DNA of 64,000 bases, from the NCBI RefSeq assembly GCF_900116705.1, contig NZ_FPBP01000001.1:186001-250000 (forward strand), given 5' to 3'. Shown here in pieces: positions 1 through 64,000 of this stretch; position 1 is the stretch's first letter; each line of letters opens with the position of its first letter. The position numbers were made by a program, and so were the translations under genes. This DNA is from Halomonas korlensis (GTDB lineage: Bacteria > Pseudomonadota > Gammaproteobacteria > Pseudomonadales > Halomonadaceae). Below the pieces are notes generated by a model, which made no database searches, was not told the DNA's origin, and was given only the letters and a program-made list of their open reading frames with translations.

Positions 1-887
1 GCGTCGATCACGATGCGCACGCCATCCACGGTCACGCTCGATTCCGCGATAGCGGTGGCCAGCACGACGCGACGACGACCCTCGGGATCGCGACGCAAGG
101 CGCGACGCTGCTCGGCCAGCGACAGGCGACCGTGCAACTCCCTCACTTCGAACGACGCTGTCTGGACATCGAGCTGCCGGGCCAGGCGGCGTATTTCACC
201 CACCCCAGGGAGAATCACCAGCGCATCGCCGCCTTCGAAGCCGTCAGACTGCAAGGCCTCATTCACTACCGCGGCCTGCTGACGGGCGGTGTCCTCGCGG
301 CTGTTCAAGGGCCGATAGCGGGTTTCGACGGCAAAGCTGCGTCCCGGGCAGTCAATGATCGGCGTCGACTCGCCGAGTACCGCAAGCAGGCTGGGCACAT
401 CCAGGGTCGCCGACATCACCAGCAGTCGCAGATCCTCACGCAGCCCCTGCTGGGCATCCAAGGCCAATGCCAGCCCGAGATCGGCCTCAAGGCTGCGCTC
501 ATGAAACTCGTCAAAGACGAGCCCGGCCACGCCCTCAAGCAGCGGGTCGTCCTGCAACAGTCGCGTCAATACGCCCTGAGTGACCACTTCGAGACGTGTG
601 GACGGTCCCGTCCGGCTTTCGCCGCGCATGCGATACCCAACGGTTTCCCCCACACGCTCGCCGAGCTGCTCTGCCATGTAACCGGCTGCCAGACGGGCGG
701 CCACTCGGCGCGGCTCCAGCAGCAACAGCTTGCCGCTGCGACACCAGGGCTCGTCGAGCAGGGCCAGCGGCACCCGCGTGGTCTTGCCGGCACCAGGGGC
801 GGCGATCAACAGGGCACGTGTATGTTCGGCGAGTACCGACCGGATGGCCTGGAGCCGGGAATCAATGGGCAGCGCCATCATTGCCAT
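1..887 (-). CDS. hrpB: ATP-dependent helicase HrpB, N-terminal 295 codons (runs off the left edge)
   Basis: DEAH/RHA-family helicase of the HrpB type, a cytoplasmic RNA helicase-like protein of poorly defined role. Visible are Walker A APGAGKTT (about residues 30-37), the DEFH box (126-129), the SATL motif (159-162) and the start of the second RecA lobe ending in ATAIAESSVTVDGV. The family is about 800-840 residues, so roughly two thirds lies beyond position 1. The start at 887 is the first of a cluster of ATGs (887, 881, 878) and gives the usual short N-terminus before the P-loop. It begins 11 bases past the stop of the TetR gene on the same strand, so the two may be co-transcribed. No good Shine-Dalgarno is visible. 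Confidence 0.93.
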   Translation of the reverse strand, partial: MAMMALPIDSRLQAIRSVLAEHTRALLIAAPGAGKTTRVPLALLDEPWCRSGKLLLLEPRRVAARLAAGYMAEQLGERVGETVGYRMRGESRTGPSTRLEVVTQGVLTRLLQDDPLLEGVAGLVFDEFHERSLEADLGLALALDAQQGLREDLRLLVMSATLDVPSLLAVLGESTPIIDCPGRSFAVETRYRPLNSREDTARQQAAVVNEALQSDGFEGGDALVILPGVGEIRRLARQLDVQTASFEVRELHGRLSLAEQRRALRRDPEGRRRVVLATAIAESSVTVDGVRIVID

Positions 888-897
888 GTCGAGCGCA

Positions 898-1566
898 TCA
901 CGCCTGGCGAGGCGTGACGCCACATCCCTTGAGAATTACTTGGGTCAGAAAGCCGGTAATGGCCTCCACATCGCTGTCCGTCAGCGCGTCCTTGTCGGTG
1001 ATACCGAGTACCTGGGCCTCGAAATCGGCGTAGTGCTGGGTAGCCGACCAGATCAGGAAGATCAGCCAGACCGGATCAACCGGGTCCATCAGCCCACGCG
1101 CGCTCCATTGCTCGAAAATCCGCGCCCGCGCCTTCACCCAATCGCGCAGTTCGCCGCGTAGATAGTCCTGGAGAAAGGGCGCGCCGCCGAGGATCTCGGC
1201 GGCGAAAAGCCGCGAGCCTTCTGGATGGCGACGAGACAGCTGCATCTTGCTGCGGATGAAACTTTCCAGGACTTCCGCCGGGTCGTCATCCACCGAGATA
1301 TCATCGAGTAAGGCATTCCAGCGCGCCATCATGCGCTCCAGCAGGCGGACGTAGAGGCCACGCTTGCTGCCCATGTAATACAGGACGTTCGATTTGGGCA
1401 GACCCGCTTCATGGGCGATGGCCTGCAGGCTGGCGCCACGAAAGCCGTGCTGGGCGAAGATCCGTTCGGCGGCGGCGAGGATAGCTCGCTCGTTGCGCTC
1501 GCGGATCGCCCCGTTGGCTTCGCCTTTTTCTTCGCCCGTATCTTGGGGCACCTTGCATAGCGTCAT
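898..1566 (-). CDS. TetR-family regulator, RutR-like (probable purine catabolism regulator)
   Basis: 222-residue TetR/AcrR regulator. An N-terminal helix-turn-helix lies at about residues 45-66 (SLQAIAHEAGLPKSNVLYY), followed by a YcdC/RutR-type ligand domain. ATG 1566 is preceded by GAGG nine bases upstream, so I prefer it to a longer frame reaching 1686. It is divergent from xdhABC across a 264-base gap that contains TGACC-GAAT-GGTCA. Known of the family: E. coli RutR binds TTGACCA-N2-TGGTCA and responds to uracil or thymine. Inferred: here the ligand is more likely a purine or a purine breakdown product, because every nearby target is a purine gene. It could instead be a pyrimidine sensor with a wider regulon. 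Confidence 0.88.
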   Translation of the reverse strand: MTLCKVPQDTGEEKGEANGAIRERNERAILAAAERIFAQHGFRGASLQAIAHEAGLPKSNVLYYMGSKRGLYVRLLERMMARWNALLDDISVDDDPAEVLESFIRSKMQLSRRHPEGSRLFAAEILGGAPFLQDYLRGELRDWVKARARIFEQWSARGLMDPVDPVWLIFLIWSATQHYADFEAQVLGITDKDALTDSDVEAITGFLTQVILKGCGVTPRQA

Positions 1567-1699
1567 CGACTGCCTCACTACCCTGACGGGGCGCTGCGAT
1601 GGCCCGGGAAGGACAAGTGACGGCGATAGTGCCCCACCCTGCCACCGTGTGCAAACGACCTTGCAACGCCCGCTTTTTTGAACCAAGCTTGAGATATCC

Positions 1700-1713
1700 T
1701 GACCGAATGGTCA
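1700..1713. promoter_or_regulatory. RutR-like operator between tetR and xdhA
   Basis: The sequence TGACCGAATGGTCA is a perfect 5-base inverted repeat with a 4-base spacer, followed by a further half site TTGACCA at 1719-1725. It sits between the divergent regulator (start 1566) and xdhA (start 1831), so it could serve autoregulation and xdh control. Its form matches the known RutR consensus. Confidence 0.7.
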
Positions 1714-1830
1714 GTAACTTGACCAGGCCAGGCCTGCGGATATTGATGCTGAGCGCCCAACCGAGGGCCAAGCTGTTAGCGCGGCGCCTGATGACATCTT
1801 CACAGGCACCTACCCACGAGAGACCCGGGC

Positions 1831-3297
1831 ATGATTGATTTCCTATTCAACGGACGGCCACGCCATTGCGAGGCAGCCCCCGAAACCAGCGTACTTGAAC
1901 TGCTGCGTGAAACCCTCGGCACCACGGGTACCAAGGAGGGGTGCGCGTCCGGCGACTGCGGTGCCTGCACTGTTGCCATCGGCGAAACAGGGCCCGACGG
2001 GGAGCTGCGCTACCATAGCGCCAATGCCTGCATCACCCCGGCCCATCAACTGAATGGACGCCACTTGATCACCGTGGATGGCCTCGCTGACGGCAGCGGC
2101 CTCCATCCCGCCCAGGCCGCCATGGTCGCCTGCCATGGCAGCCAGTGCGGCTTCTGCACCCCGGGCATCGTCATGTCGCTGTTCACCCTTCATGAGGAGC
2201 GGCGCCGGCAGGCCGACAGGGCCTTGGCACCGCTGACGCCGCAACGTCTCGAGGCCGCCTTGGGCGGGAATCTTTGCCGCTGTACCGGCTACCGCCCGAT
2301 CCGCGACGCCGCGCTGACCATGAACGAGCACCCGGAGCATCGCCCGCTGTGGATGGACGCCGCCGCTCCTGAGCCGAAAGCCCAGCACGCCGCTGATGAA
2401 AGTTCCTTTGCCCAGCCCACCACGCTCGCCGAATTGATCGAGTGCCTGGCGCGCCACCCCGAGGCGCGGCTCGTTGCCGGGGCCACCGACCTGTGGCTGG
2501 AGAGCACCCAGCGCCTGGTGCGCTTCGAGCGGCTGATCGATGTCACTCGCGTCGCCGAATTGAACGTCATCGAGGAAACCACCCTCGAAGATGGCCGCGA
2601 GGGCTGGTGGATCGGCGCTGCGGTGACCTATGCCCGTATCGAGCCGCTGCTCGAAGAGCATTTTGACGCCTTCGCCCACCTGCTGCATCGGCTGGGCTCT
2701 TCCCAGATTCGCAACCGGGGCACCCTGGGCGGCAACGTGGCCAATGCTTCGCCGATCGGCGACACCCCACCGGTACTGCTAGCGCTGGGGTCGCGCCTGC
2801 GTCTGGTCGGCCCCAAGGGTGAGCGCGAATTGCCGCTGGAAGAGTTCTTTCTCGACTACAAGCGTACCGCCCTGCAGCGGGGCGAAGCGATCCGCGCCGT
2901 GTTCCTGCCCCGCCCCGTCAGGGGGGAAACGCTCAAGGTATGGAAGCTGTCCAAACGGCGAGAGGATGACATTTCCGCGGTGCTCGGGGCCTTCGCCTGG
3001 CGCCTGGAGGATGGCGTCCTGTACGACGTACGCCTGGCCTTTGGCGGCATGGCGGCAATTCCCAAGCGCGCCGCTCGTGCCGAGGCGGCGCTGGAGGGCC
3101 AGGCCCCCGATGCGGCAGCCTTCCTTGCTGCACGCGAAGCCTTGGCCGAGGACTTCCAGCCCATGTCCGACGTGCGCGGCAGCGCCGAATACCGCAGGCT
3201 CTCCGCCGCCAACCTGCTAGAGCGCCTGCGCCTCGTGATCGCTCAAGCCGAGTCCGATAGCCCCCGGGAGGTGATGCTCCATGCGTACGCTCACTAA
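1831..3297 (+). CDS. xdhA: Xanthine dehydrogenase small subunit (2Fe-2S and FAD)
   Basis: 488 residues. Electron-transfer subunit of the molybdenum enzyme that oxidises hypoxanthine to xanthine and xanthine to urate. The N-terminal plant-type 2Fe-2S domain has C38, C43, C46 and C67; the second cluster has CGFC (106-109) and CRC (149-151). A FAD-binding domain follows at about residues 190-360, then a C-terminal FAD-domain tail. The length is usual for split bacterial XdhA. The gene overlaps xdhB by 17 bases, indicating translational coupling. It is first in a probable xdhABC-guaD operon behind the RutR-like operator at 1700-1713. Confidence 0.97.
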   Translation: MIDFLFNGRPRHCEAAPETSVLELLRETLGTTGTKEGCASGDCGACTVAIGETGPDGELRYHSANACITPAHQLNGRHLITVDGLADGSGLHPAQAAMVACHGSQCGFCTPGIVMSLFTLHEERRRQADRALAPLTPQRLEAALGGNLCRCTGYRPIRDAALTMNEHPEHRPLWMDAAAPEPKAQHAADESSFAQPTTLAELIECLARHPEARLVAGATDLWLESTQRLVRFERLIDVTRVAELNVIEETTLEDGREGWWIGAAVTYARIEPLLEEHFDAFAHLLHRLGSSQIRNRGTLGGNVANASPIGDTPPVLLALGSRLRLVGPKGERELPLEEFFLDYKRTALQRGEAIRAVFLPRPVRGETLKVWKLSKRREDDISAVLGAFAWRLEDGVLYDVRLAFGGMAAIPKRAARAEAALEGQAPDAAAFLAAREALAEDFQPMSDVRGSAEYRRLSAANLLERLRLVIAQAESDSPREVMLHAYAH

Positions 3298-5803
3298 GCT
3301 TTCCAAGGCGCCCGCCGCCGCGCCGCATACCAAGGCGCCCGAAACCGCGCCAGAGAACGCCGCCGCCGACGTGAGCGCTGAGTCGGAAACTGCCCGTCAC
3401 GAGCTCGAGGGACGCATCAAGGGCGACGGTCCCCTTGCCCGCGACACGGTTCCCTATACCAATACTCACCCGCACTCCCAGGCCCATGAGAGCGCGGTCA
3501 AGCATGTCACCGGGCGTGCCGCCTACATCGATGATCTGAGCGCCCCGGCCGATACCCTGCATGTGGCGCTGGGCCTTTCGCCCGTCGCCCACGGCCGCCT
3601 GACCCGCCTCGAGCTGGACAAGGTCAAGGCCATGCCTGGCGTCGTAGATGCCATTGCCGTGAGTGATGTACCCGGCCATACCGATATCGGCCCCGTCTTC
3701 CCCGGCGACCCCATCTTCGTCGAGGATGAGATCAGCTACGTCGGCCAGGTCATCTTCGCCGTGGCCGCCGAAAGTCACCGTGCCGCGCGGGAAGCCGTCC
3801 TGGCGGCAGTCGTGGAGATCGACGAGCAGGCCGCCTGTCTCGACCCGGTCGTCGCCGCCGAGCGGCAAGAATTCGTGCGCCCCACCCACGTCCAGCAGAG
3901 TGGCGACTGGGAGCAGGCGCTACAGAATGCCACCTTGATCGTGGAAGACGAGCAGTTCGTCGGCGGCCAGGAGCATTTCTACCTGGAAGGCCAGGCCTGC
4001 CTGGTGCAGCCCACCGAGGATGAAGGTGTGGTGGTGTTCACCTCCAACCAGCACCCCAGCGAAACCCAGAAACTGGTGGCCGAAGTACTGGGCGTCCCGT
4101 TTCACGCCGTGACCGTGGAGGTGCGCCGCATGGGTGGCGGCTTCGGCGGCAAGGAAACCCAGGCCTCGCCCTGGGCCTGCATCGCTGCGCTGTTTGCCCG
4201 GCGCACCGGCCGCACCACCCGTGTGCGCCTGCCCCGCGCCGAGGACATGCGCGCCACCGGCAAGCGCCATCCGTTCCATAACCGCTATCGGCTGGGTGTC
4301 AACGACCGGGGCGTGATCCAGGGCGGCGAGATTACCGTGATCGGCGACTGCGGCTATTCCCCCGACCTGTCGGACGCCATCGTCGACCGCGCCATGTTCC
4401 ACAGCGACAACGCCTACTCACTGGGCGATGCCCGGGTGACGGGCCATCGCGCCCGCACCCATACCGCTTCGAATACCGCTTTCCGCGGCTTCGGTGGCCC
4501 CCAGGGCATGATGGTGATCGAGGCGGCGATGGACGACATCGCTCGACGTATCGGCGAGGATCCGCTGACGGTGCGCAAGCGTAACTTCTACCGCCCCGGC
4601 CGCCAGATGACTCACTACGGCCAACAGGTGGATCAGATCGCCCTGCTCAAGGAACTGGTCGAGCAGCTCGAGACCAGCAGCGACTACTGGGAAAGGCGCC
4701 GCGCGATCACCGAGTTCAATGCCGAGAGCCCGATCGTCAAGCGCGGCCTGGCGCTGACGCCGGTGAAATTCGGCATCTCCTTCACCGCCAAGCACCTCAA
4801 TCAGGCCGGCGCATTACTGCACGTCTATACCGACGGCAGCGTCATGATCAACCATGGCGGCACCGAGATGGGCCAGGGCCTGCATACCAAGATCTGCCAG
4901 GTGGTAGCCCGCGAACTGGGCCTCGATACCGACGAGGTGCGCATCAGCGCCACTCGTACCGACAAGGTACCCAACACCTCGCCCACGGCGGCGTCCAGTG
5001 GCGCCGACCTCAACGGCCAGGCCGCCCGCGACGCCTGCGTGAAGCTCAAGGAGCGCCTGTTTGACTTCGCGCATGAGCATCTCTACCAGGGCCAGGGTCT
5101 CGAGCGCGAAGGCATGCGCCTGGAGGCCGGCCATCTGGTGGCAGGCCATGGCGAGAGCGAGCGTCGCATCTCTTGGGGCGAGCTGATCCAGTCCGCCTAT
5201 CTCAACCGCATCTCGCTCTCCGAGAAAGGCTTCTACGCCACGCCGCTGATTCACTACGATCGCAACGTCGGCCAGGGTCGCCCCTTCTACTACTACGCCT
5301 TCGGGGCCGCCGTAGCGGAGGTCAGCGTCGATACGCTCACCGGTGAGTCCCAGGTCGATCGGGTCGATATCCTTCACGATGTGGGCGACTCGCTGAACCC
5401 GGCCATCGACCTCGGCCAGGTGGAGGGCGGCTTCATCCAGGGCATGGGCTGGCTGACCAGCGAAGAACTCAAATGGAACGAGGCCGGCCGGCTGATCTCC
5501 GATGGCCCGGCCACCTATAAGATTCCTACCTATGGCGATCTACCCCCGGTGTTTAACGTCAGGCTGCTGGAGGGACACCCCAACTCGATGGCCAGCATCT
5601 ATCGCTCCAAGGCCGTGGGCGAGCCGCCCTTGATGCTCGGCATGGCGGTGTGGTCGGCGTTGCGCGACGCCCTGGCGAGCCTTGCCGACTACGCCGAGGC
5701 ACCGCGCCTCGACACCCCGGCCACGCCGGAACGGGTACTGATGGCCGCCGAGACCCTGCGGGCTAAATATGGTGCCTGGCCGCTGAAAAAGAGTGGCGTG
5801 TGA
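3281..5803 (+). CDS. xdhB: Xanthine dehydrogenase large (molybdopterin) subunit
   Basis: 840 residues. Catalytic subunit holding the molybdopterin cofactor. Visible are the aldehyde oxidase/xanthine dehydrogenase a/b hammerhead from about residue 80, the Moco motif MGGGFGGKE (about 283), FRGFGGPQG (about 400) and the C-terminal GEPPL with the likely catalytic Glu at about 781. The first 60 or so residues are an Ala- and Glu-rich extension without a recognisable domain; the conserved part starts near HESAVKHVTG. The start overlaps the end of xdhA by 17 bases, and the stop overlaps the xdhC start codon by one base (TGATG). Confidence 0.97.
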   Translation: MRTLTKLSKAPAAAPHTKAPETAPENAAADVSAESETARHELEGRIKGDGPLARDTVPYTNTHPHSQAHESAVKHVTGRAAYIDDLSAPADTLHVALGLSPVAHGRLTRLELDKVKAMPGVVDAIAVSDVPGHTDIGPVFPGDPIFVEDEISYVGQVIFAVAAESHRAAREAVLAAVVEIDEQAACLDPVVAAERQEFVRPTHVQQSGDWEQALQNATLIVEDEQFVGGQEHFYLEGQACLVQPTEDEGVVVFTSNQHPSETQKLVAEVLGVPFHAVTVEVRRMGGGFGGKETQASPWACIAALFARRTGRTTRVRLPRAEDMRATGKRHPFHNRYRLGVNDRGVIQGGEITVIGDCGYSPDLSDAIVDRAMFHSDNAYSLGDARVTGHRARTHTASNTAFRGFGGPQGMMVIEAAMDDIARRIGEDPLTVRKRNFYRPGRQMTHYGQQVDQIALLKELVEQLETSSDYWERRRAITEFNAESPIVKRGLALTPVKFGISFTAKHLNQAGALLHVYTDGSVMINHGGTEMGQGLHTKICQVVARELGLDTDEVRISATRTDKVPNTSPTAASSGADLNGQAARDACVKLKERLFDFAHEHLYQGQGLEREGMRLEAGHLVAGHGESERRISWGELIQSAYLNRISLSEKGFYATPLIHYDRNVGQGRPFYYYAFGAAVAEVSVDTLTGESQVDRVDILHDVGDSLNPAIDLGQVEGGFIQGMGWLTSEELKWNEAGRLISDGPATYKIPTYGDLPPVFNVRLLEGHPNSMASIYRSKAVGEPPLMLGMAVWSALRDALASLADYAEAPRLDTPATPERVLMAAETLRAKYGAWPLKKSGV

Positions 5804-6654
5804 TGAGCGCATCGCGTCCGCAAGCCTGGCATGAGGCCCTGCACCGCTTGCAACGGGATGGCCTTCCCCACGCGCTTGCTACCGTTGTGACCAGTGCCGG
5901 CTCCACCCCCCGTGAGCCCGGCGCCCGCATGGTGATCACGGCAGACGCCATCCACGACACCCTCGGCGGTGGCACCTTCGAATTCCAGGTGATCGACTCG
6001 GCCCGCGAGCGGCTGGCCTCCGGAACGCTCGGCATGAGCCTCGAGGCCTTCGCCCTGGGTGGGCGCAGCGGCCAATGTTGCGGCGGCTTCGTCAATGTGC
6101 TGCTGGAGATCTTTCCCGGCAGTGCGGCGACGCTCGCCATCTTCGGCGCCGGCCATGTCGGCACCGAGATGGTCCGGTTGGCCGCCCCGCTGCCCTGGCG
6201 AGTTCTGTGGCATGACAGCCGCGACGGCGTCTTCCCCGACTGGGCCGAGCTGCAGCCGCGTCTAACCTGTCGCCACCCAGCGGACTCACGAGCCGCTGTG
6301 GCCGCGCTGCCCGTGAACAGCCATGCGCTGGTATTGACCCATGACCACGCAGAGGACCGCGAGCTGATCGATGCCCTGCTGGCGCGCGGCGACATGGCCT
6401 CGATCGGCCTGATCGGCTCGAAGAGCAAGCGGGCCAGCTTCCGCTCGCGACTCAAGGATGCCGGACACGACGACGCGGCCCTGGCCACGGTGCGCTGCCC
6501 CATCGGCACCGCAAGTGGTGGCACCGGAGGCGACAAGACGCCCTACGCCATTGCGCTTGCCGCCCTGGCCGAGCTGCTGCCTCTGGTGGGCACCCATGAG
6601 CGGGCAGACCAGCGCGGCCTCGACCCGGCAGAACTGCGCCAGATATTCAACTAG
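5803..6654 (+). CDS. xdhC: Xanthine dehydrogenase accessory protein XdhC
   Basis: 283 residues. Binds molybdenum cofactor and delivers the sulfurated form to XdhB; not part of the mature enzyme. The N-terminal XdhC/CoxI domain has TSAGSTPREPGARM and GGRSGQCCGG. A Rossmann-type C-terminal domain has IFGAGHVG (about residues 110-117) and ends in the family-typical GLIGSKSKR. ATG 5803 shares its A with the xdhB stop; a GTG at 5800 is an in-frame alternative. Third gene of the xdh operon. Confidence 0.96.
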   Translation: MSASRPQAWHEALHRLQRDGLPHALATVVTSAGSTPREPGARMVITADAIHDTLGGGTFEFQVIDSARERLASGTLGMSLEAFALGGRSGQCCGGFVNVLLEIFPGSAATLAIFGAGHVGTEMVRLAAPLPWRVLWHDSRDGVFPDWAELQPRLTCRHPADSRAAVAALPVNSHALVLTHDHAEDRELIDALLARGDMASIGLIGSKSKRASFRSRLKDAGHDDAALATVRCPIGTASGGTGGDKTPYAIALAALAELLPLVGTHERADQRGLDPAELRQIFN

Positions 6655-6731
6655 TGCTTTTAGTGCTTTCTAGCCACTGGAGCGGCCAAGCTCATATAGC
6701 TTCAAGTTTTTACCGATAACGAGCCCCAATC

Positions 6732-8048
6732 ATGACGTCAAACGACTCACGCGTGATACGCGCCGAACTGCTGAGCTTCGATGCCGACCCCGGCGAAGGC
6801 GACACACCCGCCGAGGGCAGTGTTCGCCATATCGAAGATGGTGCCCTGTGGCTCGAGGATGGCCGCATCCACGCCATCGATGATTACGTGCGTCTCGCAC
6901 CGACACTGCCGGCGGACATCGAGGTGATCGATCATCGCGGCAAGCTGATCATGCCCGGCTTCATCGACAGCCACGTGCACTACGTGCAGCTCGAGATCAT
7001 GGCCTCCTACGGACGCCAACTGCTCGACTGGCTCAACGAGTACACCTTTCCCGAGGAGTGCGCGTTTGCCCAGCGTGAACGCGCCGATGTAATTTCCAAC
7101 GCCTTTCTCGACGAGATGCTGCGGGTCGGTACCACCACCGCCCAGGTGTTCTGCTCAAGCCATCCTACCTCGGTAGAGGCCTTCTTCTCAGCCTGTCGCC
7201 AGCGCGACCTGCGCATGCTGGCGGGCAAAGTGCTGATGGATCGCAATGCTCCCGAGGCGCTGTGCGATGACACCCATGGCGGCATCCACGATACCGAACG
7301 TCTGATCGGCAATTGGCACGGCACAGCACGCCTCGGCTATAGCCTGACCCCACGCTTCGCGCCGACTTCTACCCGCGAGCAGCTCGACGCCACTGGCGGC
7401 CTGCTGCGCAACGACCCAAGCCTATGGCTGCAGACCCACCTCTCAGAGAACCCCGGCGAGTTGGACTGGGTCGCCGAGCTGTTCCCCAAGAGCCGCGACT
7501 ACCTCGAGGTCTACGAGCAGTCCGATCTGGTCGGCCCACGCAGCACCTTCGCCCATGGCATCCATCTCGACCAGGGCATGCGACGCCGGCTGGCCGATCG
7601 CGGCGCCAACCTGGCCTTCTGTCCCAGTTCCAACCTGTTCCTCGGCAGCGGCTTGTTCAATCGCCAGGCCGCACGCGAGGTTGGACTCAACGTGACCTAT
7701 GCCAGCGACGTCGGTGGCGGTACCGATCTTTCGGGGTTGGCGACGCTCAAGGCCGCCTACCAGGTGGGTCAGCTGCGCGGCCAGCCGCTTACCGCTTGGC
7801 AGGGCCTCTACGGGCTAACCCTGGGCAACGCCCGCGCGCTCTCGCTGGATGGCCAGGTCGGCCGCCTGGCACCAGCCATGGAGGCCGACTTCGTGGTACT
7901 CGATCCCGATGGCTCGCCGCTGATGGCGCGTCGTCACGCACGTTGTAAGACCCTCGGCGAGCGACTCTTCGCACTGATGATGCTGGGCGATGACCGCAAC
8001 GTACTGGAAACCTGGGCGGGCGGCAGACGACAGCACGTGAGGGAGTAA
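6732..8048 (+). CDS. guaD: Guanine deaminase
   Basis: 438-residue amidohydrolase that converts guanine to xanthine and ammonia, feeding the xanthine dehydrogenase encoded upstream. Metal-binding HVH lies at about residues 81-83 within PGFIDSHVHYVQ. Also visible are HLSEN (about 237), the FAHGIHL segment and the late-family SDVGGGTD. Length is normal. It follows xdhC after 77 bases that show no terminator, so it probably belongs to the same transcript. A 10-base-pair hairpin follows the stop at 8088-8120. Confidence 0.96.
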   Translation: MTSNDSRVIRAELLSFDADPGEGDTPAEGSVRHIEDGALWLEDGRIHAIDDYVRLAPTLPADIEVIDHRGKLIMPGFIDSHVHYVQLEIMASYGRQLLDWLNEYTFPEECAFAQRERADVISNAFLDEMLRVGTTTAQVFCSSHPTSVEAFFSACRQRDLRMLAGKVLMDRNAPEALCDDTHGGIHDTERLIGNWHGTARLGYSLTPRFAPTSTREQLDATGGLLRNDPSLWLQTHLSENPGELDWVAELFPKSRDYLEVYEQSDLVGPRSTFAHGIHLDQGMRRRLADRGANLAFCPSSNLFLGSGLFNRQAAREVGLNVTYASDVGGGTDLSGLATLKAAYQVGQLRGQPLTAWQGLYGLTLGNARALSLDGQVGRLAPAMEADFVVLDPDGSPLMARRHARCKTLGERLFALMMLGDDRNVLETWAGGRRQHVRE

Positions 8049-8087
8049 CCGCCAAGCACTGACGGGCGCCTGCCTTACCAAACCCTA

Positions 8088-8120
8088 CGCTCGACGCCGG
8101 CTCCCCCCTTGCGTCGAGCG
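8088..8120 (+). terminator. Strong hairpin after guaD, terminator-like but without a T-run
   Basis: Perfect 10-base-pair stem CGCTCGACGC / GCGTCGAGCG with a 13-base loop, 39 bases after the guaD stop. No run of T follows, so it may be a processing or mRNA-stability hairpin rather than an intrinsic terminator. Confidence 0.45.
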
Positions 8121-8215
8121 CAGCCGCGTGTGCGGTCTTCAGACACAGCCCGGGCATTGCCGATCCTTATCTTCCCCCCCGCAACGATTCGTCTAAGACA
8201 ATAGTTGCGACCACC

Positions 8216-8229
8216 TGTCCAAACGGTCA
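8216..8229. promoter_or_regulatory. RutR-like operator (one mismatch) upstream of the NCS2 permease
   Basis: The sequence TGTCCAAACGGTCA has the same half sites and 4-base spacing as the sites at 1700 and 8260, with one changed base in the left half. It lies 44 bases (about four helical turns) before the second site and just upstream of a TATTAT that could be a -10 element. Confidence 0.55.
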
Positions 8230-8259
8230 AATATTATCTAGGCTATTTCGTGCCATGAT

Positions 8260-8273
8260 TGACCAATTGGTCA
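8260..8273. promoter_or_regulatory. RutR-like operator upstream of the NCS2 permease
   Basis: The sequence TGACCAATTGGTCA is a perfect palindrome, and with the preceding T it matches the known RutR consensus TTGACCA-N2-TGGTCA over its core. It lies 85 bases before the permease start. Confidence 0.75.
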
Positions 8274-8357
8274 GCATGCAAGAAACCCTGGCTTGTATCT
8301 CCCGTTTTCCACGCTCGCCAACCATCCATTCCTCCAACAACAATGGGAATCATCGAT

Positions 8358-9737
8358 ATGGAACCGACCTCCTCTTCCCTTGCCGGCAAGGCTCAAGGCC
8401 AGTCGCCCAAGCAGGCCTCGGTAAATGCCAACTGGCTGGACCACTATTTTGGCGTGAGTCGGCGCGGCTCGTCGCTGCGCACCGAAGTCCTCGCCGGCAT
8501 TGCCACCTTCCTGGCCTCCATGTACATCATCGTGGTCAACCCGGCGATTCTCAGCGACGCCGGCATCCCCTTCTCCGCCGCCCTCTCGGCCACGGTGCTG
8601 ATCAGCTTCATGAGCAGCCTGGCCATGGGGCTCTATGCACGCAATCCGATCCTGGTCGCCCCGGGCATGGGCATGAACGCCCTGTTCACCTATACCTTGG
8701 TACAGGGCGCCGGGCTCTCGTGGGAAGTGGCGTTGGGCTGCGTATTCTGGTCCGGGGTGCTGTTCGCCCTACTGGCCATGTTCAACGTCCGCAAGGCAAT
8801 CATCGAGGCCATTCCTCCCTCGCTGCGCTATGCGATCACCTGTGGCATTGGCCTGTTCATCACCTTCATCGGTTTCAAGAACGCGGGCTTCATCGTCGGC
8901 AGCGACGCTACCCTGGTAACGCTGGGCAATATGGATGCCAGCATGGTGACGTTCTTCATCGGCATGATGGCGACGGCGATCCTGGTGATCCTGCGCTTCA
9001 ACGGCGCCTTGATCCTCGGTATCGGCCTGACTACCCTGCTGGCATCGCCCATGGGGCGTCTATGGGGCGGTGACGTGGTGGTGGAGTGGAGCGGCCTGGC
9101 CGCTTGGCCCGACTTCAGCGCGGTCATGCAGGTAGATATCTGGGGCGCACTGAAGGTGGCCTACCTGCCCTTCATCTTCGTCATGCTTTTTACCAACTTC
9201 TTCGACGCGCTGTCATGCTTCATGGCACTCTCCGAGTCGGCCGATCTCAAGGACAAGGATGGCAACCCGCGCAACCTGAAGCGCTCCATGACGGTCGACG
9301 CCTTCGCCTCGATGATCGCCGCCCCCCTGGGCACCAGTGCAGCCCAGACCTTCATCGAGTCCGGCGCCGGCGTCGCCCAGGGCGGCCGGACCGGCCTGGT
9401 GGCGGTGACCATCGCCTGTCTGTTTCTGCCGTTCCTGTTCCTGTCGCCACTGCTTTCTTTGGTGCCGAGTATCGCTACCGCACCTGCCCTGGTGCTGGTG
9501 GGGCTGTTCATGCTGGCGCCGATCAGCAAGATCGAATGGGCGAAATTCGACCAGGCCTTCCCGGCCTTCCTGGCCATCATTCTGATGCCGCTGACCTATT
9601 CGATTACCCTGGGGATTGCCTTCGGCTTCCTCAGCTTCGTACTGATCAAGCTCTTCACCGGCCACATCCAAGCGATCAAACCGGCCATGTGGGTTTCCGC
9701 CGCGCTGAGTGTGGTGATGTTGATCACCACGCACTGA
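8358..9737 (+). CDS. NCS2-family purine permease (AzgA/GhxP-like)
   Basis: 459-residue inner-membrane proton symporter with many hydrophobic segments. Family marks include VNPAILSDAG early, GMGMNALF (about residue 105) and the C-terminal FLAIILMPLTYSITLGIAFG. AzgA-group members carry adenine, hypoxanthine or guanine, which fits the surrounding genes; the exact substrate cannot be read from sequence. I chose ATG 8358 because GGGA lies 11 bases upstream. ATG 8343 and the frame open from 8259 are possible longer starts, but the latter would run through the operator at 8260-8273. Confidence 0.92.
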   Translation: MEPTSSSLAGKAQGQSPKQASVNANWLDHYFGVSRRGSSLRTEVLAGIATFLASMYIIVVNPAILSDAGIPFSAALSATVLISFMSSLAMGLYARNPILVAPGMGMNALFTYTLVQGAGLSWEVALGCVFWSGVLFALLAMFNVRKAIIEAIPPSLRYAITCGIGLFITFIGFKNAGFIVGSDATLVTLGNMDASMVTFFIGMMATAILVILRFNGALILGIGLTTLLASPMGRLWGGDVVVEWSGLAAWPDFSAVMQVDIWGALKVAYLPFIFVMLFTNFFDALSCFMALSESADLKDKDGNPRNLKRSMTVDAFASMIAAPLGTSAAQTFIESGAGVAQGGRTGLVAVTIACLFLPFLFLSPLLSLVPSIATAPALVLVGLFMLAPISKIEWAKFDQAFPAFLAIILMPLTYSITLGIAFGFLSFVLIKLFTGHIQAIKPAMWVSAALSVVMLITTH

Positions 9738-9915
9738 ACCACCCACTGATCTCGATCACCGGCCTGTACCTTGAGATGCTCTACTTGTCATCGAAAATTG
9801 ACTTGAAACAAGGACAGGCCAATACCTCGTTGCCCACGCTTCCCCGGTCCCCCGCACGAAACTACTGTGAAAGGCATAACAGCCGTTGTCGGCAAGGGAA
9901 CCATAGGGAATTGCC

Positions 9916-10908
9916 ATGAACTTCCACCAACCTCATCTAATGAGCGCCGCCCTGTTGGGGGGCGCAGTCTTTCTCTCTTCCGCCGTCCTCGCTGACGATG
10001 GCCTGGGAGATTACCGCAGCCGTTTTGACCCCCTGCCGCATCTGCCCCCGATTCCCGCCGACAACTCACTGACGGACGAGAAGGTGGAATTGGGCAAGAT
10101 GCTGTTCTTCGAGCCGCGGATTTCCACAAGCGGGGTGATCAGTTGCGCTACCTGCCACAATCCGGCCTTGGGCTGGAGCGACAGGATTCCCCGCGCCACC
10201 GGCCACCAAGGGCAGATCGGCGAGCGCAACACCCCGACCGTCCTTAACGCCGGATTCCTCGATGCCCAGTTCTGGGATGGCCGCGAGCCAGACCTCGAGG
10301 GGCAAGCGCTGGGACCCATCGAAGCCGCGGTGGAAATGGCCATGGATCTAGAAAGCGCTCTTTCGCGCCTGGATGGCTTTGACATCTATCAGGAACACTT
10401 CGCCGGTGCCTTTCCGGAAGACGACGATCCGGTGAACGAAGACAACCTCGCCCAGGCGCTCGCCAGTTTTCAAAGAACGCTGAATACACCGAACTCGCCC
10501 TTCGACCGGTATCTACGGGGTGACATGAATGCGTTGGATACGCAGGAAAAGGACGGCATGGTAGCCTTCGTCGATAACGGCTGCATCGCCTGTCATCGTG
10601 GCCCTAACCTCAGCGACAGCCAGTTTCATGCCATTCAGGTCCCTGGATCGACCGATGTCGGACGCTACGACGTCACCGGTGAAGAGGCCGACAAGTACCG
10701 CTTCCGCACGCCGACGCTACGCAATGTCGCGGTCACCTATCCCTACATGAACAATGGTGCCACCGAAACGCTCGAGGAAGCCGTAGCCATCATGGGCCAG
10801 GAGATGCTGGGACAGGAATTCGAAGAGGAAAAGATCGACAATATCGTGGCCTTTCTCCATACCCTGACTGGCGAGATGCCCGATTTCGAGGTCCCGGCGC
10901 TGCCTTGA
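9916..10908 (+). CDS. Di-haem cytochrome c peroxidase, periplasmic
   Basis: 330 residues of the CcpA/MauG superfamily. An N-terminal signal peptide (hydrophobic about residues 9-25, cleavage likely after VLA) targets it to the periplasm. Two haem c sites are seen: CATCH (77-81) and CIACH (223-227). Such enzymes reduce hydrogen peroxide with electrons from cytochrome c. The gene sits between a purine permease and a purine deaminase. A link to peroxide or redox stress from purine oxidation is only an inference. ATG 9916 follows GGGAATTGCC. Confidence 0.93.
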   Translation: MNFHQPHLMSAALLGGAVFLSSAVLADDGLGDYRSRFDPLPHLPPIPADNSLTDEKVELGKMLFFEPRISTSGVISCATCHNPALGWSDRIPRATGHQGQIGERNTPTVLNAGFLDAQFWDGREPDLEGQALGPIEAAVEMAMDLESALSRLDGFDIYQEHFAGAFPEDDDPVNEDNLAQALASFQRTLNTPNSPFDRYLRGDMNALDTQEKDGMVAFVDNGCIACHRGPNLSDSQFHAIQVPGSTDVGRYDVTGEEADKYRFRTPTLRNVAVTYPYMNNGATETLEEAVAIMGQEMLGQEFEEEKIDNIVAFLHTLTGEMPDFEVPALP

Positions 10909-10939
10909 CCCCAGAGCTGACGGTATGCCTGAAAGATCA

Positions 10940-11935
10940 TTAATGGCATGCCGCCAGCTGACGACGCAATGCCACTCGACGCTCGTCGCTGATGAAGGCC
11001 GCCTCGATAGCGTTGGCGGCCAGGCGACGGAACACCGCCTCGTCCCAGCCAAAGGCGTGATGACACGCCTCGAAGTTTGCCAGCATCCCCCCGCCGAAGT
11101 AGGCCGGGTCATCGGAATTCAGGGTGAGCTTCAGCCCGGCATCGAGCAGCCTGGGCAGGGGATGGTCCGCGAGTCGCTCGACGACCTTGAGCCGCACATT
11201 GGAAAGCGGGCAGACGGTCAGCACGATGCCTTCGTCGCGCAAGCGAGACACCAGCGCCGGATCCTCCAGGCAGCGTACGCCGTGATCGATGCGGCAGACA
11301 TCCAACAGGTCCAGCGCCTCGCGGATGTAGTCGGCTGGTCCCTCCTCGCCGGCATGCGCGACACGGGGAATGCCCAGGCGCCTAGCTCGCTCGTAGACCT
11401 CGCGAAACCTTGCTGGTGGATTGCCATGCTCGGCGCTGTCCAACCCCACGGCATCGAGCATTTCCCAGTAGGGAGCGGCCATCTCGAGCACCGACATCGC
11501 CTCCTCCGCAGGGCGGTCACGCAGGAATGCCATGATCAATGCCGAGGACAGGCCCAACTCACGTTCGGCATGGCGGCGTGCCAGGTCCAACCCTTCCATC
11601 ACGACCGAAAGCCCGACGCCACGCGCCAGATGGGCCTGGGGATCGAAGTGCATTTCCACATGGACCACCCCTTCGCCGCTCGCCCGGCGGAAATAGTCCA
11701 TGGCCAGATCATGGAAATCCTCGGCAGTGCGCAACACGCTCATGCCTTGGAAATAGACATCAAGGAAGGACTGAAGATCAGTGAAGTCGTAAGCGGCACG
11801 CGCCTCCTCGACCGAGGCATAAGGCAGCTCGATGCCATTGCGTTCGGCCAGGGTGAACATCAATTCGGGTTCCAGCGACCCCTCGATGTGCAAATGCAGT
11901 TCGGCCTTCGGCAAGCGCTTGAGGAAATCGTGCAT
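10940..11935 (-). CDS. Adenosine deaminase family protein, probably the adenine deaminase subtype
   Basis: 331-residue metal-dependent hydrolase. Zn-binding HLHIEG lies at about residues 15-20; also visible are AHAGEEGP, RIDHGVR and the C-terminal NSDDPAYFGG. The VGLDSAEHGNPP plus AHAGEEGP pattern resembles the Pseudomonas protein long called adenosine deaminase and later shown to act on adenine, so adenine to hypoxanthine is my preferred reaction; adenosine to inosine is the alternative. ATG 11935 is preceded by GAGGTG at good spacing, so I take it over a frame extending to 11977. Convergent with the peroxidase gene, with a 31-base gap. Confidence 0.92.
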   Translation of the reverse strand: MHDFLKRLPKAELHLHIEGSLEPELMFTLAERNGIELPYASVEEARAAYDFTDLQSFLDVYFQGMSVLRTAEDFHDLAMDYFRRASGEGVVHVEMHFDPQAHLARGVGLSVVMEGLDLARRHAERELGLSSALIMAFLRDRPAEEAMSVLEMAAPYWEMLDAVGLDSAEHGNPPARFREVYERARRLGIPRVAHAGEEGPADYIREALDLLDVCRIDHGVRCLEDPALVSRLRDEGIVLTVCPLSNVRLKVVERLADHPLPRLLDAGLKLTLNSDDPAYFGGGMLANFEACHHAFGWDEAVFRRLAANAIEAAFISDERRVALRRQLAACH

Positions 11936-11985
11936 ACAACGCACCTCATCGTCGACATTTTGCCTATCCTGAAACATCCGGTCGT

Positions 11986-13713
11986 TTAGCGCAAAGGGGC
12001 TGGTAGGGGCGCTAACCTGCCTTCCCGCAACATCAGCCGGCGATCGATACCCGGCGGGTCTACTTGCTCGCCGAGGTCATGCACCAGGTAGACCACCGTG
12101 CGTCCATCGAGCCAGCCATCGAGATGCGAGGCAACCCTTGCTGCGGTTGTCGCGTCCAGACCGGCGAAAGGCTCATCCAGGATCACCAGGCCGGGATCGC
12201 GCAGCATCAGTCTCGCCAGCGCCAGCCGCCGGGATTGCCCGCCGGAGAGCTGACGCCCGCCCTCGCCCACTCGGGTGGCAAGTCCGTTTGGCAGTCCCGC
12301 CGCCCAACCGGATAGTTCGACCATCGCCAGGGCGTGCCAGAGCCGCGTCTCATCGGCGACGGGATCGGCCAGGCGTAGATTGGCCGCCAGGCTGTCATCG
12401 AAGAGATCGATGCGCTGCGTCAGGACCGCCACGCGCTGGGGCAGCGTCTTCGGCACCAGTTCCTGCACGGGCTTGTCGTCGAGCATGACCTTGCCCTGCG
12501 TGGGCCGCAGCTGGCCGGCGAGCAACGAGGCGACACTGGATTTGCCGGCCCCCGAGGCGCCACACAGCGCCACCCGTTCTCCTGCTGCTACAGTAAGCGA
12601 GACGGACGACAGGGCCGGTACAAGAGCGCCTGGGTAGCGCAGCGTGACGTTATCCAGCCTCGCCGGAAGCGCGTCCGAGGTTAACGTCTGGCTAGGCGTT
12701 ACTGTCGAGGCGACAGCCGCCTCCAGCTCATTGAGTCGCATCGCTGCAACGCACGTCGACCCGAGATGGGTGAAAGCGATGGCCAGCGGCGCCAGCGCCT
12801 CGTTGAAAGCCAAGACCGCCAGCGACATCATCACCATCACCGGGCCGGAAAGCTGCCCGCTGGTATAGGCCTGTGCCGCCAGCCAGAGCACTACTATCAA
12901 GGTTGTCCCGACAGCGACGCCCGACACGGCATTGCCAAGCGCTGACAGCCGCCCCAGGCGCCGCTGGTCGGCCTCGAGTCGCGCCTCGATGTCATCCAGA
13001 CGCTGGCGGTGTGAGGCCAGGCTAGCGTAAGCCTCAAGCTCGGCAAGCCCTTGCCACTGCTCGATCAGCCGGCCACGAAAGTGCTCGAGGTCCTCCATGC
13101 GCCGGCGGCTCGCCGCCATGCCGAGACACGACTGGCCCCACGTCAACCAGCCAATCGCGACACCGAGCAGTACCGCTATCGCAAGCCCGGCCACAGGCAG
13201 CCAGAACGACACGAAAGCCGACAGCGTAATGACCGCCACCACCGCCACCGCCGGCGGTGCCAAAAGGCGCAGGTAAAGGCTATCCAAGGCATCGATATCG
13301 GCGGTCAGGCGGTGCAGCCAGTCACTGGCGCGCCGCCGTGACAGTCGATGCTCATCGAGCCCAGCCAGGACGCCGAACAGCCGCGCACGAAGATCGGCCA
13401 GCAGCCTGAGAACCGTGTCATGGTTATAGAGCCGTTCGACATAACGCGACACCGTGCGTGTCAGCGCAAACAGGCGTATCCCCCCTCCAGGCACATAAAT
13501 GTTCAGGCTGATGGCCGCCCCCGCCGCCAATGCGGTGCCGGCCAGGGCGCTGGCGGTGATGAACCAGCCGGAGAGCGCCAGCAGGCCGATCGCCGAGACC
13601 AACGTCAACGCCATGAGCAGGGTGCCAATGCTCAGGCGTCCGCGTCGCTGCGCCAACAGGCGCAGCCAGGGCGCAAGGGTCGTCCGCAGGGATATCGCGT
13701 GCCGCTCAGTCAA
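11986..13713 (-). CDS. cydC: Thiol reductant ABC exporter subunit CydC
   Basis: 575 residues: an N-terminal six-helix ABC exporter membrane domain, then an ATPase domain with Walker A GASGAGKS (about residue 385), signature LSGGQ and Walker B LVILDEPFAGLD. With CydD it exports cysteine and glutathione to the periplasm and is needed for cytochrome bd assembly. The start is TTG 13713: a near-perfect AAGGAG lies seven bases upstream and no ATG fits the family N-terminus. It overlaps the cydD stop by 8 bases. Last gene of cydABDC. Confidence 0.95.
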   Translation of the reverse strand: MTERHAISLRTTLAPWLRLLAQRRGRLSIGTLLMALTLVSAIGLLALSGWFITASALAGTALAAGAAISLNIYVPGGGIRLFALTRTVSRYVERLYNHDTVLRLLADLRARLFGVLAGLDEHRLSRRRASDWLHRLTADIDALDSLYLRLLAPPAVAVVAVITLSAFVSFWLPVAGLAIAVLLGVAIGWLTWGQSCLGMAASRRRMEDLEHFRGRLIEQWQGLAELEAYASLASHRQRLDDIEARLEADQRRLGRLSALGNAVSGVAVGTTLIVVLWLAAQAYTSGQLSGPVMVMMSLAVLAFNEALAPLAIAFTHLGSTCVAAMRLNELEAAVASTVTPSQTLTSDALPARLDNVTLRYPGALVPALSSVSLTVAAGERVALCGASGAGKSSVASLLAGQLRPTQGKVMLDDKPVQELVPKTLPQRVAVLTQRIDLFDDSLAANLRLADPVADETRLWHALAMVELSGWAAGLPNGLATRVGEGGRQLSGGQSRRLALARLMLRDPGLVILDEPFAGLDATTAARVASHLDGWLDGRTVVYLVHDLGEQVDPPGIDRRLMLREGRLAPLPAPLR

Positions 13714-15394
13714 TCACCGTCTCCTTGATTCGGACATCACCGAGGTCGATCCGCTGATTCGCCAGGCGCATCAGGGCCGGATGGTGCGTGGCAACCACCA
13801 GGGCACGCCCTTCGCTTGCCAGCTCACGCAAGGCATCAATGATCGCAGCTTCGGTGTCGGCATCCAGATGAGCAGTCGGTTCATCGAGAAGGACCAGCGG
13901 AGCCGACGACAGGAAAATACGCGCCAGCGCCAGCCGCTGGGCCTGACCACCGGACAGGCCGACCCCTCGCTCGCCCAACGACGTTGCCAACCCCTCGGGC
14001 AACACCGCCAAAAGCTCCGCCAGGCCGGCGCGCTCAAGGGCCGCTTGCATGGCCTCGTCAGCGACATCGGGCGCTGACAGGCGCAGGTTGTCGGCCAGGC
14101 TGCCCTGGATCAGCAAGGGGCGCTGGTCCATCCAGGCGAAGCGCAGGCCCGGCGTGACGCAGCGCCGGCCTCGGGCGGGGTCGACAAACCCCGCCAACAA
14201 CTGCAGCAGGCTCGACTTGCCGGCACCGGAGGCGCCGGTGACCACCAGGATATCGCCGGGGCGAACCGTCAGGTCCAGCGGGCCGAGGATGGCCCCCCGA
14301 CCGGGATACGTCAGGGTGGCGGACGCCAGGCTCACCAACACACCCGGGGGTGTGGGCGGCGTCTCGGCGCCTGGCAGGCGCTGCGGGTCGACCGGCATGG
14401 CCAGCAGCGACACCATACCCTCGGCGGCGCCGAGCGCCGCGGCTCGGTCATGATAATGCTGCGACAGGCTGCGCAGGGGTTGAAAGAACTCAGGAGCCAA
14501 CAGCAGTACCAGCAGGCCGGTAAAGAGCGTGAGCTCGGTCGAGGGGCCATAGGTAATATAGCCAAGCAGCCCGAAGCCGACGTAGATGGCCACCACGGCG
14601 ATCGCCACCGAGGCGAAGAACTCCAGTGCTGCCGAGGAGAGAAACGCCAGCCGCAAGGTGCGCATGCTCAGACGCCGATAGTGGTCGGCGGCGTATTGCA
14701 CCTCCCGTGTGGCCTCCGCGGTGCGACCGAATAGCTGCAGGGTCGTGATGCCGCGCACCCGGTCGATGAAGTGGCTCGAGAGGCGCGCGACGGCCGCAAA
14801 CTGATCGCGGTTGAGACGCTCCGCCCCCATGCCAACCAGCGCCATGAACAGGGGAATCAGCGGTGCCGAGATCAGCAGGAAAACGGCCGCCAGCCAATCG
14901 AGCCAGACCACGACGCCGAGAATCAGCAACGGAATCGCCACCGCAAGGCGCATTTGCGGAACAAAGCGCGCAAAGTAGCCGTCCAGCGCCTCGACCTGTT
15001 CCACCAACTGGTTGGCAAGCGAGGCCGAATGCCGACCGGCCAACCGTACAGGGCCGAGCATGGCCAGATGATCGAGCAGTTGGGCACGCGCACGACGGCG
15101 TATTCGCAGGCTGGCCTCGAGTGCCGAGACTTCCTGGACCCACTGAGCCACGGCGCGCAGCAATATGACCATCACAAGGCCGAACAACACCGGCCACAGG
15201 GCATCGAGCCCGGCGTTTGCCACAAGCAACTGCGCAAGAAACCACGCCAGGAGCGCCATCTGCAGGATGGTAAAGCCTCCTGCCATCACCCCGGCGAACG
15301 CCGCCAGGAACAGCAGCGGACGTTCTCTCTCAGCCAGCTCGGCAAGCCAGCGCCGTGGCGTCAGGTCCGTCGCCTCATCGCCGGTACTGGTCAT
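13706..15394 (-). CDS. cydD: Thiol reductant ABC exporter subunit CydD
   Basis: 562 residues, partner of CydC. Membrane domain followed by an ATPase domain with Walker A GASGAGKS, signature LSGGQAQR and Walker B LVLLDEPTAHLD. ATG 15394 is preferred over a TTG at 15409; both lie next to the cydB stop at 15410, so cydB and cydD are tightly coupled. Standing in one operator-less run after the oxidase genes fits its role in maturing the bd oxidase. Confidence 0.95.
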   Translation of the reverse strand: MTSTGDEATDLTPRRWLAELAERERPLLFLAAFAGVMAGGFTILQMALLAWFLAQLLVANAGLDALWPVLFGLVMVILLRAVAQWVQEVSALEASLRIRRRARAQLLDHLAMLGPVRLAGRHSASLANQLVEQVEALDGYFARFVPQMRLAVAIPLLILGVVVWLDWLAAVFLLISAPLIPLFMALVGMGAERLNRDQFAAVARLSSHFIDRVRGITTLQLFGRTAEATREVQYAADHYRRLSMRTLRLAFLSSAALEFFASVAIAVVAIYVGFGLLGYITYGPSTELTLFTGLLVLLLAPEFFQPLRSLSQHYHDRAAALGAAEGMVSLLAMPVDPQRLPGAETPPTPPGVLVSLASATLTYPGRGAILGPLDLTVRPGDILVVTGASGAGKSSLLQLLAGFVDPARGRRCVTPGLRFAWMDQRPLLIQGSLADNLRLSAPDVADEAMQAALERAGLAELLAVLPEGLATSLGERGVGLSGGQAQRLALARIFLSSAPLVLLDEPTAHLDADTEAAIIDALRELASEGRALVVATHHPALMRLANQRIDLGDVRIKETVID

Positions 15395-15409
15395 CAATCG
15401 ACGTACCAA

Positions 15410-16411
15410 TCAATGATAGCCTTCGCCGACCTTGACCTTGCCCCGGAATACCCAGTAGCTCCAGGCCGTGTAGGCAAGCACGACCGGAATCACGAACAAC
15501 ACCCCGATCAGCAGGAATAGCTGCGACTCCGGGGCCGAGGCCGCGTCCCAGATCGTATAATCCGGCGGCACGATGACCGGCCATTTGCTGGCGACCAGAC
15601 CCAGATAGGTGAAGGTGAAAAGGCCCAGCGTCGAGATGAAGGGCAGGCCTTCGTCACGTCGACGCACGGAACGGAAGATGGTGAAAGCACATAGCATCGA
15701 CAGTGCCGGAAGCACCCAGATCAACTGGATGTGATCGAACCAACGCGACCAGACACCGGGGTCAACGAAAGGCGTCCAGATGCTGATGATCGCGAATACC
15801 GCCAGCACGGCCAAAAGCAGCTTCGGCGTGATGCGATACGCCCAGTCCTGTACGTAACCTTCGCTCTTGAGGATCAGCCAAGTCGCCCCGAGCAGGGCAT
15901 ATCCCGCCATCAAACCCAGGCCGGTGAGTACTGTGAACGGCGAGAGCCAGTCGAAGGCGTCCCCCACGTAGACAAAATCCTCGACGGTAAACCCCTGAAT
16001 ATAGGAACCGACGACCGCGCCCTGGGCAAAGGTCGCCACCGCCGAGCCCCAGCAGAACGCTCGATTCCACCATATGCGCCGTCGCCGTGACTTGAAGCGA
16101 AACTCGAAGGCGACACCGCGAAAGATCAAGCCGGCGAGCATCAGGAAGACCCCGATGTAGAGGGCTGGCAGAAACACCGAATAGACCAGCGGAAAGGCCG
16201 CCAGCAACCCTGCGCCACCCAGCACCAGCCAGGTCTCATTGCCGTCCCAGACCGGTGCCACGGAGTTCATCATCACATCGCGGGCATCCTCGTCGGGCGC
16301 GAAGGGGAAGAGAATCCCCAGCCCCAGGTCAAAGCCATCCATCACCACGTACATGATCACCGCAAAGCCGATGATCAAAGCCCATATCATCGAGAGATCG
16401 AAGTTTTCCAT
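15410..16411 (-). CDS. cydB: Cytochrome bd-type (cyanide-insensitive) ubiquinol oxidase subunit II
   Basis: 333-residue integral membrane subunit of the bd oxidase. Begins with MENFDLSMIWALIIGFAV and contains the subunit II hallmark MDGFDLG (about residues 25-31) and PVWDGNETWLV (about 53-63). The length is closer to CioB (about 335) than to longer CydB forms. GGGAGG lies eight bases before ATG 16411. Only three bases separate it from the end of cydA. No small CydX-type ORF is visible, since cydD starts almost at the cydB stop. Confidence 0.95.
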   Translation of the reverse strand: MENFDLSMIWALIIGFAVIMYVVMDGFDLGLGILFPFAPDEDARDVMMNSVAPVWDGNETWLVLGGAGLLAAFPLVYSVFLPALYIGVFLMLAGLIFRGVAFEFRFKSRRRRIWWNRAFCWGSAVATFAQGAVVGSYIQGFTVEDFVYVGDAFDWLSPFTVLTGLGLMAGYALLGATWLILKSEGYVQDWAYRITPKLLLAVLAVFAIISIWTPFVDPGVWSRWFDHIQLIWVLPALSMLCAFTIFRSVRRRDEGLPFISTLGLFTFTYLGLVASKWPVIVPPDYTIWDAASAPESQLFLLIGVLFVIPVVLAYTAWSYWVFRGKVKVGEGYH

Positions 16412-16414
16412 GGT

Positions 16415-17827
16415 TCAGCCTCCCATCGTGGTGCGTGAGGCATCGTCGAAGGTCGCATGCGCCGCTGACAGTGGCCGCGCGGGCCGTTCGATATCATCGG
16501 GGAAGTGTGGCTGTCCCGGGAGCATCCCCTGGCGTACCACGCGCGTCAGGTAATAGACCCCGGCGTAGAACACCACTGCGTAGACCGCCATGTAACCGAT
16601 CAATGTGAACAGCGCCATACCGCCGGTGAGCGAGGGCGTCAGCCCCTCAGCGTGCGACATGACCTCGTAGACCAGCCAAGGCGCCCGCCCCGTCTCGGTG
16701 ACGATCCAGCCGGCCAGCACGGCGACAAAGGGGGCCGCAGTCATCACGCGCAGGGTCTGCAGGTAGCCGCGATGCGTGTAGACTCGTCCGCCGCGGCGCA
16801 ACCACAGACCCGCGAACGCTACCGCAATCATCAAGAATCCTAGCCCCACCATGACCCGGAAGGCCCAGAAGACGATGGCCACGGGGGGTTGCTCTTCCGG
16901 CGACGCCTCGCGAATCCCCGGCACCTCGCCGTCGGGATCATGCGTCAGGATAATGCTTGCCAGGCTGGGAATGCCGATCTCGAAATGGTTCTGCTGGGCC
17001 TCCTGGTCGGGGATGGCAAAGAGCAACAGCGGGGCATTGCGCATGGTTTCCCAGTTGCCCTCCATCGCCGCCACCTTGGTCGGCTGATGTTCAAGAGTAT
17101 TGACGCCATGGAAATCCCCCACCACGGCCTGGGTCGGGGCCAGTAACAGCAGCATCCACAGGCACATCGACAGCGCCTTGCGGTTTGCCTCGACGTCGCG
17201 ACCGATCAGCAGATACCAGGCGCTTACCCCGGCCACGACAAAGCCCCCGGTGAGGAACGAGGCGATGACCATATGCGAGAAGCGAAACGGGAACGAGGGA
17301 TTGAAGATCGCATCGCTCCAGTCGGTTATCTGGAAGCGGCCGTCGATCACCTCGAAAGCGGTAGGAGTGTGCATCCAACTGTTAGCGGAAAGGATCCAGA
17401 ACGAGGAGATGAAGGTACCCAGAGCCACCATGATCGAGGCAAAGAGATGCACCCCCTGCGGCACCTTTCCGCGGCCGAACAGCAGTACGCCAAGGAAAGC
17501 GGCCTCGAGGAAGAAGGCTGTCACCACCTCGTAGCTCAGCATCGGGCCGAGGAAGTTGGCGGTCGAAAGCGAGAAGTTGCTCCAGTTGGTGCCGAACTGG
17601 AAGGACATGACGATGCCCGACACCACGCCCATACCGAACACCACCGCAAAGACGCGTGTCCAGAACAGCGCCAATCGGTCCCAGGCCGGCTCCTCGGTCT
17701 TGAAGAAGAGTCCGTTGAGAAACGCGATGTACGAGGCCAGGCCAATCGTGAACACAGGAAAGATGGCGTGAAACGACACCACAAACGCGAATTGGATTCG
17801 CGATAGCAACAGGGGATCCAGTTCCAT
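16415..17827 (-). CDS. cydA: Cytochrome bd-type (cyanide-insensitive) ubiquinol oxidase subunit I
   Basis: 470 residues. Carries the haems and the quinol site of the oxygen-reducing quinol oxidase. Predicted haem ligands are H20 (SFHAIFP), H185 (FSHMVIA) and M326 (FRVMVGLG). The Q-loop is short, as in CioA-type oxidases. The conserved motif usually written GRQPW reads GRAPW here (380-384). ATG 17827 is chosen because GAGG lies 10 bases upstream and it yields the standard MELDPLLLSRIQFAF start; an upstream in-frame codon would add 34 residues lacking family resemblance. First gene of cydABDC. Confidence 0.96.
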   Translation of the reverse strand: MELDPLLLSRIQFAFVVSFHAIFPVFTIGLASYIAFLNGLFFKTEEPAWDRLALFWTRVFAVVFGMGVVSGIVMSFQFGTNWSNFSLSTANFLGPMLSYEVVTAFFLEAAFLGVLLFGRGKVPQGVHLFASIMVALGTFISSFWILSANSWMHTPTAFEVIDGRFQITDWSDAIFNPSFPFRFSHMVIASFLTGGFVVAGVSAWYLLIGRDVEANRKALSMCLWMLLLLAPTQAVVGDFHGVNTLEHQPTKVAAMEGNWETMRNAPLLLFAIPDQEAQQNHFEIGIPSLASIILTHDPDGEVPGIREASPEEQPPVAIVFWAFRVMVGLGFLMIAVAFAGLWLRRGGRVYTHRGYLQTLRVMTAAPFVAVLAGWIVTETGRAPWLVYEVMSHAEGLTPSLTGGMALFTLIGYMAVYAVVFYAGVYYLTRVVRQGMLPGQPHFPDDIERPARPLSAAHATFDDASRTTMGG

Positions 17828-18135
17828 GACGCATGCCTCGTTACCAGAATGGATGCGAGTCGCAAGGCAAGCGCCCCCTCTGGGAAGCTGACATTGCTTG
17901 CGGGTCCATGTTTTCGATTCGTTTCCCATCGTGCCGGGGCATCTGCCACTTCGACACCAGTGACAACTTCATACTAGACCAGCGTAACGCGCTTGATGAA
18001 ACTCACCCGAATCTTGATGCCCGTAATGAAAATCCAGCTGAGCGTGACTCACGACACCGTACTGACTTGATCGTACAAGCAAGTCGCAAGAAAGCGACGG
18101 GAAGTTACTCTAGCGGCCCGTGTCGCGTTGTCGCA
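17828..18135. other. Intergenic region upstream of cydA
   Basis: 308 bases without a convincing gene. It must contain the cydA promoter on the minus strand. The only structure I noticed is CTTG-ATCGTA-CAAG at 18066-18079, which partly resembles an FNR/ANR box but lacks the second ATCAA half, so I do not call it a site. Confidence 0.5.
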
Positions 18136-19119
18136 TCAACCGCCTCCCCCCGACATGACCAAATGGATCATCCATCCGGTATAGGCAACAAACATGCTCA
18201 ATAGCGCTGCCCCCTCGAAACGGTTGATGCGCCCCGGCCGTCCCCGCCAGCCCATGGCGAATACCGCCATCACCGCGGTCATGACGGCCATCAGGGTCCA
18301 GTCACGCAACAGCACTTCGGTCCCGACTTCGATCGGTGCGATCACGGCTGCCAGCCCCACCACCCCGAGCGTATTGAACAGGTTGGACCCCACTACATTA
18401 CCCAGCACCAGGTCATGCTCGCGGCGGCGCAGGGCGCTGATCGAGGATGCCAGCTCGGGAAGCGATGTTCCCACGGCCACCACGGTCAGGCCGATGATCA
18501 GATCGCTCACGCCAAACTCTTGGGCAATCGCCACCGCTCCCCACACCAGGATCCGCGAGCTGACCACCAATAGCAGAAGTCCAACGCCGGTCCAGGCGAG
18601 GCCTGTCCCCAACGACATTGGATGCACCGCGAGGCTCTCCTCGGTGTCCGTGGCCAGCGGATCCCCGGCACCGCGACGCGCCATGAAGATACTGAAAGCG
18701 ATGAAAGCTGCCAGCAGTCCCAACAGCAGCACTCCCTCCCCCCGGCCGATCACGCCGCCCCACATCAGCAGTGCCGACAGCAGGGTGACACCACCCAATA
18801 CCGGCAACTCCCGGCGGATGACCCCAGAATGTACGGCAAGAGGCGAGATCAAGGCCACCAATCCCAGGATCAGGCCAATGTTGGCGATATTCGAGCCATA
18901 GGCGTTGCCCAGTGCCAGGCCGGGATTGCCCTGGGCAGCGGCCAGTCCCGAGACCATCAACTCAGGCGCTGAAGTCCCGAAGCCGATGACCAGCATGCCG
19001 ATCAACAGCGGGGACAGACCCAGGCGACGAGACGTCGCCGCGGCGCCATCAACGAAGCGCTCGGCACTCCATACCAGCAGGACAAGGCCTGCCAAGACCG
19101 CCACGGCGGGAAGTATCAT
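18136..19119 (-). CDS. Calcium/sodium antiporter of the CaCA family (YrbG-like)
   Basis: 327-residue inner-membrane protein with about ten hydrophobic segments. It shows the two inverted alpha-repeats of the family: GFGTSAPELMVS with GNAYGSNIANIGLILG in the first half, and AVGTSLPELASS with GNVVGSNLFNTLGVVG in the second. Such proteins exchange Na+ (some also K+) against Ca2+. GAGGAG lies six bases before ATG 19119. Divergent from pqiABC. Ion preference cannot be read from sequence. Confidence 0.94.
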   Translation of the reverse strand: MILPAVAVLAGLVLLVWSAERFVDGAAATSRRLGLSPLLIGMLVIGFGTSAPELMVSGLAAAQGNPGLALGNAYGSNIANIGLILGLVALISPLAVHSGVIRRELPVLGGVTLLSALLMWGGVIGRGEGVLLLGLLAAFIAFSIFMARRGAGDPLATDTEESLAVHPMSLGTGLAWTGVGLLLLVVSSRILVWGAVAIAQEFGVSDLIIGLTVVAVGTSLPELASSISALRRREHDLVLGNVVGSNLFNTLGVVGLAAVIAPIEVGTEVLLRDWTLMAVMTAVMAVFAMGWRGRPGRINRFEGAALLSMFVAYTGWMIHLVMSGGGG

Positions 19120-19279
19120 GTTGTCTCCTCAAGAACATTCAAGCGCGCATGTTTGACTATGGTGTCACTCTGGTCAACATGTCACACTTTCGTTGTGGGT
19201 CGTCCATCTGATGGGAAGCGTAAAAGCAGTGCCGAAGCGTTACCTGGGAGTCCCATCCCTCACGCGGGGTGAGCCTCTG

Positions 19280-20605
19280 GTGGACAGCCATCCGCCAGAG
19301 GTAAGGACAACACGTCGGCGTCTGCGAGCCTGTCATGAGTGCGACTGGCTGGTAGCGCTTCCTCCCCTGCGCCCAGGCGAAAAGGCCGATTGTCCGCGCT
19401 GTGGCCATACGCTCGCCAACCGACACCATCAACCGGCCCAGCGCAGCATGGCCCTGGCGCTTTCCGCGCTGATCGCACTCATGCTGGCGGTGTCCTTTCC
19501 GTTCGTCAGCTTCAGCGTAGGGGGTATCGGCAATCGTATCGAATTGTCGCAGACCGCCACCACCTTGATCGGCTTCGACCAGCCACTGGTCGCCATCGCG
19601 GTAATATTGACCATCGTCGTGCTGCCCGCCATTTACCTGCTCGGGGTGGTCTGGCTACAGGCAGGACTCATGCAAAACGACCCGCTACCGGCGAGTCGCG
19701 GTATCGCCAGGTCGCTGTCCCACTTGCATCCCTGGATGATGGCCGATGTCTTCATCATCGGCGCGCTGGTCAGCCTGATCAAGGTCGCGGGGATGGCCGA
19801 GGTCGAGCTGGGCCTTTCCTTCTGGGCCTATTGCCTGTTTGCGCTGTTGCTGTTGTTCACGACCCAGTCCCTGGACGCGGACTGGATGTGGTTCTCGCTG
19901 GCCGGTGAACCCTTGGCGCCCGAGGGCTCCCGCACCGGCGATACGGCTGCTGCCCAGGGGCTGGCCGGTTGTGCCACTTGCGGGCTGGTCAACCGATTGG
20001 ATGAAAGAGCTCACGGACAATGCCGGCGTTGTGGTGATCGTTTGCATCCTCGCCTGCCTCATAGTCTGCAACGCACCTGGGCGTTGCTGGCGACCGCCGC
20101 GTTGTTGTACGTACCGGCCAATCTCTATCCGATCATGACCACCACCAGCCTCGGCCAATCCACCCCCTCGACGATCATCGGCGGCGTGGTGGAGCTGATC
20201 CAGATGGGCTCGTGGCCAATAGCGGTGGTGATCTTCGTTGCCAGCGTAATCGTGCCGGTGGGCAAGCTGGTCGCGCTGGCCTGGCTCTGCCTGGTCGTCA
20301 AGCGCAGCAATGAGCTGAATGCCATTACCCGCACGCGCCTCTACCGGCTGACTGAGTTCATTGGCCGCTGGTCGATGGTCGATGTGTTCGTGGTCGCGAT
20401 CCTGGTCGCGCTGATCCGTGCGGGTGCGTTGATGTCGATCACCCCAGGCCCGGCAGCGCTGGCCTTCGGTGGCGTGGTGATCACCACCATGCTGGCGGCC
20501 ATGACGTTTGACCCGAGATTGATCTGGGATCCGCCCCTGCCGAAGTCGCAGCGCCAGCAAAACGGTCAACCGCACAAGACCACGCGACAAGGAGCGCATG
20601 GATGA
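19280..20605 (+). CDS. pqiA: Intermembrane transport protein PqiA
   Basis: 442-residue inner-membrane protein of the PqiABC lipid-transport system, with two homologous halves, each a zinc-ribbon followed by hydrophobic helices: CHECD with CPRCG near the start and CATCG with CRRCG in the middle. I prefer GTG 19280, since GGGGTGAG lies seven bases upstream and it leaves the short N-terminus usual before the first zinc ribbon; ATG 19211 would add 23 residues. The stop overlaps pqiB by four bases. Confidence 0.93.
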   Translation: MDSHPPEVRTTRRRLRACHECDWLVALPPLRPGEKADCPRCGHTLANRHHQPAQRSMALALSALIALMLAVSFPFVSFSVGGIGNRIELSQTATTLIGFDQPLVAIAVILTIVVLPAIYLLGVVWLQAGLMQNDPLPASRGIARSLSHLHPWMMADVFIIGALVSLIKVAGMAEVELGLSFWAYCLFALLLLFTTQSLDADWMWFSLAGEPLAPEGSRTGDTAAAQGLAGCATCGLVNRLDERAHGQCRRCGDRLHPRLPHSLQRTWALLATAALLYVPANLYPIMTTTSLGQSTPSTIIGGVVELIQMGSWPIAVVIFVASVIVPVGKLVALAWLCLVVKRSNELNAITRTRLYRLTEFIGRWSMVDVFVVAILVALIRAGALMSITPGPAALAFGGVVITTMLAAMTFDPRLIWDPPLPKSQRQQNGQPHKTTRQGAHG

Positions 20606-22299
20606 GCGATACCCCGCAACACGCCACCGGCGACCCGCACGATATGCATCGCGCCAAGCCCATTCCTCAAGGGCGCCTGTCGCCGATCTGGATCATCCCC
20701 ATAGTGGCGCTGCTGATCGGCGCCTGGCTGGTCTTCGACAATTACCGCAGCCGCGGGCCACAGATCACTTTGACCATGAGAAATGCTGAAGGCATCGAGG
20801 CCGGCAGCACCCTGATCAAGACACGCAATGTCGAGGTGGGCCGGGTCGAGCGTGTCAGCCTCTCCGATGACCAGACGACCGCGGTGATCACGGCTCGCAT
20901 GACCCCCGACAGCGAAGCCATGCTCGTCGAGGACAGCCGGTTCTGGGTCATAAAGCCACGCATCGGTCGTGAAGGCATCAGTGGCCTGGGAACCGTGCTC
21001 TCGGGTGCCTTCATCCAGCTAGAGCCGGGCACCAGCGAGCTCGAGGCAAGACAGTTCGAGGTCAGCGACCAGCCTCCGGTAGCCCCACCCGGCGCCGAAG
21101 GCCTGCGCATCAACCTGGTCAGCCAGCTCGGCAACTCATTGAGCGTGGGCGACCCGGTAACCTATCAGGGCTTCACCGTGGGCCGGGTGGAGAAGGCGAA
21201 TTTCGACCCTCAGTCCCGAAGCATGCAACACAGGATCTTCATCGAGAGCCCTTATGATGGGCTGGTCACCGACAGCGCCCGCTTCTGGTCGGCCAGTGGA
21301 ATCGACGTGAGGCTCGATTCCGAGGGCTTTCGCGTCAACTTTGACTCGGTGGAATCGCTGATCGGAGGGGGTGTGACTTTCGGCGTCCCCGACGATCTAC
21401 CCCCTGGCGACCAGGTCGAACCTGACGCCACCTTCACTCTCTATGTCGATGAGGACAGTGCCCGCCAGGGTACCTTCAATCGCTATCTCGAGTACGTGAT
21501 GCTGGTCGATGACACGGTACGTGGGCTGGGTCGCGGCGCGCCCGTCGAGTTTCGTGGCGTGCGTATTGGCACCGTCGCAGCCGTTCCCTGGAACTTCACT
21601 GCCACACAGCCCGACACCCGCGAGCGCTTCGCGATTCCCGTGCTGATACGTATTGAACCCCAGCGGCTGGGGATCGATCGTAGCGAGCTCGATCTCGAGG
21701 GCTGGCAGGAACGTTTCGTACGCTTCTTTGATCTAGGGCTGCGTGCATCACTGAAGAATGGCAACCTGCTGACCGGCGCGATGTTCGTCGATCTCAATTT
21801 CCAGCGCGACCTCGCCGGTGAGTATGTGGAGGAGCGCTTCGCCGATCGCACGGTATTTCCTACCACTTCGGGTGGCTTCGCCCAGATCGAGAGCCAGGTC
21901 ACCGAATTACTGGCCAAACTCAACGGCCTGGAGATAGAACCTCTGCTCGACGGGCTCGACCGTAATCTCGTTGCCTCGGAGGCGATGCTCAGCGAAGTTC
22001 GCGAGCTCACCGACAGTGTCAGCACATTGCTTGATGACCCTGGCACCCGTGAGCTGCCGAGCACGCTGAACACAACGTTAACCGAGCTGAGCAACACGCT
22101 GCAGGGCATCTCACCACAGTCCCCGGCCTACCGTGAGTTCTCTACCACCCTGCAACAGCTCGAACGCCTGCTGCGTGACCTGCAGCCTACGGCGCGCACG
22201 CTACGGGATAATCCCCGTGCTCTGCTCTTCGACAGCATCGACGGTCAGGACCCGCTGCCCAGGGCACCGGGTTCCACGCCACAAGGAGCTTCCCAGTGA
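20602..22299 (+). CDS. pqiB: Intermembrane transport protein PqiB (MCE domains)
   Basis: 565 residues. One N-terminal membrane anchor (about residues 28-46, SPIWIIPIVALLIGAW), then three MCE/MlaD domains (about 53-145, 165-260 and 290-395) that in PqiB stack into a hollow tube spanning the periplasm, and a C-terminal helical segment. Works with PqiA and the lipoprotein PqiC in moving lipids between membranes; in E. coli the system is tied to envelope stress. Four-base overlaps with pqiA and pqiC indicate one operon. Confidence 0.96.
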   Translation: MSDTPQHATGDPHDMHRAKPIPQGRLSPIWIIPIVALLIGAWLVFDNYRSRGPQITLTMRNAEGIEAGSTLIKTRNVEVGRVERVSLSDDQTTAVITARMTPDSEAMLVEDSRFWVIKPRIGREGISGLGTVLSGAFIQLEPGTSELEARQFEVSDQPPVAPPGAEGLRINLVSQLGNSLSVGDPVTYQGFTVGRVEKANFDPQSRSMQHRIFIESPYDGLVTDSARFWSASGIDVRLDSEGFRVNFDSVESLIGGGVTFGVPDDLPPGDQVEPDATFTLYVDEDSARQGTFNRYLEYVMLVDDTVRGLGRGAPVEFRGVRIGTVAAVPWNFTATQPDTRERFAIPVLIRIEPQRLGIDRSELDLEGWQERFVRFFDLGLRASLKNGNLLTGAMFVDLNFQRDLAGEYVEERFADRTVFPTTSGGFAQIESQVTELLAKLNGLEIEPLLDGLDRNLVASEAMLSEVRELTDSVSTLLDDPGTRELPSTLNTTLTELSNTLQGISPQSPAYREFSTTLQQLERLLRDLQPTARTLRDNPRALLFDSIDGQDPLPRAPGSTPQGASQ

Positions 22300-22892
22300 A
22301 TATGATGAGAATCTTGGGGATCGCCTGCCTGCTGGCATGGCTCGCCGGCTGTGCCAGCAACGGCCCGGCCCCCAATCGCTATACCCTGCCGGAGGGCACG
22401 CCTGCCACCAACCCGGATACATCGATCGCCGGTGTCGAGGCGCAATACCAGCTCCGCATCGCCGCCCCGCGCCTGGCCCGTTTTCTGGACAGCGAGGGCA
22501 TTGTGCTGCAACTCGACGACATTACCCTTAACGAGGCCAACCATCACCTTTGGGCCGAACCGCTAGGCTCACAGTTGGCGCGCGGCTTGCAAGCTCGACT
22601 GGCGGCACGGCTACCCGAGACCCGGGTCGTTGACGAACGCACCCCGACTGATAGTCAGTCCATGACCCTGCAAGTGGATATCGACCGTTTCAACGGCCGT
22701 TACGATGGACGAGCCATCGCTAGCGGCCAGTGGCAGCTACGCGACGCCCAGGGAGACTTGCTTGCCATGTCGCCTTTTGTCGTCGAACAACCGCTTGAAA
22801 GTGATGGTTATGCGCCGCTGGTGCGTGCGCTGGGGCAAAGCCTCGACGTGGTCGCCGACCGGATCGCCGCTGCCGTTCAACAGCGACAATAA
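22296..22892 (+). CDS. pqiC: Outer-membrane-associated lipoprotein PqiC
   Basis: 198 residues of the PqiC/YmbA (ABC-type transport auxiliary) family. The signal peptide ends in lipobox LAGC at about residues 16-19, so the mature protein is lipidated. GTG 22296 is chosen over ATG 22302 because AAGGAG lies seven bases upstream of the GTG. Overlaps pqiB by four bases. Last member of the pqiABC operon. Confidence 0.94.
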   Translation: MNMMRILGIACLLAWLAGCASNGPAPNRYTLPEGTPATNPDTSIAGVEAQYQLRIAAPRLARFLDSEGIVLQLDDITLNEANHHLWAEPLGSQLARGLQARLAARLPETRVVDERTPTDSQSMTLQVDIDRFNGRYDGRAIASGQWQLRDAQGDLLAMSPFVVEQPLESDGYAPLVRALGQSLDVVADRIAAAVQQRQ

Positions 22893-22985
22893 GACCAGCG
22901 GCAAGCATCGACTACGCAAGGATCGACTAAGCTTGCTGGCATCCGCCGGTATTTCTTCAGCCGTCTCGCACAGGGGCCTGCCATC

Positions 22986-23465
22986 ATGCATGAAAACGAA
23001 TCGACTACTTCCCGGGAACACGCCATCGCCCTGGAGCTACAGGCCCTGGCCCAACAGGCCAGAGAAGCGCTTCTCACCGCACTCGAGAGCGACGACGAGG
23101 TGGCAATCACTGCATTGGAGAGCGCCAGCGATCTACTGACAAGCATCGGCGAGCTTACCCGCCAGCATGACTTCATCGACCTGCCGGTACTCGATGACGT
23201 CCAGCGAGACGTTGATCGCCTGGCCTGCTCGCTCTACCGTCAGGGCGCCTGCGACAGCCTGGACAATGTTGCGCGTACAGCCTTCGTGGACCGTCATGCC
23301 AAAGCGCTCACCGCCTTGAACGGCATTGGCCCCGTCAGCGCCCGCAAGCTGTTTGTCCACGGCATCGGCGATCTCGAGCAGCTGCGCGCCCTCAGCCCCG
23401 ACGGGCTTGGCTCGGTAGAGGGCCTGAGCGCCGCCACCCTGGCACGTATCAAGGCCAATCTCTGA
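22986..23465 (+). CDS. Hypothetical protein with a C-terminal helix-hairpin-helix motif
   Basis: 159 residues. The first 100 residues look all-helical and acidic (ALELQALAQQAREALLTAL and similar) with no domain I know. Residues about 107-159 (LTALNGIGPVSARKLFVHGI and on) form a tandem helix-hairpin-helix like the DNA-binding modules of RuvA or DNA ligase, so weak non-specific DNA binding is a reasonable guess. 93 bases after pqiC on the same strand. Function unknown. Confidence 0.75.
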   Translation: MHENESTTSREHAIALELQALAQQAREALLTALESDDEVAITALESASDLLTSIGELTRQHDFIDLPVLDDVQRDVDRLACSLYRQGACDSLDNVARTAFVDRHAKALTALNGIGPVSARKLFVHGIGDLEQLRALSPDGLGSVEGLSAATLARIKANL

Positions 23466-23578
23466 TCCACTGGACGTCCAGCCACGTAGACGAAAGCTGC
23501 ATTCCGCCACCGGCTCTGGCATAATATTGTCACGCGGCAATCGCTCGTCCCTCCTGCCGCGCCAGATTCCTTTATTAC

Positions 23579-23630
23579 GCCCCGGCCCGGGACTGGCCAT
23601 ACCGATACATCAGTATGGCGCGACCGGGGC
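23579..23630 (+). promoter_or_regulatory. Two-tier hairpin in the rhlE leader
   Basis: Outer stem GCCCCGG (23579-23585) pairs perfectly with CCGGGGC (23624-23630). Inner stem GCCATAC (23596-23602) pairs perfectly with GTATGGC (23613-23619) around a 10-base loop. The element ends eight bases before the rhlE ribosome binding site (CGGAG at 23638-23642) and 17 bases before the ATG, so folding could affect translation or stability of the helicase mRNA. Confidence 0.5.
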
Positions 23631-23647
23631 GTCTCTGCGGAGACTGC

Positions 23648-24961
23648 ATGACCTTTTCCGACCTCGGCCTGCGTGCCGAACTCCTGCGTGCCGTCGAGGC
23701 CCAGGGCTATACCACTCCTACACCGATCCAGCTCAAGGCGATTCCCGCCGTGCTCAAGGGTGGTGATCTGCTAGCCAGTGCCCAGACCGGTACCGGCAAG
23801 ACGGCCGGCTTCACCCTGCCGATGCTGCAGCGCCTGGCCGAGGGCCCCCGCCCCGCCAAGCGCCAGATTCGTGCCTTGGTGCTGACCCCGACCCGCGAGT
23901 TGGCGGCCCAGGTCGGCGAGAGCGTGGCCGACTACGGTCGTCACTTGACCCTGCGCTCCCACGTCATCTTCGGGGGCGTCGGCCAGCAACCCCAGGTGGA
24001 CGCTATCCGTGGCGGCCTGGACGTGCTGATCGCCACCCCGGGACGACTGCTCGACCTGCAGCAGCAAAAGCACGTCGACCTGTCGAAGGTCGAGATATTG
24101 GTCCTCGATGAAGCCGATCGGATGCTCGATATGGGCTTCATCCATGACATCAAGAAGATCCTGCGCGTGCTGCCCGCCAAGCGCCAGAACCTGTTGTTCT
24201 CAGCGACCTTCTCCAATGAGATCCAGGCGCTGGCCGGCAAGCTGCTCGACAACCCGGAGATGATTGAGGTGGCGCGGCGCAACACCACCGCCGAGCTCGT
24301 CGATCAAGCGATTTACCGTGTTGATCGCGAGAAGAAGCGCGAGCTGCTGGCCCACCTGATCACCGCGCACGACTGGCAGCAGGTACTGGTCTTCACCCGC
24401 ACCAAGCATGGCGCCAACCGCCTGGCCGAGCAGCTGTCCAAGCAAGACATTCCGGCCATGGCGATCCACGGCAACAAGAGTCAGTCGGCCCGTACCAAGG
24501 CGCTGGGCGCCTTCAAGACCGGCGATCTTCAAGTGCTGGTGGCGACCGACATCGCCGCCCGCGGTCTGGATATCAACGAATTGCCCCACGTGGTCAATTT
24601 CGAGCTGCCCAATGTTGCCGAGGACTATGTCCACCGTATCGGCCGCACCGGTCGCGCCGGAAGCGAAGGCAAGGCAGTCTCTCTGGTCTGTGTCGACGAG
24701 CATGGCCTGCTCAAGGGGATCGAAAGGTTGATCAAACGCGACCTTGAGAAACGCATCGAACCCGGGTTCGAACCCGACCCTAACGCCAAGCCCGAACCTA
24801 TCGAGAACGGTCGAGGCAACCGCAGTGGACGCAACGGGGGAAATCGCGGCAATTCGAATCGCGGTAACACCCAGAACAGCAAGCCTGCCAACCGCAGCGC
24901 AGAGGACTCGCGGGCGCCACGTCGCCGGCGTAGCGGCGGCCAGGGCTCTCGCCAGGCGTGA
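23648..24961 (+). CDS. rhlE: DEAD-box RNA helicase RhlE
   Basis: 437 residues. Q-motif near TPTPIQ (about residues 25-30), Walker A AQTGTGKT, motif II DEAD, motif III SAT, and in the second lobe ARGLDI and [10 protein letters not shown]. The last 75 or so residues are a disordered, Asn-, Gly- and Arg-rich RNA-binding tail, as usual for RhlE. ATG 23648 follows CGGAG at six bases; an upstream in-frame codon at 23615 lies inside the leader hairpin and is not favoured. RhlE acts in RNA remodelling, ribosome maturation and cold adaptation. Confidence 0.96.
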
Positions 24962-25050
24962 ACCGGCCTGTCGAAGCCGATTACATCATGCGAATATTAG
25001 CGATTAAACGAAAACAAGGGCGGCCTTGAATCGCCGAGCGAGTCATTAGC

Positions 25051-25602
25051 ATGCTGAAGCGATTAATGGGTAGGGGCACCGTCGCGGTCTGGGTGATCAA
25101 ACAGGTCGATGATGACCTGTTGCATCTCTGTGGCCAAGGCATTGTGAAACCACGCCACAGACGCAGCAAGGCGCTCAGGGCGTTGCGGGAAGGCCGTTTC
25201 GAAGGCGCTGTCCATATGACTGGTGGCGGCATGGTGCTCAACAGTGGGCTCTTTGCTGCCCTGATACCGATTGATTCCCTTCAACTACTCGCCAAAGGCC
25301 AGGCCCACTGGAAGGGACGCGACTGGCTGGTGGCCCAGGTACCCCAGCGCTGCTGGGCGTTCCGCGGGCCGCTGGTTGCCCAGGCCAACCCCCTCGGTGG
25401 TGGCCTGGTCAGTAGTGAGGATATTGCCGATATCCGACAGCGGGTCGACCAGGCCACACCACGCCCACCAGGCGAGGTCGTCTTTCGTCCTCTCAATGCT
25501 AATGAAGAAAGTGGAAGCCTGTTGATACCCAAGGACGAGCCAAACGCTTCTCCGCGTCCAGGCAATGGTCGGGAATGGTGGGGTCGGGGTCTCGATGACT
25601 GA
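25051..25602 (+). CDS. Hypothetical protein, translationally coupled to the following transporter
   Basis: 183 residues with no family I recognise. Mixed composition with VAVWVIKQVDDDLLHLC near the start, a glycine-rich middle (TGGGMVLNSG) and a low-complexity tail rich in Pro, Gly and Asn. No signal peptide or membrane helix. Support for reality: GC-rich third positions through most of its length and a stop that overlaps the start of the next gene by eight bases (ATGACTGA at 25595-25602). The last 40 residues are poorly structured. A spurious frame is not excluded. Confidence 0.55.
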   Translation: MLKRLMGRGTVAVWVIKQVDDDLLHLCGQGIVKPRHRRSKALRALREGRFEGAVHMTGGGMVLNSGLFAALIPIDSLQLLAKGQAHWKGRDWLVAQVPQRCWAFRGPLVAQANPLGGGLVSSEDIADIRQRVDQATPRPPGEVVFRPLNANEESGSLLIPKDEPNASPRPGNGREWWGRGLDD

Positions 25603-26845
25603 CGCCGAGAAGCTTAGAATCCAAGCGCTACGGGTAGATCAAGGGCGCAAGGAGAATCGAGGCAGGTGGGTTTTCATTGGTTTGATGGTCCTGGTGGGGC
25701 TAAACCTGCGGCCCGCCCTCTCGTCCTTGGCTCCGCTGCTGACACGAATCCAGCAGGATACCGGCCTGTCGGCACTCGCCATTGGGGCCCTGACCACCTT
25801 GCCCGTCCTATGCCTGGGTCTGTTTGCCCCGATAGCGCCCTGGCTTGCCAAACATCTAGGCGCCGAACGCACCCTGTCTTTTGCCCTGCTGCTGCTGGCC
25901 GTTGGCTTACTGCTGCGCGGGGTGCCGCTGTCACCGCTGCTCTTTGCCGGCACGCTGCTGGTGGGTGCGGCCATCGGTATAGCCGGCGCCTTGCTGCCCG
26001 CGCTGGTGAAGCGCGAGATGGCGGTTGGCGCCGACCTCATGACTGGCGTGTATACCATGGCACTCTGCCTGGGCGGCGCACTGGGGGCCGGTCTGAGCAT
26101 CCCGCTTACCGATGCGCTCGGCGGTTGGCAGCTCGGGCTCGCCAGCTGGTCGCTGCTGGCCATGCTGGCATTGGTGGGGTGGCAGACCTTGATGCCCCGT
26201 CGCACCGTTGGAGTAACGGTAGCCGACACCGCGGGCTCGATGCGCGCACTGCTGAGCCAGCCGCTGGCGTGGCAGGTCATGTTGATGATGGGGTCCCAGT
26301 CGTCGCTGGCCTATATCGTCTTCGGTTGGCTGCCCACTTTGCTCGTCGCTCGTGGATACAGTGAAGCCGACGCAGGTTGGATGATGGGCGCCTCGGTCAT
26401 GTGTCAGCTACTTTCGGCGCTGCTTGCGCCCTGGCTCGCTCGCCTGGGGCGTGATCAACGGCCCGCGCTGCTGGTAGTACTCGGCTGTATCGCCGCCGGC
26501 ATCTGGTTGTTGCTGCTGGGGCCGATGGAATGGCGCTGGGCAGGAGTAGTGCTGCTCGGCCTGGGACAGGGCGGCAGTTTCAGTCTGGCGTTGACATTGA
26601 TCGTCCTGCGGTCCGGCACCTCGCGGTTGGCCGGCAAGCTCTCGGGTTTGTCCCAAGGCGGCGGTTATACCCTGGCGGCACTCGGGCCACTGGGCGTTGG
26701 TGTCATGCTGCATTTCGAGGCTGGCCTGGGCCGTATCACCTTTGTCCTGCTACTGATCACTGCCGTTGCCGCCGGTTTCGCCTGCCTGGCTGGCCGCAAT
26801 CATCGACTCGAGATAGATGACACAGGGCACTTGGTGACCCGCTGA
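25595..26845 (+). CDS. Major facilitator transporter, CynX/NimT type
   Basis: 416 residues with about 12 hydrophobic segments. The opening GLMVLVGLNLRPALSSLAPL after a short basic cytoplasmic N-terminus is typical of the CynX/NimT (cyanate or 2-nitroimidazole transporter) branch. Substrate unknown; no cyanase gene is nearby. ATG 25595 is preceded by GGGGT and overlaps the upstream hypothetical gene. Confidence 0.9.
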   Translation: MTDAEKLRIQALRVDQGRKENRGRWVFIGLMVLVGLNLRPALSSLAPLLTRIQQDTGLSALAIGALTTLPVLCLGLFAPIAPWLAKHLGAERTLSFALLLLAVGLLLRGVPLSPLLFAGTLLVGAAIGIAGALLPALVKREMAVGADLMTGVYTMALCLGGALGAGLSIPLTDALGGWQLGLASWSLLAMLALVGWQTLMPRRTVGVTVADTAGSMRALLSQPLAWQVMLMMGSQSSLAYIVFGWLPTLLVARGYSEADAGWMMGASVMCQLLSALLAPWLARLGRDQRPALLVVLGCIAAGIWLLLLGPMEWRWAGVVLLGLGQGGSFSLALTLIVLRSGTSRLAGKLSGLSQGGGYTLAALGPLGVGVMLHFEAGLGRITFVLLLITAVAAGFACLAGRNHRLEIDDTGHLVTR

Positions 26846-26926
26846 CAGCCGCTTCACTCCTGCGCGCTTTGCGGCTGTAGGTTGGCGGACTAACATAAAC
26901 ACTGTTCACGGCTTGCGAGACCTGTC

Positions 26927-27967
26927 ATGCCCGACTCCCTTCCCCTGCTGATTCTCTACGCTGGCGGCACGGTAGGAATGGTGAACACATCCGATGGCCT
27001 CGCGCCGGGTAAAGACTTTTCAGCGCGTCTGCACGCGGCCCTGGACAGGCTGGCACCCGCTCGTCGATCGACACTGCCCGACATCAGGATATTCGAACTC
27101 CCCGACCCCATCGATTCCAGCGCCGCCACGCCACGTGACTGGCAACGCCTGGCACGCGAGATCGCCAAGCGCTTTCGCGAGCATGCCGGGGTCGTGGTGC
27201 TACATGGCACGGACACACTGGCCTGGAGTGCTTCGAGCCTTGCCTACCAGTTACAGGGCATCGACCGACCCGTCGTGGTCACCGGTGCCATGCTGCCATT
27301 GGAAGCAACAGGCAGCGATGCCTTGGACAATATCGAGATGGCACTTCGTTTCGCCGCCATGCCGGCGCTTCAGGAAGTCTCCATCGCCTTCGCCGGCAAG
27401 CTGATGCGTGGCGTGCGATCCCGCAAGCAACACACCAGTTCGCCGGATGCCTTCTCAAGCCCTAATTATCCCCTGCTCGGCGAGTGGGCCGATCGCGACC
27501 CCGTGCTCTATAACGATCGGCGCTTGGCAAACCACCTACGCGGTGCCCCGCGTTTCGAGCTTCCCGACTACGGTGTGCTGGCCGAGGGCGGAGTCGCCCG
27601 TCTTGTTCTATGGCCAGGCATTGCCGCCCGACAGGTAGCAGCCTGGGTGGAAGATGACCATCTCCGCGGTGCTTTGCTGGAAATCTGGGGAAGCGGCAAC
27701 CTGCCGGCCGATCCCGCATTGCTCGGCGTACTGGCACGGGCCAGCGGTGAAGGCAAGCTACTGGCCGCGATCAGCCAATGCCCACAGGGCGGCATTACCA
27801 CCGGCCATTACGCCGCCGGCCGTGCGCTTGCAGAAACCGGTGTATTATCCGGCGATGACATGACGCCTGAGGCAGCACTGACCAAGATCATCCATCTACT
27901 CGCCCAACCGTTGAGTGAGGCACAACGCCAAGAACGCTTTCTCACCTCCCTGGTCGGTGAACGCTAG
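26927..27967 (+). CDS. ansA: Type I (cytoplasmic) asparaginase
   Basis: 346 residues. Hydrolyses L-asparagine to aspartate and ammonia. The first active-site threonine is T15 in YAGGTVGM; the second motif is HGTDTLAW with T95 and D96. There is no signal peptide, and the length matches the AnsA type rather than the exported AnsB. It stands alone, 81 bases after the transporter gene. Confidence 0.94.
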   Translation: MPDSLPLLILYAGGTVGMVNTSDGLAPGKDFSARLHAALDRLAPARRSTLPDIRIFELPDPIDSSAATPRDWQRLAREIAKRFREHAGVVVLHGTDTLAWSASSLAYQLQGIDRPVVVTGAMLPLEATGSDALDNIEMALRFAAMPALQEVSIAFAGKLMRGVRSRKQHTSSPDAFSSPNYPLLGEWADRDPVLYNDRRLANHLRGAPRFELPDYGVLAEGGVARLVLWPGIAARQVAAWVEDDHLRGALLEIWGSGNLPADPALLGVLARASGEGKLLAAISQCPQGGITTGHYAAGRALAETGVLSGDDMTPEAALTKIIHLLAQPLSEAQRQERFLTSLVGER

Positions 27968-28091
27968 CGTCTCGGGCACCAGGTTTTCCGTGGCGGTTCG
28001 ATTAAAGAAGCGTTGATTTCCCTTATGCAGCGCCACAGCGAAAGGGCTATGGTGGGAGAGAATTATCCCGACGTGACGTAAGGAAAGATTA

Positions 28092-28328
28092 ATGGAACAT
28101 CCTGACCACCCGTTTACTGAACTCTTCGAACAACTCGGTCTCGCCTCCGATCCCGCGTCAATCAAGCGATTCATCGATCGTCATGCGCCCATACCGGATG
28201 AGGTCGCCTTGCCCGATGCGCCCTGCTGGAACGAGGGACAGGCAGAATTTTTGCGCGAAGCCATCGAGGAGGATGCCGACTGGGCGGAAGTGGTCGACCA
28301 TCTGAATGCCTCCTTACGCAAGAACTAG
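28092..28328 (+). CDS. DUF2789 family protein
   Basis: 78-residue small acidic protein. Family pattern FTELFEQLGL near the start, then DPASIKRFIDRH and the closing EAIEEDADWAEVVDHLNA. Function unknown. AAGGAAAG lies five bases upstream of the ATG. Monocistronic by appearance, 124 bases after asparaginase. Confidence 0.85.
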   Translation: MEHPDHPFTELFEQLGLASDPASIKRFIDRHAPIPDEVALPDAPCWNEGQAEFLREAIEEDADWAEVVDHLNASLRKN

Positions 28329-28719
28329 GCCCCCCAAGAATTGGACCAAAATCGGCGATGTCGTGAGCGGCGTCATGTGCTGGCGAGCCAAGCCCTAACG
28401 ACGGGGCCAAAGCCATTTACCTCAGTTCATATGACCTTGGCCCGGCTCGATGGCGGGTGACAATCTTCAGCAATCGTCAGCAGTGAATCATCGGGCTGGC
28501 TCGCGTCATCAGACAGTCGCGGCATGGCGGCGATACGTTTATCGAGATAATGTAGAAAACCGAGTTGTGCGAACAGAACAACCAGACACAGCAAGAGACC
28601 TGTGATCACCGCCGTTTCCTCATGAAGTGCCGAAGCAGTCGGCATTCACAGCGTATTCCCGTCAGACCTCAAGGCACAGTTAGGCCGCTGATAATATTTT
28701 CCAATCAGCGACCTGAAGC
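28329..28719. other. Region between the DUF2789 gene and the SRPBCC gene
   Basis: 391 bases. Apart from the possible small membrane protein at 28427-28609 (minus strand) I see no gene, clear terminator or repeat here. Confidence 0.5.
28427..28609 (-). CDS. Possible small single-span membrane protein
   Basis: 60 residues from GTG 28609, which has GAGGAAA at seven bases; ATG 28645 would add 12 residues but has a poor ribosome site. One strong hydrophobic helix (GLLLCLVVLFAQLGFLHYL) followed by an acidic cytoplasmic or periplasmic tail. No family recognised. Evidence is limited to the helix and the ribosome site. Confidence 0.4.
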   Translation of the reverse strand: MITGLLLCLVVLFAQLGFLHYLDKRIAAMPRLSDDASQPDDSLLTIAEDCHPPSSRAKVI

Positions 28720-29130
28720 TCATAGCTTGGCTTCGACGCGCGACAATATTTGCCGACTGACCTTCCCGACGAGCGGCGTCGCCGCCTTGTTGACCGCCTT
28801 TTCGATCAGGCGGTTGCGCAGCGAATAGGTCAGGGTCAGCGCCACTTCGGTGCCCTCCACGACCGGCGTCAGTCGATACCGCCCCTGGTTTTCCACACCG
28901 CTCAACGATTCCCAGGCCAGCACTTCCGGCGCTCGGCACTCGGTGATGACCACATCGAATGTCCAGTCACGCCCGACGGCATGGACATGCCAGCGGTAGC
29001 GGTCGTCGCCCAGTGGCTCGATCCGCTCGATCAAGTCCGAATAGTCGGCGAAGTCCTCGACCCTTTCGAGCAAGGCAAAGACTCGCTCGGGGGAGGCCTT
29101 GACGATCTCGCTGTGTTCAATGGTGGCCAT
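28720..29130 (-). CDS. SRPBCC (polyketide cyclase/START-like) family protein
   Basis: 136 residues. The N-terminal HSEIVKASPERVFALLERVE is typical of the SRPBCC fold, which forms a deep hydrophobic ligand pocket. Similar stand-alone proteins bind lipids or quinones, but no ligand can be assigned. ATG 29130 is chosen because AGGGAA lies six bases upstream; a longer frame reaches 29163. Tail-to-head with trhP on the same strand, 72 bases away. Confidence 0.85.
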   Translation of the reverse strand: MATIEHSEIVKASPERVFALLERVEDFADYSDLIERIEPLGDDRYRWHVHAVGRDWTFDVVITECRAPEVLAWESLSGVENQGRYRLTPVVEGTEVALTLTYSLRNRLIEKAVNKAATPLVGKVSRQILSRVEAKL

Positions 29131-29202
29131 GCAGTTCCCTATTCGTCTGTCGGACGTCCCCACAATGTCGCTGAGTCAAGCAGATGTCCAGTTGCTGGCG
29201 TC

Positions 29203-30627
29203 TTAGAGATCGCGCATCAGTAACGCGAACTCGATACGCTCGGGAGCGATTTTTTCACCGGGCACGAGAATGCGCACCACATGACCTGAGCCCGGTGCGG
29301 CCGCAACGGATTCACCACGCCGATTCTCGATATGCTCGAGGGTAAAGCGACGGTTGCCGCCGGGGAGCATCAACTCCATCGAGTCACTCACCTCGAAGCG
29401 GTTCTTGACTTCGACTTCCAGTACGTTGCGGTCGGGGTCGTAGCCAATGACCTCACCGACGAACTGCTGGTGGACACCCACCGAGTTACCCTGTTCGTAA
29501 TTCTGGTACTGATCATGGACATGACGACGATAGAAGCCTTCCGTGTAGCCACGGTTGGCCAGGTTATCGAGCTCGTCCATCAGGCGCATGTCGAAGGGCC
29601 GGCCGGCCACGGCATCGTCGATGGCTCGCCGGTAGACCTGGGCGGTGCGGGCCACGTAGTAATGCGACTTGGTACGCCCCTCGATCTTAAGTGAGGTAAC
29701 GCCCATTTCGGCCAGTTGTGGCACGTGCTGGACGGCGCGAAGGTCCTTGGAATTCATGATGTAGGTGCCGTGTTCATCCTCGTGCACCGGCATCAGCTCG
29801 CCCGGACGAGTCCGGTCCTCGATCAGCGCCGAGAGCTCATCCTGCCCTTCGACGCCCCCGGCCGTCGCGGTGCTTGCCTCGGCGGCACTACCGCCGCCGG
29901 AGGCGATCAAGCCGCCCTGCTGCCCACCGTCCTGGGGCGTCCAGATGCCGCTGGCGGCATGGGCGCGGGCCGAGTTGGCCGGCACCAGATCGCCGGTTTC
30001 GTCCTCCGCGGCCGCCACGGTGTTGTACTTCCAGCGACAGGCATTGGTGCAGGTGCCCTGGTTGGGGTCGCGATGATTGAAGTAGCCGGACAACAGGCAA
30101 CGCCCCGAGTAGGCGATGCACAGCGCGCCATGCACGAAGGTTTCGATTTCCAGGTCAGGGCATTCGGCACGGATCTCGCCGATCTCGGCAAGCGACAACT
30201 CACGCGACAGGATGATACGACTGATGCCCTGCTGCTGCCAGAACCGCGCCGCTGCCCAGTTGACCACGTTGGACTGGACCGAGAGATGGATCACCTGCTC
30301 GGGCCAGCGCTCACGGACCATCATGATCAGCCCCGGATCGGACATGATCAGCGCGTCGGGTCCGGCCTCGATTACCGGCTTCATATCCTTCAAATACGTC
30401 TTGAGCTTGCTGTTGTGCGGCGCGATGTTAGAGGCCACATAGAACTGCTTGCCCCGCTCATGGGCGTAGGCGATCCCCTTGTGCAGGTTGTCGATCTTGA
30501 AGTCATTGTTGCGCACGCGCAGCGAATAGCGCGGCTGACCGGCATAGACCGCATCGGCGCCATAGGCGAACGCATAGCGCATGTTCTTGAAGGTGCCGGC
30601 GGGCGACAGCAGTTCGGGGGCTTTCAT
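29203..30627 (-). CDS. trhP: Peptidase U32-like tRNA hydroxylation protein TrhP (YegQ)
   Basis: 474 residues. In E. coli TrhP forms 5-hydroxyuridine at the wobble position of tRNAs, using prephenate. The N-terminal TIM-barrel-like U32 domain starts at once (MKAPELLSPAGTF), and a cysteine group lies at C170, C177, C193 and C197 (SGRC, GTCTNAC). Residues about 207-275 are a low-complexity Gly/Ala/Ser-rich stretch replacing a shorter linker of the family. The C-terminal U32 domain ends at RDL. No protease activity is expected. Confidence 0.93.
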   Translation of the reverse strand: MKAPELLSPAGTFKNMRYAFAYGADAVYAGQPRYSLRVRNNDFKIDNLHKGIAYAHERGKQFYVASNIAPHNSKLKTYLKDMKPVIEAGPDALIMSDPGLIMMVRERWPEQVIHLSVQSNVVNWAAARFWQQQGISRIILSRELSLAEIGEIRAECPDLEIETFVHGALCIAYSGRCLLSGYFNHRDPNQGTCTNACRWKYNTVAAAEDETGDLVPANSARAHAASGIWTPQDGGQQGGLIASGGGSAAEASTATAGGVEGQDELSALIEDRTRPGELMPVHEDEHGTYIMNSKDLRAVQHVPQLAEMGVTSLKIEGRTKSHYYVARTAQVYRRAIDDAVAGRPFDMRLMDELDNLANRGYTEGFYRRHVHDQYQNYEQGNSVGVHQQFVGEVIGYDPDRNVLEVEVKNRFEVSDSMELMLPGGNRRFTLEHIENRRGESVAAAPGSGHVVRILVPGEKIAPERIEFALLMRDL

Positions 30628-30871
30628 GGAGGATCACCGTTGTCAGGACGATGGCGCGGGAAGAAGGATGATCCCGCATTCCATACGGAACATTCCTTAC
30701 AGGACCTTTCTTACAGAAGTCGTGCAAGGCGCGAAAGTCTAGCAACTGGCACCCACTCTGGCCAGATCATAAGGGGTTGCGTAAACTGCGACACGCCGGA
30801 CCGGACCCCGGACAGCGCCCAGGTAGACGACACCTGGCCGCCCGACAAATTCTCCGACAAGAGTTTCCAAG

Positions 30872-31648
30872 ATGACCATTCCCGCTTTCCCGCCAGGCAA
30901 GGCTACCGATACCACCGTCGTGATCTACTCCGGCGGCATGGATTCCTACACGGTATTGCATCGCGCCCTACGCGAGGGCCTAACGGTACATGCCCTCTCC
31001 TTCGATTACGGCCAGCGCCACCGCCGCGAACTGACGGTGGCGACCCGCGTATGTCGCGCGCTTGGGGTGCCACACCAAGTGGTCGATATCCGCGCCATTC
31101 ATGGCCTGATCGACAACTCGGCGCTCACCGATGCCGATCGCGAGATGCCCGAGGGCGACTATAGCGAAGCCAACCTTACTGCCACCGTGGTGCCCAACCG
31201 CAACATGATCCTGCTCTCGCTGGCCATCGCCAAGGCGGCCAATATCGGCGCCGGGCGGGTCGATTATGGCGCCCATGGTGGCGATCATGTGCTTTACCCG
31301 GACTGCCGGCCCGAGTTCGTCGAGGCGATGAACGCTGCCGCCGGCATCGCCAACTTCGACCCCGTTCAGTTACATGCACCCTATCTTCGGTCGACCAAGG
31401 CGGAAATACTCGCCGACGGCCTTGCCATGGGACTGGACTACGCCGACACCTGGACCTGTTATCAAGGCGGTGAATTGGCCTGTGGCCGTTGCGGCAGCTG
31501 CCGTGAGCGGCTCGCAGCGTTTGCCGCCAATGGCGTCGAAGACCCATTAAGCTATCTACAGCAGCCCTGTTTACAGCGGCCCTGTTTACAGCGGCCCAGT
31601 GACGCCGCCAGGTCACAGCGGCCCGATCCCGACGCGGGAGTCGCGTGA
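30872..31648 (+). CDS. queC: 7-cyano-7-deazaguanine synthase QueC
   Basis: 258 residues. Converts 7-carboxy-7-deazaguanine to preQ0 with ATP and ammonia, in queuosine synthesis. PP-loop SGGMDS at 20-25; zinc cysteines C196, C204, C207 and C210. The family usually ends near residue 222-230; here about 30 extra residues carry three copies of a Gln-Pro-Cys-Leu type repeat encoded by 15-base repeats at 31558-31597. Start ATG 30872 is in a 244-base gap after divergent trhP. The stop overlaps queE by one base. Confidence 0.96.
31558..31624 (+). repeat. 15-base tandem repeat in the 3' end of queC
   Basis: Unit ACAGCGGCCCTGTTT occurs at 31558-31572 (one mismatch) and 31573-31587, with the ACAGCGGCCC core again at 31588-31597 and 31615-31624. 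In frame it encodes repeated LQRPC-like pentapeptides. Confidence 0.75.
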
Positions 31649-32292
31649 TGTACCAGGTCAAGGAGGCGTTCTATACCTTGCAGGGCGAAGGAGGCCAGAC
31701 TGGTCGCCCAAGCGTGTTCTGCCGTTTCTCGGGCTGCAATCTCTGGTCGGGACGCGAACGTGACCGCGCCACGGCGGCCTGTCGTTTCTGCGATACCGAT
31801 TTCGTCGGCACCGATGGCCAGAACGGCGGACGCTTCACAGACGCCGAGGCGCTGGCCGGGCACCTCGCCGCGCTCTGGCCCGATGTGGGTGGGCGCTCCA
31901 GGCCCTACGTGGTGTTTACCGGTGGCGAGCCACTCCTGCAACTCGACGCGCCATTGATCGATGCCCTGCACGCAAGGCACTTCGAGGTCGCCGTGGAGAC
32001 TAATGGCACCTTGCCGGCACCGGCGGGGGTCGACTGGCTGTGCGTCAGTCCCAAGGGGGAAAACTCGTTGATAGTCACCGAGGGTGACGAGCTCAAGCTG
32101 GTCTATCCTCAACCCGACGCGCCGCCCGAGCGCTTTGCCGACTTGGGCTTTCGTCTGTTTTTCCTGCAACCCATGGACCGCACGCCCCTGGGCCAGGCCA
32201 CCACCACCGTGGACGACACCCTGGCCTACTGTCTGGACAATCCGCAGTGGCGCCTCTCGTTGCAGACTCACAAGATCATGGGGATCGACTGA
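31648..32292 (+). CDS. queE: 7-carboxy-7-deazaguanine synthase QueE
   Basis: 214 residues. Radical SAM enzyme that makes 7-carboxy-7-deazaguanine from 6-carboxytetrahydropterin. The iron-sulfur cysteines are C30, C45 and C48, the C-x14-C-x2-C form found in part of the QueE family rather than the usual C-x3-C-x2-C. VVFTGGEPLLQLD is the GGE motif. ATG 31648 shares its A with the queC stop, and its own stop shares a base with the next ATG. Confidence 0.95.
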   Translation: MYQVKEAFYTLQGEGGQTGRPSVFCRFSGCNLWSGRERDRATAACRFCDTDFVGTDGQNGGRFTDAEALAGHLAALWPDVGGRSRPYVVFTGGEPLLQLDAPLIDALHARHFEVAVETNGTLPAPAGVDWLCVSPKGENSLIVTEGDELKLVYPQPDAPPERFADLGFRLFFLQPMDRTPLGQATTTVDDTLAYCLDNPQWRLSLQTHKIMGID

Positions 32293-33137
32293 TGACGCTC
32301 TTCGTCAACCGCCTGACGCAGCTCGACGTATCACTATGGTGCCCGCGTCGTGGCCTGGTCGGCGCCAGCTGGCATGTGGATGTGGAACTCGACGGCGAGC
32401 TCGGTGAGGACGGCATGCTCTTCGACTTCGGCGAGGTCAAGCCGTGGATCAAGATGCGGCTGGATGCCGGCGCGGACCACACCCTGCTGGTGCCCACGCG
32501 CGCGGCCGGAGTGGAAGTGCATGACTGTCGCGAAGGCCTCTGCGTGCGCGCCTCCCTGCCCTACGCATTCGAGGTTCGCGCGCCTCGTCAGGCGCTGACG
32601 CTGCTGCCCTGGCAGGAAATCACCACCGAGCGCCTGGCTGATCATATGGCGGCAGAATTGGTGCGACGCCCTCCGCCGAGGGTCAGCGACATCCGCCTTC
32701 ACTTGCGTGAGGAAGCCATCGAGGGGCCGGCCTACACCTACAGCCACGGCCTGAAACGCCACGCCGGCAACTGCCAGCGCATCGCCCACGGCCATCGCTC
32801 GCGATTGCATATCTGGCAGCAAGGCCAACGCGCCCCGGCTCTCGAGCAACAGTGGAGTGACTGGCTGACCGACCGCTACCTGGTTGACCGGCAGGATATC
32901 GTCGATTGCGGAGAATCAGGGCATCGGGGCCAGGTCGCAAGCCGCTACCTGTCACCGCAGGGCAGCTTTTTCCTGAGCCTGCCTCGTGAGCGCTGCGCGG
33001 TGCTGCCGACACCGACGACCGTTGAGCAGATCGCCGCCTGGCTGGCCGAAACGATCACTCTGGAAACAGGCACTGCCACCCGTGTCCAGGCCTTCGAGGG
33101 TATCGACAAGGGGGCCATCGCGGCGGCAAGACCATGA
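32292..33137 (+). CDS. QueD-like tandem T-fold protein (probable 6-carboxytetrahydropterin synthase)
   Basis: 281 residues, more than twice the roughly 120 of normal QueD. Two QueD-like units are visible. Unit 1 (about 1-125) keeps DFGEVK (45-50), D62-H63 and E113, but the zinc histidines are replaced (LDVSLWCPRRGLVGASW). Unit 2 (about 130-260) keeps H152, C161 and the HGH pair H166/H168, then PTTVEQIA with E245, but lacks the DFG and DH motifs. Together they hold one full set. The operon position after queE supports a role in preQ0 synthesis. ATG 32292 overlaps the queE stop by one base. It could be the QueD of this organism or a diverged paralogue. Confidence 0.8.
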   Translation: MTLFVNRLTQLDVSLWCPRRGLVGASWHVDVELDGELGEDGMLFDFGEVKPWIKMRLDAGADHTLLVPTRAAGVEVHDCREGLCVRASLPYAFEVRAPRQALTLLPWQEITTERLADHMAAELVRRPPPRVSDIRLHLREEAIEGPAYTYSHGLKRHAGNCQRIAHGHRSRLHIWQQGQRAPALEQQWSDWLTDRYLVDRQDIVDCGESGHRGQVASRYLSPQGSFFLSLPRERCAVLPTPTTVEQIAAWLAETITLETGTATRVQAFEGIDKGAIAAARP

Positions 33138-33406
33138 GACAAGAAACCGACACCGACGACGGTTGCCGTCCCGGCTGCGGCGCCTGCTGCATCGCGCCTT
33201 CGATCAGCTCAGCGATTCCCGGCATGCCCTACGGCAAACCGGCCGGGGAGCGCTGCGTGCAATTGGACGACGCCAATCTTTGCCGGCTCTTCGATGATCT
33301 ACGCCGGCCAGCGGTATGCGCAGCGTTTCGCTTCGATCGCAACCTCTGCGGTGACCACCGACATCAGGCCCTGGAAAGAATCGCCGCCATGGAACTGGCC
33401 ACCTGA
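33134..33406 (+). CDS. YkgJ-family cysteine cluster protein
   Basis: 90 residues with eight cysteines (11, 15, 18, 19, 41, 50, 62, 72), starting with CRPGCGACC, the signature of the zinc/iron-chelating YkgJ family. Function unknown; metal binding is expected. Overlaps the QueD-like gene by four bases, so it is translated as part of the que operon. The association could be a metal-supply role or simple clustering. Confidence 0.88.
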   Translation: MRQETDTDDGCRPGCGACCIAPSISSAIPGMPYGKPAGERCVQLDDANLCRLFDDLRRPAVCAAFRFDRNLCGDHRHQALERIAAMELAT

Positions 33407-33441
33407 TCGCCACTGCCCGCCCTTGCGTCACTGACGAAGAA

Positions 33442-36400
33442 TCATGACGAGACGCTCGCCGCCTGAGGAAGTCGCTTGTCCAGCAGCGTCCGCCAGCGCA
33501 CCAGTACCGGTGCATCGCTATGACTCACCTCGCCAAGCAAACGCCGGAATCGCTCGCGCGCAGCGTGGTCTTCTGGGTCGATATGGGTCAACCATAGCTC
33601 AAGGGCACTCAGCTGCTGGTGCAGGTTACCGTCCTCATGGGCCTGGGTCAGCGCCTGTTCGACCAGCGCCTTGACCTCTTTCCTGTCGTGACCAAGGCTC
33701 AGGCGGACGCGGGCCAGGTGCACGGCCAGTTCCGGCACAAACAGGGTGGTACGCTCCCGGGCAATCAGCAGCGTCTGATCGAGATAATCCTCTGCCTTGG
33801 CCATTTCACCGAGTGCCATACAGGCATCCACATACCAGAGCGCGGGGCGCTGGTAACGATCGCGCCCAGTGACCTCGGCAAATTCTTCCAGAGAGCTATC
33901 GATCTGAACCAGGCCGTCTCGGTCACCGGCCAGCGCCCGCTTCCATCCGAGCACACCGCGAGCGGCATTCTGCCACAGGTGCAGATCCGGGGTTCCGGTC
34001 AATTCGAAGGCGCGCTCCGCCCGCGCGGTCGCTAGATGGACGTGTCCCAGCTGTCGATAGAGCGCTGCCGCATACATCAGGGCCATGGCCAGGCTGCCCG
34101 GATGCTTGATCTGCTCGGCGAGACGAATCGCCGACTCCACCTGAAGTTCGGCCCGGTGATAGTCGCCCCGCAGGCACAGCGCCCAGCCCTGGAAACAGGC
34201 CGCGGCGATCTGCGGATGATCCGAGAACGGCAGCCACTCGATCATCATCGGCGAATTGAGAGGATCGATCTCTTCCAGATGATCGTAGGCCTGGCCGATA
34301 CGTCCCGCCCAGTACTCACAGCTGGCCCGGGCATAATCCGCCAGGCGCCGGTAGCGAGGATCCTCGAGACGGCCTGCCTGGTCGGCGAGTCGTGAGGCCA
34401 GCGAAAAGGCGTCGGCATGGGCATGACGCTGGCTACAACCGACCCACAGCCCCCAGTTGACGAGAAAGGCCTGTTCCAGATCGGCGGCTTCGTCACCGCT
34501 ATCGGCCAGCAGCTCCCGGGCACGCGCAAAGCTTTCGTGGGCCGTAGGCGAGCCATGCCCCTCCAGGGTAAAGGCAGCCTGTCCGCGTACGGTGAGCAGG
34601 CTGATCTCGCGTTCCGGCTGATGCGCCACGTGGCGAAGGCTGGCCAGGCCAAAGTCGGCCATTCTCAACGCGGTACGATTAGCGCTCACCTTCAAGGCCT
34701 CTCGAGCGGCCAGCTCGAAATAGCGGGCACCACGAGCATAGTGGCCACTGCGCCTGAGATGGGTCGCGAACTCGCCGGGATGGCGGCTGATCCACACCGG
34801 GAAGCGCTCCTCGATCAGCGTCACGACCTGGCGATGAATCCGCACCCGAACATCACGCGGACACGACAGATAAGCGGCCTCCTGCAACAGCTGATGGGTA
34901 AACTGATACTCGCGCCGACCTTCTTCGCTGTCGGCGTTCTCGATGATCTCCAGACGCAGCATCTGCTCAAGCGCCTGCGTCAGTCGGGACATCTCCCAGC
35001 CACTGCATTCCGTTAGGAAATCAAGGCGAAAGCGACGGCCCAGCACCGCTGCGACATGGGCCACTTCGCGATCGCCATCGAGTTGATCGATACGACTGGC
35101 AAGCAACCCCAGCAGTCCGCGTGGCAGCTCGTCGAGCTGGACCGTGCGACCCTCGCGTCGATCCATGTCGACCCGGCGGCAAAGCTCCTGCAGGTACAGC
35201 GGGACGCCATCACAGCGCTCGATGATCTGCCCCCGCAACCGTGGACTGAGGTGAAGCCGATAACGGCGCGCCAGCTGGGAAAGCAATCGTGACGACTGCA
35301 TCGCGTCCAGCCGGCCGAGGGTGATCTGCTGGTCCCAGTGGAGTCGAGTCGGTAATGTCTCGCGACCATGATGGCTGGCCACCAGCAGGAAAGGGCAGTT
35401 GATCGGCAAGCGTGCCTGAAGGCCCGCCAGCACCTTGAAGGACGGCTCGTCGAGCCACTGCAGGTCATCGATCATCACCACCAGCGGCCGCTCCTGGGTC
35501 AGCAGGATAATGAGGCGATGCAGCACGCCTACCACCAGCTCGACGGCCTCTCCACTTTGCGTGAGCACGGCGACTTCTCGCGGTTCGCGTGCTCCTAACG
35601 CCTCCTCGATCAGTTCGCGGCGAGAAGCGTCGAGCTCCAGGAATCCGACCGAGGAGAGCAGGACATCCAACGCATCGACGTCAATCTCGCTCCCAACGTG
35701 CCATCTGAGTAATTGGCGCGCCATGCCATAGGGTTCCTGTACCGAAAGGCGTGTCGTTGGCTGCCAGCAGACAGCGGCCTCATGGCACTGTTCGAGCTGG
35801 CGAAACCCGACCATCAGCGCCGACTTGCCCATACCGGAAGGCCCGCGCACCAGTACACTCTGTCTCAGGCCGATACCGGCCCGAGCCAGGGCATCCCGCA
35901 AGGTACGCAGTGCTGCCTCGCGGCCGATCAGGCTTGGCGGCACCGCTTCGCGCCCGCCTTCATTGGCGCCCAGCACCAAGGCACGCAGGCGAACCCGGCC
36001 ATCGCTTGCGACCAGGCGCGACGACAGGCGGGGCTGTAGGTCCAGGGCCGGCGGCATGTGCTGGCTGGCTTCCTGGGAAATCACCAGCTCACTGCCTTCG
36101 GCGGCTACCATCAACTCGAGCGATCCCTGGGTGACCTGTCCCAGCGGGTCGACCATCTGGCGCTCGGGAAGATATACCACCCTGCCGCTGTTGAGCCCCG
36201 CTGCCAGTTCAATACGCGGCGGCTCACCCTCGCCGCTCCAGTGGCGAGCGGTTTCTTCGGGAAGCATACGCCGGCAGTGCTCGTAGAGGGCAACGAGCTC
36301 GGCCAGCTGGTGAGCAGGGCCGTGGGTACCGAAGCATGCAAGCCCCAGACCACCGGTAGCACCGGGCAGCCAGAACCCGCCCAGATGATGGCACTGCTGC

Positions 36401-37350
36401 TCGAGCCATCGCAGCAGTTCGAACTCCAGCATCAGGCAGGCACGAGTTCCGGCGCGTGACGATAGATCGCCGGTCAAGCGCAGACGAATCGCCATCACCG
36501 AGAGCTGGCGCTGCTCGATCTCTTCCTCGCGCAGGGGCGAGCTATCCGGTGCCAGCGTTCGGGAAAAATGACTCTGATGGCTTAACACCGCACTCTCTGC
36601 CTGGCTATCGGACCAGTAGCGAGCAAGATGCATGAACGCCGGCTCGGGCTGCTGGCCGGAGAGCGCCAGTAGCTGCAGGTAAGCATTGTACTGTTCGTGC
36701 GCGGCAGCGAGTTGGCCTTGTTCGGCGAGCTGGCGCACCAGACGCTCGTGAAAGGGGCCGTACCCGGGGAAACGACTCACCAACGAATGCAGTAAATGGT
36801 CGGGGACCGACTCGTGTTGCTCGATCACCGATTCGGCGAAGCGGATCACCCGCTGCCGCCATTCGTTACGCATCTGGACGAGCCAGCGCTGGAACTCTGC
36901 ACAGGCCGGCAGCTGCAATTCCTCGACCAGGTCTCCCCGATATGAGCTCAGCAAGGCTTGCAGAGTGGTGACGTCGGGCGATGCCTCGAGCAGCGTCTTA
37001 ACCTCATGAAGATCGAAACACCAGCTCTCCGGGCGGCGGAAGGCAATGGTCTGGCGAGACACGACCAGCACCCGCTCGGCTTCTTCTCCGAGCGACTGGC
37101 GCAGGCAGTGAAGCGCATGCCGCAAGTTGGTGCGACCTGATGACAGCCCCTGGTCCGGCCACAGCAGTTCTGCCAGTGTTGCCCGATTGACCGGTTGGCT
37201 ATGCAGTAACAGGTAGACCAGCAGGGCCTTGACCTTGTCATAGCTGAACTGCGTCAGCGCATCTTCACCCAAGGTGAGCGAGAAGTGGCCGAACAGGGCC
37301 AACTGGTCTTGTTGCGAATTGTCGGTGACGTCGGAGGAGTCCCGCATCAT
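33442..37350 (-). CDS. Large SARP/BTAD regulator with degenerate cyclase domain, ATPase and TPR-like repeats
   Basis: 1302 residues. Winged-helix SARP-type DNA-binding domain (about 15-115), BTAD domain (about 115-250), a class III nucleotide-cyclase-like domain (about 280-440) in which the metal Asp and GDG motif are missing (GATGG at 330-334), then a STAND-type ATPase with Walker A GPSGMGKS (503-510) and Walker B LVVMIDDLQWLD (623-634). The rest is helical TPR-like repeats to the C-terminus. It resembles AfsR/LuxR-LAL regulators; ligand and targets unknown. AGGA lies eight bases before ATG 37350. It follows miaE by 30 bases on the same strand, so the two may share a transcript. Confidence 0.88.
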   Translation of the reverse strand: MMRDSSDVTDNSQQDQLALFGHFSLTLGEDALTQFSYDKVKALLVYLLLHSQPVNRATLAELLWPDQGLSSGRTNLRHALHCLRQSLGEEAERVLVVSRQTIAFRRPESWCFDLHEVKTLLEASPDVTTLQALLSSYRGDLVEELQLPACAEFQRWLVQMRNEWRQRVIRFAESVIEQHESVPDHLLHSLVSRFPGYGPFHERLVRQLAEQGQLAAAHEQYNAYLQLLALSGQQPEPAFMHLARYWSDSQAESAVLSHQSHFSRTLAPDSSPLREEEIEQRQLSVMAIRLRLTGDLSSRAGTRACLMLEFELLRWLEQQCHHLGGFWLPGATGGLGLACFGTHGPAHQLAELVALYEHCRRMLPEETARHWSGEGEPPRIELAAGLNSGRVVYLPERQMVDPLGQVTQGSLELMVAAEGSELVISQEASQHMPPALDLQPRLSSRLVASDGRVRLRALVLGANEGGREAVPPSLIGREAALRTLRDALARAGIGLRQSVLVRGPSGMGKSALMVGFRQLEQCHEAAVCWQPTTRLSVQEPYGMARQLLRWHVGSEIDVDALDVLLSSVGFLELDASRRELIEEALGAREPREVAVLTQSGEAVELVVGVLHRLIILLTQERPLVVMIDDLQWLDEPSFKVLAGLQARLPINCPFLLVASHHGRETLPTRLHWDQQITLGRLDAMQSSRLLSQLARRYRLHLSPRLRGQIIERCDGVPLYLQELCRRVDMDRREGRTVQLDELPRGLLGLLASRIDQLDGDREVAHVAAVLGRRFRLDFLTECSGWEMSRLTQALEQMLRLEIIENADSEEGRREYQFTHQLLQEAAYLSCPRDVRVRIHRQVVTLIEERFPVWISRHPGEFATHLRRSGHYARGARYFELAAREALKVSANRTALRMADFGLASLRHVAHQPEREISLLTVRGQAAFTLEGHGSPTAHESFARARELLADSGDEAADLEQAFLVNWGLWVGCSQRHAHADAFSLASRLADQAGRLEDPRYRRLADYARASCEYWAGRIGQAYDHLEEIDPLNSPMMIEWLPFSDHPQIAAACFQGWALCLRGDYHRAELQVESAIRLAEQIKHPGSLAMALMYAAALYRQLGHVHLATARAERAFELTGTPDLHLWQNAARGVLGWKRALAGDRDGLVQIDSSLEEFAEVTGRDRYQRPALWYVDACMALGEMAKAEDYLDQTLLIARERTTLFVPELAVHLARVRLSLGHDRKEVKALVEQALTQAHEDGNLHQQLSALELWLTHIDPEDHAARERFRRLLGEVSHSDAPVLVRWRTLLDKRLPQAASVSS

Positions 37351-37380
37351 GATCGGTCCTGCATGGCGAAAGCGGCGGCC

Positions 37381-38016
37381 TTAGTAAGGCACGCCGCTAT
37401 GAAATCGAAACGCCGTGTCCGGCGAGGTGATCAACGAGGCCTCGCGTTCGGCAAAGAAGGCGATGCGCGGCGCGATGGGCTCTGACCCTAGGTGCCGAGC
37501 CAGCATCAGGTAATCCTCGTAGTGGCGACCTTCGGACTTAACCAGAGTTCGATAGAACTTGGCAAGCTCGTCATCCAGGTGCGGAATGAGGCAGGCGAAG
37601 CGCTCACAGCTGCGTGCCTCGATGAAGGCTCCGATAATCAGGATATCAACCAGCCGCTCGGGATCTTGAGGGCGTACCGCCTGGCGAAGGCCCTCGGCGT
37701 AGCGAGACGCCTTGATATGCCGATAGACGATACCACGAGACTCCATCAACTTGACCACCTGCTCAAAGTGCAGCAGTTCTTCGCGTGCCAGTTGAGACAT
37801 CTTGCTGAGCAGCAGCGGTTTATCCACGTAACGGTACAGCAGGCTCATGGCGGTCGAGGCCGCCTTTTTTTCGCACTGGGCGTGGTCGATCAACAACAGT
37901 TCGGGATTGGCCAAAGCCCACTCCACCCAGGCACCGGGTGTGCGACAGGCAAGAAAGCCAAGAAGCTCAGCAGAGAGCAGATTCTCAACCCTGGCATCGT
38001 CATGAGTGGCATGCAT
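37381..38016 (-). CDS. miaE: tRNA-(ms2io6A)-hydroxylase MiaE
   Basis: 211 residues. Ferritin-like di-iron monooxygenase that hydroxylates the isopentenyl group of ms2i6A at position 37 of tRNAs reading UNN codons. Likely iron ligands sit in EELLHFEQV, FIEARSCERF and EGRHYEDYLML. ATG 38016 gives the family-typical start; an upstream frame to 38112 would add a hydrophobic 32-residue stretch that is probably not translated. The ribosome site is weak. The large SARP regulator follows. Confidence 0.92.
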   Translation of the reverse strand: MHATHDDARVENLLSAELLGFLACRTPGAWVEWALANPELLLIDHAQCEKKAASTAMSLLYRYVDKPLLLSKMSQLAREELLHFEQVVKLMESRGIVYRHIKASRYAEGLRQAVRPQDPERLVDILIIGAFIEARSCERFACLIPHLDDELAKFYRTLVKSEGRHYEDYLMLARHLGSEPIAPRIAFFAEREASLITSPDTAFRFHSGVPY

Positions 38017-38355
38017 GATTGTCGACTCGTCAACTGTCAGAAAAGCGGTTGGCAACACCAAGGCAACAGCCAAGAAGAACGCGGTTACGGAGATTTCGCT
38101 TGTCTGCCGCATCGTCGTTGATTAGATGACAATGGTAACGCGACTGGTCTCGAGTAACACCCCGGCAGGTCGCAGACCAAAGTTCAAGCCGGCAACCATG
38201 GGGCTCGCTTAACATTGTCGACAGTTTGCCGTAGAATCTCGTCCACTCGAAGACGCAACGTCGAACACGTCTGCTTCTCCCGCCAACGCCCCGTTTCGAT
38301 GCCGAATGTCGTTGATGCGATGTGCCTTGGCCGTCTCCACTGATGAGGGCCCCCC
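38017..38355. other. Divergent intergenic region miaE / acnB
   Basis: 339 bases with no convincing gene. It holds the acnB promoter candidate (38209-38237) and must hold the miaE promoter on the other strand. Confidence 0.5.
38209..38237 (+). promoter_or_regulatory. Sigma-70 promoter candidate for acnB
   Basis: -35 TTAACA (38209-38214, five of six) and -10 TAGAAT (38232-38237, five of six) separated by 17 bases. This predicts a transcript start near 38244 and a leader of about 110 bases. Confidence 0.55.
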
Positions 38356-40959
38356 GTGATTGAAGCCTATCGCCACCATGTCGAGGAACGCGCCACCGTG
38401 GGCGTGCCGCCCAAGCCGCTGAACGCCGAGCAGGCCGCCGCGCTGATCGAACTGCTCAAGCGGCCGCCCGCCGGCGAGGAAGAGTTCGTCCTTGATCTGC
38501 TCACCAACCGCGTGCCCCCGGGGGTCGACGAGGCCGCCTACGTCAAGGCCGGCTTTCTTACCGCCATCGCCAAGGGCGAGGCCGAGTCTCCGCTGATCGA
38601 CAAGGTGCATGCGGTGAAGCTGCTGGGCACCATGCAGGGTGGCTATAACATCGGCACCCTGGTCGAACTGCTCGACGATAGCGAACTGGCCAAGGAGGCC
38701 GGCGAGCAGCTCAAGCATACCCTGCTGATGTTCGATGCCTTTCATGACGTGGAAGAGCGCGCCCGCAACGGCAATGCCGTGGCCAAGGACGTCCTGCAGT
38801 CCTGGGCCGACGCCGAGTGGTTCCTCTCCAAGCCGGCACTGGCCGATAAGATCACGCTGTCTATCTTCAAGGTACCCGGCGAGACCAATACCGATGACCT
38901 TTCCCCGGCGCCGGACGCCTGGTCACGTCCGGACATCCCGCTGCATGCCAACGCCATGCTCAAGAACGAGCGTGACGGTATCGAACCGGTCGAGCCCGGC
39001 ACTACCGGTCCGCTCAAGCAGATCGAAGACGTCAAGGCCAAGGGCTTTCCGATTGCCTATGTGGGCGATGTGGTCGGCACCGGTTCCTCGCGCAAGTCCG
39101 CGACCAACTCCGTGCTGTGGTTCTTTGGTGACGACATCCCCCATGTTCCCAACAAGCGGGCGGGCGGCTTCTGCTTCGGCAGCAAGATCGCGCCGATTTT
39201 CTTCAACACCATGGAAGATTCCGGCGCCCTGCCCGTGGAAATGGACGTCACCAAGCTCGAGATGGGCGATGTCATCGACGTCTACCCCTACGCGGGCAAG
39301 GTCTGCAAACACGGCAGCGACGAGGTGCTCAGCACCTTCGAACTCAAGACGCAGCTGATCCTCGATGAGGTGCGCGCCGGTGGTCGTATCCCGCTGATCA
39401 TCGGCCGCGGCCTGACCACCAAGGCGCGCGAATCGCTGGGGCTGCCCCAGTCCGACGTCTTCCGACTGCCCGAGCAGCCCGGCGACACCGGCAAGGGCTT
39501 CACCCTGGCACAGAAGATGGTCGGCAAGGCGTGTGGCCTGACCGGCGTTCGCCCCGGCATGTACTGCGAGCCGAAAATGGCCACCGTGGGCTCCCAGGAT
39601 ACCACTGGCCCGATGACCCGCGACGAGCTCAAGGACCTGGCGTGTCTCGGCTTCCAGGCCGACCTGGTCATGCAGTCCTTCTGCCACACCGCCGCCTACC
39701 CAAAGCCCGTGGACGTCGACACCCACCACACCCTGCCCGACTTCATCATGAACCGTGGTGGCGTCTCGCTGCGTCCGGGTGACGGTATCATCCACAGCTG
39801 GTTGAACCGCATGCTGCTGCCCGACACCGTGGGCACCGGCGGCGACTCTCACACCCGCTTCCCGCTGGGCATCTCTTTCCCCGCAGGCTCCGGGCTGGTG
39901 GCCTTCGCCGCCGCCACCGGCGTGATGCCGCTGGACATGCCGGAATCGGTGCTGGTGCGCTTCAAGGGCCAGCGTCAGCCGGGCGTCACCTTGCGTGACC
40001 TGGTGCATGCCATTCCCTACTACGCCATCCAGCAGGGCCTGCTGACCGTCGAGAAATCGGGCAAGAAGAATGCTTTCTCCGGGCGCGTGCTGGAAATCGA
40101 AGGCCTCGAGGATCTCACCGTCGAGCAGGCCTTCGAGCTCTCCGACGCTTCCGCCGAGCGCTCCGCGGCGGGCTGTACCATCACCCTGGGTGAGGACTCG
40201 GTCACCGAATACCTCAAATCCAATATCACCTTGCTCAAGTGGATGATTGCCAATGGCTACGGCGAACGTCGCACCATCGAGCGCCGCATTCAGGGCATGG
40301 AAGAGTGGCTGGCCAACCCGAGCCTGATGCGCGCCGACCAGGACGCGGACTACGCCGAGGTCATCGAGATCGATCTCGAGCAATTGAAGGAACCGGTGCT
40401 CTGCGCCCCGAACGACCCGGACGACGCTCGCCTGCTCTCCGAAGTCGCGGGCGAGAAGATCGATGAGGTCTTCATCGGCTCGTGCATGACCAACATCGGC
40501 CACTTCCGGGCCGCGGGCAAGCTGCTCGAGAAGCAGCCAGCCGGCAGCTTGAAAACTCGCCTGTGGCTAGCCCCACCGACCAAGATGGATCAGCACCAAC
40601 TGACCGAGGAAGGCTACTACGGGATCTATGGTCGTGCCGGCGCACGCATGGAAATGCCGGGCTGCTCACTGTGCATGGGCAACCAGGCCCGCGTGGCGGC
40701 GAAGAGCACGGTGGTGTCCACCTCGACCCGTAACTTCCCGAACCGCCTCGGTGATGGTGCCAACGTCTACCTGGCCTCGGCGGAACTCGCTGCCGTGGCC
40801 GCGGTGGAGGGTCGCCTGCCGAGTGTCGAGGAATACCGCCGCTACATGGGCGAGTTCGATGCCATGGCCGGAGAAATCTACCGCTACATGAATTTCCACG
40901 AGATCGAGGAGTATCAGAACGCAGCATCCAACGTGATTCCGATTGCCCAGGAAGCCTGA
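38356..40959 (+). CDS. acnB: Aconitate hydratase B
   Basis: 867 residues, closely following E. coli AcnB from the first residues ([12 protein letters not shown]) to the C-terminal part. Interconverts citrate and isocitrate in the TCA cycle with a 4Fe-4S cluster. Cluster cysteines are in GSCMTN and in CSLCMGN. The N-terminal HEAT-like domain of AcnB is present. Start is GTG 38356 with GAGGG about seven bases upstream. A strong intrinsic terminator follows at 41031-41058. Confidence 0.98.
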
Positions 40960-41030
40960 TACCCTGTCCTACGACTCCGATGCTCGCAACATCAATGGCC
41001 GCCATGGCGGCAGCCAGAGTCGATGACCGA

Positions 41031-41058
41031 AGCGCCCCGCCCTGCGGGGCGCTTTTTT
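41031..41058 (+). terminator. Intrinsic terminator after acnB
   Basis: Perfect 10-base-pair stem AGCGCCCCGC / GCGGGGCGCT with a CCT loop, followed by a run of six T. It lies 71 bases past the acnB stop. Confidence 0.92.
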
Positions 41059-41165
41059 ATTAGGAAAGCGCCAACTCTGTTGCCTACCGACCACAAACGT
41101 ATGTCGCGGCCGTGGGATATGGCATGATGCCCGAGACGTCTTTACGGCAGGCAAGGAACGGAATC

Positions 41166-41654
41166 ATGAGCCATATCATCACCCCTGATCTATGCGACGA
41201 GTTCCCTGAGGTACGGGTACTCGACCCGATATTTACCAATTTCGGCGGGCGTGAAGCCTTCTTCGGGCCGGTCCGCACCCTCAAGTGCTTCGAAGACAAC
41301 TCGTTGGTCAAGCAGGCAGTCGCCGAACCCGGCGATGGCGCCGTCCTGGTGGTCGATGGAGGCGGTTCGCTGCGGTGTGCATTACTGGGAGACATGCTGG
41401 CGGAGCAGGCCGCAGGCAATGGCTGGGCCGGTGTGGTGTTGTATGGCTGTGTGCGCGACATTGATGTGCTGTTCGAAACCGAGCTCGGCATCCAGGCGCT
41501 TGCCGCTCATCCTCGCAGGAGCGAGAAGCGCGGTGAGGGGCAGCGAGATATCGCCGTGACCTTCGCCGGCGTAACGATAACTCCCGGACAATGGCTCTAT
41601 GCCGACAACAACGGCATCCTGATCGCCGAGGCGCCCCTGACATCGGTGCAGTGA
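41166..41654 (+). CDS. rraA: RraA family protein (regulator of ribonuclease activity A)
   Basis: 162 residues. E. coli RraA binds RNase E and inhibits it; close homologues can have 4-hydroxy-4-methyl-2-oxoglutarate/oxaloacetate aldolase activity. Family pattern: [17 protein letters not shown] at the start, [15 protein letters not shown] (about residues 60-74) and [13 protein letters not shown] 41166 follows AAGGAA; a longer frame starts at 41112 without a ribosome site. Stands alone after the acnB terminator. Confidence 0.93.
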
Positions 41655-41759
41655 AGTGTCCATTGGCCTCGATCACGCCCGGCCAAGCGCAATCTTGTGC
41701 CAAACCACCGGCGTTGCCTACGGGGCCACGTCTATCATGAGAATATCTCCTTTACGCCC

Positions 41760-43634
41760 ATGCTGGTTCTTTCGCAGCTAGGCGGCGATGTGCTGCGCAG
41801 CCTGCGCGAGCACTTGCGGCCGCTGATCGCCTATCACCTATTCTTTACCCTGCTCGCCTCGAGCCTGCTGCTGCCCGCTGTCGCATGGTCGCTGACGCGT
41901 CTGCTTGGCCAGTTTGGGCAACCGATCCTCACCAACACCGAACTACTCGACATTCTCCTGAGCCCGGGAGGTGTCCTGTGGCTGCTGGCCGCCATTGGCA
42001 CCACCTTCCTGGTACTGTACCTGCAGCAGGCCGGCATGATTCTGGTGGCTGTGCGTCCGCGAGACAACCATTACCGCCTGGCCTTCGAAGCGCTCTGGGC
42101 CACCTTGAGGCGGTTGCCGTCGCTATCCGGCCTGGTCGTGTTGCAGGTAGGCAGCCATCTGCTGTTGTTCATACCCACCGTTATCCTCCTGGTATGGCTT
42201 TATGGCGTCTTTCTAGGTGGCCTGGACCCCTATTACGTACAACGGGTACGGCCACCGGCGTTCTGGCAGTTTGTGGCCATCGGCCTGCCAGTGATAGGGC
42301 TGTGGATCGGCCTGGCCGCGAGGCTGTATTTTCGTTGGCTGCTCGCCCTACCAATGATGATGCTGGAGAATCTCTCGCCCCGTGCAGCGCTGAAACGCAG
42401 CCATTTTCTTACCCAGGGCCGCAGGCGCCCTATCGCCCTGGCGGTCATCGCCCTGCTGGTCGTGATCATTGCCCTGCCGGTACTGGCGACCGCGCTCTTC
42501 GGCAGAGCGTTCACCCCGATGCTGTGGTGGCTGCCGGAGCACAATGCTGTCCTGATCCCGGCCATGCTCGGCTACCTTACTGCCTATGTCCTGCTGACGC
42601 TGGCCATCACCTTCCTCGGTATCGCCGCCAACGCGCTGCTTGCCGCTTGTCTCTATCTACGGCTGGAACATCAGGTACTGCGTCCGGCGGCCCCTCCGGC
42701 GGATGCCCACCCGGGCCGCCTGGCTTGGGCAGTGGAAGTCAGCGTCATCCTGTTCGCACTCTTCCAGGCCTGGCTGATCGTCAATAGCTTCGAGCTGCGT
42801 GATGAGGTCTCCATCATCGCCCACCGCGGCAGCTCCATGGCCGCGCCCGAAAACACCTTGTCGGCCCTGGAGCTGGCCCTGGATGAAAGGGCCGACCGAG
42901 TCGAGATCGATGTGCGGCTTACTCGCGACAATCAGGTCGTGCTCTATCATGACCGCAGCATGAGCCGGCTGACCGGCGACCCCAGGCAGCTAGGCGAATT
43001 GTCACGAACGGAACTGGCCGAATTCGATGTCGGCAGCTGGTTCGGTGACGCCTATGTCGGCGAACCTATCCCGGGACTGGATGATGCGCTGGAAAGGGTT
43101 CGCGGCCGGGGGCAACTGATGATCGACCTCAAGCCCGACCCGGGGCGCGAACTGGCCCTGGTCGATGCGGTGATGGACACCTTGTACCGCGAGGCCCGGA
43201 TAAGGGCTGCCTGTCGAGAAGCCGGCGGCACCGTCGCCACCTGCGGAAACACCGACGTCATCGGCGAAACCCGTCTGGCCACGATGTCGCCTTCGCTCGT
43301 GAGAGAAATCAAGGCCCGAGACCCCAACGTCGCCACCACCCTGCTCGCCCAGCTGATCCTGCCCGGCACGCTGGAGCGACGAGGCTTCGATGCTCTCGGG
43401 CTGCGCCACAATCGCATCACCGATAACGAGATTCGCCTTGCCCGACGCCTCGGCTATGAGATCCATGCCTGGACGGTCAATGACCGGGCCCGCATGTCCC
43501 AGCTGATCGACCTAGGCGTCGATGCCATTATCACCGACCGACCCGCAGCGCTTGCCGAGTTGCTGGCGATCCGCCGTGAGATGAGCGACGGTGCGCTGCT
43601 GTTGGTCAAGTTGCGCAATTGGCTCAGGGGCTAA
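41760..43634 (+). CDS. Membrane-anchored glycerophosphodiester phosphodiesterase
   Basis: 624 residues. The first about 350 residues form a membrane domain with roughly eight hydrophobic segments (GDPD membrane domain). The C-terminal GDPD domain starts at IIAHRGSS with the catalytic His-Arg, followed by VEIDVRLT and VLYHDRSM, and hydrolyses glycerophosphodiesters to glycerol-3-phosphate and an alcohol. Start ATG 41760 is chosen by family N-terminus; a GTG at 41697 is in frame. No strong ribosome site. Its TAA overlaps the stop of convergent ggt in the four bases CTAA. Confidence 0.9.
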   Translation: MLVLSQLGGDVLRSLREHLRPLIAYHLFFTLLASSLLLPAVAWSLTRLLGQFGQPILTNTELLDILLSPGGVLWLLAAIGTTFLVLYLQQAGMILVAVRPRDNHYRLAFEALWATLRRLPSLSGLVVLQVGSHLLLFIPTVILLVWLYGVFLGGLDPYYVQRVRPPAFWQFVAIGLPVIGLWIGLAARLYFRWLLALPMMMLENLSPRAALKRSHFLTQGRRRPIALAVIALLVVIIALPVLATALFGRAFTPMLWWLPEHNAVLIPAMLGYLTAYVLLTLAITFLGIAANALLAACLYLRLEHQVLRPAAPPADAHPGRLAWAVEVSVILFALFQAWLIVNSFELRDEVSIIAHRGSSMAAPENTLSALELALDERADRVEIDVRLTRDNQVVLYHDRSMSRLTGDPRQLGELSRTELAEFDVGSWFGDAYVGEPIPGLDDALERVRGRGQLMIDLKPDPGRELALVDAVMDTLYREARIRAACREAGGTVATCGNTDVIGETRLATMSPSLVREIKARDPNVATTLLAQLILPGTLERRGFDALGLRHNRITDNEIRLARRLGYEIHAWTVNDRARMSQLIDLGVDAIITDRPAALAELLAIRREMSDGALLLVKLRNWLRG

Positions 43635-45460
43635 TCGCCAAGGACGACCCCTTCCCGACGCGGGTCAGCACCGCCGAAGATGCTCCCGCCCTCGGTGACC
43701 TGCAAGGCCTGCAGGCCGCTGACCAACTCGCGTTCGCTGGCTTCGTGACCCAGACTCTTCAGCGCCTCGAGCGTCGCGGCAGGATAGCCTCCCGCCTCCA
43801 GAAAGACCGGCCCGCCCAGGGTGATGGCATGGGGCAGGTTGAGGGCCTCCTGGGCATCGAGCCCCCAATCGAGCATTGCGACGAGCGTCTTGGCGGTGTA
43901 ATGAATAATCGCCGCACCGCCTGGAGAGCCCAGGCTCGCGACCAGTTCGCCACTGTCCGCATCGAACACCAAGGTCGGGCTCATGCTCGAGCGCGGACGC
44001 TTGCCGGGCTCCACGCGGTTGGCGATGGGGTTGCCCGCCTCGTCTTCGGGCTGGAAGGAGAAATCGGTGAGCTCGTTGTTGAGCAGGTAGCCGCCAGGCT
44101 CTCCCGTCCCACCATCGGCCATGGTCCGCGAGCCGAACGCCTGCTCGATGGACGTGGTCATGGCGATGGCGTTGCCCTCCTCGTCAATAATGCTGATATG
44201 GCTGGTGCCGGCTTCGGGCTGCTCGGGCTGAACGGCCCAGCTGGTTTCCATGGGGCCAGGATTGCCCGGTTTGGCAGCGTCGCTGCCCATACTCTGTTCA
44301 CCGATCTGCTCGGCGCGCTTGGCCAGATAGTCGGGATGGAGCATGTTGCTCCAGTCGCCGCCGGGTGCGTCGACAAATTCCGGGTCGGCGATATACTTGT
44401 CGCGATCGGCAAACGCCAGTCGTGAGGCCTCAAGGAATCGATGCAACCACTCGACGCTAGGGAGATCATCGTTCAACGGTGACTCCAGCGCTGGCAATGC
44501 CTCGAGCATGCCCAGTATCTGCATGATGGTCAGATGCCCCGAGGATGGCGGCGGAAACCCACAGACGCGATAGGCCTGCCACTCGGTACAGAGCGGGTCG
44601 CGCTCCTGGGCGGCATGGCTGGCCAGGTCTTCCAGCGACATGGCGCCGGGCCGATCATGGTTCTGCACGCGAAACACCAGGTCTTCGGCAATCGACCCGG
44701 TATGCAAGGCACTGCTGCCTTCCTTGGCAATCTCGCGAAGGATCGCGGCGAGCGCCGGGTTCTTTAACGTATGTCCCTCGGCCAGCGGTTCTCCCGCCTC
44801 GTCGTAGTAAAAATCGCCGCCGATCGAATCATCACGCAGGTGTTCCACCTCGGCCAGGCTGGTATGGAGTCGCTCGCTGACCTCAAAGCCGTCCTCCGCC
44901 AGGGTAATCGCCGGCTCGAACAGCACTTCCCAGGGCAGCTGCCCATGGTCGCGGTGGGCCAGTTCCAGCATGCGCAGCGTGCCCGGGACCCCGATCGAGC
45001 GCCCGCTGGCGACGGCGGCCATGAAGTCCAGCGGCTCGCCCTCCTCATCGAGGAAAAGCTCACCGTCGACCCCGCTTGGCGCAGTCTCTCGGCCATCGTA
45101 GGCCCGGACGTCCTCGCCATCGAAATGCATGAGGAAGGCGCCGCCGCCGATGCCACTGGATTGCGGCTCTACCAGGGTCAACACCATCTGCACGGCAACA
45201 GCGGCATCGATGGCGGACCCGCCAGCCTTGATCACCTGGTACCCGGCATCGGTGGCCAGCGGATTGGCCGCGGCCACTGCGAAGTCCTCGTTTTCCCAAC
45301 CCGGCTTCTCGGTGACGGTGGAACTCGACTCCGGGGCGATGGCCGGCGCCTCATAATCGAGTTCCACCTCGGCGTGAGTGGTCGACGGCAACCCGACCAT
45401 CAGCATCACGGCGACCGGGCTCACCAGCCGCCGGCAAAAAGGGAGTATGGGCATGGGCAT
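43631..45460 (-). CDS. ggt: Gamma-glutamyltransferase, exported
   Basis: 609 residues. Hydrolyses or transfers the gamma-glutamyl group of glutathione in the periplasm. Signal peptide over about the first 30 residues (PVAVMLMVGLPSTTHA). The precursor self-cleaves before the nucleophile Thr at about residue 417 (GTSHISIIDEEGNA). SGIGGGAFLMHFDG and GSPGGAAIIHY are further family marks. The mature chain is strongly acidic, as in exported halophile proteins. ATG 45460 is preceded by AGGAGA at seven bases. Confidence 0.95.
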   Translation of the reverse strand: MPMPILPFCRRLVSPVAVMLMVGLPSTTHAEVELDYEAPAIAPESSSTVTEKPGWENEDFAVAAANPLATDAGYQVIKAGGSAIDAAVAVQMVLTLVEPQSSGIGGGAFLMHFDGEDVRAYDGRETAPSGVDGELFLDEEGEPLDFMAAVASGRSIGVPGTLRMLELAHRDHGQLPWEVLFEPAITLAEDGFEVSERLHTSLAEVEHLRDDSIGGDFYYDEAGEPLAEGHTLKNPALAAILREIAKEGSSALHTGSIAEDLVFRVQNHDRPGAMSLEDLASHAAQERDPLCTEWQAYRVCGFPPPSSGHLTIMQILGMLEALPALESPLNDDLPSVEWLHRFLEASRLAFADRDKYIADPEFVDAPGGDWSNMLHPDYLAKRAEQIGEQSMGSDAAKPGNPGPMETSWAVQPEQPEAGTSHISIIDEEGNAIAMTTSIEQAFGSRTMADGGTGEPGGYLLNNELTDFSFQPEDEAGNPIANRVEPGKRPRSSMSPTLVFDADSGELVASLGSPGGAAIIHYTAKTLVAMLDWGLDAQEALNLPHAITLGGPVFLEAGGYPAATLEALKSLGHEASERELVSGLQALQVTEGGSIFGGADPRREGVVLGD

Positions 45461-45594
45461 ACAGCGTCTCCTGATCAACATCGACCCTTGTCGGGTTCCC
45501 TAAATAACAATCACAGCATAGGCCAGACTCGACACAAAAAGGCGATCAAACCAGCAAGATGTCAAAAACCATACCAACGTTACGGCCAGAGACG

Positions 45595-45628
45595 AAAAAG
45601 CCCGGCCAGTCAATAAAGGCTGCCGGGC
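45595..45628 (-). terminator. Intrinsic terminator after ppsA
   Basis: On the minus strand GCCCGGC pairs with GCCGGGC around a 14-15-base loop and is followed by TTTTTCG. It starts 29 bases past the ppsA stop (45657) and lies before ggt, so the two genes end and start separately. Confidence 0.85.
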
Positions 45629-45656
45629 GTCGAGCGGTTGTGTCGGGTGGCTGACT

Positions 45657-48041
<2,385 letters not shown>

Positions 48042-48284
48042 GAAACCCCCAGGAAACCAACGACAGGATGCAGCCTGCGCGGCGGCAATCAGCCGAGCGG
48101 CAAGCGGTGCGATTGACGGCGACTCTAACAGCGGCTGTCTATATTCGCCATTAGTCTAACCGCGAAGTCACTGGAGGTTTTTTACAACACGGCGACCTTG
48201 GCGCCGATTCCTGTAGTCGGCGCCTTGTCTCGCCCCCCCGTGAGGCTCGACAATGACACCACTTTCCCAGCCCGAGCGAGCCTC

Positions 48285-49118
48285 ATGACCCGCACCGCCT
48301 TCTTCATCTCCGACGGTACCGGCATCACCGCCGAGAGTCTTGGCCGCAGCCTGTTAGCGCAATTCGAGAACGTCGATATCCGCATGGTCACCAAGCCCTA
48401 TGTCGACTCGGTAGACAAGGCCAGACAGCTGGCGGAAGTGATCGAGGCCACGGCGGTGCGCGACGGTGCAACCCCGATCATCATCGACACCATCGTCGAC
48501 GAGCAGATTCGCGACGTGATTCGAGACGCCGCCGGCTTCAAGATCGATATCTTTTCGACCTTCCTGAAGCCCCTCGAAGAGGAGCTGGCCACCCACTCCT
48601 CGTATAGCGTAGGACGTACGCATGCGATCGGCAGCGATGACGTCTACATGGATCGTATCCACTCGGTGCATTTCGCCCTGGACAACGACGATGGCGCGCG
48701 CACGCATCAGTACGACAAGGCAGACGTGATCCTCATCGGGGTGTCCCGCTGCGGCAAGACGCCCACCTCGCTGTACCTGGCGTTGCAGTTCGGGATTCGT
48801 GCCGCCAATTACCCGCTGACCGAGGACGACCTCGACGAGGATGGCATTCTGAAGCTACCCAAGGCCCTCGCCCCGCACCGTCATAAGCTCTTCGGCCTGA
48901 CCATCGACCCGCGGCGCCTGGCGGCCATTCGCCACGAGCGACGCCCCAACAGCCGCTACAGCTCCATGGACCAGTGCCTGCAGGAAATCAGCCAGGCCGA
49001 GGGGCTCTATCGCCAGTTGCATATCCCCTTCATCGATACCACGCGATTCTCGGTGGAGGAAATCTCCACGCGCATGATCGCCGAGCGGGGGTTGATGCGA
49101 CGCTTTTCGCCGCGCTGA
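48285..49118 (+). CDS. ppsR: PEP synthase regulatory protein PpsR (kinase/pyrophosphorylase)
   Basis: 277 residues, DUF299 family. Inactivates PEP synthase by ADP-dependent phosphorylation of a threonine and reactivates it by phosphate-dependent removal. P-loop GVSRCGKT at 152-159. ATG 48285 gives the standard [17 protein letters not shown] start; a TTG at 48198 would add 29 residues. It is divergent from its substrate gene ppsA across 243 bases. Confidence 0.96.
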
Positions 49119-49133
49119 GCGAAGGGCCAGCAT

Positions 49134-50339
49134 TTATCTGACCACGCCTTCCCGCTTCAACCGGGCGATGTCCTCCGGGGTCAGGCCCATTTCGGCAAGA
49201 ATCGCCGCACTGTCCTGACCGAGCCCAGGGGGAGCCAAGTCGCTGGTGGCCGTTTCGCCGTCGAACCGCAGCGGATTGGCCACTTGGGGGATGTCCAGAT
49301 CCCCGCGCTTGAGCGTGCAGTGCAGGCCGCGATGACGCACCTGAGGATCGTCGAAGACTTCCGCCAAGGTGTTGATCGGCCCCGCCGGGATGCCACGAGC
49401 CTCGAGCTCGGCCAGCCAGTCGTCGCGCTTGCGGGTCGCCATGATCCGCTCGATCAACGATACCAGCACCTCGCGGTTGCCGACCCGGGCGGCATTGCTG
49501 GCATAGGCCGGATCGACTGCCCAGTCGGGATGGCCGAGCAGCGAGGCCAGCCGAGAGAACTGCGCGTCATTGCCGACGGTGAGCACCAGATAGCCATCCG
49601 CACAGGCGAAGGCCTGGTAGGGCACGATATTGGGATGAGCATTGCCGTGACGCTGTGGTGACTTGCCGCTCACCAGCGTGTTGAGCGCCTGGTTGGCCAG
49701 GGTCGCCACCTGCACGTCGAGCAGCGCAAGGTCGACGTGCTGACCAACCCCGGTTCGTTCGCGCTCCTGCAACGCCGCCAGCACCCCGATCGTGGCATAG
49801 AGCCCGGTCATCACATCGGTGATCGCAACCCCGGTCTTCATCGGCATGCCGTCGGGTTCGCCGGAAAGACTCATCAACCCGCCCATGGCCTGGATCATGA
49901 AGTCATAGCCAGCCCGGTGAGCATAGGGGCCGTCCTGGCCGAAGCCAGTGATGGAACACCCAATCAAGCGTGGGTTGAGTGCTTTCAGGCTGGCATGGTC
50001 GAGACCATAGCGCGCCAGCCCGCCTACCTTGAAGTTCTCGAGCAGAATGTCCGCGCCCTTGGCCAGCTCGCGCACCAGTGCCTGGCCATCCTCGGTGGCG
50101 ATGTCCACGGCGAGCGACTGCTTGCCGCGGTTGGCGCACAGGAAATAAGCCGCCATCCGCTCGGCGGTGTCATCCTCGGCAAGCCATGGCGGGCCCCAGC
50201 CACGGGTATCGTCACCGCGCTGGGGATGCTCGACCTTGACCACCTTGGCGCCAAGGTCGGCCAGTAACTGGCCTGCCCACGGGCCGGCCAGGACACGCGA
50301 CAGGTCCAGCACAACCAGGCCGTCAAGCGGTCGGCTCAT
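49134..50339 (-). CDS. CaiB/BaiF family CoA transferase, probably glutarate-CoA transferase
   Basis: 401 residues of the class III CoA transferases. Begins PLDGLVVLDLSRVLAGPWAG and has ENFKVGGLARYGLD; a conserved aspartate acts as acceptor in the family. It sits 27 bases after gcdH on the same strand, a pairing known for glutarate activation from succinyl-CoA in lysine and glutarate degradation. GAGGAG precedes ATG 50339. The exact CoA donor is inferred from context. Confidence 0.9.
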   Translation of the reverse strand: MSRPLDGLVVLDLSRVLAGPWAGQLLADLGAKVVKVEHPQRGDDTRGWGPPWLAEDDTAERMAAYFLCANRGKQSLAVDIATEDGQALVRELAKGADILLENFKVGGLARYGLDHASLKALNPRLIGCSITGFGQDGPYAHRAGYDFMIQAMGGLMSLSGEPDGMPMKTGVAITDVMTGLYATIGVLAALQERERTGVGQHVDLALLDVQVATLANQALNTLVSGKSPQRHGNAHPNIVPYQAFACADGYLVLTVGNDAQFSRLASLLGHPDWAVDPAYASNAARVGNREVLVSLIERIMATRKRDDWLAELEARGIPAGPINTLAEVFDDPQVRHRGLHCTLKRGDLDIPQVANPLRFDGETATSDLAPPGLGQDSAAILAEMGLTPEDIARLKREGVVR

Positions 50340-50366
50340 CGGTAAGCTCCTCGTGTTCGGCTAGCG

Positions 50367-51548
50367 TCAATTGGCAAAGGCCTGAATGCCCGTCTGGGAT
50401 CGACCGAGAATCAGGGCGTGGACATCATGGGTGCCCTCGTAGGTATTCACGGCTTCCAGATTCATGACGTGGCGAATCACGTGGTACTCATCGGAGATGC
50501 CATTACCGCCGTGCATGTCGCGCGCCTGGCGTGCGATGTCCAGCGCCTTGCCGCAATTGTTGCGCTTGATCAGCGAGATCGCCTCGGGCACCAGTTGCCC
50601 GGCGTCGATCATCCGGCCGACTCGCAGCGCCGCCTGCAGGCCAAGCGCGATTTCAGTCTGCATATCGGCGAGTTTCTTCTGGATCAACTGATTGGCGGCC
50701 AGCGGGCGCCCGAACTGCTTGCGCTCCAGCGTATACTCGCGAGCGGCATGCCAGCAGGCTTCGGCGGCGCCCATGGTGCCCCAGGCAATACCGAAACGCG
50801 CCCGGTTAAGGCAAGAGAAAGGCCCTTTCAGACCCTGAACACCGGGAAGGCGCTGCTCATCGGAGACCTCAACATCCTGCATCGCGATCTGGCCGGTGAT
50901 GGAGGCACGCAGGCTGAACTTGCCCTCGATCTTCGGCGCGCTGAGCCCTTTCATGCCCTTCTCGAGGATAAATCCGCGAACGACACCTTCTTCATCGCGA
51001 GCCCAGATCACGAAGATATCGGCAATCGGTGAATTGGTGATCCAGGTCTTGGTGCCGTTGAGGCGCCAGCCGTTGTCGGTACGTACCGCGCGGGTGCTCA
51101 TCCCCGCCGGGTCGGAGCCATGATCGGGTTCGGTGAGACCGAAACATCCCACCCACTCGGCGGACGCCAGCTTCGGCAGGTATTTCTCGCGCTGGGCATC
51201 GCTGCCGAAGGCGTGAATGGGGTACATCACCAGGCTCGACTGAACGCTCATCGCGCTGCGGTAGCCCGAATCGACACGCTCCACCTCGCGGGCGATCAGG
51301 CCGTAACTGACGTAGTTCAGGCCCGCACAGCCATAACCATCGATCGTGGCGCCCAACAGACCCAGCTCGCCCATCTCGCTCATGATCTCGCGGTCGAAGT
51401 GCTCGTGGCGGTTGGCTTCCAGCACTCGCGGCAGCAGCTTTTCCTGGCAATAGTCGTGCGCGGTCTGCTGGACCATGCGCTCGTCTTCGTCGAGCTGATC
51501 GATCAGGCGGAAGGGGTCGTCCCAGGTGACGGGGGTGATCTGTCTCAT
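50367..51548 (-). CDS. gcdH: Glutaryl-CoA dehydrogenase
   Basis: 393-residue flavin enzyme that oxidises and decarboxylates glutaryl-CoA to crotonyl-CoA in lysine, tryptophan and glutarate breakdown. Acyl-CoA dehydrogenase motifs: [13 protein letters not shown] and the C-terminal catalytic Glu in [16 protein letters not shown]. The [10 protein letters not shown] form and HALILGR ending separate it from general acyl-CoA dehydrogenases. GAGGAC lies seven bases before ATG 51548. A 9-base inverted repeat lies just upstream (51577-51599). First gene with the CoA transferase. Confidence 0.95.
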
Positions 51549-51576
51549 GGCGGTGTCCTCAATCGGAGAATAAATT

Positions 51577-51599
51577 TCTACATTTTTACCAAATGTAGA
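51577..51599. promoter_or_regulatory. Inverted repeat upstream of gcdH, probable operator
   Basis: TCTACATTT (51577-51585) and AAATGTAGA (51591-51599) form perfect 9-base arms with a 5-base spacer, 28 bases upstream of the gcdH start. The region is AT-rich against the GC-rich background. The binding protein is not encoded nearby. Confidence 0.6.
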
Positions 51600-51632
51600 C
51601 TATACAGCCGTTCCTGCCAAGCCAAACGTCTA

Positions 51633-52538
51633 TCAACCTTGCGACTCTCCTTCGCGATAGAGCGCCTGGATACTCGAGAAGTCCAGGCGTCCGCTGCCCT
51701 GGGCGCTATGCAGCGCGAAGAGATTACGCGCCTGTGATCCCATCGGAACCGTCGAGCGCGACCCCAGCGCCAACTCCCAGGCCAGCCCCAGGTCCTTGAC
51801 CATCAGATCGGTGAGAAAGCCGCCCTGGTAATCCCGCGAGGCTGCTGAGCCTTCCATCACGCCGGGCCAGGGATTGTAGACATTGAGCGCCCAGTTGCCG
51901 CCGCTGCTCTGCTGCATGATCTCGGAGAGTACCGACGGGTTCATGCCATTCTTGACTCCCAGCGCCAGAGCTTCTGCCGTCCCCGACATCAGGATGCCCA
52001 GCAGCATGTTGTTGCAGATCTTCGCCACCTGCCCCGAGCCGACATCGCCCGCATGGAAGATATTCTTGCCCATGGCCTGCAGCACCGGCTGGGCCCGGGT
52101 AAAGCCCGTCTCGCTGCCACCGACGATAAACGTCAGCGTCCCGGCCTTGGCGCCCCCAACTCCCCCCGATACCGGTGCATCGAGATAGGTCAGCCCCTTA
52201 TCACTGGCAGCGTGGCCCACGTGGCGAGCGTCCTCCGGGGAGATGGTCGAGGCGTCGATGATCAAGGGCGCCCCGTCCAAGGTATCGAACAGGCCCGGCG
52301 CATCATCGCTACCGAGGTAGAGCGCCCTGACATGGGCACCGGCAGGCAGCATCGAAATGATGACCTCGGCACCGGCGACAGCGGACTGGGCGTTTTCGCC
52401 GCGGTTGGCGCCCTCTGCCTCCAACGCCTGGATGGCGCTCTCCACCAAGTCGAATACCGTGACATGATGGCCGGCCTTGAGCAGATTGAGTGCCATGGGG
52501 GCGCCCATGTTACCCAGACCGATAAAGGCGATATTCAT
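51633..52538 (-). CDS. mmsB: 3-hydroxyisobutyrate dehydrogenase
   Basis: 301 residues. NAD-dependent oxidation of 3-hydroxyisobutyrate to methylmalonate semialdehyde in valine catabolism. Rossmann motif FIGLGNMGAPMA (about residues 5-16), substrate motif DAPVSGGVGGAKAGTL and catalytic lysine region GQVAKICNNM. Last of the three valine genes on the minus strand. The usual partner mmsA is not in the window. Confidence 0.95.
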   Translation of the reverse strand: MNIAFIGLGNMGAPMALNLLKAGHHVTVFDLVESAIQALEAEGANRGENAQSAVAGAEVIISMLPAGAHVRALYLGSDDAPGLFDTLDGAPLIIDASTISPEDARHVGHAASDKGLTYLDAPVSGGVGGAKAGTLTFIVGGSETGFTRAQPVLQAMGKNIFHAGDVGSGQVAKICNNMLLGILMSGTAEALALGVKNGMNPSVLSEIMQQSSGGNWALNVYNPWPGVMEGSAASRDYQGGFLTDLMVKDLGLAWELALGSRSTVPMGSQARNLFALHSAQGSGRLDFSSIQALYREGESQG

Positions 52539-52624
52539 TGGCGTGGCTCCTGATTGTGATTTAGTTACTTGGCATGACCGGTTGGCATCAAGGCTCGCTG
52601 GTCAACGGCTCTGGAAAAGCCACC

Positions 52625-53779
52625 TCAGCCGTGGGACGTCTTGCCGCCGAGCGCCCGAAGAGGATGGGTCGCCTCGGACCAGAGCGGCGCCAGCAGGGCA
52701 TCGAGATCTGCCTCCGGTACGCTGTCGGCGTCGACATGTGACCATCGCGGCGCCTTGTCCTTCTCGACCAGCAGGGCGCGTACGCCTTCGGCAAAATCGC
52801 CCAGGCGACAACACTGTACCGAGAGGTTGAGCTCATCGCGAAAGGCCTCGGCCAGGCTCGTATGGGCATGGCGTTCCAACATGCGCCACACCAGGTGAGC
52901 GCTCAGCGGGCAGCCGGCTTCGAGGCGGGCTCGGTTGGCCGCCAGCCAGCGATCCTCGCGCCGATCATCGAGAATCCGGCGCACCGCCGTCGCGGCATCG
53001 ACCCACCCCACCAACATCTGAAGATGATCTAAATGGGGCCAGACCTGGCCCGTCGGCATCTCGCGTCGGTCTTCCTGATCGTCCAGCACCACCTGTACCG
53101 CGGCGCGCAGCGCTCTTTGGGTGCGATCGCCATAGTCGGCCTCTGCCAGTCCGTCGAGCAGGGCCTCGTGACGCTCACGGGGTATAAAGCGGTCGGCAAG
53201 CCCCAGGTCCAGGGCATCGCGGGCATTGAGCTGGGCCCCGGTCAGACCCAGATACGCCCCCACGCCAGATGGCATGCGACCCAGGAACCAGCTTGCGCCG
53301 ATGTCGGGATAAAGACCGATGGTGATCTCCGGCATGGCGATGCGCGTGGTCTCGGTCACCAGGCGCTGAAAGCCACCGGCCAGCAGTCCCAGGCCGCCCC
53401 CCATGACGATGCCATCGCCCCACACCAGGATCGGTTTGGAAAAAGTATGGATTCGATAATCGAGCCGATACTCGTCGGTAAAATAGGTTTCGGCGAAAGC
53501 GGTGCGCCGGTCCGCGTCAGGTGTATCGCGTGTCTCGACCAATGAGCGATACAGGGCCACCACATCGCCTCCCGCACAGAAGGCCTTGTCGCCGGCGCCC
53601 TCGAGCCATATCGCCACAATGCCGGGATCGGCCTCCCAAACATCGAGCCTGGCCTCGAGTTGGCCGATCATCTCCAACGACAGCGCATTGAGCGACTTGG
53701 GCGCATTGAGCATGGCCACGCCAATGCGGCTGCCATCACGGGTGGGACGCTCGGTGAAGCGTACAGCAAGGTCCGACAT
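52625..53779 (-). CDS. 3-hydroxyisobutyryl-CoA hydrolase (enoyl-CoA hydratase family)
   Basis: 384 residues, longer than plain crotonases. Crotonase oxyanion-hole segment FCAGGDVVALYRS (about 66-78) and GDGIVMGGGLGLLAGG (about 116-131), then the C-terminal HIBYL-CoA hydrolase part (CPLSAHLVWRMLERH). Releases free 3-hydroxyisobutyrate from its CoA ester for MmsB, encoded 86 bases downstream. GGGGAA precedes the ATG. Confidence 0.93.
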   Translation of the reverse strand: MSDLAVRFTERPTRDGSRIGVAMLNAPKSLNALSLEMIGQLEARLDVWEADPGIVAIWLEGAGDKAFCAGGDVVALYRSLVETRDTPDADRRTAFAETYFTDEYRLDYRIHTFSKPILVWGDGIVMGGGLGLLAGGFQRLVTETTRIAMPEITIGLYPDIGASWFLGRMPSGVGAYLGLTGAQLNARDALDLGLADRFIPRERHEALLDGLAEADYGDRTQRALRAAVQVVLDDQEDRREMPTGQVWPHLDHLQMLVGWVDAATAVRRILDDRREDRWLAANRARLEAGCPLSAHLVWRMLERHAHTSLAEAFRDELNLSVQCCRLGDFAEGVRALLVEKDKAPRWSHVDADSVPEADLDALLAPLWSEATHPLRALGGKTSHG

Positions 53780-53800
53780 CGATAGGTTCCCCTGGTCCGG

Positions 53801-54967
53801 TTACTGGAGCGACTCGATCACGCCGTCCGCCAGAAGGCGACGCGCAATGATCAGGCGCATGATCTCGTTGGTGCCCTCGAGAATCTGGTGCACGCGCGTG
53901 TCTCGCACCAGGCGCTCGAGGGGGTATTCGCGAATATAACCATAGCCACCATGCAACTGCAGGGCCTCGTTGCAGACCGAGAATCCCACGTCGGTGGCAA
54001 GACGCTTGGCCATGGCGCAATACGCTGTGGCCTCCGGGTCGCCGCGATCGAGCCGCCAGGCGGCATGACGCACCATCAAGCGGGCGGCCGTCAACTCACT
54101 GGCCATATCGGCGAGCTTGAATTGCAGGACCTGGAAGCCTGCGAGTTCACGGCCGAATTGCTTGCGCTCCAGCAGATAATCCCGCGACAGCGAAAGCGCT
54201 TGTTGGGCCGCACCCAGCGAGCAACTGGCGATATTCAGGCGACCGCCATCGAGCCCCTTCATGGCTAACTTGAAGCCCTCCCCTTCGGCGCCCAGGCGGT
54301 TGGTCATCGGTACCCGCACGCCATCGAAGCTGACCAGGCGGGTCGGCTGGCTCTTCCAACCCATCTTGTCTTCGTTCTTGCCGTACTCGATGCCGGCGGC
54401 ATCGGCGGGTACCACGATGGCGGAGACGCCGCCGGCCCCGCTGTCGGGGGCGCCGGTGCGCGCCATCACTACCAGCACCTCGGTAGCCCCGGCGCCGGAG
54501 ATGAACATCTTCGAGCCGCTGATCACATACTCGCCCCCCTCGCGCACGGCCTTGGTACGCAGGCTGGCGGCATCGGAGCCGGCTCCGGGTTCGGTGAGAC
54601 AATACGAGCCGAGCCGCTCGCCAGTGACCATGGCGGGTACCCAGGTTTCGCGCAGGGCATCGTCCCCCCAGGTAGCGACCATCCAGGTCACCATGTTGTG
54701 AATGGTGAGGTATGCCGTGGTCGAGACACAGCCCTGGGCGAGCCGCTCGAATATCAGCGAGGCATCGAGACGCGAGAGGCCCATACCGCCATGCGCCTCG
54801 GGCGTATAAAGGCCGAGAAAGCCCGCCTCGCCGGCACGGCGAATCACCTCGGTGGGAAAGTGCGAGGTGGCGTCCCATTCAGCGGCATGGTCGACCAGTT
54901 CCGCCTTGGCAAAATCCTCGGCGGCGGCAACCAGCGCCTTCTGGTCTTCGTTCAGCGAAAAATCCAT
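53801..54967 (-). CDS. Acyl-CoA dehydrogenase, probably isobutyryl-CoA dehydrogenase
   Basis: 388 residues. Family marks: YCLTEPGAGSDA, SGSKMFISGAGAT and the C-terminal LEGTNEIMRLIIARRLL with the catalytic Glu placement expected in this family. Placement before the hydroxyisobutyryl-CoA hydrolase and mmsB makes isobutyryl-CoA to methacrylyl-CoA the likely step; a short/branched-chain substrate is the alternative. ATG 54967 follows GAGGAT at six bases; a longer frame reaches 55000. The palindrome at 55016-55029 lies directly upstream. Confidence 0.92.
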   Translation of the reverse strand: MDFSLNEDQKALVAAAEDFAKAELVDHAAEWDATSHFPTEVIRRAGEAGFLGLYTPEAHGGMGLSRLDASLIFERLAQGCVSTTAYLTIHNMVTWMVATWGDDALRETWVPAMVTGERLGSYCLTEPGAGSDAASLRTKAVREGGEYVISGSKMFISGAGATEVLVVMARTGAPDSGAGGVSAIVVPADAAGIEYGKNEDKMGWKSQPTRLVSFDGVRVPMTNRLGAEGEGFKLAMKGLDGGRLNIASCSLGAAQQALSLSRDYLLERKQFGRELAGFQVLQFKLADMASELTAARLMVRHAAWRLDRGDPEATAYCAMAKRLATDVGFSVCNEALQLHGGYGYIREYPLERLVRDTRVHQILEGTNEIMRLIIARRLLADGVIESLQ

Positions 54968-55015
54968 GGCAATCCTCGTTTCGGCTATCGGGAATGGCAA
55001 GTGGCCAGTAGCACT

Positions 55016-55029
55016 TTACGTTAACGTAA
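55016..55029. promoter_or_regulatory. LiuR-type palindromic operator between the valine operon and merR
   Basis: TTACGTTAACGTAA is a perfect 14-base palindrome midway between the divergent acyl-CoA dehydrogenase (start 54967) and the MerR regulator (start 55105). Its form resembles operators reported for LiuR-type MerR regulators of branched-chain amino acid breakdown. Confidence 0.7.
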
Positions 55030-55104
55030 CCCTGGGCTAGTGTTGCGAACAGATTCATGGTTTCAGCTTCGCCTGCACCGGCCCAAAGGACAAGGAAAAC
55101 GCTA

Positions 55105-55548
55105 ATGCCTCCGCGCTCATCGGCTTCGGAAACTCACCGACTGCCTCGCCAACGACGCACTTATGCCATTGGCGAACTGGCGCGCATGTTTCAGGTCACA
55201 CCACGCACCATTCGTTTTTACGAACAGGAAGGCCTGCTCGCGCCCGAACGCCGAGGCCAGACCCGCATTTACCAGGACAAGGACCGCGTTCGGCTGAAGC
55301 TAACCCTGCGCGGCAAGCGTCTCGGCTTCTCGCTGGCAGAAATCCGTGAAGTGGTGATGATGTATGACGCCATGCCGGACGGCAACGCACGCCAGCTCAA
55401 GCGCCTGCTCGAAATCCTGGCCGACAAACGGGCCAATCTGGAGCGTCAGCTCGAGGATATCCGCTTGATGCACAGGGAGCTCGATGATGTGGAGAGCCAA
55501 GCCCGCGATGTCTTGGCCAGCCTGGAGCCGACATCAGTCGAACACTGA
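55105..55548 (+). CDS. liuR: MerR-family regulator, LiuR-like
   Basis: 147 residues. Winged helix-turn-helix near the start (YAIGELARMFQVTPRTIRFY, about residues 19-38) and a coiled-coil dimer helix (ILADKRANLERQLEDIR), without a metal-binding cysteine tail. LiuR regulators repress leucine, isoleucine, valine and fatty acid degradation genes. ATG 55105 follows AAGGAAAA; ATG 55057 is in frame but has no ribosome site. Divergent from the valine operon and 51 bases before the acyl-CoA ligase on the same strand. Confidence 0.88.
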   Translation: MPPRSSASETHRLPRQRRTYAIGELARMFQVTPRTIRFYEQEGLLAPERRGQTRIYQDKDRVRLKLTLRGKRLGFSLAEIREVVMMYDAMPDGNARQLKRLLEILADKRANLERQLEDIRLMHRELDDVESQARDVLASLEPTSVEH

Positions 55549-55599
55549 AAGCCGCTATCGTGTTTGCCCATTCATTGACATCATCAGAGACAGGACATC

Positions 55600-57291
55600 A
55601 TGACACGCCAACACTCTCCGACCAGCTACGTCAGTGGCATCAGCGATACCCCTCTCAAGGGGCAGACCATTGGGGATTGCTTCGATGACACCGTAGCGCG
55701 CTTTGCCGATCGTGATGCCCTGATCAGCCGCCACCAGGGCCTGCGCTATAGCTGGAAGGAGTTGCAGGCGGCGGTCAACCAGACCGCTCGTGCCCTGCTC
55801 GCCCTTGGCGTCACAAAGGGCGAGCGAGTTGGCATCTGGTCACCCAACTGTGCCGAGTGGACCATCTCCCAGTTCGCCACGGCCAAGATCGGCGCGATTC
55901 TAGTCAATATCAACCCCAGCTATCGGACCCACGAACTGGAGTACGCCCTTAGGCAGTCCGAGGCGTCAACGCTGATCCTGCAAGGGAAGTTCAAGGCCTC
56001 CGATTATGTGGCGACCCTAGCAGAGCTGGCCCCGGAGCTGCGCGACGGCGGGCCCGGTACTTTCTCGAGCGCCAAGCTGCCGGAACTCAAGCGGGTAATC
56101 TGCCTTGACGGCGATCGAGCCCTCACCGGCATGTTCAGTTGGCAATCGATGCTGGCCCACGCCGACGAGATCTCCGAGGCGCATTTGGCCGAGGTGCAGG
56201 CCACCCTGCAATTCGACGACCCGATCAATATCCAGTACACCTCGGGCACCACGGGGGCACCCAAGGGCGCCACGCTCTCCCATCACAATATTCTCAACAA
56301 TGGTTTCTTCGTGGCTCGCACCATGGCGCTCACCGAAAATGATCGCATGGTGATCCCGGTGCCGCTCTACCACTGCTTCGGGATGGTGATGGGAAATTTG
56401 GGCTGTGTGACTCACGGCACCACCATGATCTATCCAGGTGACGGCTTCGACCCCGAAGCCACCCTGCTCGCGGTCTCCGAGGAAAAGGCGACGACCCTTT
56501 ACGGCGTACCCACCATGTTTATCGCCGAGCTAGAACATCCCGATTTCGAGAGCTTCGATCTCTCGCATCTGCGCACCGGTATCATGGCTGGCTCTATCTG
56601 CCCCATCGAAGTGATGCGCAAGGTAATCGACCGCATGAACATGCAGGATGTCACCATCTGCTATGGCATGACGGAGACCAGCCCGGTGAGTCTACAGACC
56701 CAAACCGACGCCCCGCTGGAGAAGCGTGTCACCACGGTGGGCTCCATCCACCCCCACCTGGAAGTAAAGTTGGTAAGTCCCGAGACCGGCGCTGTGGTGC
56801 CCCGGGGCGAGACTGGTGAGCTATGCACCCGCGGCTATAGCGTGATGCTCGGCTATTGGAATAATGATGAGGCCACCGCCAAGGCGATCGACAGCGCCCG
56901 CTGGATGCATACCGGCGACCTGGCGACCATGGACGAAGAGGGGTATGTCGCGATTGTCGGACGCATCAAGGACATGATCATTCGCGGCGGAGAAAACATC
57001 TATCCGCGGGAAATCGAGGACTTCCTTTATACCCACCCGGCCATCTCGGATGTGCAGGTGATCGGCGTGCCCGACGAGAAGTACGGCGAAGAAGTCATGG
57101 CATGGGTGAAGCTTGCCGACGGGCAGGAGCTCACCGCCGACGAACTCCAGGCCTTCTGCAAGGGCAAGATCGCCCATTACAAGATTCCGCGATATGTGAA
57201 GTTCGTCGACGAATTTCCGATGACCGTGACCGGCAAGATTCAGAAATTCAAGATGCGTGAGGAAGCCACTCACGAGCTGGGCCTGGCTTGA
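55600..57291 (+). CDS. AMP-binding acyl-CoA ligase
   Basis: 563 residues of the ANL superfamily (FadD/AcsA-like). AMP motif [11 protein letters not shown] (about residues 211-221), the core GMTE, and the C-terminal [18 protein letters not shown] followed by the catalytic lysine in [10 protein letters not shown]. Activates a short- to medium-chain acid with CoA and ATP; the neighbourhood suggests branched or fatty acids but the chain length is not readable. Probably co-regulated with the LiuR-like gene just upstream. Confidence 0.92.
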
Positions 57292-57298
57292 ATGATTT

Positions 57299-57340
57299 CA
57301 CCTCGCCGCCGCTAACAGCCCGGTGAGCGGCGGCGAGGTG
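57299..57340. terminator. Long GC hairpin between the acyl-CoA ligase and hpt (convergent)
   Basis: CACCTCGCCGCCGCT (57299-57313) pairs perfectly over 15 bases with AGCGGCGGCGAGGTG (57326-57340), with a 12-base loop. It begins eight bases after the ligase stop and ends 34 bases before the hpt stop. No T-run on either strand, so it may act as a bidirectional processing or Rho-assisted terminator. Confidence 0.6.
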
Positions 57341-57374
57341 CCTGCCTTATGGGCGACAGGAACGCGCCTGGACC

Positions 57375-57953
57375 CTACAGCCCTTGCGGGGCAAAGATAC
57401 CTGGTGCGTTGCGCCAGTATCCCTTGATATCCATCCCGAAACCGAAGACGAAACGGTCGGCCACCTCGAGACTGCAATAATCGGCCTTGAGGCCAGGCAC
57501 TGCCTTGCGTTCGTGCTGTTTGTCGACCAGCACGGCGGTGGCCATGCTCGCAGCCCCGGCTTCGCGACAATAGGCAAGAATAGCCGCCAGCGTCGCGCCC
57601 TCGTCGAGAATGTCGTCGACGATCACCACATGACGTCCTGCCATGGGAATCTCCGGCGAGACGCGCCAGAACAGCTCACCACCGCGCATGCCGCCGCGGT
57701 AGCGGGTGGCATGCAGGTAATCGACTTCCAGAGGGAAGCCGAGCCGGGTCAGCAAATGTCCGGTGGTGATCAGACCGCCATTCATCACGCAATAAAACAC
57801 CGGCAGCTTGTCGCCCAGGTCCCGGGTGATTTCCTCGGCCATACGGTCAAGGGCGCGTTCGACCTGTTCATGGCTGATCAAGCAGTCCGCGTGGTCCATC
57901 AGGTGTCGCATATCGGCAAGAGACTGGTAAAAATCGGCGTCGAATCGGGACAT
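57375..57953 (-). CDS. hpt: Hypoxanthine-guanine phosphoribosyltransferase
   Basis: 192 residues from ATG 57953. Salvages hypoxanthine and guanine to IMP and GMP with PRPP. PRPP-binding motif HVVIVDDILDEGATLA and the FCVMNGG-like FYCVMNGG. Length and start match the roughly 185-residue family. The frame is open to ATG 58073, which overlaps the nagZ stop as ATGA and would add 40 residues without family resemblance; no strong ribosome site helps decide. Complements the purine breakdown genes near the left end. Confidence 0.9.
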   Translation of the reverse strand: MSRFDADFYQSLADMRHLMDHADCLISHEQVERALDRMAEEITRDLGDKLPVFYCVMNGGLITTGHLLTRLGFPLEVDYLHATRYRGGMRGGELFWRVSPEIPMAGRHVVIVDDILDEGATLAAILAYCREAGAASMATAVLVDKQHERKAVPGLKADYCSLEVADRFVFGFGMDIKGYWRNAPGIFAPQGL

Positions 57954-58051
57954 CGGGAATCGGCTCATCAAAGGAACAGGAAACGGCGCTACGCGAGCGC
58001 CGAGAATGGCAAGTGTCGTGTCAATCATGGAACATTCGGTGGCCTGGCGCT

Positions 58052-58089
58052 CATTCTGCGGCCAGGGCCTCATTCAGCGGCCAGGGCCT
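58052..58089. repeat. 19-base tandem duplication at the nagZ stop
   Basis: Two adjacent copies, CATTCTGCGGCCAGGGCCT and CATTCAGCGGCCAGGGCCT, differ at one base. Read on the minus strand, the nagZ stop TGA is made at the boundary of the copies. Confidence 0.8.
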
Positions 58090-59083
58090 CCAGGCGAGCA
58101 TGCACGCGACGCCACCGCGAGATTGCGGTCAATGCTTGAAGCGTCGGTCGCGCGCGTGCATACCGTAATCGGGACACGCGTCGCGCGACACGCCCGCGGC
58201 AGGCCTCAATTACCTCGAGGGCCGCGTCACGATCGTTGCATACCAGCAACATGTCGCAACCGGCGGCCAAGGCCTTCATGGCACGCTCGGCGGGACTACC
58301 TGCAGAGGCGGCACCGGCCATGCTCAAGTCGTCGGAGAATACGACACCCTTGAAACCAAGACTTTCGCGCAACATGCCGAGCCAGGCCGGGGAAAAACCG
58401 GCGGGCCGCGCATCGAACGCCGGGTAGACCACGTGGGCAGGCATCACCGCGTCGAGCCTTGCCGCTAGCACGGCGAAGGGTATCAGATCATGGCGTCGCA
58501 GCTCATCCATCGAACGCTCGTCGACAGGAAGTTCGTGATGGGAGTCGGCCGCCACGCCGCCATGGCCCGGGAAGTGCTTGCCCACCGCGACCATGCCCGC
58601 TTCGTGCAGGCCATGGATGAAGGCACCGGCCATCTCCGCCGTCGCCTGCGGGTCGGCCGAGAAACTGCGATCGCCGATCACGCTCGACGTCCCGACGTCC
58701 ACATCGAGTACCGGGGCGAAGCTCAGGTCGAGGCCGCAGGCGGCCATTTCCATGCCGAGCAACCAGCCGGCATCCTGGCATAATCTCAGCGTCACTTCTG
58801 GCATCGTGACCTGATCGCGACCTAACCGGCTCATGGAGGGTATTCGGGTTACGCCCTCACGAAGCCGCTGTACCCTTCCGCCTTCCTGGTCGATACCGAT
58901 CAAGAGGCCAGGACGCACGCTACGCATCTCGGCACACAGCTGGCTTACCTGATCGGCCGAGACGACGTTACGACCGAACAGGATCACGCCGCCGACTTCC
59001 GGTTGCGTCAGCAGTTCACGCTCATCCTGTGTCAGGCCTTGGCCCTTGAGGTCCAGCATCACGGGACCGAGCGTTTGGGTCAT
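58070..59083 (-). CDS. nagZ: Beta-N-acetylhexosaminidase NagZ
   Basis: 337 residues, glycoside hydrolase family 3. Removes N-acetylglucosamine from anhydromuropeptides in the cytoplasm during cell-wall recycling. GIDQEGGRVQRL and KHFPGHGG are the family motifs, with the catalytic loop after ADSHHELP. ATG 59083 gives the usual short start (MTQTLGPVMLDLKG). It lies with the YkuD enzyme and psrA on the same strand. Confidence 0.95.
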   Translation of the reverse strand: MTQTLGPVMLDLKGQGLTQDERELLTQPEVGGVILFGRNVVSADQVSQLCAEMRSVRPGLLIGIDQEGGRVQRLREGVTRIPSMSRLGRDQVTMPEVTLRLCQDAGWLLGMEMAACGLDLSFAPVLDVDVGTSSVIGDRSFSADPQATAEMAGAFIHGLHEAGMVAVGKHFPGHGGVAADSHHELPVDERSMDELRRHDLIPFAVLAARLDAVMPAHVVYPAFDARPAGFSPAWLGMLRESLGFKGVVFSDDLSMAGAASAGSPAERAMKALAAGCDMLLVCNDRDAALEVIEACRGRVARRVSRLRYARARPTLQALTAISRWRRVHARLEALAAE

Positions 59084-59165
59084 GATCGCGTTCCTTGGCG
59101 TGGAAGGGAGCCGATTCTAGATCAAAGCGACAAACCGTAACAGCTAAGCGGTGTCGGGGTTGCCG

Positions 59166-59687
59166 TCATCCCGCATGGATCCAGACAGGCGTTCCGGGCC
59201 TGGCCACCGCGAATACCGCCAACAGAGCCTCGTCACGCAAACGAATACAGCCGTGTGAGGCCGGCTCACCGATGGGCTGGTCCGGCGGCGTGCCATGAAG
59301 ATAAATGTAGCGACGCTGGCTATCGACGTCACCCCCGCGGTTATGGCCCGGCTCGAGGCCGCAGAGCCACAGGATTCGCGTCAGTATCCAATCACGCTGA
59401 GGGTAGGCGGCTGCCAGCTCGGCAGAGAAGCGCTCACCGGTCGGCCGACGGCCACGAAATACGCTGCCAACAGGTTCACCATCACCGATGGCAGCACGCA
59501 CATAGTGCCAACCCAGGGGCGTCTGGCCACTCCCCTCGTGCTGGCCGGTACCGGCCAGCCCCGTCGACACAGGATAGACGGCTACCAACTCACTACCCTT
59601 CCAGACGCTCAGACGCTGGCAAGTGGCGTCGATCTCGAGCCAGGGCGCTTGTTTGGGCGGCAGGCTCTGGAGCACTGGGGTTGGCAT
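59166..59687 (-). CDS. YkuD-domain protein without signal peptide, probable cytoplasmic L,D-carboxypeptidase
   Basis: 173 residues. L,D-transpeptidase (YkuD) fold with H131 and the catalytic motif SHGCIRL (H145, C147). Unlike periplasmic L,D-transpeptidases, the N-terminus (MPTPVLQSLPPKQAPWLEID) has no signal peptide or membrane anchor. Signal-less YkuD enzymes such as Acinetobacter LdtK/ElsL act in the cytoplasm on recycled muropeptides. Its place between psrA and nagZ fits that. ATG 59687 shares a base with the psrA stop. Confidence 0.88.
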   Translation of the reverse strand: MPTPVLQSLPPKQAPWLEIDATCQRLSVWKGSELVAVYPVSTGLAGTGQHEGSGQTPLGWHYVRAAIGDGEPVGSVFRGRRPTGERFSAELAAAYPQRDWILTRILWLCGLEPGHNRGGDVDSQRRYIYLHGTPPDQPIGEPASHGCIRLRDEALLAVFAVARPGTPVWIHAG

Positions 59688-60352
59688 CAGCTAGCCTCGG
59701 CGGCGGGGAAGGTAGCGTCGGGCAAGGGGGCGCTCATGGCGGCAACGACCACGGGACGCAGACGACGTACCAGGTCGCGCACCGAGACCTGCTCGCCATA
59801 ATCCTTCTCGGCGATATCACGCAGTGCCTCCAGTCCCGAGAGGGTGAAGATCACCGTGCCGAGCATGAAGTGCAGACGCCAGAAACGCTCGGCGTCGGGT
59901 AAATCCGGCGTGGCGCGCCGAACGAGTTCGGTGAACCGCGAAAAGACACCACCGTACTGGCCCTGGATGTAGCGACGCAGGTGACCCTGAGCCTGACTGT
60001 AAGCGAGCCCCAGCAGCCGCATGAAGACCTTGAGGCTGTTGCGCTCGGCCGGCACCTCGAGCACCGTTCGCGCCATGGTTTCAAGTAGTTCCTCAAGCGG
60101 GATGACCCCACCGGCATAACGCGCTTCGAGCTCATCCAGAGCGGCGTGAAAACGCTCGGTGAAGGGATCCAGATAGCGGGCGAATACCGCCTGGATCAGC
60201 GATTTCTTGGAGCCGAAATGGTAGTTGACCGCCGCCAGGTTGACCTTGGCCTTGCTGGTGATATGGCGTAAGGACGTTTCGGCAAAGCCTCGCTCTGCAA
60301 ACAGCACCTCTGCCGTGTCGAGGATTCGCGTAACGGTATCGGTCTGGCCCAT
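59687..60352 (-). CDS. psrA: TetR-family regulator PsrA
   Basis: 221 residues. N-terminal helix-turn-helix (ETSLRHITSKAKVNLAAVNY, about residues 25-44) and the long PsrA-type C-terminal domain. In Pseudomonas PsrA represses beta-oxidation genes and itself, and is released by long-chain fatty acids. Start at ATG 60352; an in-frame codon at 60427 would run through the operator. A perfect AAAC-type palindrome lies 22 bases upstream. Gene order psrA-nagZ, divergent from lexA, is as in Pseudomonas. Confidence 0.92.
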   Translation of the reverse strand: MGQTDTVTRILDTAEVLFAERGFAETSLRHITSKAKVNLAAVNYHFGSKKSLIQAVFARYLDPFTERFHAALDELEARYAGGVIPLEELLETMARTVLEVPAERNSLKVFMRLLGLAYSQAQGHLRRYIQGQYGGVFSRFTELVRRATPDLPDAERFWRLHFMLGTVIFTLSGLEALRDIAEKDYGEQVSVRDLVRRLRPVVVAAMSAPLPDATFPAAEAS

Positions 60353-60373
60353 GAGCGACGTATTCCTGATGGT

Positions 60374-60385
60374 AAACAGCTGTTT
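60374..60385. promoter_or_regulatory. PsrA autoregulatory operator candidate
   Basis: AAACAGCTGTTT is a perfect 12-base palindrome, 22 bases before the psrA start. It resembles the G/C-AAAC-N2-4-GTTT-G/C pattern known for PsrA. Confidence 0.55.
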
Positions 60386-60495
60386 TAAATTTACCCCAAG
60401 TCTATGATAGCCAACGCTGGCTCTCAATGGCCGATATCGCCAGAGCGTTTAAAACACCCTAAATGGTTATCGAGTTTTTACTGGATGAACTTCCA

Positions 60496-60515
60496 TGCTG
60501 TATACTTGAACAAGA
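60496..60515 (+). promoter_or_regulatory. LexA (SOS) box upstream of lexA
   Basis: CTG-TATACTTGAA-CAA at 60498-60513 is a near match to CTG-N10-CAG, with one changed base in the right half. It overlaps a TATACT -10-like element (60501-60506) and lies 45 bases before the lexA start, as expected for autorepression. Confidence 0.65.
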
Positions 60516-60557
60516 AAACGCGCGATATCCCGTCGCCACTCGTTACCCGGAGGTCGT

Positions 60558-61205
60558 ATGCCACGCCCCCTCACCGCCCGCCAGCAGAATGTTCATGACT
60601 TCATCGTCAAGACCATCAGTGAGATGGGCTACCCGCCTACTCGCGCCGAGATCGCCCGTGCTCTGGGTTTCCGCTCGCCCAATGCAGCGGAAGAACATCT
60701 TCGCGCCCTGGAGCGTAAGGGGGTCATCCGCATGATACCCGGCACGTCCCGGGGTATCCGCCTCCCTGCCCAAGAAGTCGATACGGCCGAAGGCCCAGAG
60801 ATACCACTGGGTTTGCCTATCATCGGCGAAGTGGCCGCGGGCAATCCGGTCCTTGCTGCCGAACACATCGACCGATATTGTCCCTTGCCGCCGGAGTATT
60901 TCACCCCACGGGCCGACTACCTGCTCAAGGTGCGTGGGCTCTCGATGCAAGACATTGGCATTCTCGAGGGAGACCTATTGGCCGTACATCGCACCGACCG
61001 GGCGCGCGATGGGCAGATCGTGGTGGCACGGCTAGAGGACGAAGTCACTGTCAAACGCTTCTCTCGCCAGGGCCACCGCGTCACGCTGCTCGCCGAGAAC
61101 CCGGCGTTCTCGCCCATCGAAGTGGATCTGCGGCATCAGGCCCTGGAGATCGAAGGCATCGGCGTTGGCCTGATACGTGGCGGTAACGGCCAGGCACTTA
61201 ACTGA
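60558..61205 (+). CDS. lexA: LexA repressor
   Basis: 215 residues. Represses SOS genes and self-cleaves with RecA after DNA damage. N-terminal winged helix ([20 protein letters not shown]), cleavage site A94-G95, catalytic Ser129 and Lys166. Slightly longer than E. coli LexA (202). GGAGG lies nine bases upstream of ATG 60558. Twelve bases separate it from dinB, so the two form a self-regulated operon. Confidence 0.98.
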
Positions 61206-61217
61206 ACCGCGGCGTCA

Positions 61218-62279
61218 ATGACTCCCCCGCTGCGAAAGATCCTTCACGCCGATTGCGACTGCTTCTATGCCGCCGTGGAGATGCGTGACGACCCTGCCCT
61301 ACGGGAGATTCCGCTCGCCATAGGCGCCAGTGCCGAACGGCGGGGGGTGATCGCTACCTGCAACTACCCCGCCCGCGAGTATGGCATCCATTCCGCCATG
61401 CCGACGGCCCGGGCCCTTAGGCTTTGTCCCCATCTGACCCTGCTCTCCGGTGATTTCGATCGCTATCGCGAGGTATCGGCCCAGATCCAGGCGATCTTCC
61501 ATGAACTGACTCCGCTGGTAGAACCCCTTTCGCTGGACGAAGCCTTTCTCGACGTGTCCGCTGTGTCGCGTTTCTCCGGCAGCGCAACATGGATGGCTCG
61601 ATGGCTGAAGGAAGAATGCTTGTCGCGTACCGGCATTACGCTGTCGGTAGGCGCTGCGCCGACGAAATTTCTCGCCAAGATCGCCAGCGACTGGGAAAAG
61701 CCCGATGGTCTGACCGTCATCTCTCCCGACCGCGTCGACGACTTCCTGCTCCGGCTGCCGGTCAATAAGCTGCATGGGGTCGGCCCGGCTACCAGTGCCC
61801 GGCTCGACGCACTGGGCATCGCCACATGCGAACAGTTACGCACCCTATCACTGGATGATCTGATCACCGAGTTCGGCAAGTTCGGGCAACGGCTGTTCGA
61901 ACTGGCTCGCGGAATCGACAATCGCGATGTCAGGGTAGAGCGCGAACGAAAGTCGATCAGCGTCGAGACCACCTTTGCTCATAACCTGCCTGACATCGAC
62001 AGCTGCCGCCCGGCCCTGCTTCCTCTCTGCGAACGCCTCGAGGAACGCCTGGCGCGCCATGGCTACCCGCCGGTCTCGGGTATTGTCATCAAGGTACGCT
62101 TCGATGATTTCACCCTGACCACGCTGGAAAGCCAGGGCCTGGCCCCGAGCCAGGAAAGCTACGACAGGCTGCTCGAACAGGCCTGGGCCAGGGCCAAACG
62201 TCCGGTGAGATTGATTGGCGTCGGTGCACGCTTGCTACCTGAGGCCAAGAGGCGCCAGCTTACCCTGCCCCTGCAATAA
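61218..62279 (+). CDS. dinB: DNA polymerase IV DinB
   Basis: 353-residue Y-family polymerase for translesion synthesis. Metal-binding D12 in HADCDCFYAAVE and S105-L-D-E108 in the palm; helix-hairpin-helix around LHGVGPAT; C-terminal clamp-binding motif QLTLPLQ. Close behind lexA, so it is expected to be SOS-induced. Confidence 0.97.
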   Translation: MTPPLRKILHADCDCFYAAVEMRDDPALREIPLAIGASAERRGVIATCNYPAREYGIHSAMPTARALRLCPHLTLLSGDFDRYREVSAQIQAIFHELTPLVEPLSLDEAFLDVSAVSRFSGSATWMARWLKEECLSRTGITLSVGAAPTKFLAKIASDWEKPDGLTVISPDRVDDFLLRLPVNKLHGVGPATSARLDALGIATCEQLRTLSLDDLITEFGKFGQRLFELARGIDNRDVRVERERKSISVETTFAHNLPDIDSCRPALLPLCERLEERLARHGYPPVSGIVIKVRFDDFTLTTLESQGLAPSQESYDRLLEQAWARAKRPVRLIGVGARLLPEAKRRQLTLPLQ

Positions 62280-62297
62280 CTGCTCAGATCAGTCGCA

Positions 62298-62318
62298 TTG
62301 ATCGGCCCCACCGATCAA
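62298..62318. terminator. Short hairpin between dinB and the CbiM-like gene (convergent)
   Basis: TTGATCGG and CCGATCAA form an 8-base-pair stem with a 5-base loop 19 bases after the dinB stop. There is no clear T-run, so its terminator role is uncertain. Confidence 0.4.
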
Positions 62319-62374
62319 CCCTATGACTGAGCCCGTCGCTCAGTCCCTGCTTAGTGTTTCAACTACCGGCGCCA

Positions 62375-63046
62375 TCACTTCGTGTCGATATAGCGATGGC
62401 TATTGAAGGTAGCGACCCACTCGGGGTGATAGACCATCAGGATGCTCAGCAGCATGCCCGTGATGAAAGCCTCTGAAGGCATTAACAACGGAAGAAAGCG
62501 AGCATACTCCATGGCCTGGTGCATCACCTGGGGGTCGCTGGCCCCCACCGCCATCAAGCCTATCGCCACGACGCCCGCGGAAAGCGTCGCCAGTGCCGAG
62601 CCGAAGAAGCCGCAGATAAATAGAAACACCATCAGATTATCCGGTAGGCGACGATCGACCAGACGCCAGACGCCTACTGTCACCAACACTGGCACCACTC
62701 CAGTGACAATCAGGTTCACACCGATAAGAGGCCAGCCCACCCGCCCCAGCGACACCATCGCCAGGTTGGCCAGCAAGTTGGTCAGCAACGCCAGGGGCGC
62801 CCTGAACAATAGCGTCATCAGCGATGTCAGCATCAAATGCAGGGTCAGCCAGTCCACCGCCTGGGCACGCAGTTGCCAAAGCAGAACCACTATCAGGCTG
62901 GCCCCCAGCCAACGATGCTGTAACGACGGTTCAGTAATTAATAGCCGCCAGGGACGCTGGGCCAACGCCAGGCCAATGAAGCATAACGCCAGTCCGGCGC
63001 AGACCATCAGCAGCCAGGGAGCGAGCACCGTATCGGCAAAGGACAT
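62375..63046 (-). CDS. CbiM-like energy-coupling factor permease component (orphan)
   Basis: 223 residues with about six hydrophobic segments. Resembles the CbiM/NikM type S-component family by its pattern of helices (LPDNLMVFLFICGFFGSAL and MPSEAFITGMLL), but lacks the metal-binding N-terminal His motif of true CbiM, and no ABC or T-component genes are nearby. Substrate unknown. Lies 12 bases after purU on the same strand. Confidence 0.75.
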   Translation of the reverse strand: MSFADTVLAPWLLMVCAGLALCFIGLALAQRPWRLLITEPSLQHRWLGASLIVVLLWQLRAQAVDWLTLHLMLTSLMTLLFRAPLALLTNLLANLAMVSLGRVGWPLIGVNLIVTGVVPVLVTVGVWRLVDRRLPDNLMVFLFICGFFGSALATLSAGVVAIGLMAVGASDPQVMHQAMEYARFLPLLMPSEAFITGMLLSILMVYHPEWVATFNSHRYIDTK

Positions 63047-63058
63047 CTGACCTCCCTG

Positions 63059-63913
63059 TCAGGCGAAGACGACAGTCTTGTTGCCATGAACCAGCACCCG
63101 GTCCTCCAGATGCCAGCGCAAGCCTCTTGCCAGTACCGCTTTCTCCACATCACGGCCGAACCGCACGAGGTCTGCGGGCGTATGGCAATGACTGACGCGA
63201 TGGATGTCCTGTTCGATGATCGGACCGGCATCCAATGCCTCGGTGACATAGTGACAGGTCGCACCGATGAGCTTGACGCCGCGCTGATGCGCCTGATGGT
63301 AGGGCTTGGCGCCGGCGAAGGATGGCAGGAAGCTGTGGTGGATATTAATGACCCGCCCGGCATAACGCTCGCAAAGTGCCGGGGGCAGGATTTGCATGTA
63401 GCGCGCCAGCACCACGCAGTCGGCCTCGGCACTTTCCACTAATCGGTGCACCGTGGCGAAAGCGGCCGACTTATCCTCGGCCGGCACCGGAACATGGTGA
63501 TAGACAATGCCATGCCATTCCACCAAGCCTCGCATGTCCTGATGGTTAGAGATCACCGCGCAGATCTCGCAGTCGAGCTCGCCGGATGACCAGCGGTAAA
63601 GAAGGTCCGCCAGACAATGCGATTCTCGCGATACCATCAACACCACGCGCCTGCGCTGGCGCGTATCGGACAGCGCCCAGGTCATGTCGAATTCCCTGGC
63701 GATCGGCGCGAAAGCATCGCGCAATGCCTCAGCCGACATATCGATCGAATCGGAGAGAATTTCATAGCGCATGAAAAACCGACCCACTTGCAGGTCGGAG
63801 TGCTGACTCGCTTCGGTAATCGATCCGCCGTGACCGGCAATGAAGCTGGAAACACGAGAGACGATGCCCACACGATCCGGGCAGGAAACCACCAGGCGAT
63901 AGTAATGTGACAT
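63059..63913 (-). CDS. purU: Formyltetrahydrofolate deformylase PurU
   Basis: 284 residues. Hydrolyses 10-formyltetrahydrofolate to formate and tetrahydrofolate, supplying formate for PurT and balancing one-carbon pools. N-terminal ACT domain (RLVVSCPDRVGIVSRVSSF), then a formyltransferase domain with INIHHSFLPSF, GATCHYV and DAGPIIEQ. ATG 63913 gives the standard start; the frame continues upstream to 63991 but lacks family resemblance there. No strong ribosome site is seen. Confidence 0.95.
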   Translation of the reverse strand: MSHYYRLVVSCPDRVGIVSRVSSFIAGHGGSITEASQHSDLQVGRFFMRYEILSDSIDMSAEALRDAFAPIAREFDMTWALSDTRQRRRVVLMVSRESHCLADLLYRWSSGELDCEICAVISNHQDMRGLVEWHGIVYHHVPVPAEDKSAAFATVHRLVESAEADCVVLARYMQILPPALCERYAGRVINIHHSFLPSFAGAKPYHQAHQRGVKLIGATCHYVTEALDAGPIIEQDIHRVSHCHTPADLVRFGRDVEKAVLARGLRWHLEDRVLVHGNKTVVFA

Positions 63914-64000
63914 GTGCGGTCCATGGCGTGAAAAAAATCGGTGGCTATCACCGAAACCACTCCATTGTAGCGAATCCCGCTGCCCTGACACGACCTCCTG

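Follow-up and report, generated by a model that had tools for sequence, protein, structure and literature searches.

The window, a 64,000-nucleotide stretch of Halomonas korlensis DNA, contains an apparent operon of four genes, all on the forward strand. The first, queC, encodes 7-cyano-7-deazaguanine synthase (positions 30872–31648; TIGR00364, 202.1 bits against a cut-off of 150.3; PF06508, 211.9 bits) and overlaps by 4 bases with queE, which encodes 7-carboxy-7-deazaguanine synthase (31645–32292; TIGR04508, 345.7 bits against a cut-off of 240). The third gene, a bimodular queD (32292–33137; 281 residues from an ATG start), shares 1 base with queE and 4 bases with the final gene, which encodes a small CxxCxxCC protein (33134–33406; PF03692, 30.2 bits against a cut-off of 23). 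QueD is the 6-carboxytetrahydropterin synthase that converts dihydroneopterin triphosphate, the product of FolE, and feeds QueE; the canonical enzyme (PTPS-I) is a hexamer made of two trimers.

The window protein matched the Pfam PTPS family (PF01242) over two stretches (61.8 bits against a cut-off of 22.4), and with queC and queE adjoining, the preliminary description of a 281-residue, two-unit QueD-like protein in a que operon stands. Because the NCBIfam QueD model TIGR03367 scored it at 53.1 bits, under the cut-off of 89.25, the protein was filed as a QueD-like working variant rather than as a standard QueD. Membership of the QueF family was ruled out, as Pfam returned PTPS only for this protein and no QueF profile (PF14489).

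The arrangement is conserved among 80 loci of Halomonas and its kin. At all 80, queC lies upstream of the bimodular gene on the same strand, and queE lies upstream at 79 (after a recheck of L072 and L075); at the one exception (L007) queE is absent and the end of queC lies just ahead of the bimodular gene. A script placed the CxxCxxCC gene within 600 bases downstream at 75 of the 80 loci, and two of the five misses, again L072 and L075, were artefacts of the script. The bimodular frame is open at every one of these loci (in L032 it is 15 residues short), which rules out a sequencing or frame artefact. Outside Halomonas and kin, single-sequence queries with the window queC and queE (E 1e-8) gave no match near the bimodular gene within the stretches fetched around 21 loci.

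Residues divided between two units

The main alignment comprised 129 rows, of which one (L083) is the window's own gene, and represented 126 distinct proteins (L033 and L085 are identical, as are L068, L069 and L086). Its rows were 80 loci of Halomonas and kin, aligned out of 163 relatives found (best-segment identity 62–91%), 12 loci of the window's family including the window gene, and 37 loci elsewhere in the order; identity to the window protein ranged from 34% to 91% across the other rows. A reference list was kept of the 85 rows that fall under 88% identity, leaving out L152, which contains an X.

Two units were delimited by fold match and conservation. In unit 1 (residues 1–142; 32292–32717), residues D45, F46, K50, D62 and H63 were invariant in 129 of 129 rows, the first three within a DFxxxK motif (D45-F46-G-E-V-K50; 32424–32441) and the last two forming the predicted catalytic Asp-His pair (32475–32480). 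The invariant residues of unit 2 (residues 144–281; 32721–33134), likewise in 129 of 129 rows, were H152, H157, C161, Q162, R163, H166, G167, H168, R169, S170, T243, E245, E269, G270, K273 and G274. Among them are all three predicted zinc His, namely H152 (32745–32747) and the two that share the stretch C161-Q-R-I-A-H166-G-H168 (32772–32795) with the predicted catalytic Cys. T243-V-E245 (33018–33026) is the apparent counterpart of the TSE pterin-binding motif, and E269-G-I-D-K273-G274 (33096–33113) holds the apparent counterpart of the Glu in QueD ETCTSG. A separate alignment of 68 rows (the window protein and 67 loci) returned an identical set of invariants.

Comparison of 12 bimodular proteins with single-unit QueDs (29 of 30 single-unit loci were parsed) bore out the earlier claim of complementary losses: unit 1 has no zinc site in any of the 12 representatives, its zinc His and Cys both being gone, and unit 2 has no conserved Asp-His pair in any of them. 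The partition held in 31 of 31 other rows of a further alignment, with D62-H63, C161, H166 and H168 kept throughout. Twenty-two of these rows lie outside the 129 (17 class-level loci, 3 plasmids and 2 phages), and their changes were confined to positions 141, 157, 163, 169 and 244 among 22 tabulated columns. Both phage copies, at about 25% identity, retain the catalytic set, and because this set is invariant down to such divergence the bimodular protein is unlikely to be dead.

All of the positions named in the preliminary description (D62, H63, E113, H152, C161, H166, H168 and E245) carry the residues it gave, but the role of catalytic Glu that it assigned to E113 and E245 did not survive the comparison. 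Both residues fall on the TSE motif when aligned with canonical QueD, and position 113 is Glu in 76 of the 129 rows and position 245 in all of them; by alignment, the ETCTSG Glu has its counterparts in E141 (unit 1) and E269 (unit 2). The division between the units is not entirely clean, because E141 (32712–32714), the unit 1 counterpart of the Glu after strand 3, is itself nearly invariant (Glu in 128 of 129 rows); in the two phage rows (L177 and L180) the residue in this column is not Glu. Although the Cys is present in 129 of 129 rows, its spacing, CxxxxHGH, departs from the QueD signature CxxxHGH, having one residue more than that signature and one fewer than the PTPS-II signature CxxxxxHGH (signatures as given in the section of PMC5041015 consulted).

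In the canonical enzyme the catalytic triad is described as intersubunit (the words 'intersubunit catalytic triad' stand in the title of Burgisser 1995, cited in PMC7546909), and loss of a half-site from each unit is thus what a composite site needs. Since Cys and Asp-His come from different subunits in canonical PTPS/QueD, unit 1 would supply the Asp-His half.

Both units carry an insertion, PR....LLP..TxE, which by eye is also present in Plasmodium PTPS and in single-unit ExxHGH proteins and is not present in canonical QueD. This shared insertion favours duplication as the probable origin of the two units. In profile comparisons (1 of 250 rows was without a unit boundary match), unit 1 matched canonical QueD with E 1.3e-7 and unit 2 with 2.4e-4, and unit 1 matched unit 2 with 1.6e-4. 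An insertion-bearing PTPS would have been duplicated and then fused, with unit 2 retaining the zinc ligands H152, H166 and H168, Cys161, the TxE pterin-binding motif and Glu269, and unit 1 retaining D62-H63.

The residue partition is repeated in a three-unit QueD, encoded in a single open frame in four genomes of another genus (4 of 4). In its unit a the first His, the Cys, the Glu and the His of the Asp-His pair are gone. Unit b keeps all zinc His, Cys, TSE and Glu, with the Asp of its pair missing in three of the four genomes, and unit c keeps the Asp-His pair but no longer has the first His, the Cys, TSE or the Glu (4 of 4). By parting the two residue sets once more, the triple form gives the best evidence that they are two sides of one interface. 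Its units are of canonical type, without the insertion, and for this reason we infer that it arose separately from the double form.

QueD candidates in the host genome and across the order

The host genome (99.99% complete) contains two PTPS loci, the bimodular gene and L001 (92.5 bits), the latter flanked by ORFs that we labelled, on reading the locus, as glycosyltransferase-like and alcohol-dehydrogenase-like. In L001, HGA replaces HGH, NF replaces DH and there is no Cys, so it cannot be a standard QueD. The genome search for a normal queD that had been suggested earlier, carried out as a PTPS search with motif reading of the other match, therefore found no canonical QueD in the host genome; queC, queE, queF and tgt are all present, with the QueF match on another contig. 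This bears on the alternative put forward in the preliminary description, that the window protein is a non-catalytic paralogue or a regulator and that the real QueD lies elsewhere in the genome. A second PTPS-family gene does exist, as such a reading would have it, but the Asp-His pair, the Cys and one of the zinc His are missing from it, and the catalytic set of the bimodular protein is kept at about 25% identity; we regard the paralogue reading as very improbable.

Across 293 genomes of the order, matches of at least 144 bits were counted as bimodular and those of at least 119 bits as high-scoring single-unit PTPS, a class that is canonical by score and for which motif reading covered 29 of the 30 loci fetched. 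On these thresholds the bimodular form occurs in 133 genomes and a high-scoring single QueD in 104; 5 genomes have the two together and 61 have neither. A genome of the order with the double form thus seldom has a high-scoring single form as well, the two being almost mutually exclusive (odds ratio 0.024, Fisher p 1e-28; the genomes are related, so these values describe a pattern rather than a probability), and 128 of the 293 genomes have the bimodular form without a high-scoring single-unit QueD. The count of 133 includes one genome in which the gene is cut by a contig end (G116) and leaves out a contig-end copy in another (L303 in G013).

A strong QueC match is present in 130 of the 133 bimodular genomes; Tgt and QueF are encoded by the three remaining genomes (G002, G075 and G239), and the first large ORF met upstream of the bimodular gene in G075 is folE2. 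PF01242 matched nothing in 6 of the 133, all of which nevertheless carry the bimodular gene together with a strong QueC match. One genus includes two genomes that have a single-unit QueD (134 bits in each) and in which the bimodular gene survives only as decayed pieces, and a third genome (G152) that has an intact copy (L154) with only a partial PTPS match of 82 bits besides.

Copies on plasmids and in phages

At class level, 21 of 369 genomes matched at E 1e-20 or better, and at phylum level 37 of 349 matched at 1e-15 or better, the matches listed all falling in the window's class (the class make-up of the 349 is not given). In a plasmid collection 601 of 72,556 records matched, of which 562 are from Klebsiella, and in a phage collection 50 of 50,697, of which 48 are named Vibrio phages. 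One Klebsiella plasmid copy carries the annotation isocitrate dehydrogenase.

On one Klebsiella and one Pantoea plasmid examined, the bimodular gene lies inside a gene cluster of zinc-starvation type. The neighbours, pooled over L184 and L185, are a transcriptional repressor, a GTP-binding protein/ZigA, dksA, folE2, carbonate dehydratase, thrS, dihydroorotase, hemB and cysS, and on L184 folE2 stands two genes upstream of the bimodular gene. At the locus examined on an Amphritea plasmid, the bimodular gene is not among genes of this type. Plasmid copies in such clusters may serve as a back-up. Predicted Zur regulons include QueD paralogues, and a Zur cluster is present on pLVPK (Haas 2009, PMC2770081, in the part consulted); together with the zinc-type annotations of the neighbours on L184 and L185, this would suit a wider reading in which the bimodular protein is a zinc-starvation back-up of the QueD2 type, its metal use having been selected and the split site being a by-product. 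We consider such an explanation unlikely: in Halomonas and kin it belongs to the que operon, in the host genome it is the sole QueD candidate, and all three zinc His are kept.

In Vibrio phage nt-1 (247 kb), both PF01242 matches fall in the bimodular gene, with no other PTPS match, and the gene lies near GTP cyclohydrolase I (FolE) and QueC. The DNA of nt-1 carries dPreQ0, dADG and dG+, and a QueD homologue is listed for this phage, with no mention of two units in the section of the paper drawn on here (Hutinet et al. 2019, PMC6884629). Because the host could supply preQ0, this cluster constitutes support, not proof.

The same observations weigh on a different assignment, in which the protein would belong to a different branch of PTPS-type enzymes (folate rescue, or 6-pyruvoyl or sepiapterin chemistry) and not be QueD proper. 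Such an enzyme would be consistent with a CxxxxHGH spacing intermediate between the QueD and PTPS-II signatures (PMC5041015, section consulted) and with Plasmodium PTPS as the best solved relatives of unit 1. Against it stand queC upstream at all 80 close loci, the phage preQ0 cluster and the near-exclusion with single-unit QueD; moreover, unit 2 reads CQRIAHGH, without the Glu of the PTPS-III ExxHGH type. Membership of another branch therefore appears improbable to us.

Assembly of the site and comparison with known systems

The strict and old partition, the failure to find a canonical QueD in the genome, the near-exclusion of the two forms, phage nt-1 and the triple fusion all favour the reading of complementary halves given in the preliminary description. 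Judged from these sequence comparisons, the window protein is very probably the working QueD of its genome, a bimodular enzyme in which the Asp-His pair of unit 1 completes the zinc/Cys/Glu half of unit 2 to give one site per chain. Unit 2 would hold zinc and the pterin substrate through H152, H166, H168, T243/E245 and E269, Cys161 would act as the acid-base thiol, and D62-H63 of a unit 1 would complete the triad. In such an enzyme the halves would meet in an active site, and the unit 1 partner would come from the same chain or from a neighbouring chain.

An AlphaFold2 model built on 68 rows (pLDDT 94.9, pTM 0.91) has two PTPS-like halves. Unit 1 (model residues 1–142) matched P. vivax PTPS 3lze with Z 10.2 over 139 aligned residues (rmsd 2.9). 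Unit 2 matched E. coli QueD 4ntk_C (model residues 144–279; Z 6.7, 99 aligned, rmsd 3.1) and QueD2 7v0f_B (model residues 144–280; Z 6.7, 111 aligned, rmsd 3.5). Each unit is thus predicted to be a tunnelling fold (T-fold), the middling Z of unit 2 being backed by the second Pfam PTPS stretch. Good Foldseek and VIA matches each span one unit; 2r5r matched over residues 1–281 only at an rmsd of 13.2, which is unusable. By DSSP of the model, a single strand, 147–152 (32730–32747), lies between unit 1 strand 131–140 and the zinc region of unit 2 and joins the units; it seems to double as the last strand of unit 1 and the first strand of unit 2. With a strand common to both units, the canonical three-unit ring would therefore not close.

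The partnership of the units can be drawn in two ways. In the triple QueD the donor unit (c) comes after the acceptor unit (b) along the chain, so that a bimodular site built in that direction would lie between chains. The triple fusion, in which acceptor b is followed by an intact Asp-His pair in unit c (4 of 4), thus hints at a site between chains, and the precedent of bimodular QueF, whose site lies inside one monomer (PMC5372742, part consulted), points to a site within one chain. An active QueD with its composite site between two chains, in a four-unit ring or another dimer, is a variant of our preferred explanation rather than exclusive of it, and we give it somewhat less than an even chance.

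Mean-field coevolution (232 rows; effective number 135 at 80% identity and 57 at 62%) also bears on this arrangement. Pairs 7–272 and 139–271, which rank 11 and 33 outside Halomonas and kin, would fit an end of unit 2 touching unit 1, but coevolution is weak here, and among Halomonas and kin the ranks of these pairs fall to 70 and 1913. Ranks were unstable between the outside and inside subsets in general: an expected strand pair, 10–26, ranks 2 outside and 7979 inside, and pair 176–263 ranks 21 and 6. Other inter-unit pairs rank 446 outside and 2 inside (20–194), 232 and 7850 (13–149), and 9204 and 176 (25–156). Across three data sets with overlapping content, the segment 59–66 ranks 15, 9 and 5 of 135, with 6, 6 and 3 of its 304 pairs in the top 1% against 3.04 expected, which is no clear excess. 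Coevolution lends the composite site weak support at most.

We lean towards a broader reading in which PTPS-family rings have at least twice become fused, asymmetric single-chain enzymes, as the double form (one class, plasmids and Vibrio phages) and as the triple form (four genomes of one genus). The two would have arrived convergently at a single live site in each chain, with zinc/Cys/Glu in one unit and Asp-His in another; the common strand of the double form would bar a three-unit ring, and the site would be carried by some other assembly, whether of two chains, of four units or open, as in bimodular QueF. If the composite enzyme is real, many marine and salt-loving bacteria, some plasmids and some phages use a doubled enzyme, whose halves complete each other, to produce an early precursor for the modification of tRNA (or phage DNA). 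It would also close what looks like a gap in the synthesis of queuosine over much of one order, the 128 of 293 genomes above, and point to a function for a phage family that has none assigned. With QueF as published and QueD as described here, two steps of a single pathway would have followed a common route, which the triple fusion repeats, and these enzymes offer natural test cases for the passage from symmetric oligomeric to asymmetric fused enzymes. Annotation stands to gain as well, with the window protein under the QueD cut-off and one Klebsiella plasmid copy labelled as isocitrate dehydrogenase.

Literature searches, one of them aimed at a two-unit QueD, found no description of such a protein, although an earlier one may exist. 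The nt-1 phage protein is a full-length match (662 bits) to PHROG 14221, a phage-only library family without an assigned function, and unit 2 of the window protein also matches this family, at 2.4e-12. By fold and by profile, unit 1 is matched best, insertion included, by the Plasmodium PTPSs (1y13, 2a0s and 3lze), which differ from the window protein in being single units; going by the titles of 3m0n and 3lze, we take it that in these enzymes a Glu (E37) replaces the Cys. QueD2 of Acinetobacter baumannii (7v0f) is likewise of the QueD family, and a further parallel is that two double-form plasmid copies lie within zinc-type clusters; its chains, with 169–182 residues modelled, correspond in size to one unit of the double form. 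For predicted Zur-regulated QueD paralogues, the part of PMC2770081 consulted mentions neither two units nor a split.

Canonical QueD/PTPS-I (E. coli, PDB 4ntk) shares with the window protein its Pfam family and pathway context, and every catalytic residue type occurs at least once per window chain; unlike it, the window protein has two units, its residues are split between them, its Cys motif is CxxxxHGH rather than CxxxHGH, and it scores under the NCBIfam cut-off. The bimodular QueF of V. cholerae and E. coli likewise has tandem T-folds in one chain, with catalytic elements spread over both domains. QueF catalyses a later step of the same pathway, and its donor motif lies in the N-domain and its Cys and Glu in the C-domain, the site falling within one monomer (PMC5372742, part consulted). 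It is another enzyme with other chemistry, and the intra-monomer site is established for QueF only; in view of its sequence features, we file the window protein as a bimodular QueD, a putative parallel to bimodular QueF.

Triple-unit and single-unit relatives

The division of catalytic residues between units was also found in a longer protein, as one open frame in each of the loci L305, L306, L307 and L308 (on the minus strand in the last three) encodes a QueD of three units. Here the middle unit alone carries the zinc/Cys/Glu set and the intact Asp-His pair lies in the last unit, a pattern of complementary loss seen in four genomes of a single genus (f9/g14). The insertion common to both bimodular units (PR....LLP..TxE) was also present in single-unit PTPS proteins of approximately 160 aa (loci L285–L293, L298 and L299), which have a Glu preceding HGH and Asp-Glu where Asp-His is expected. 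Several genomes of this set also encode a QueD that scores as canonical.

PTPS and que loci of H. korlensis

The second PTPS-family gene of the H. korlensis genome (locus L001, 1492–1911, minus strand) encodes a protein without the Cys, the third zinc His and the Asp-His pair, and adjoins ORFs that by eye resemble a glycosyltransferase and an alcohol dehydrogenase. In the window, the que genes are flanked on the opposite strand by a U32-peptidase-like protein (29203–30627, minus strand), presumably TrhP/YegQ, which functions in tRNA wobble uridine hydroxylation. Directly downstream of the operon, also on the opposite strand, lies a very large ORF of 1302 aa (33442–37350, minus strand), regulator-like by eye.

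Decayed and mobile copies

Bimodular remnants with internal parts missing were identified at L162 (2428–2848) and L300 (372–755); both genomes also encode a single-unit QueD, and a third genome of the same genus has an intact bimodular copy (L154). The bimodular gene at G609:C1:1281958-1282823 matched as two pieces with one stop and is perhaps broken or split in two. On a Klebsiella plasmid, a protein annotated as isocitrate dehydrogenase (WP_260680192.1; L184, 8001–8867) is by sequence a bimodular QueD in which all of the catalytic residues are retained. PHROG 14221, whose function is listed as unknown, matched the bimodular QueD of phage nt-1 (L182, 5992–6924) end to end.
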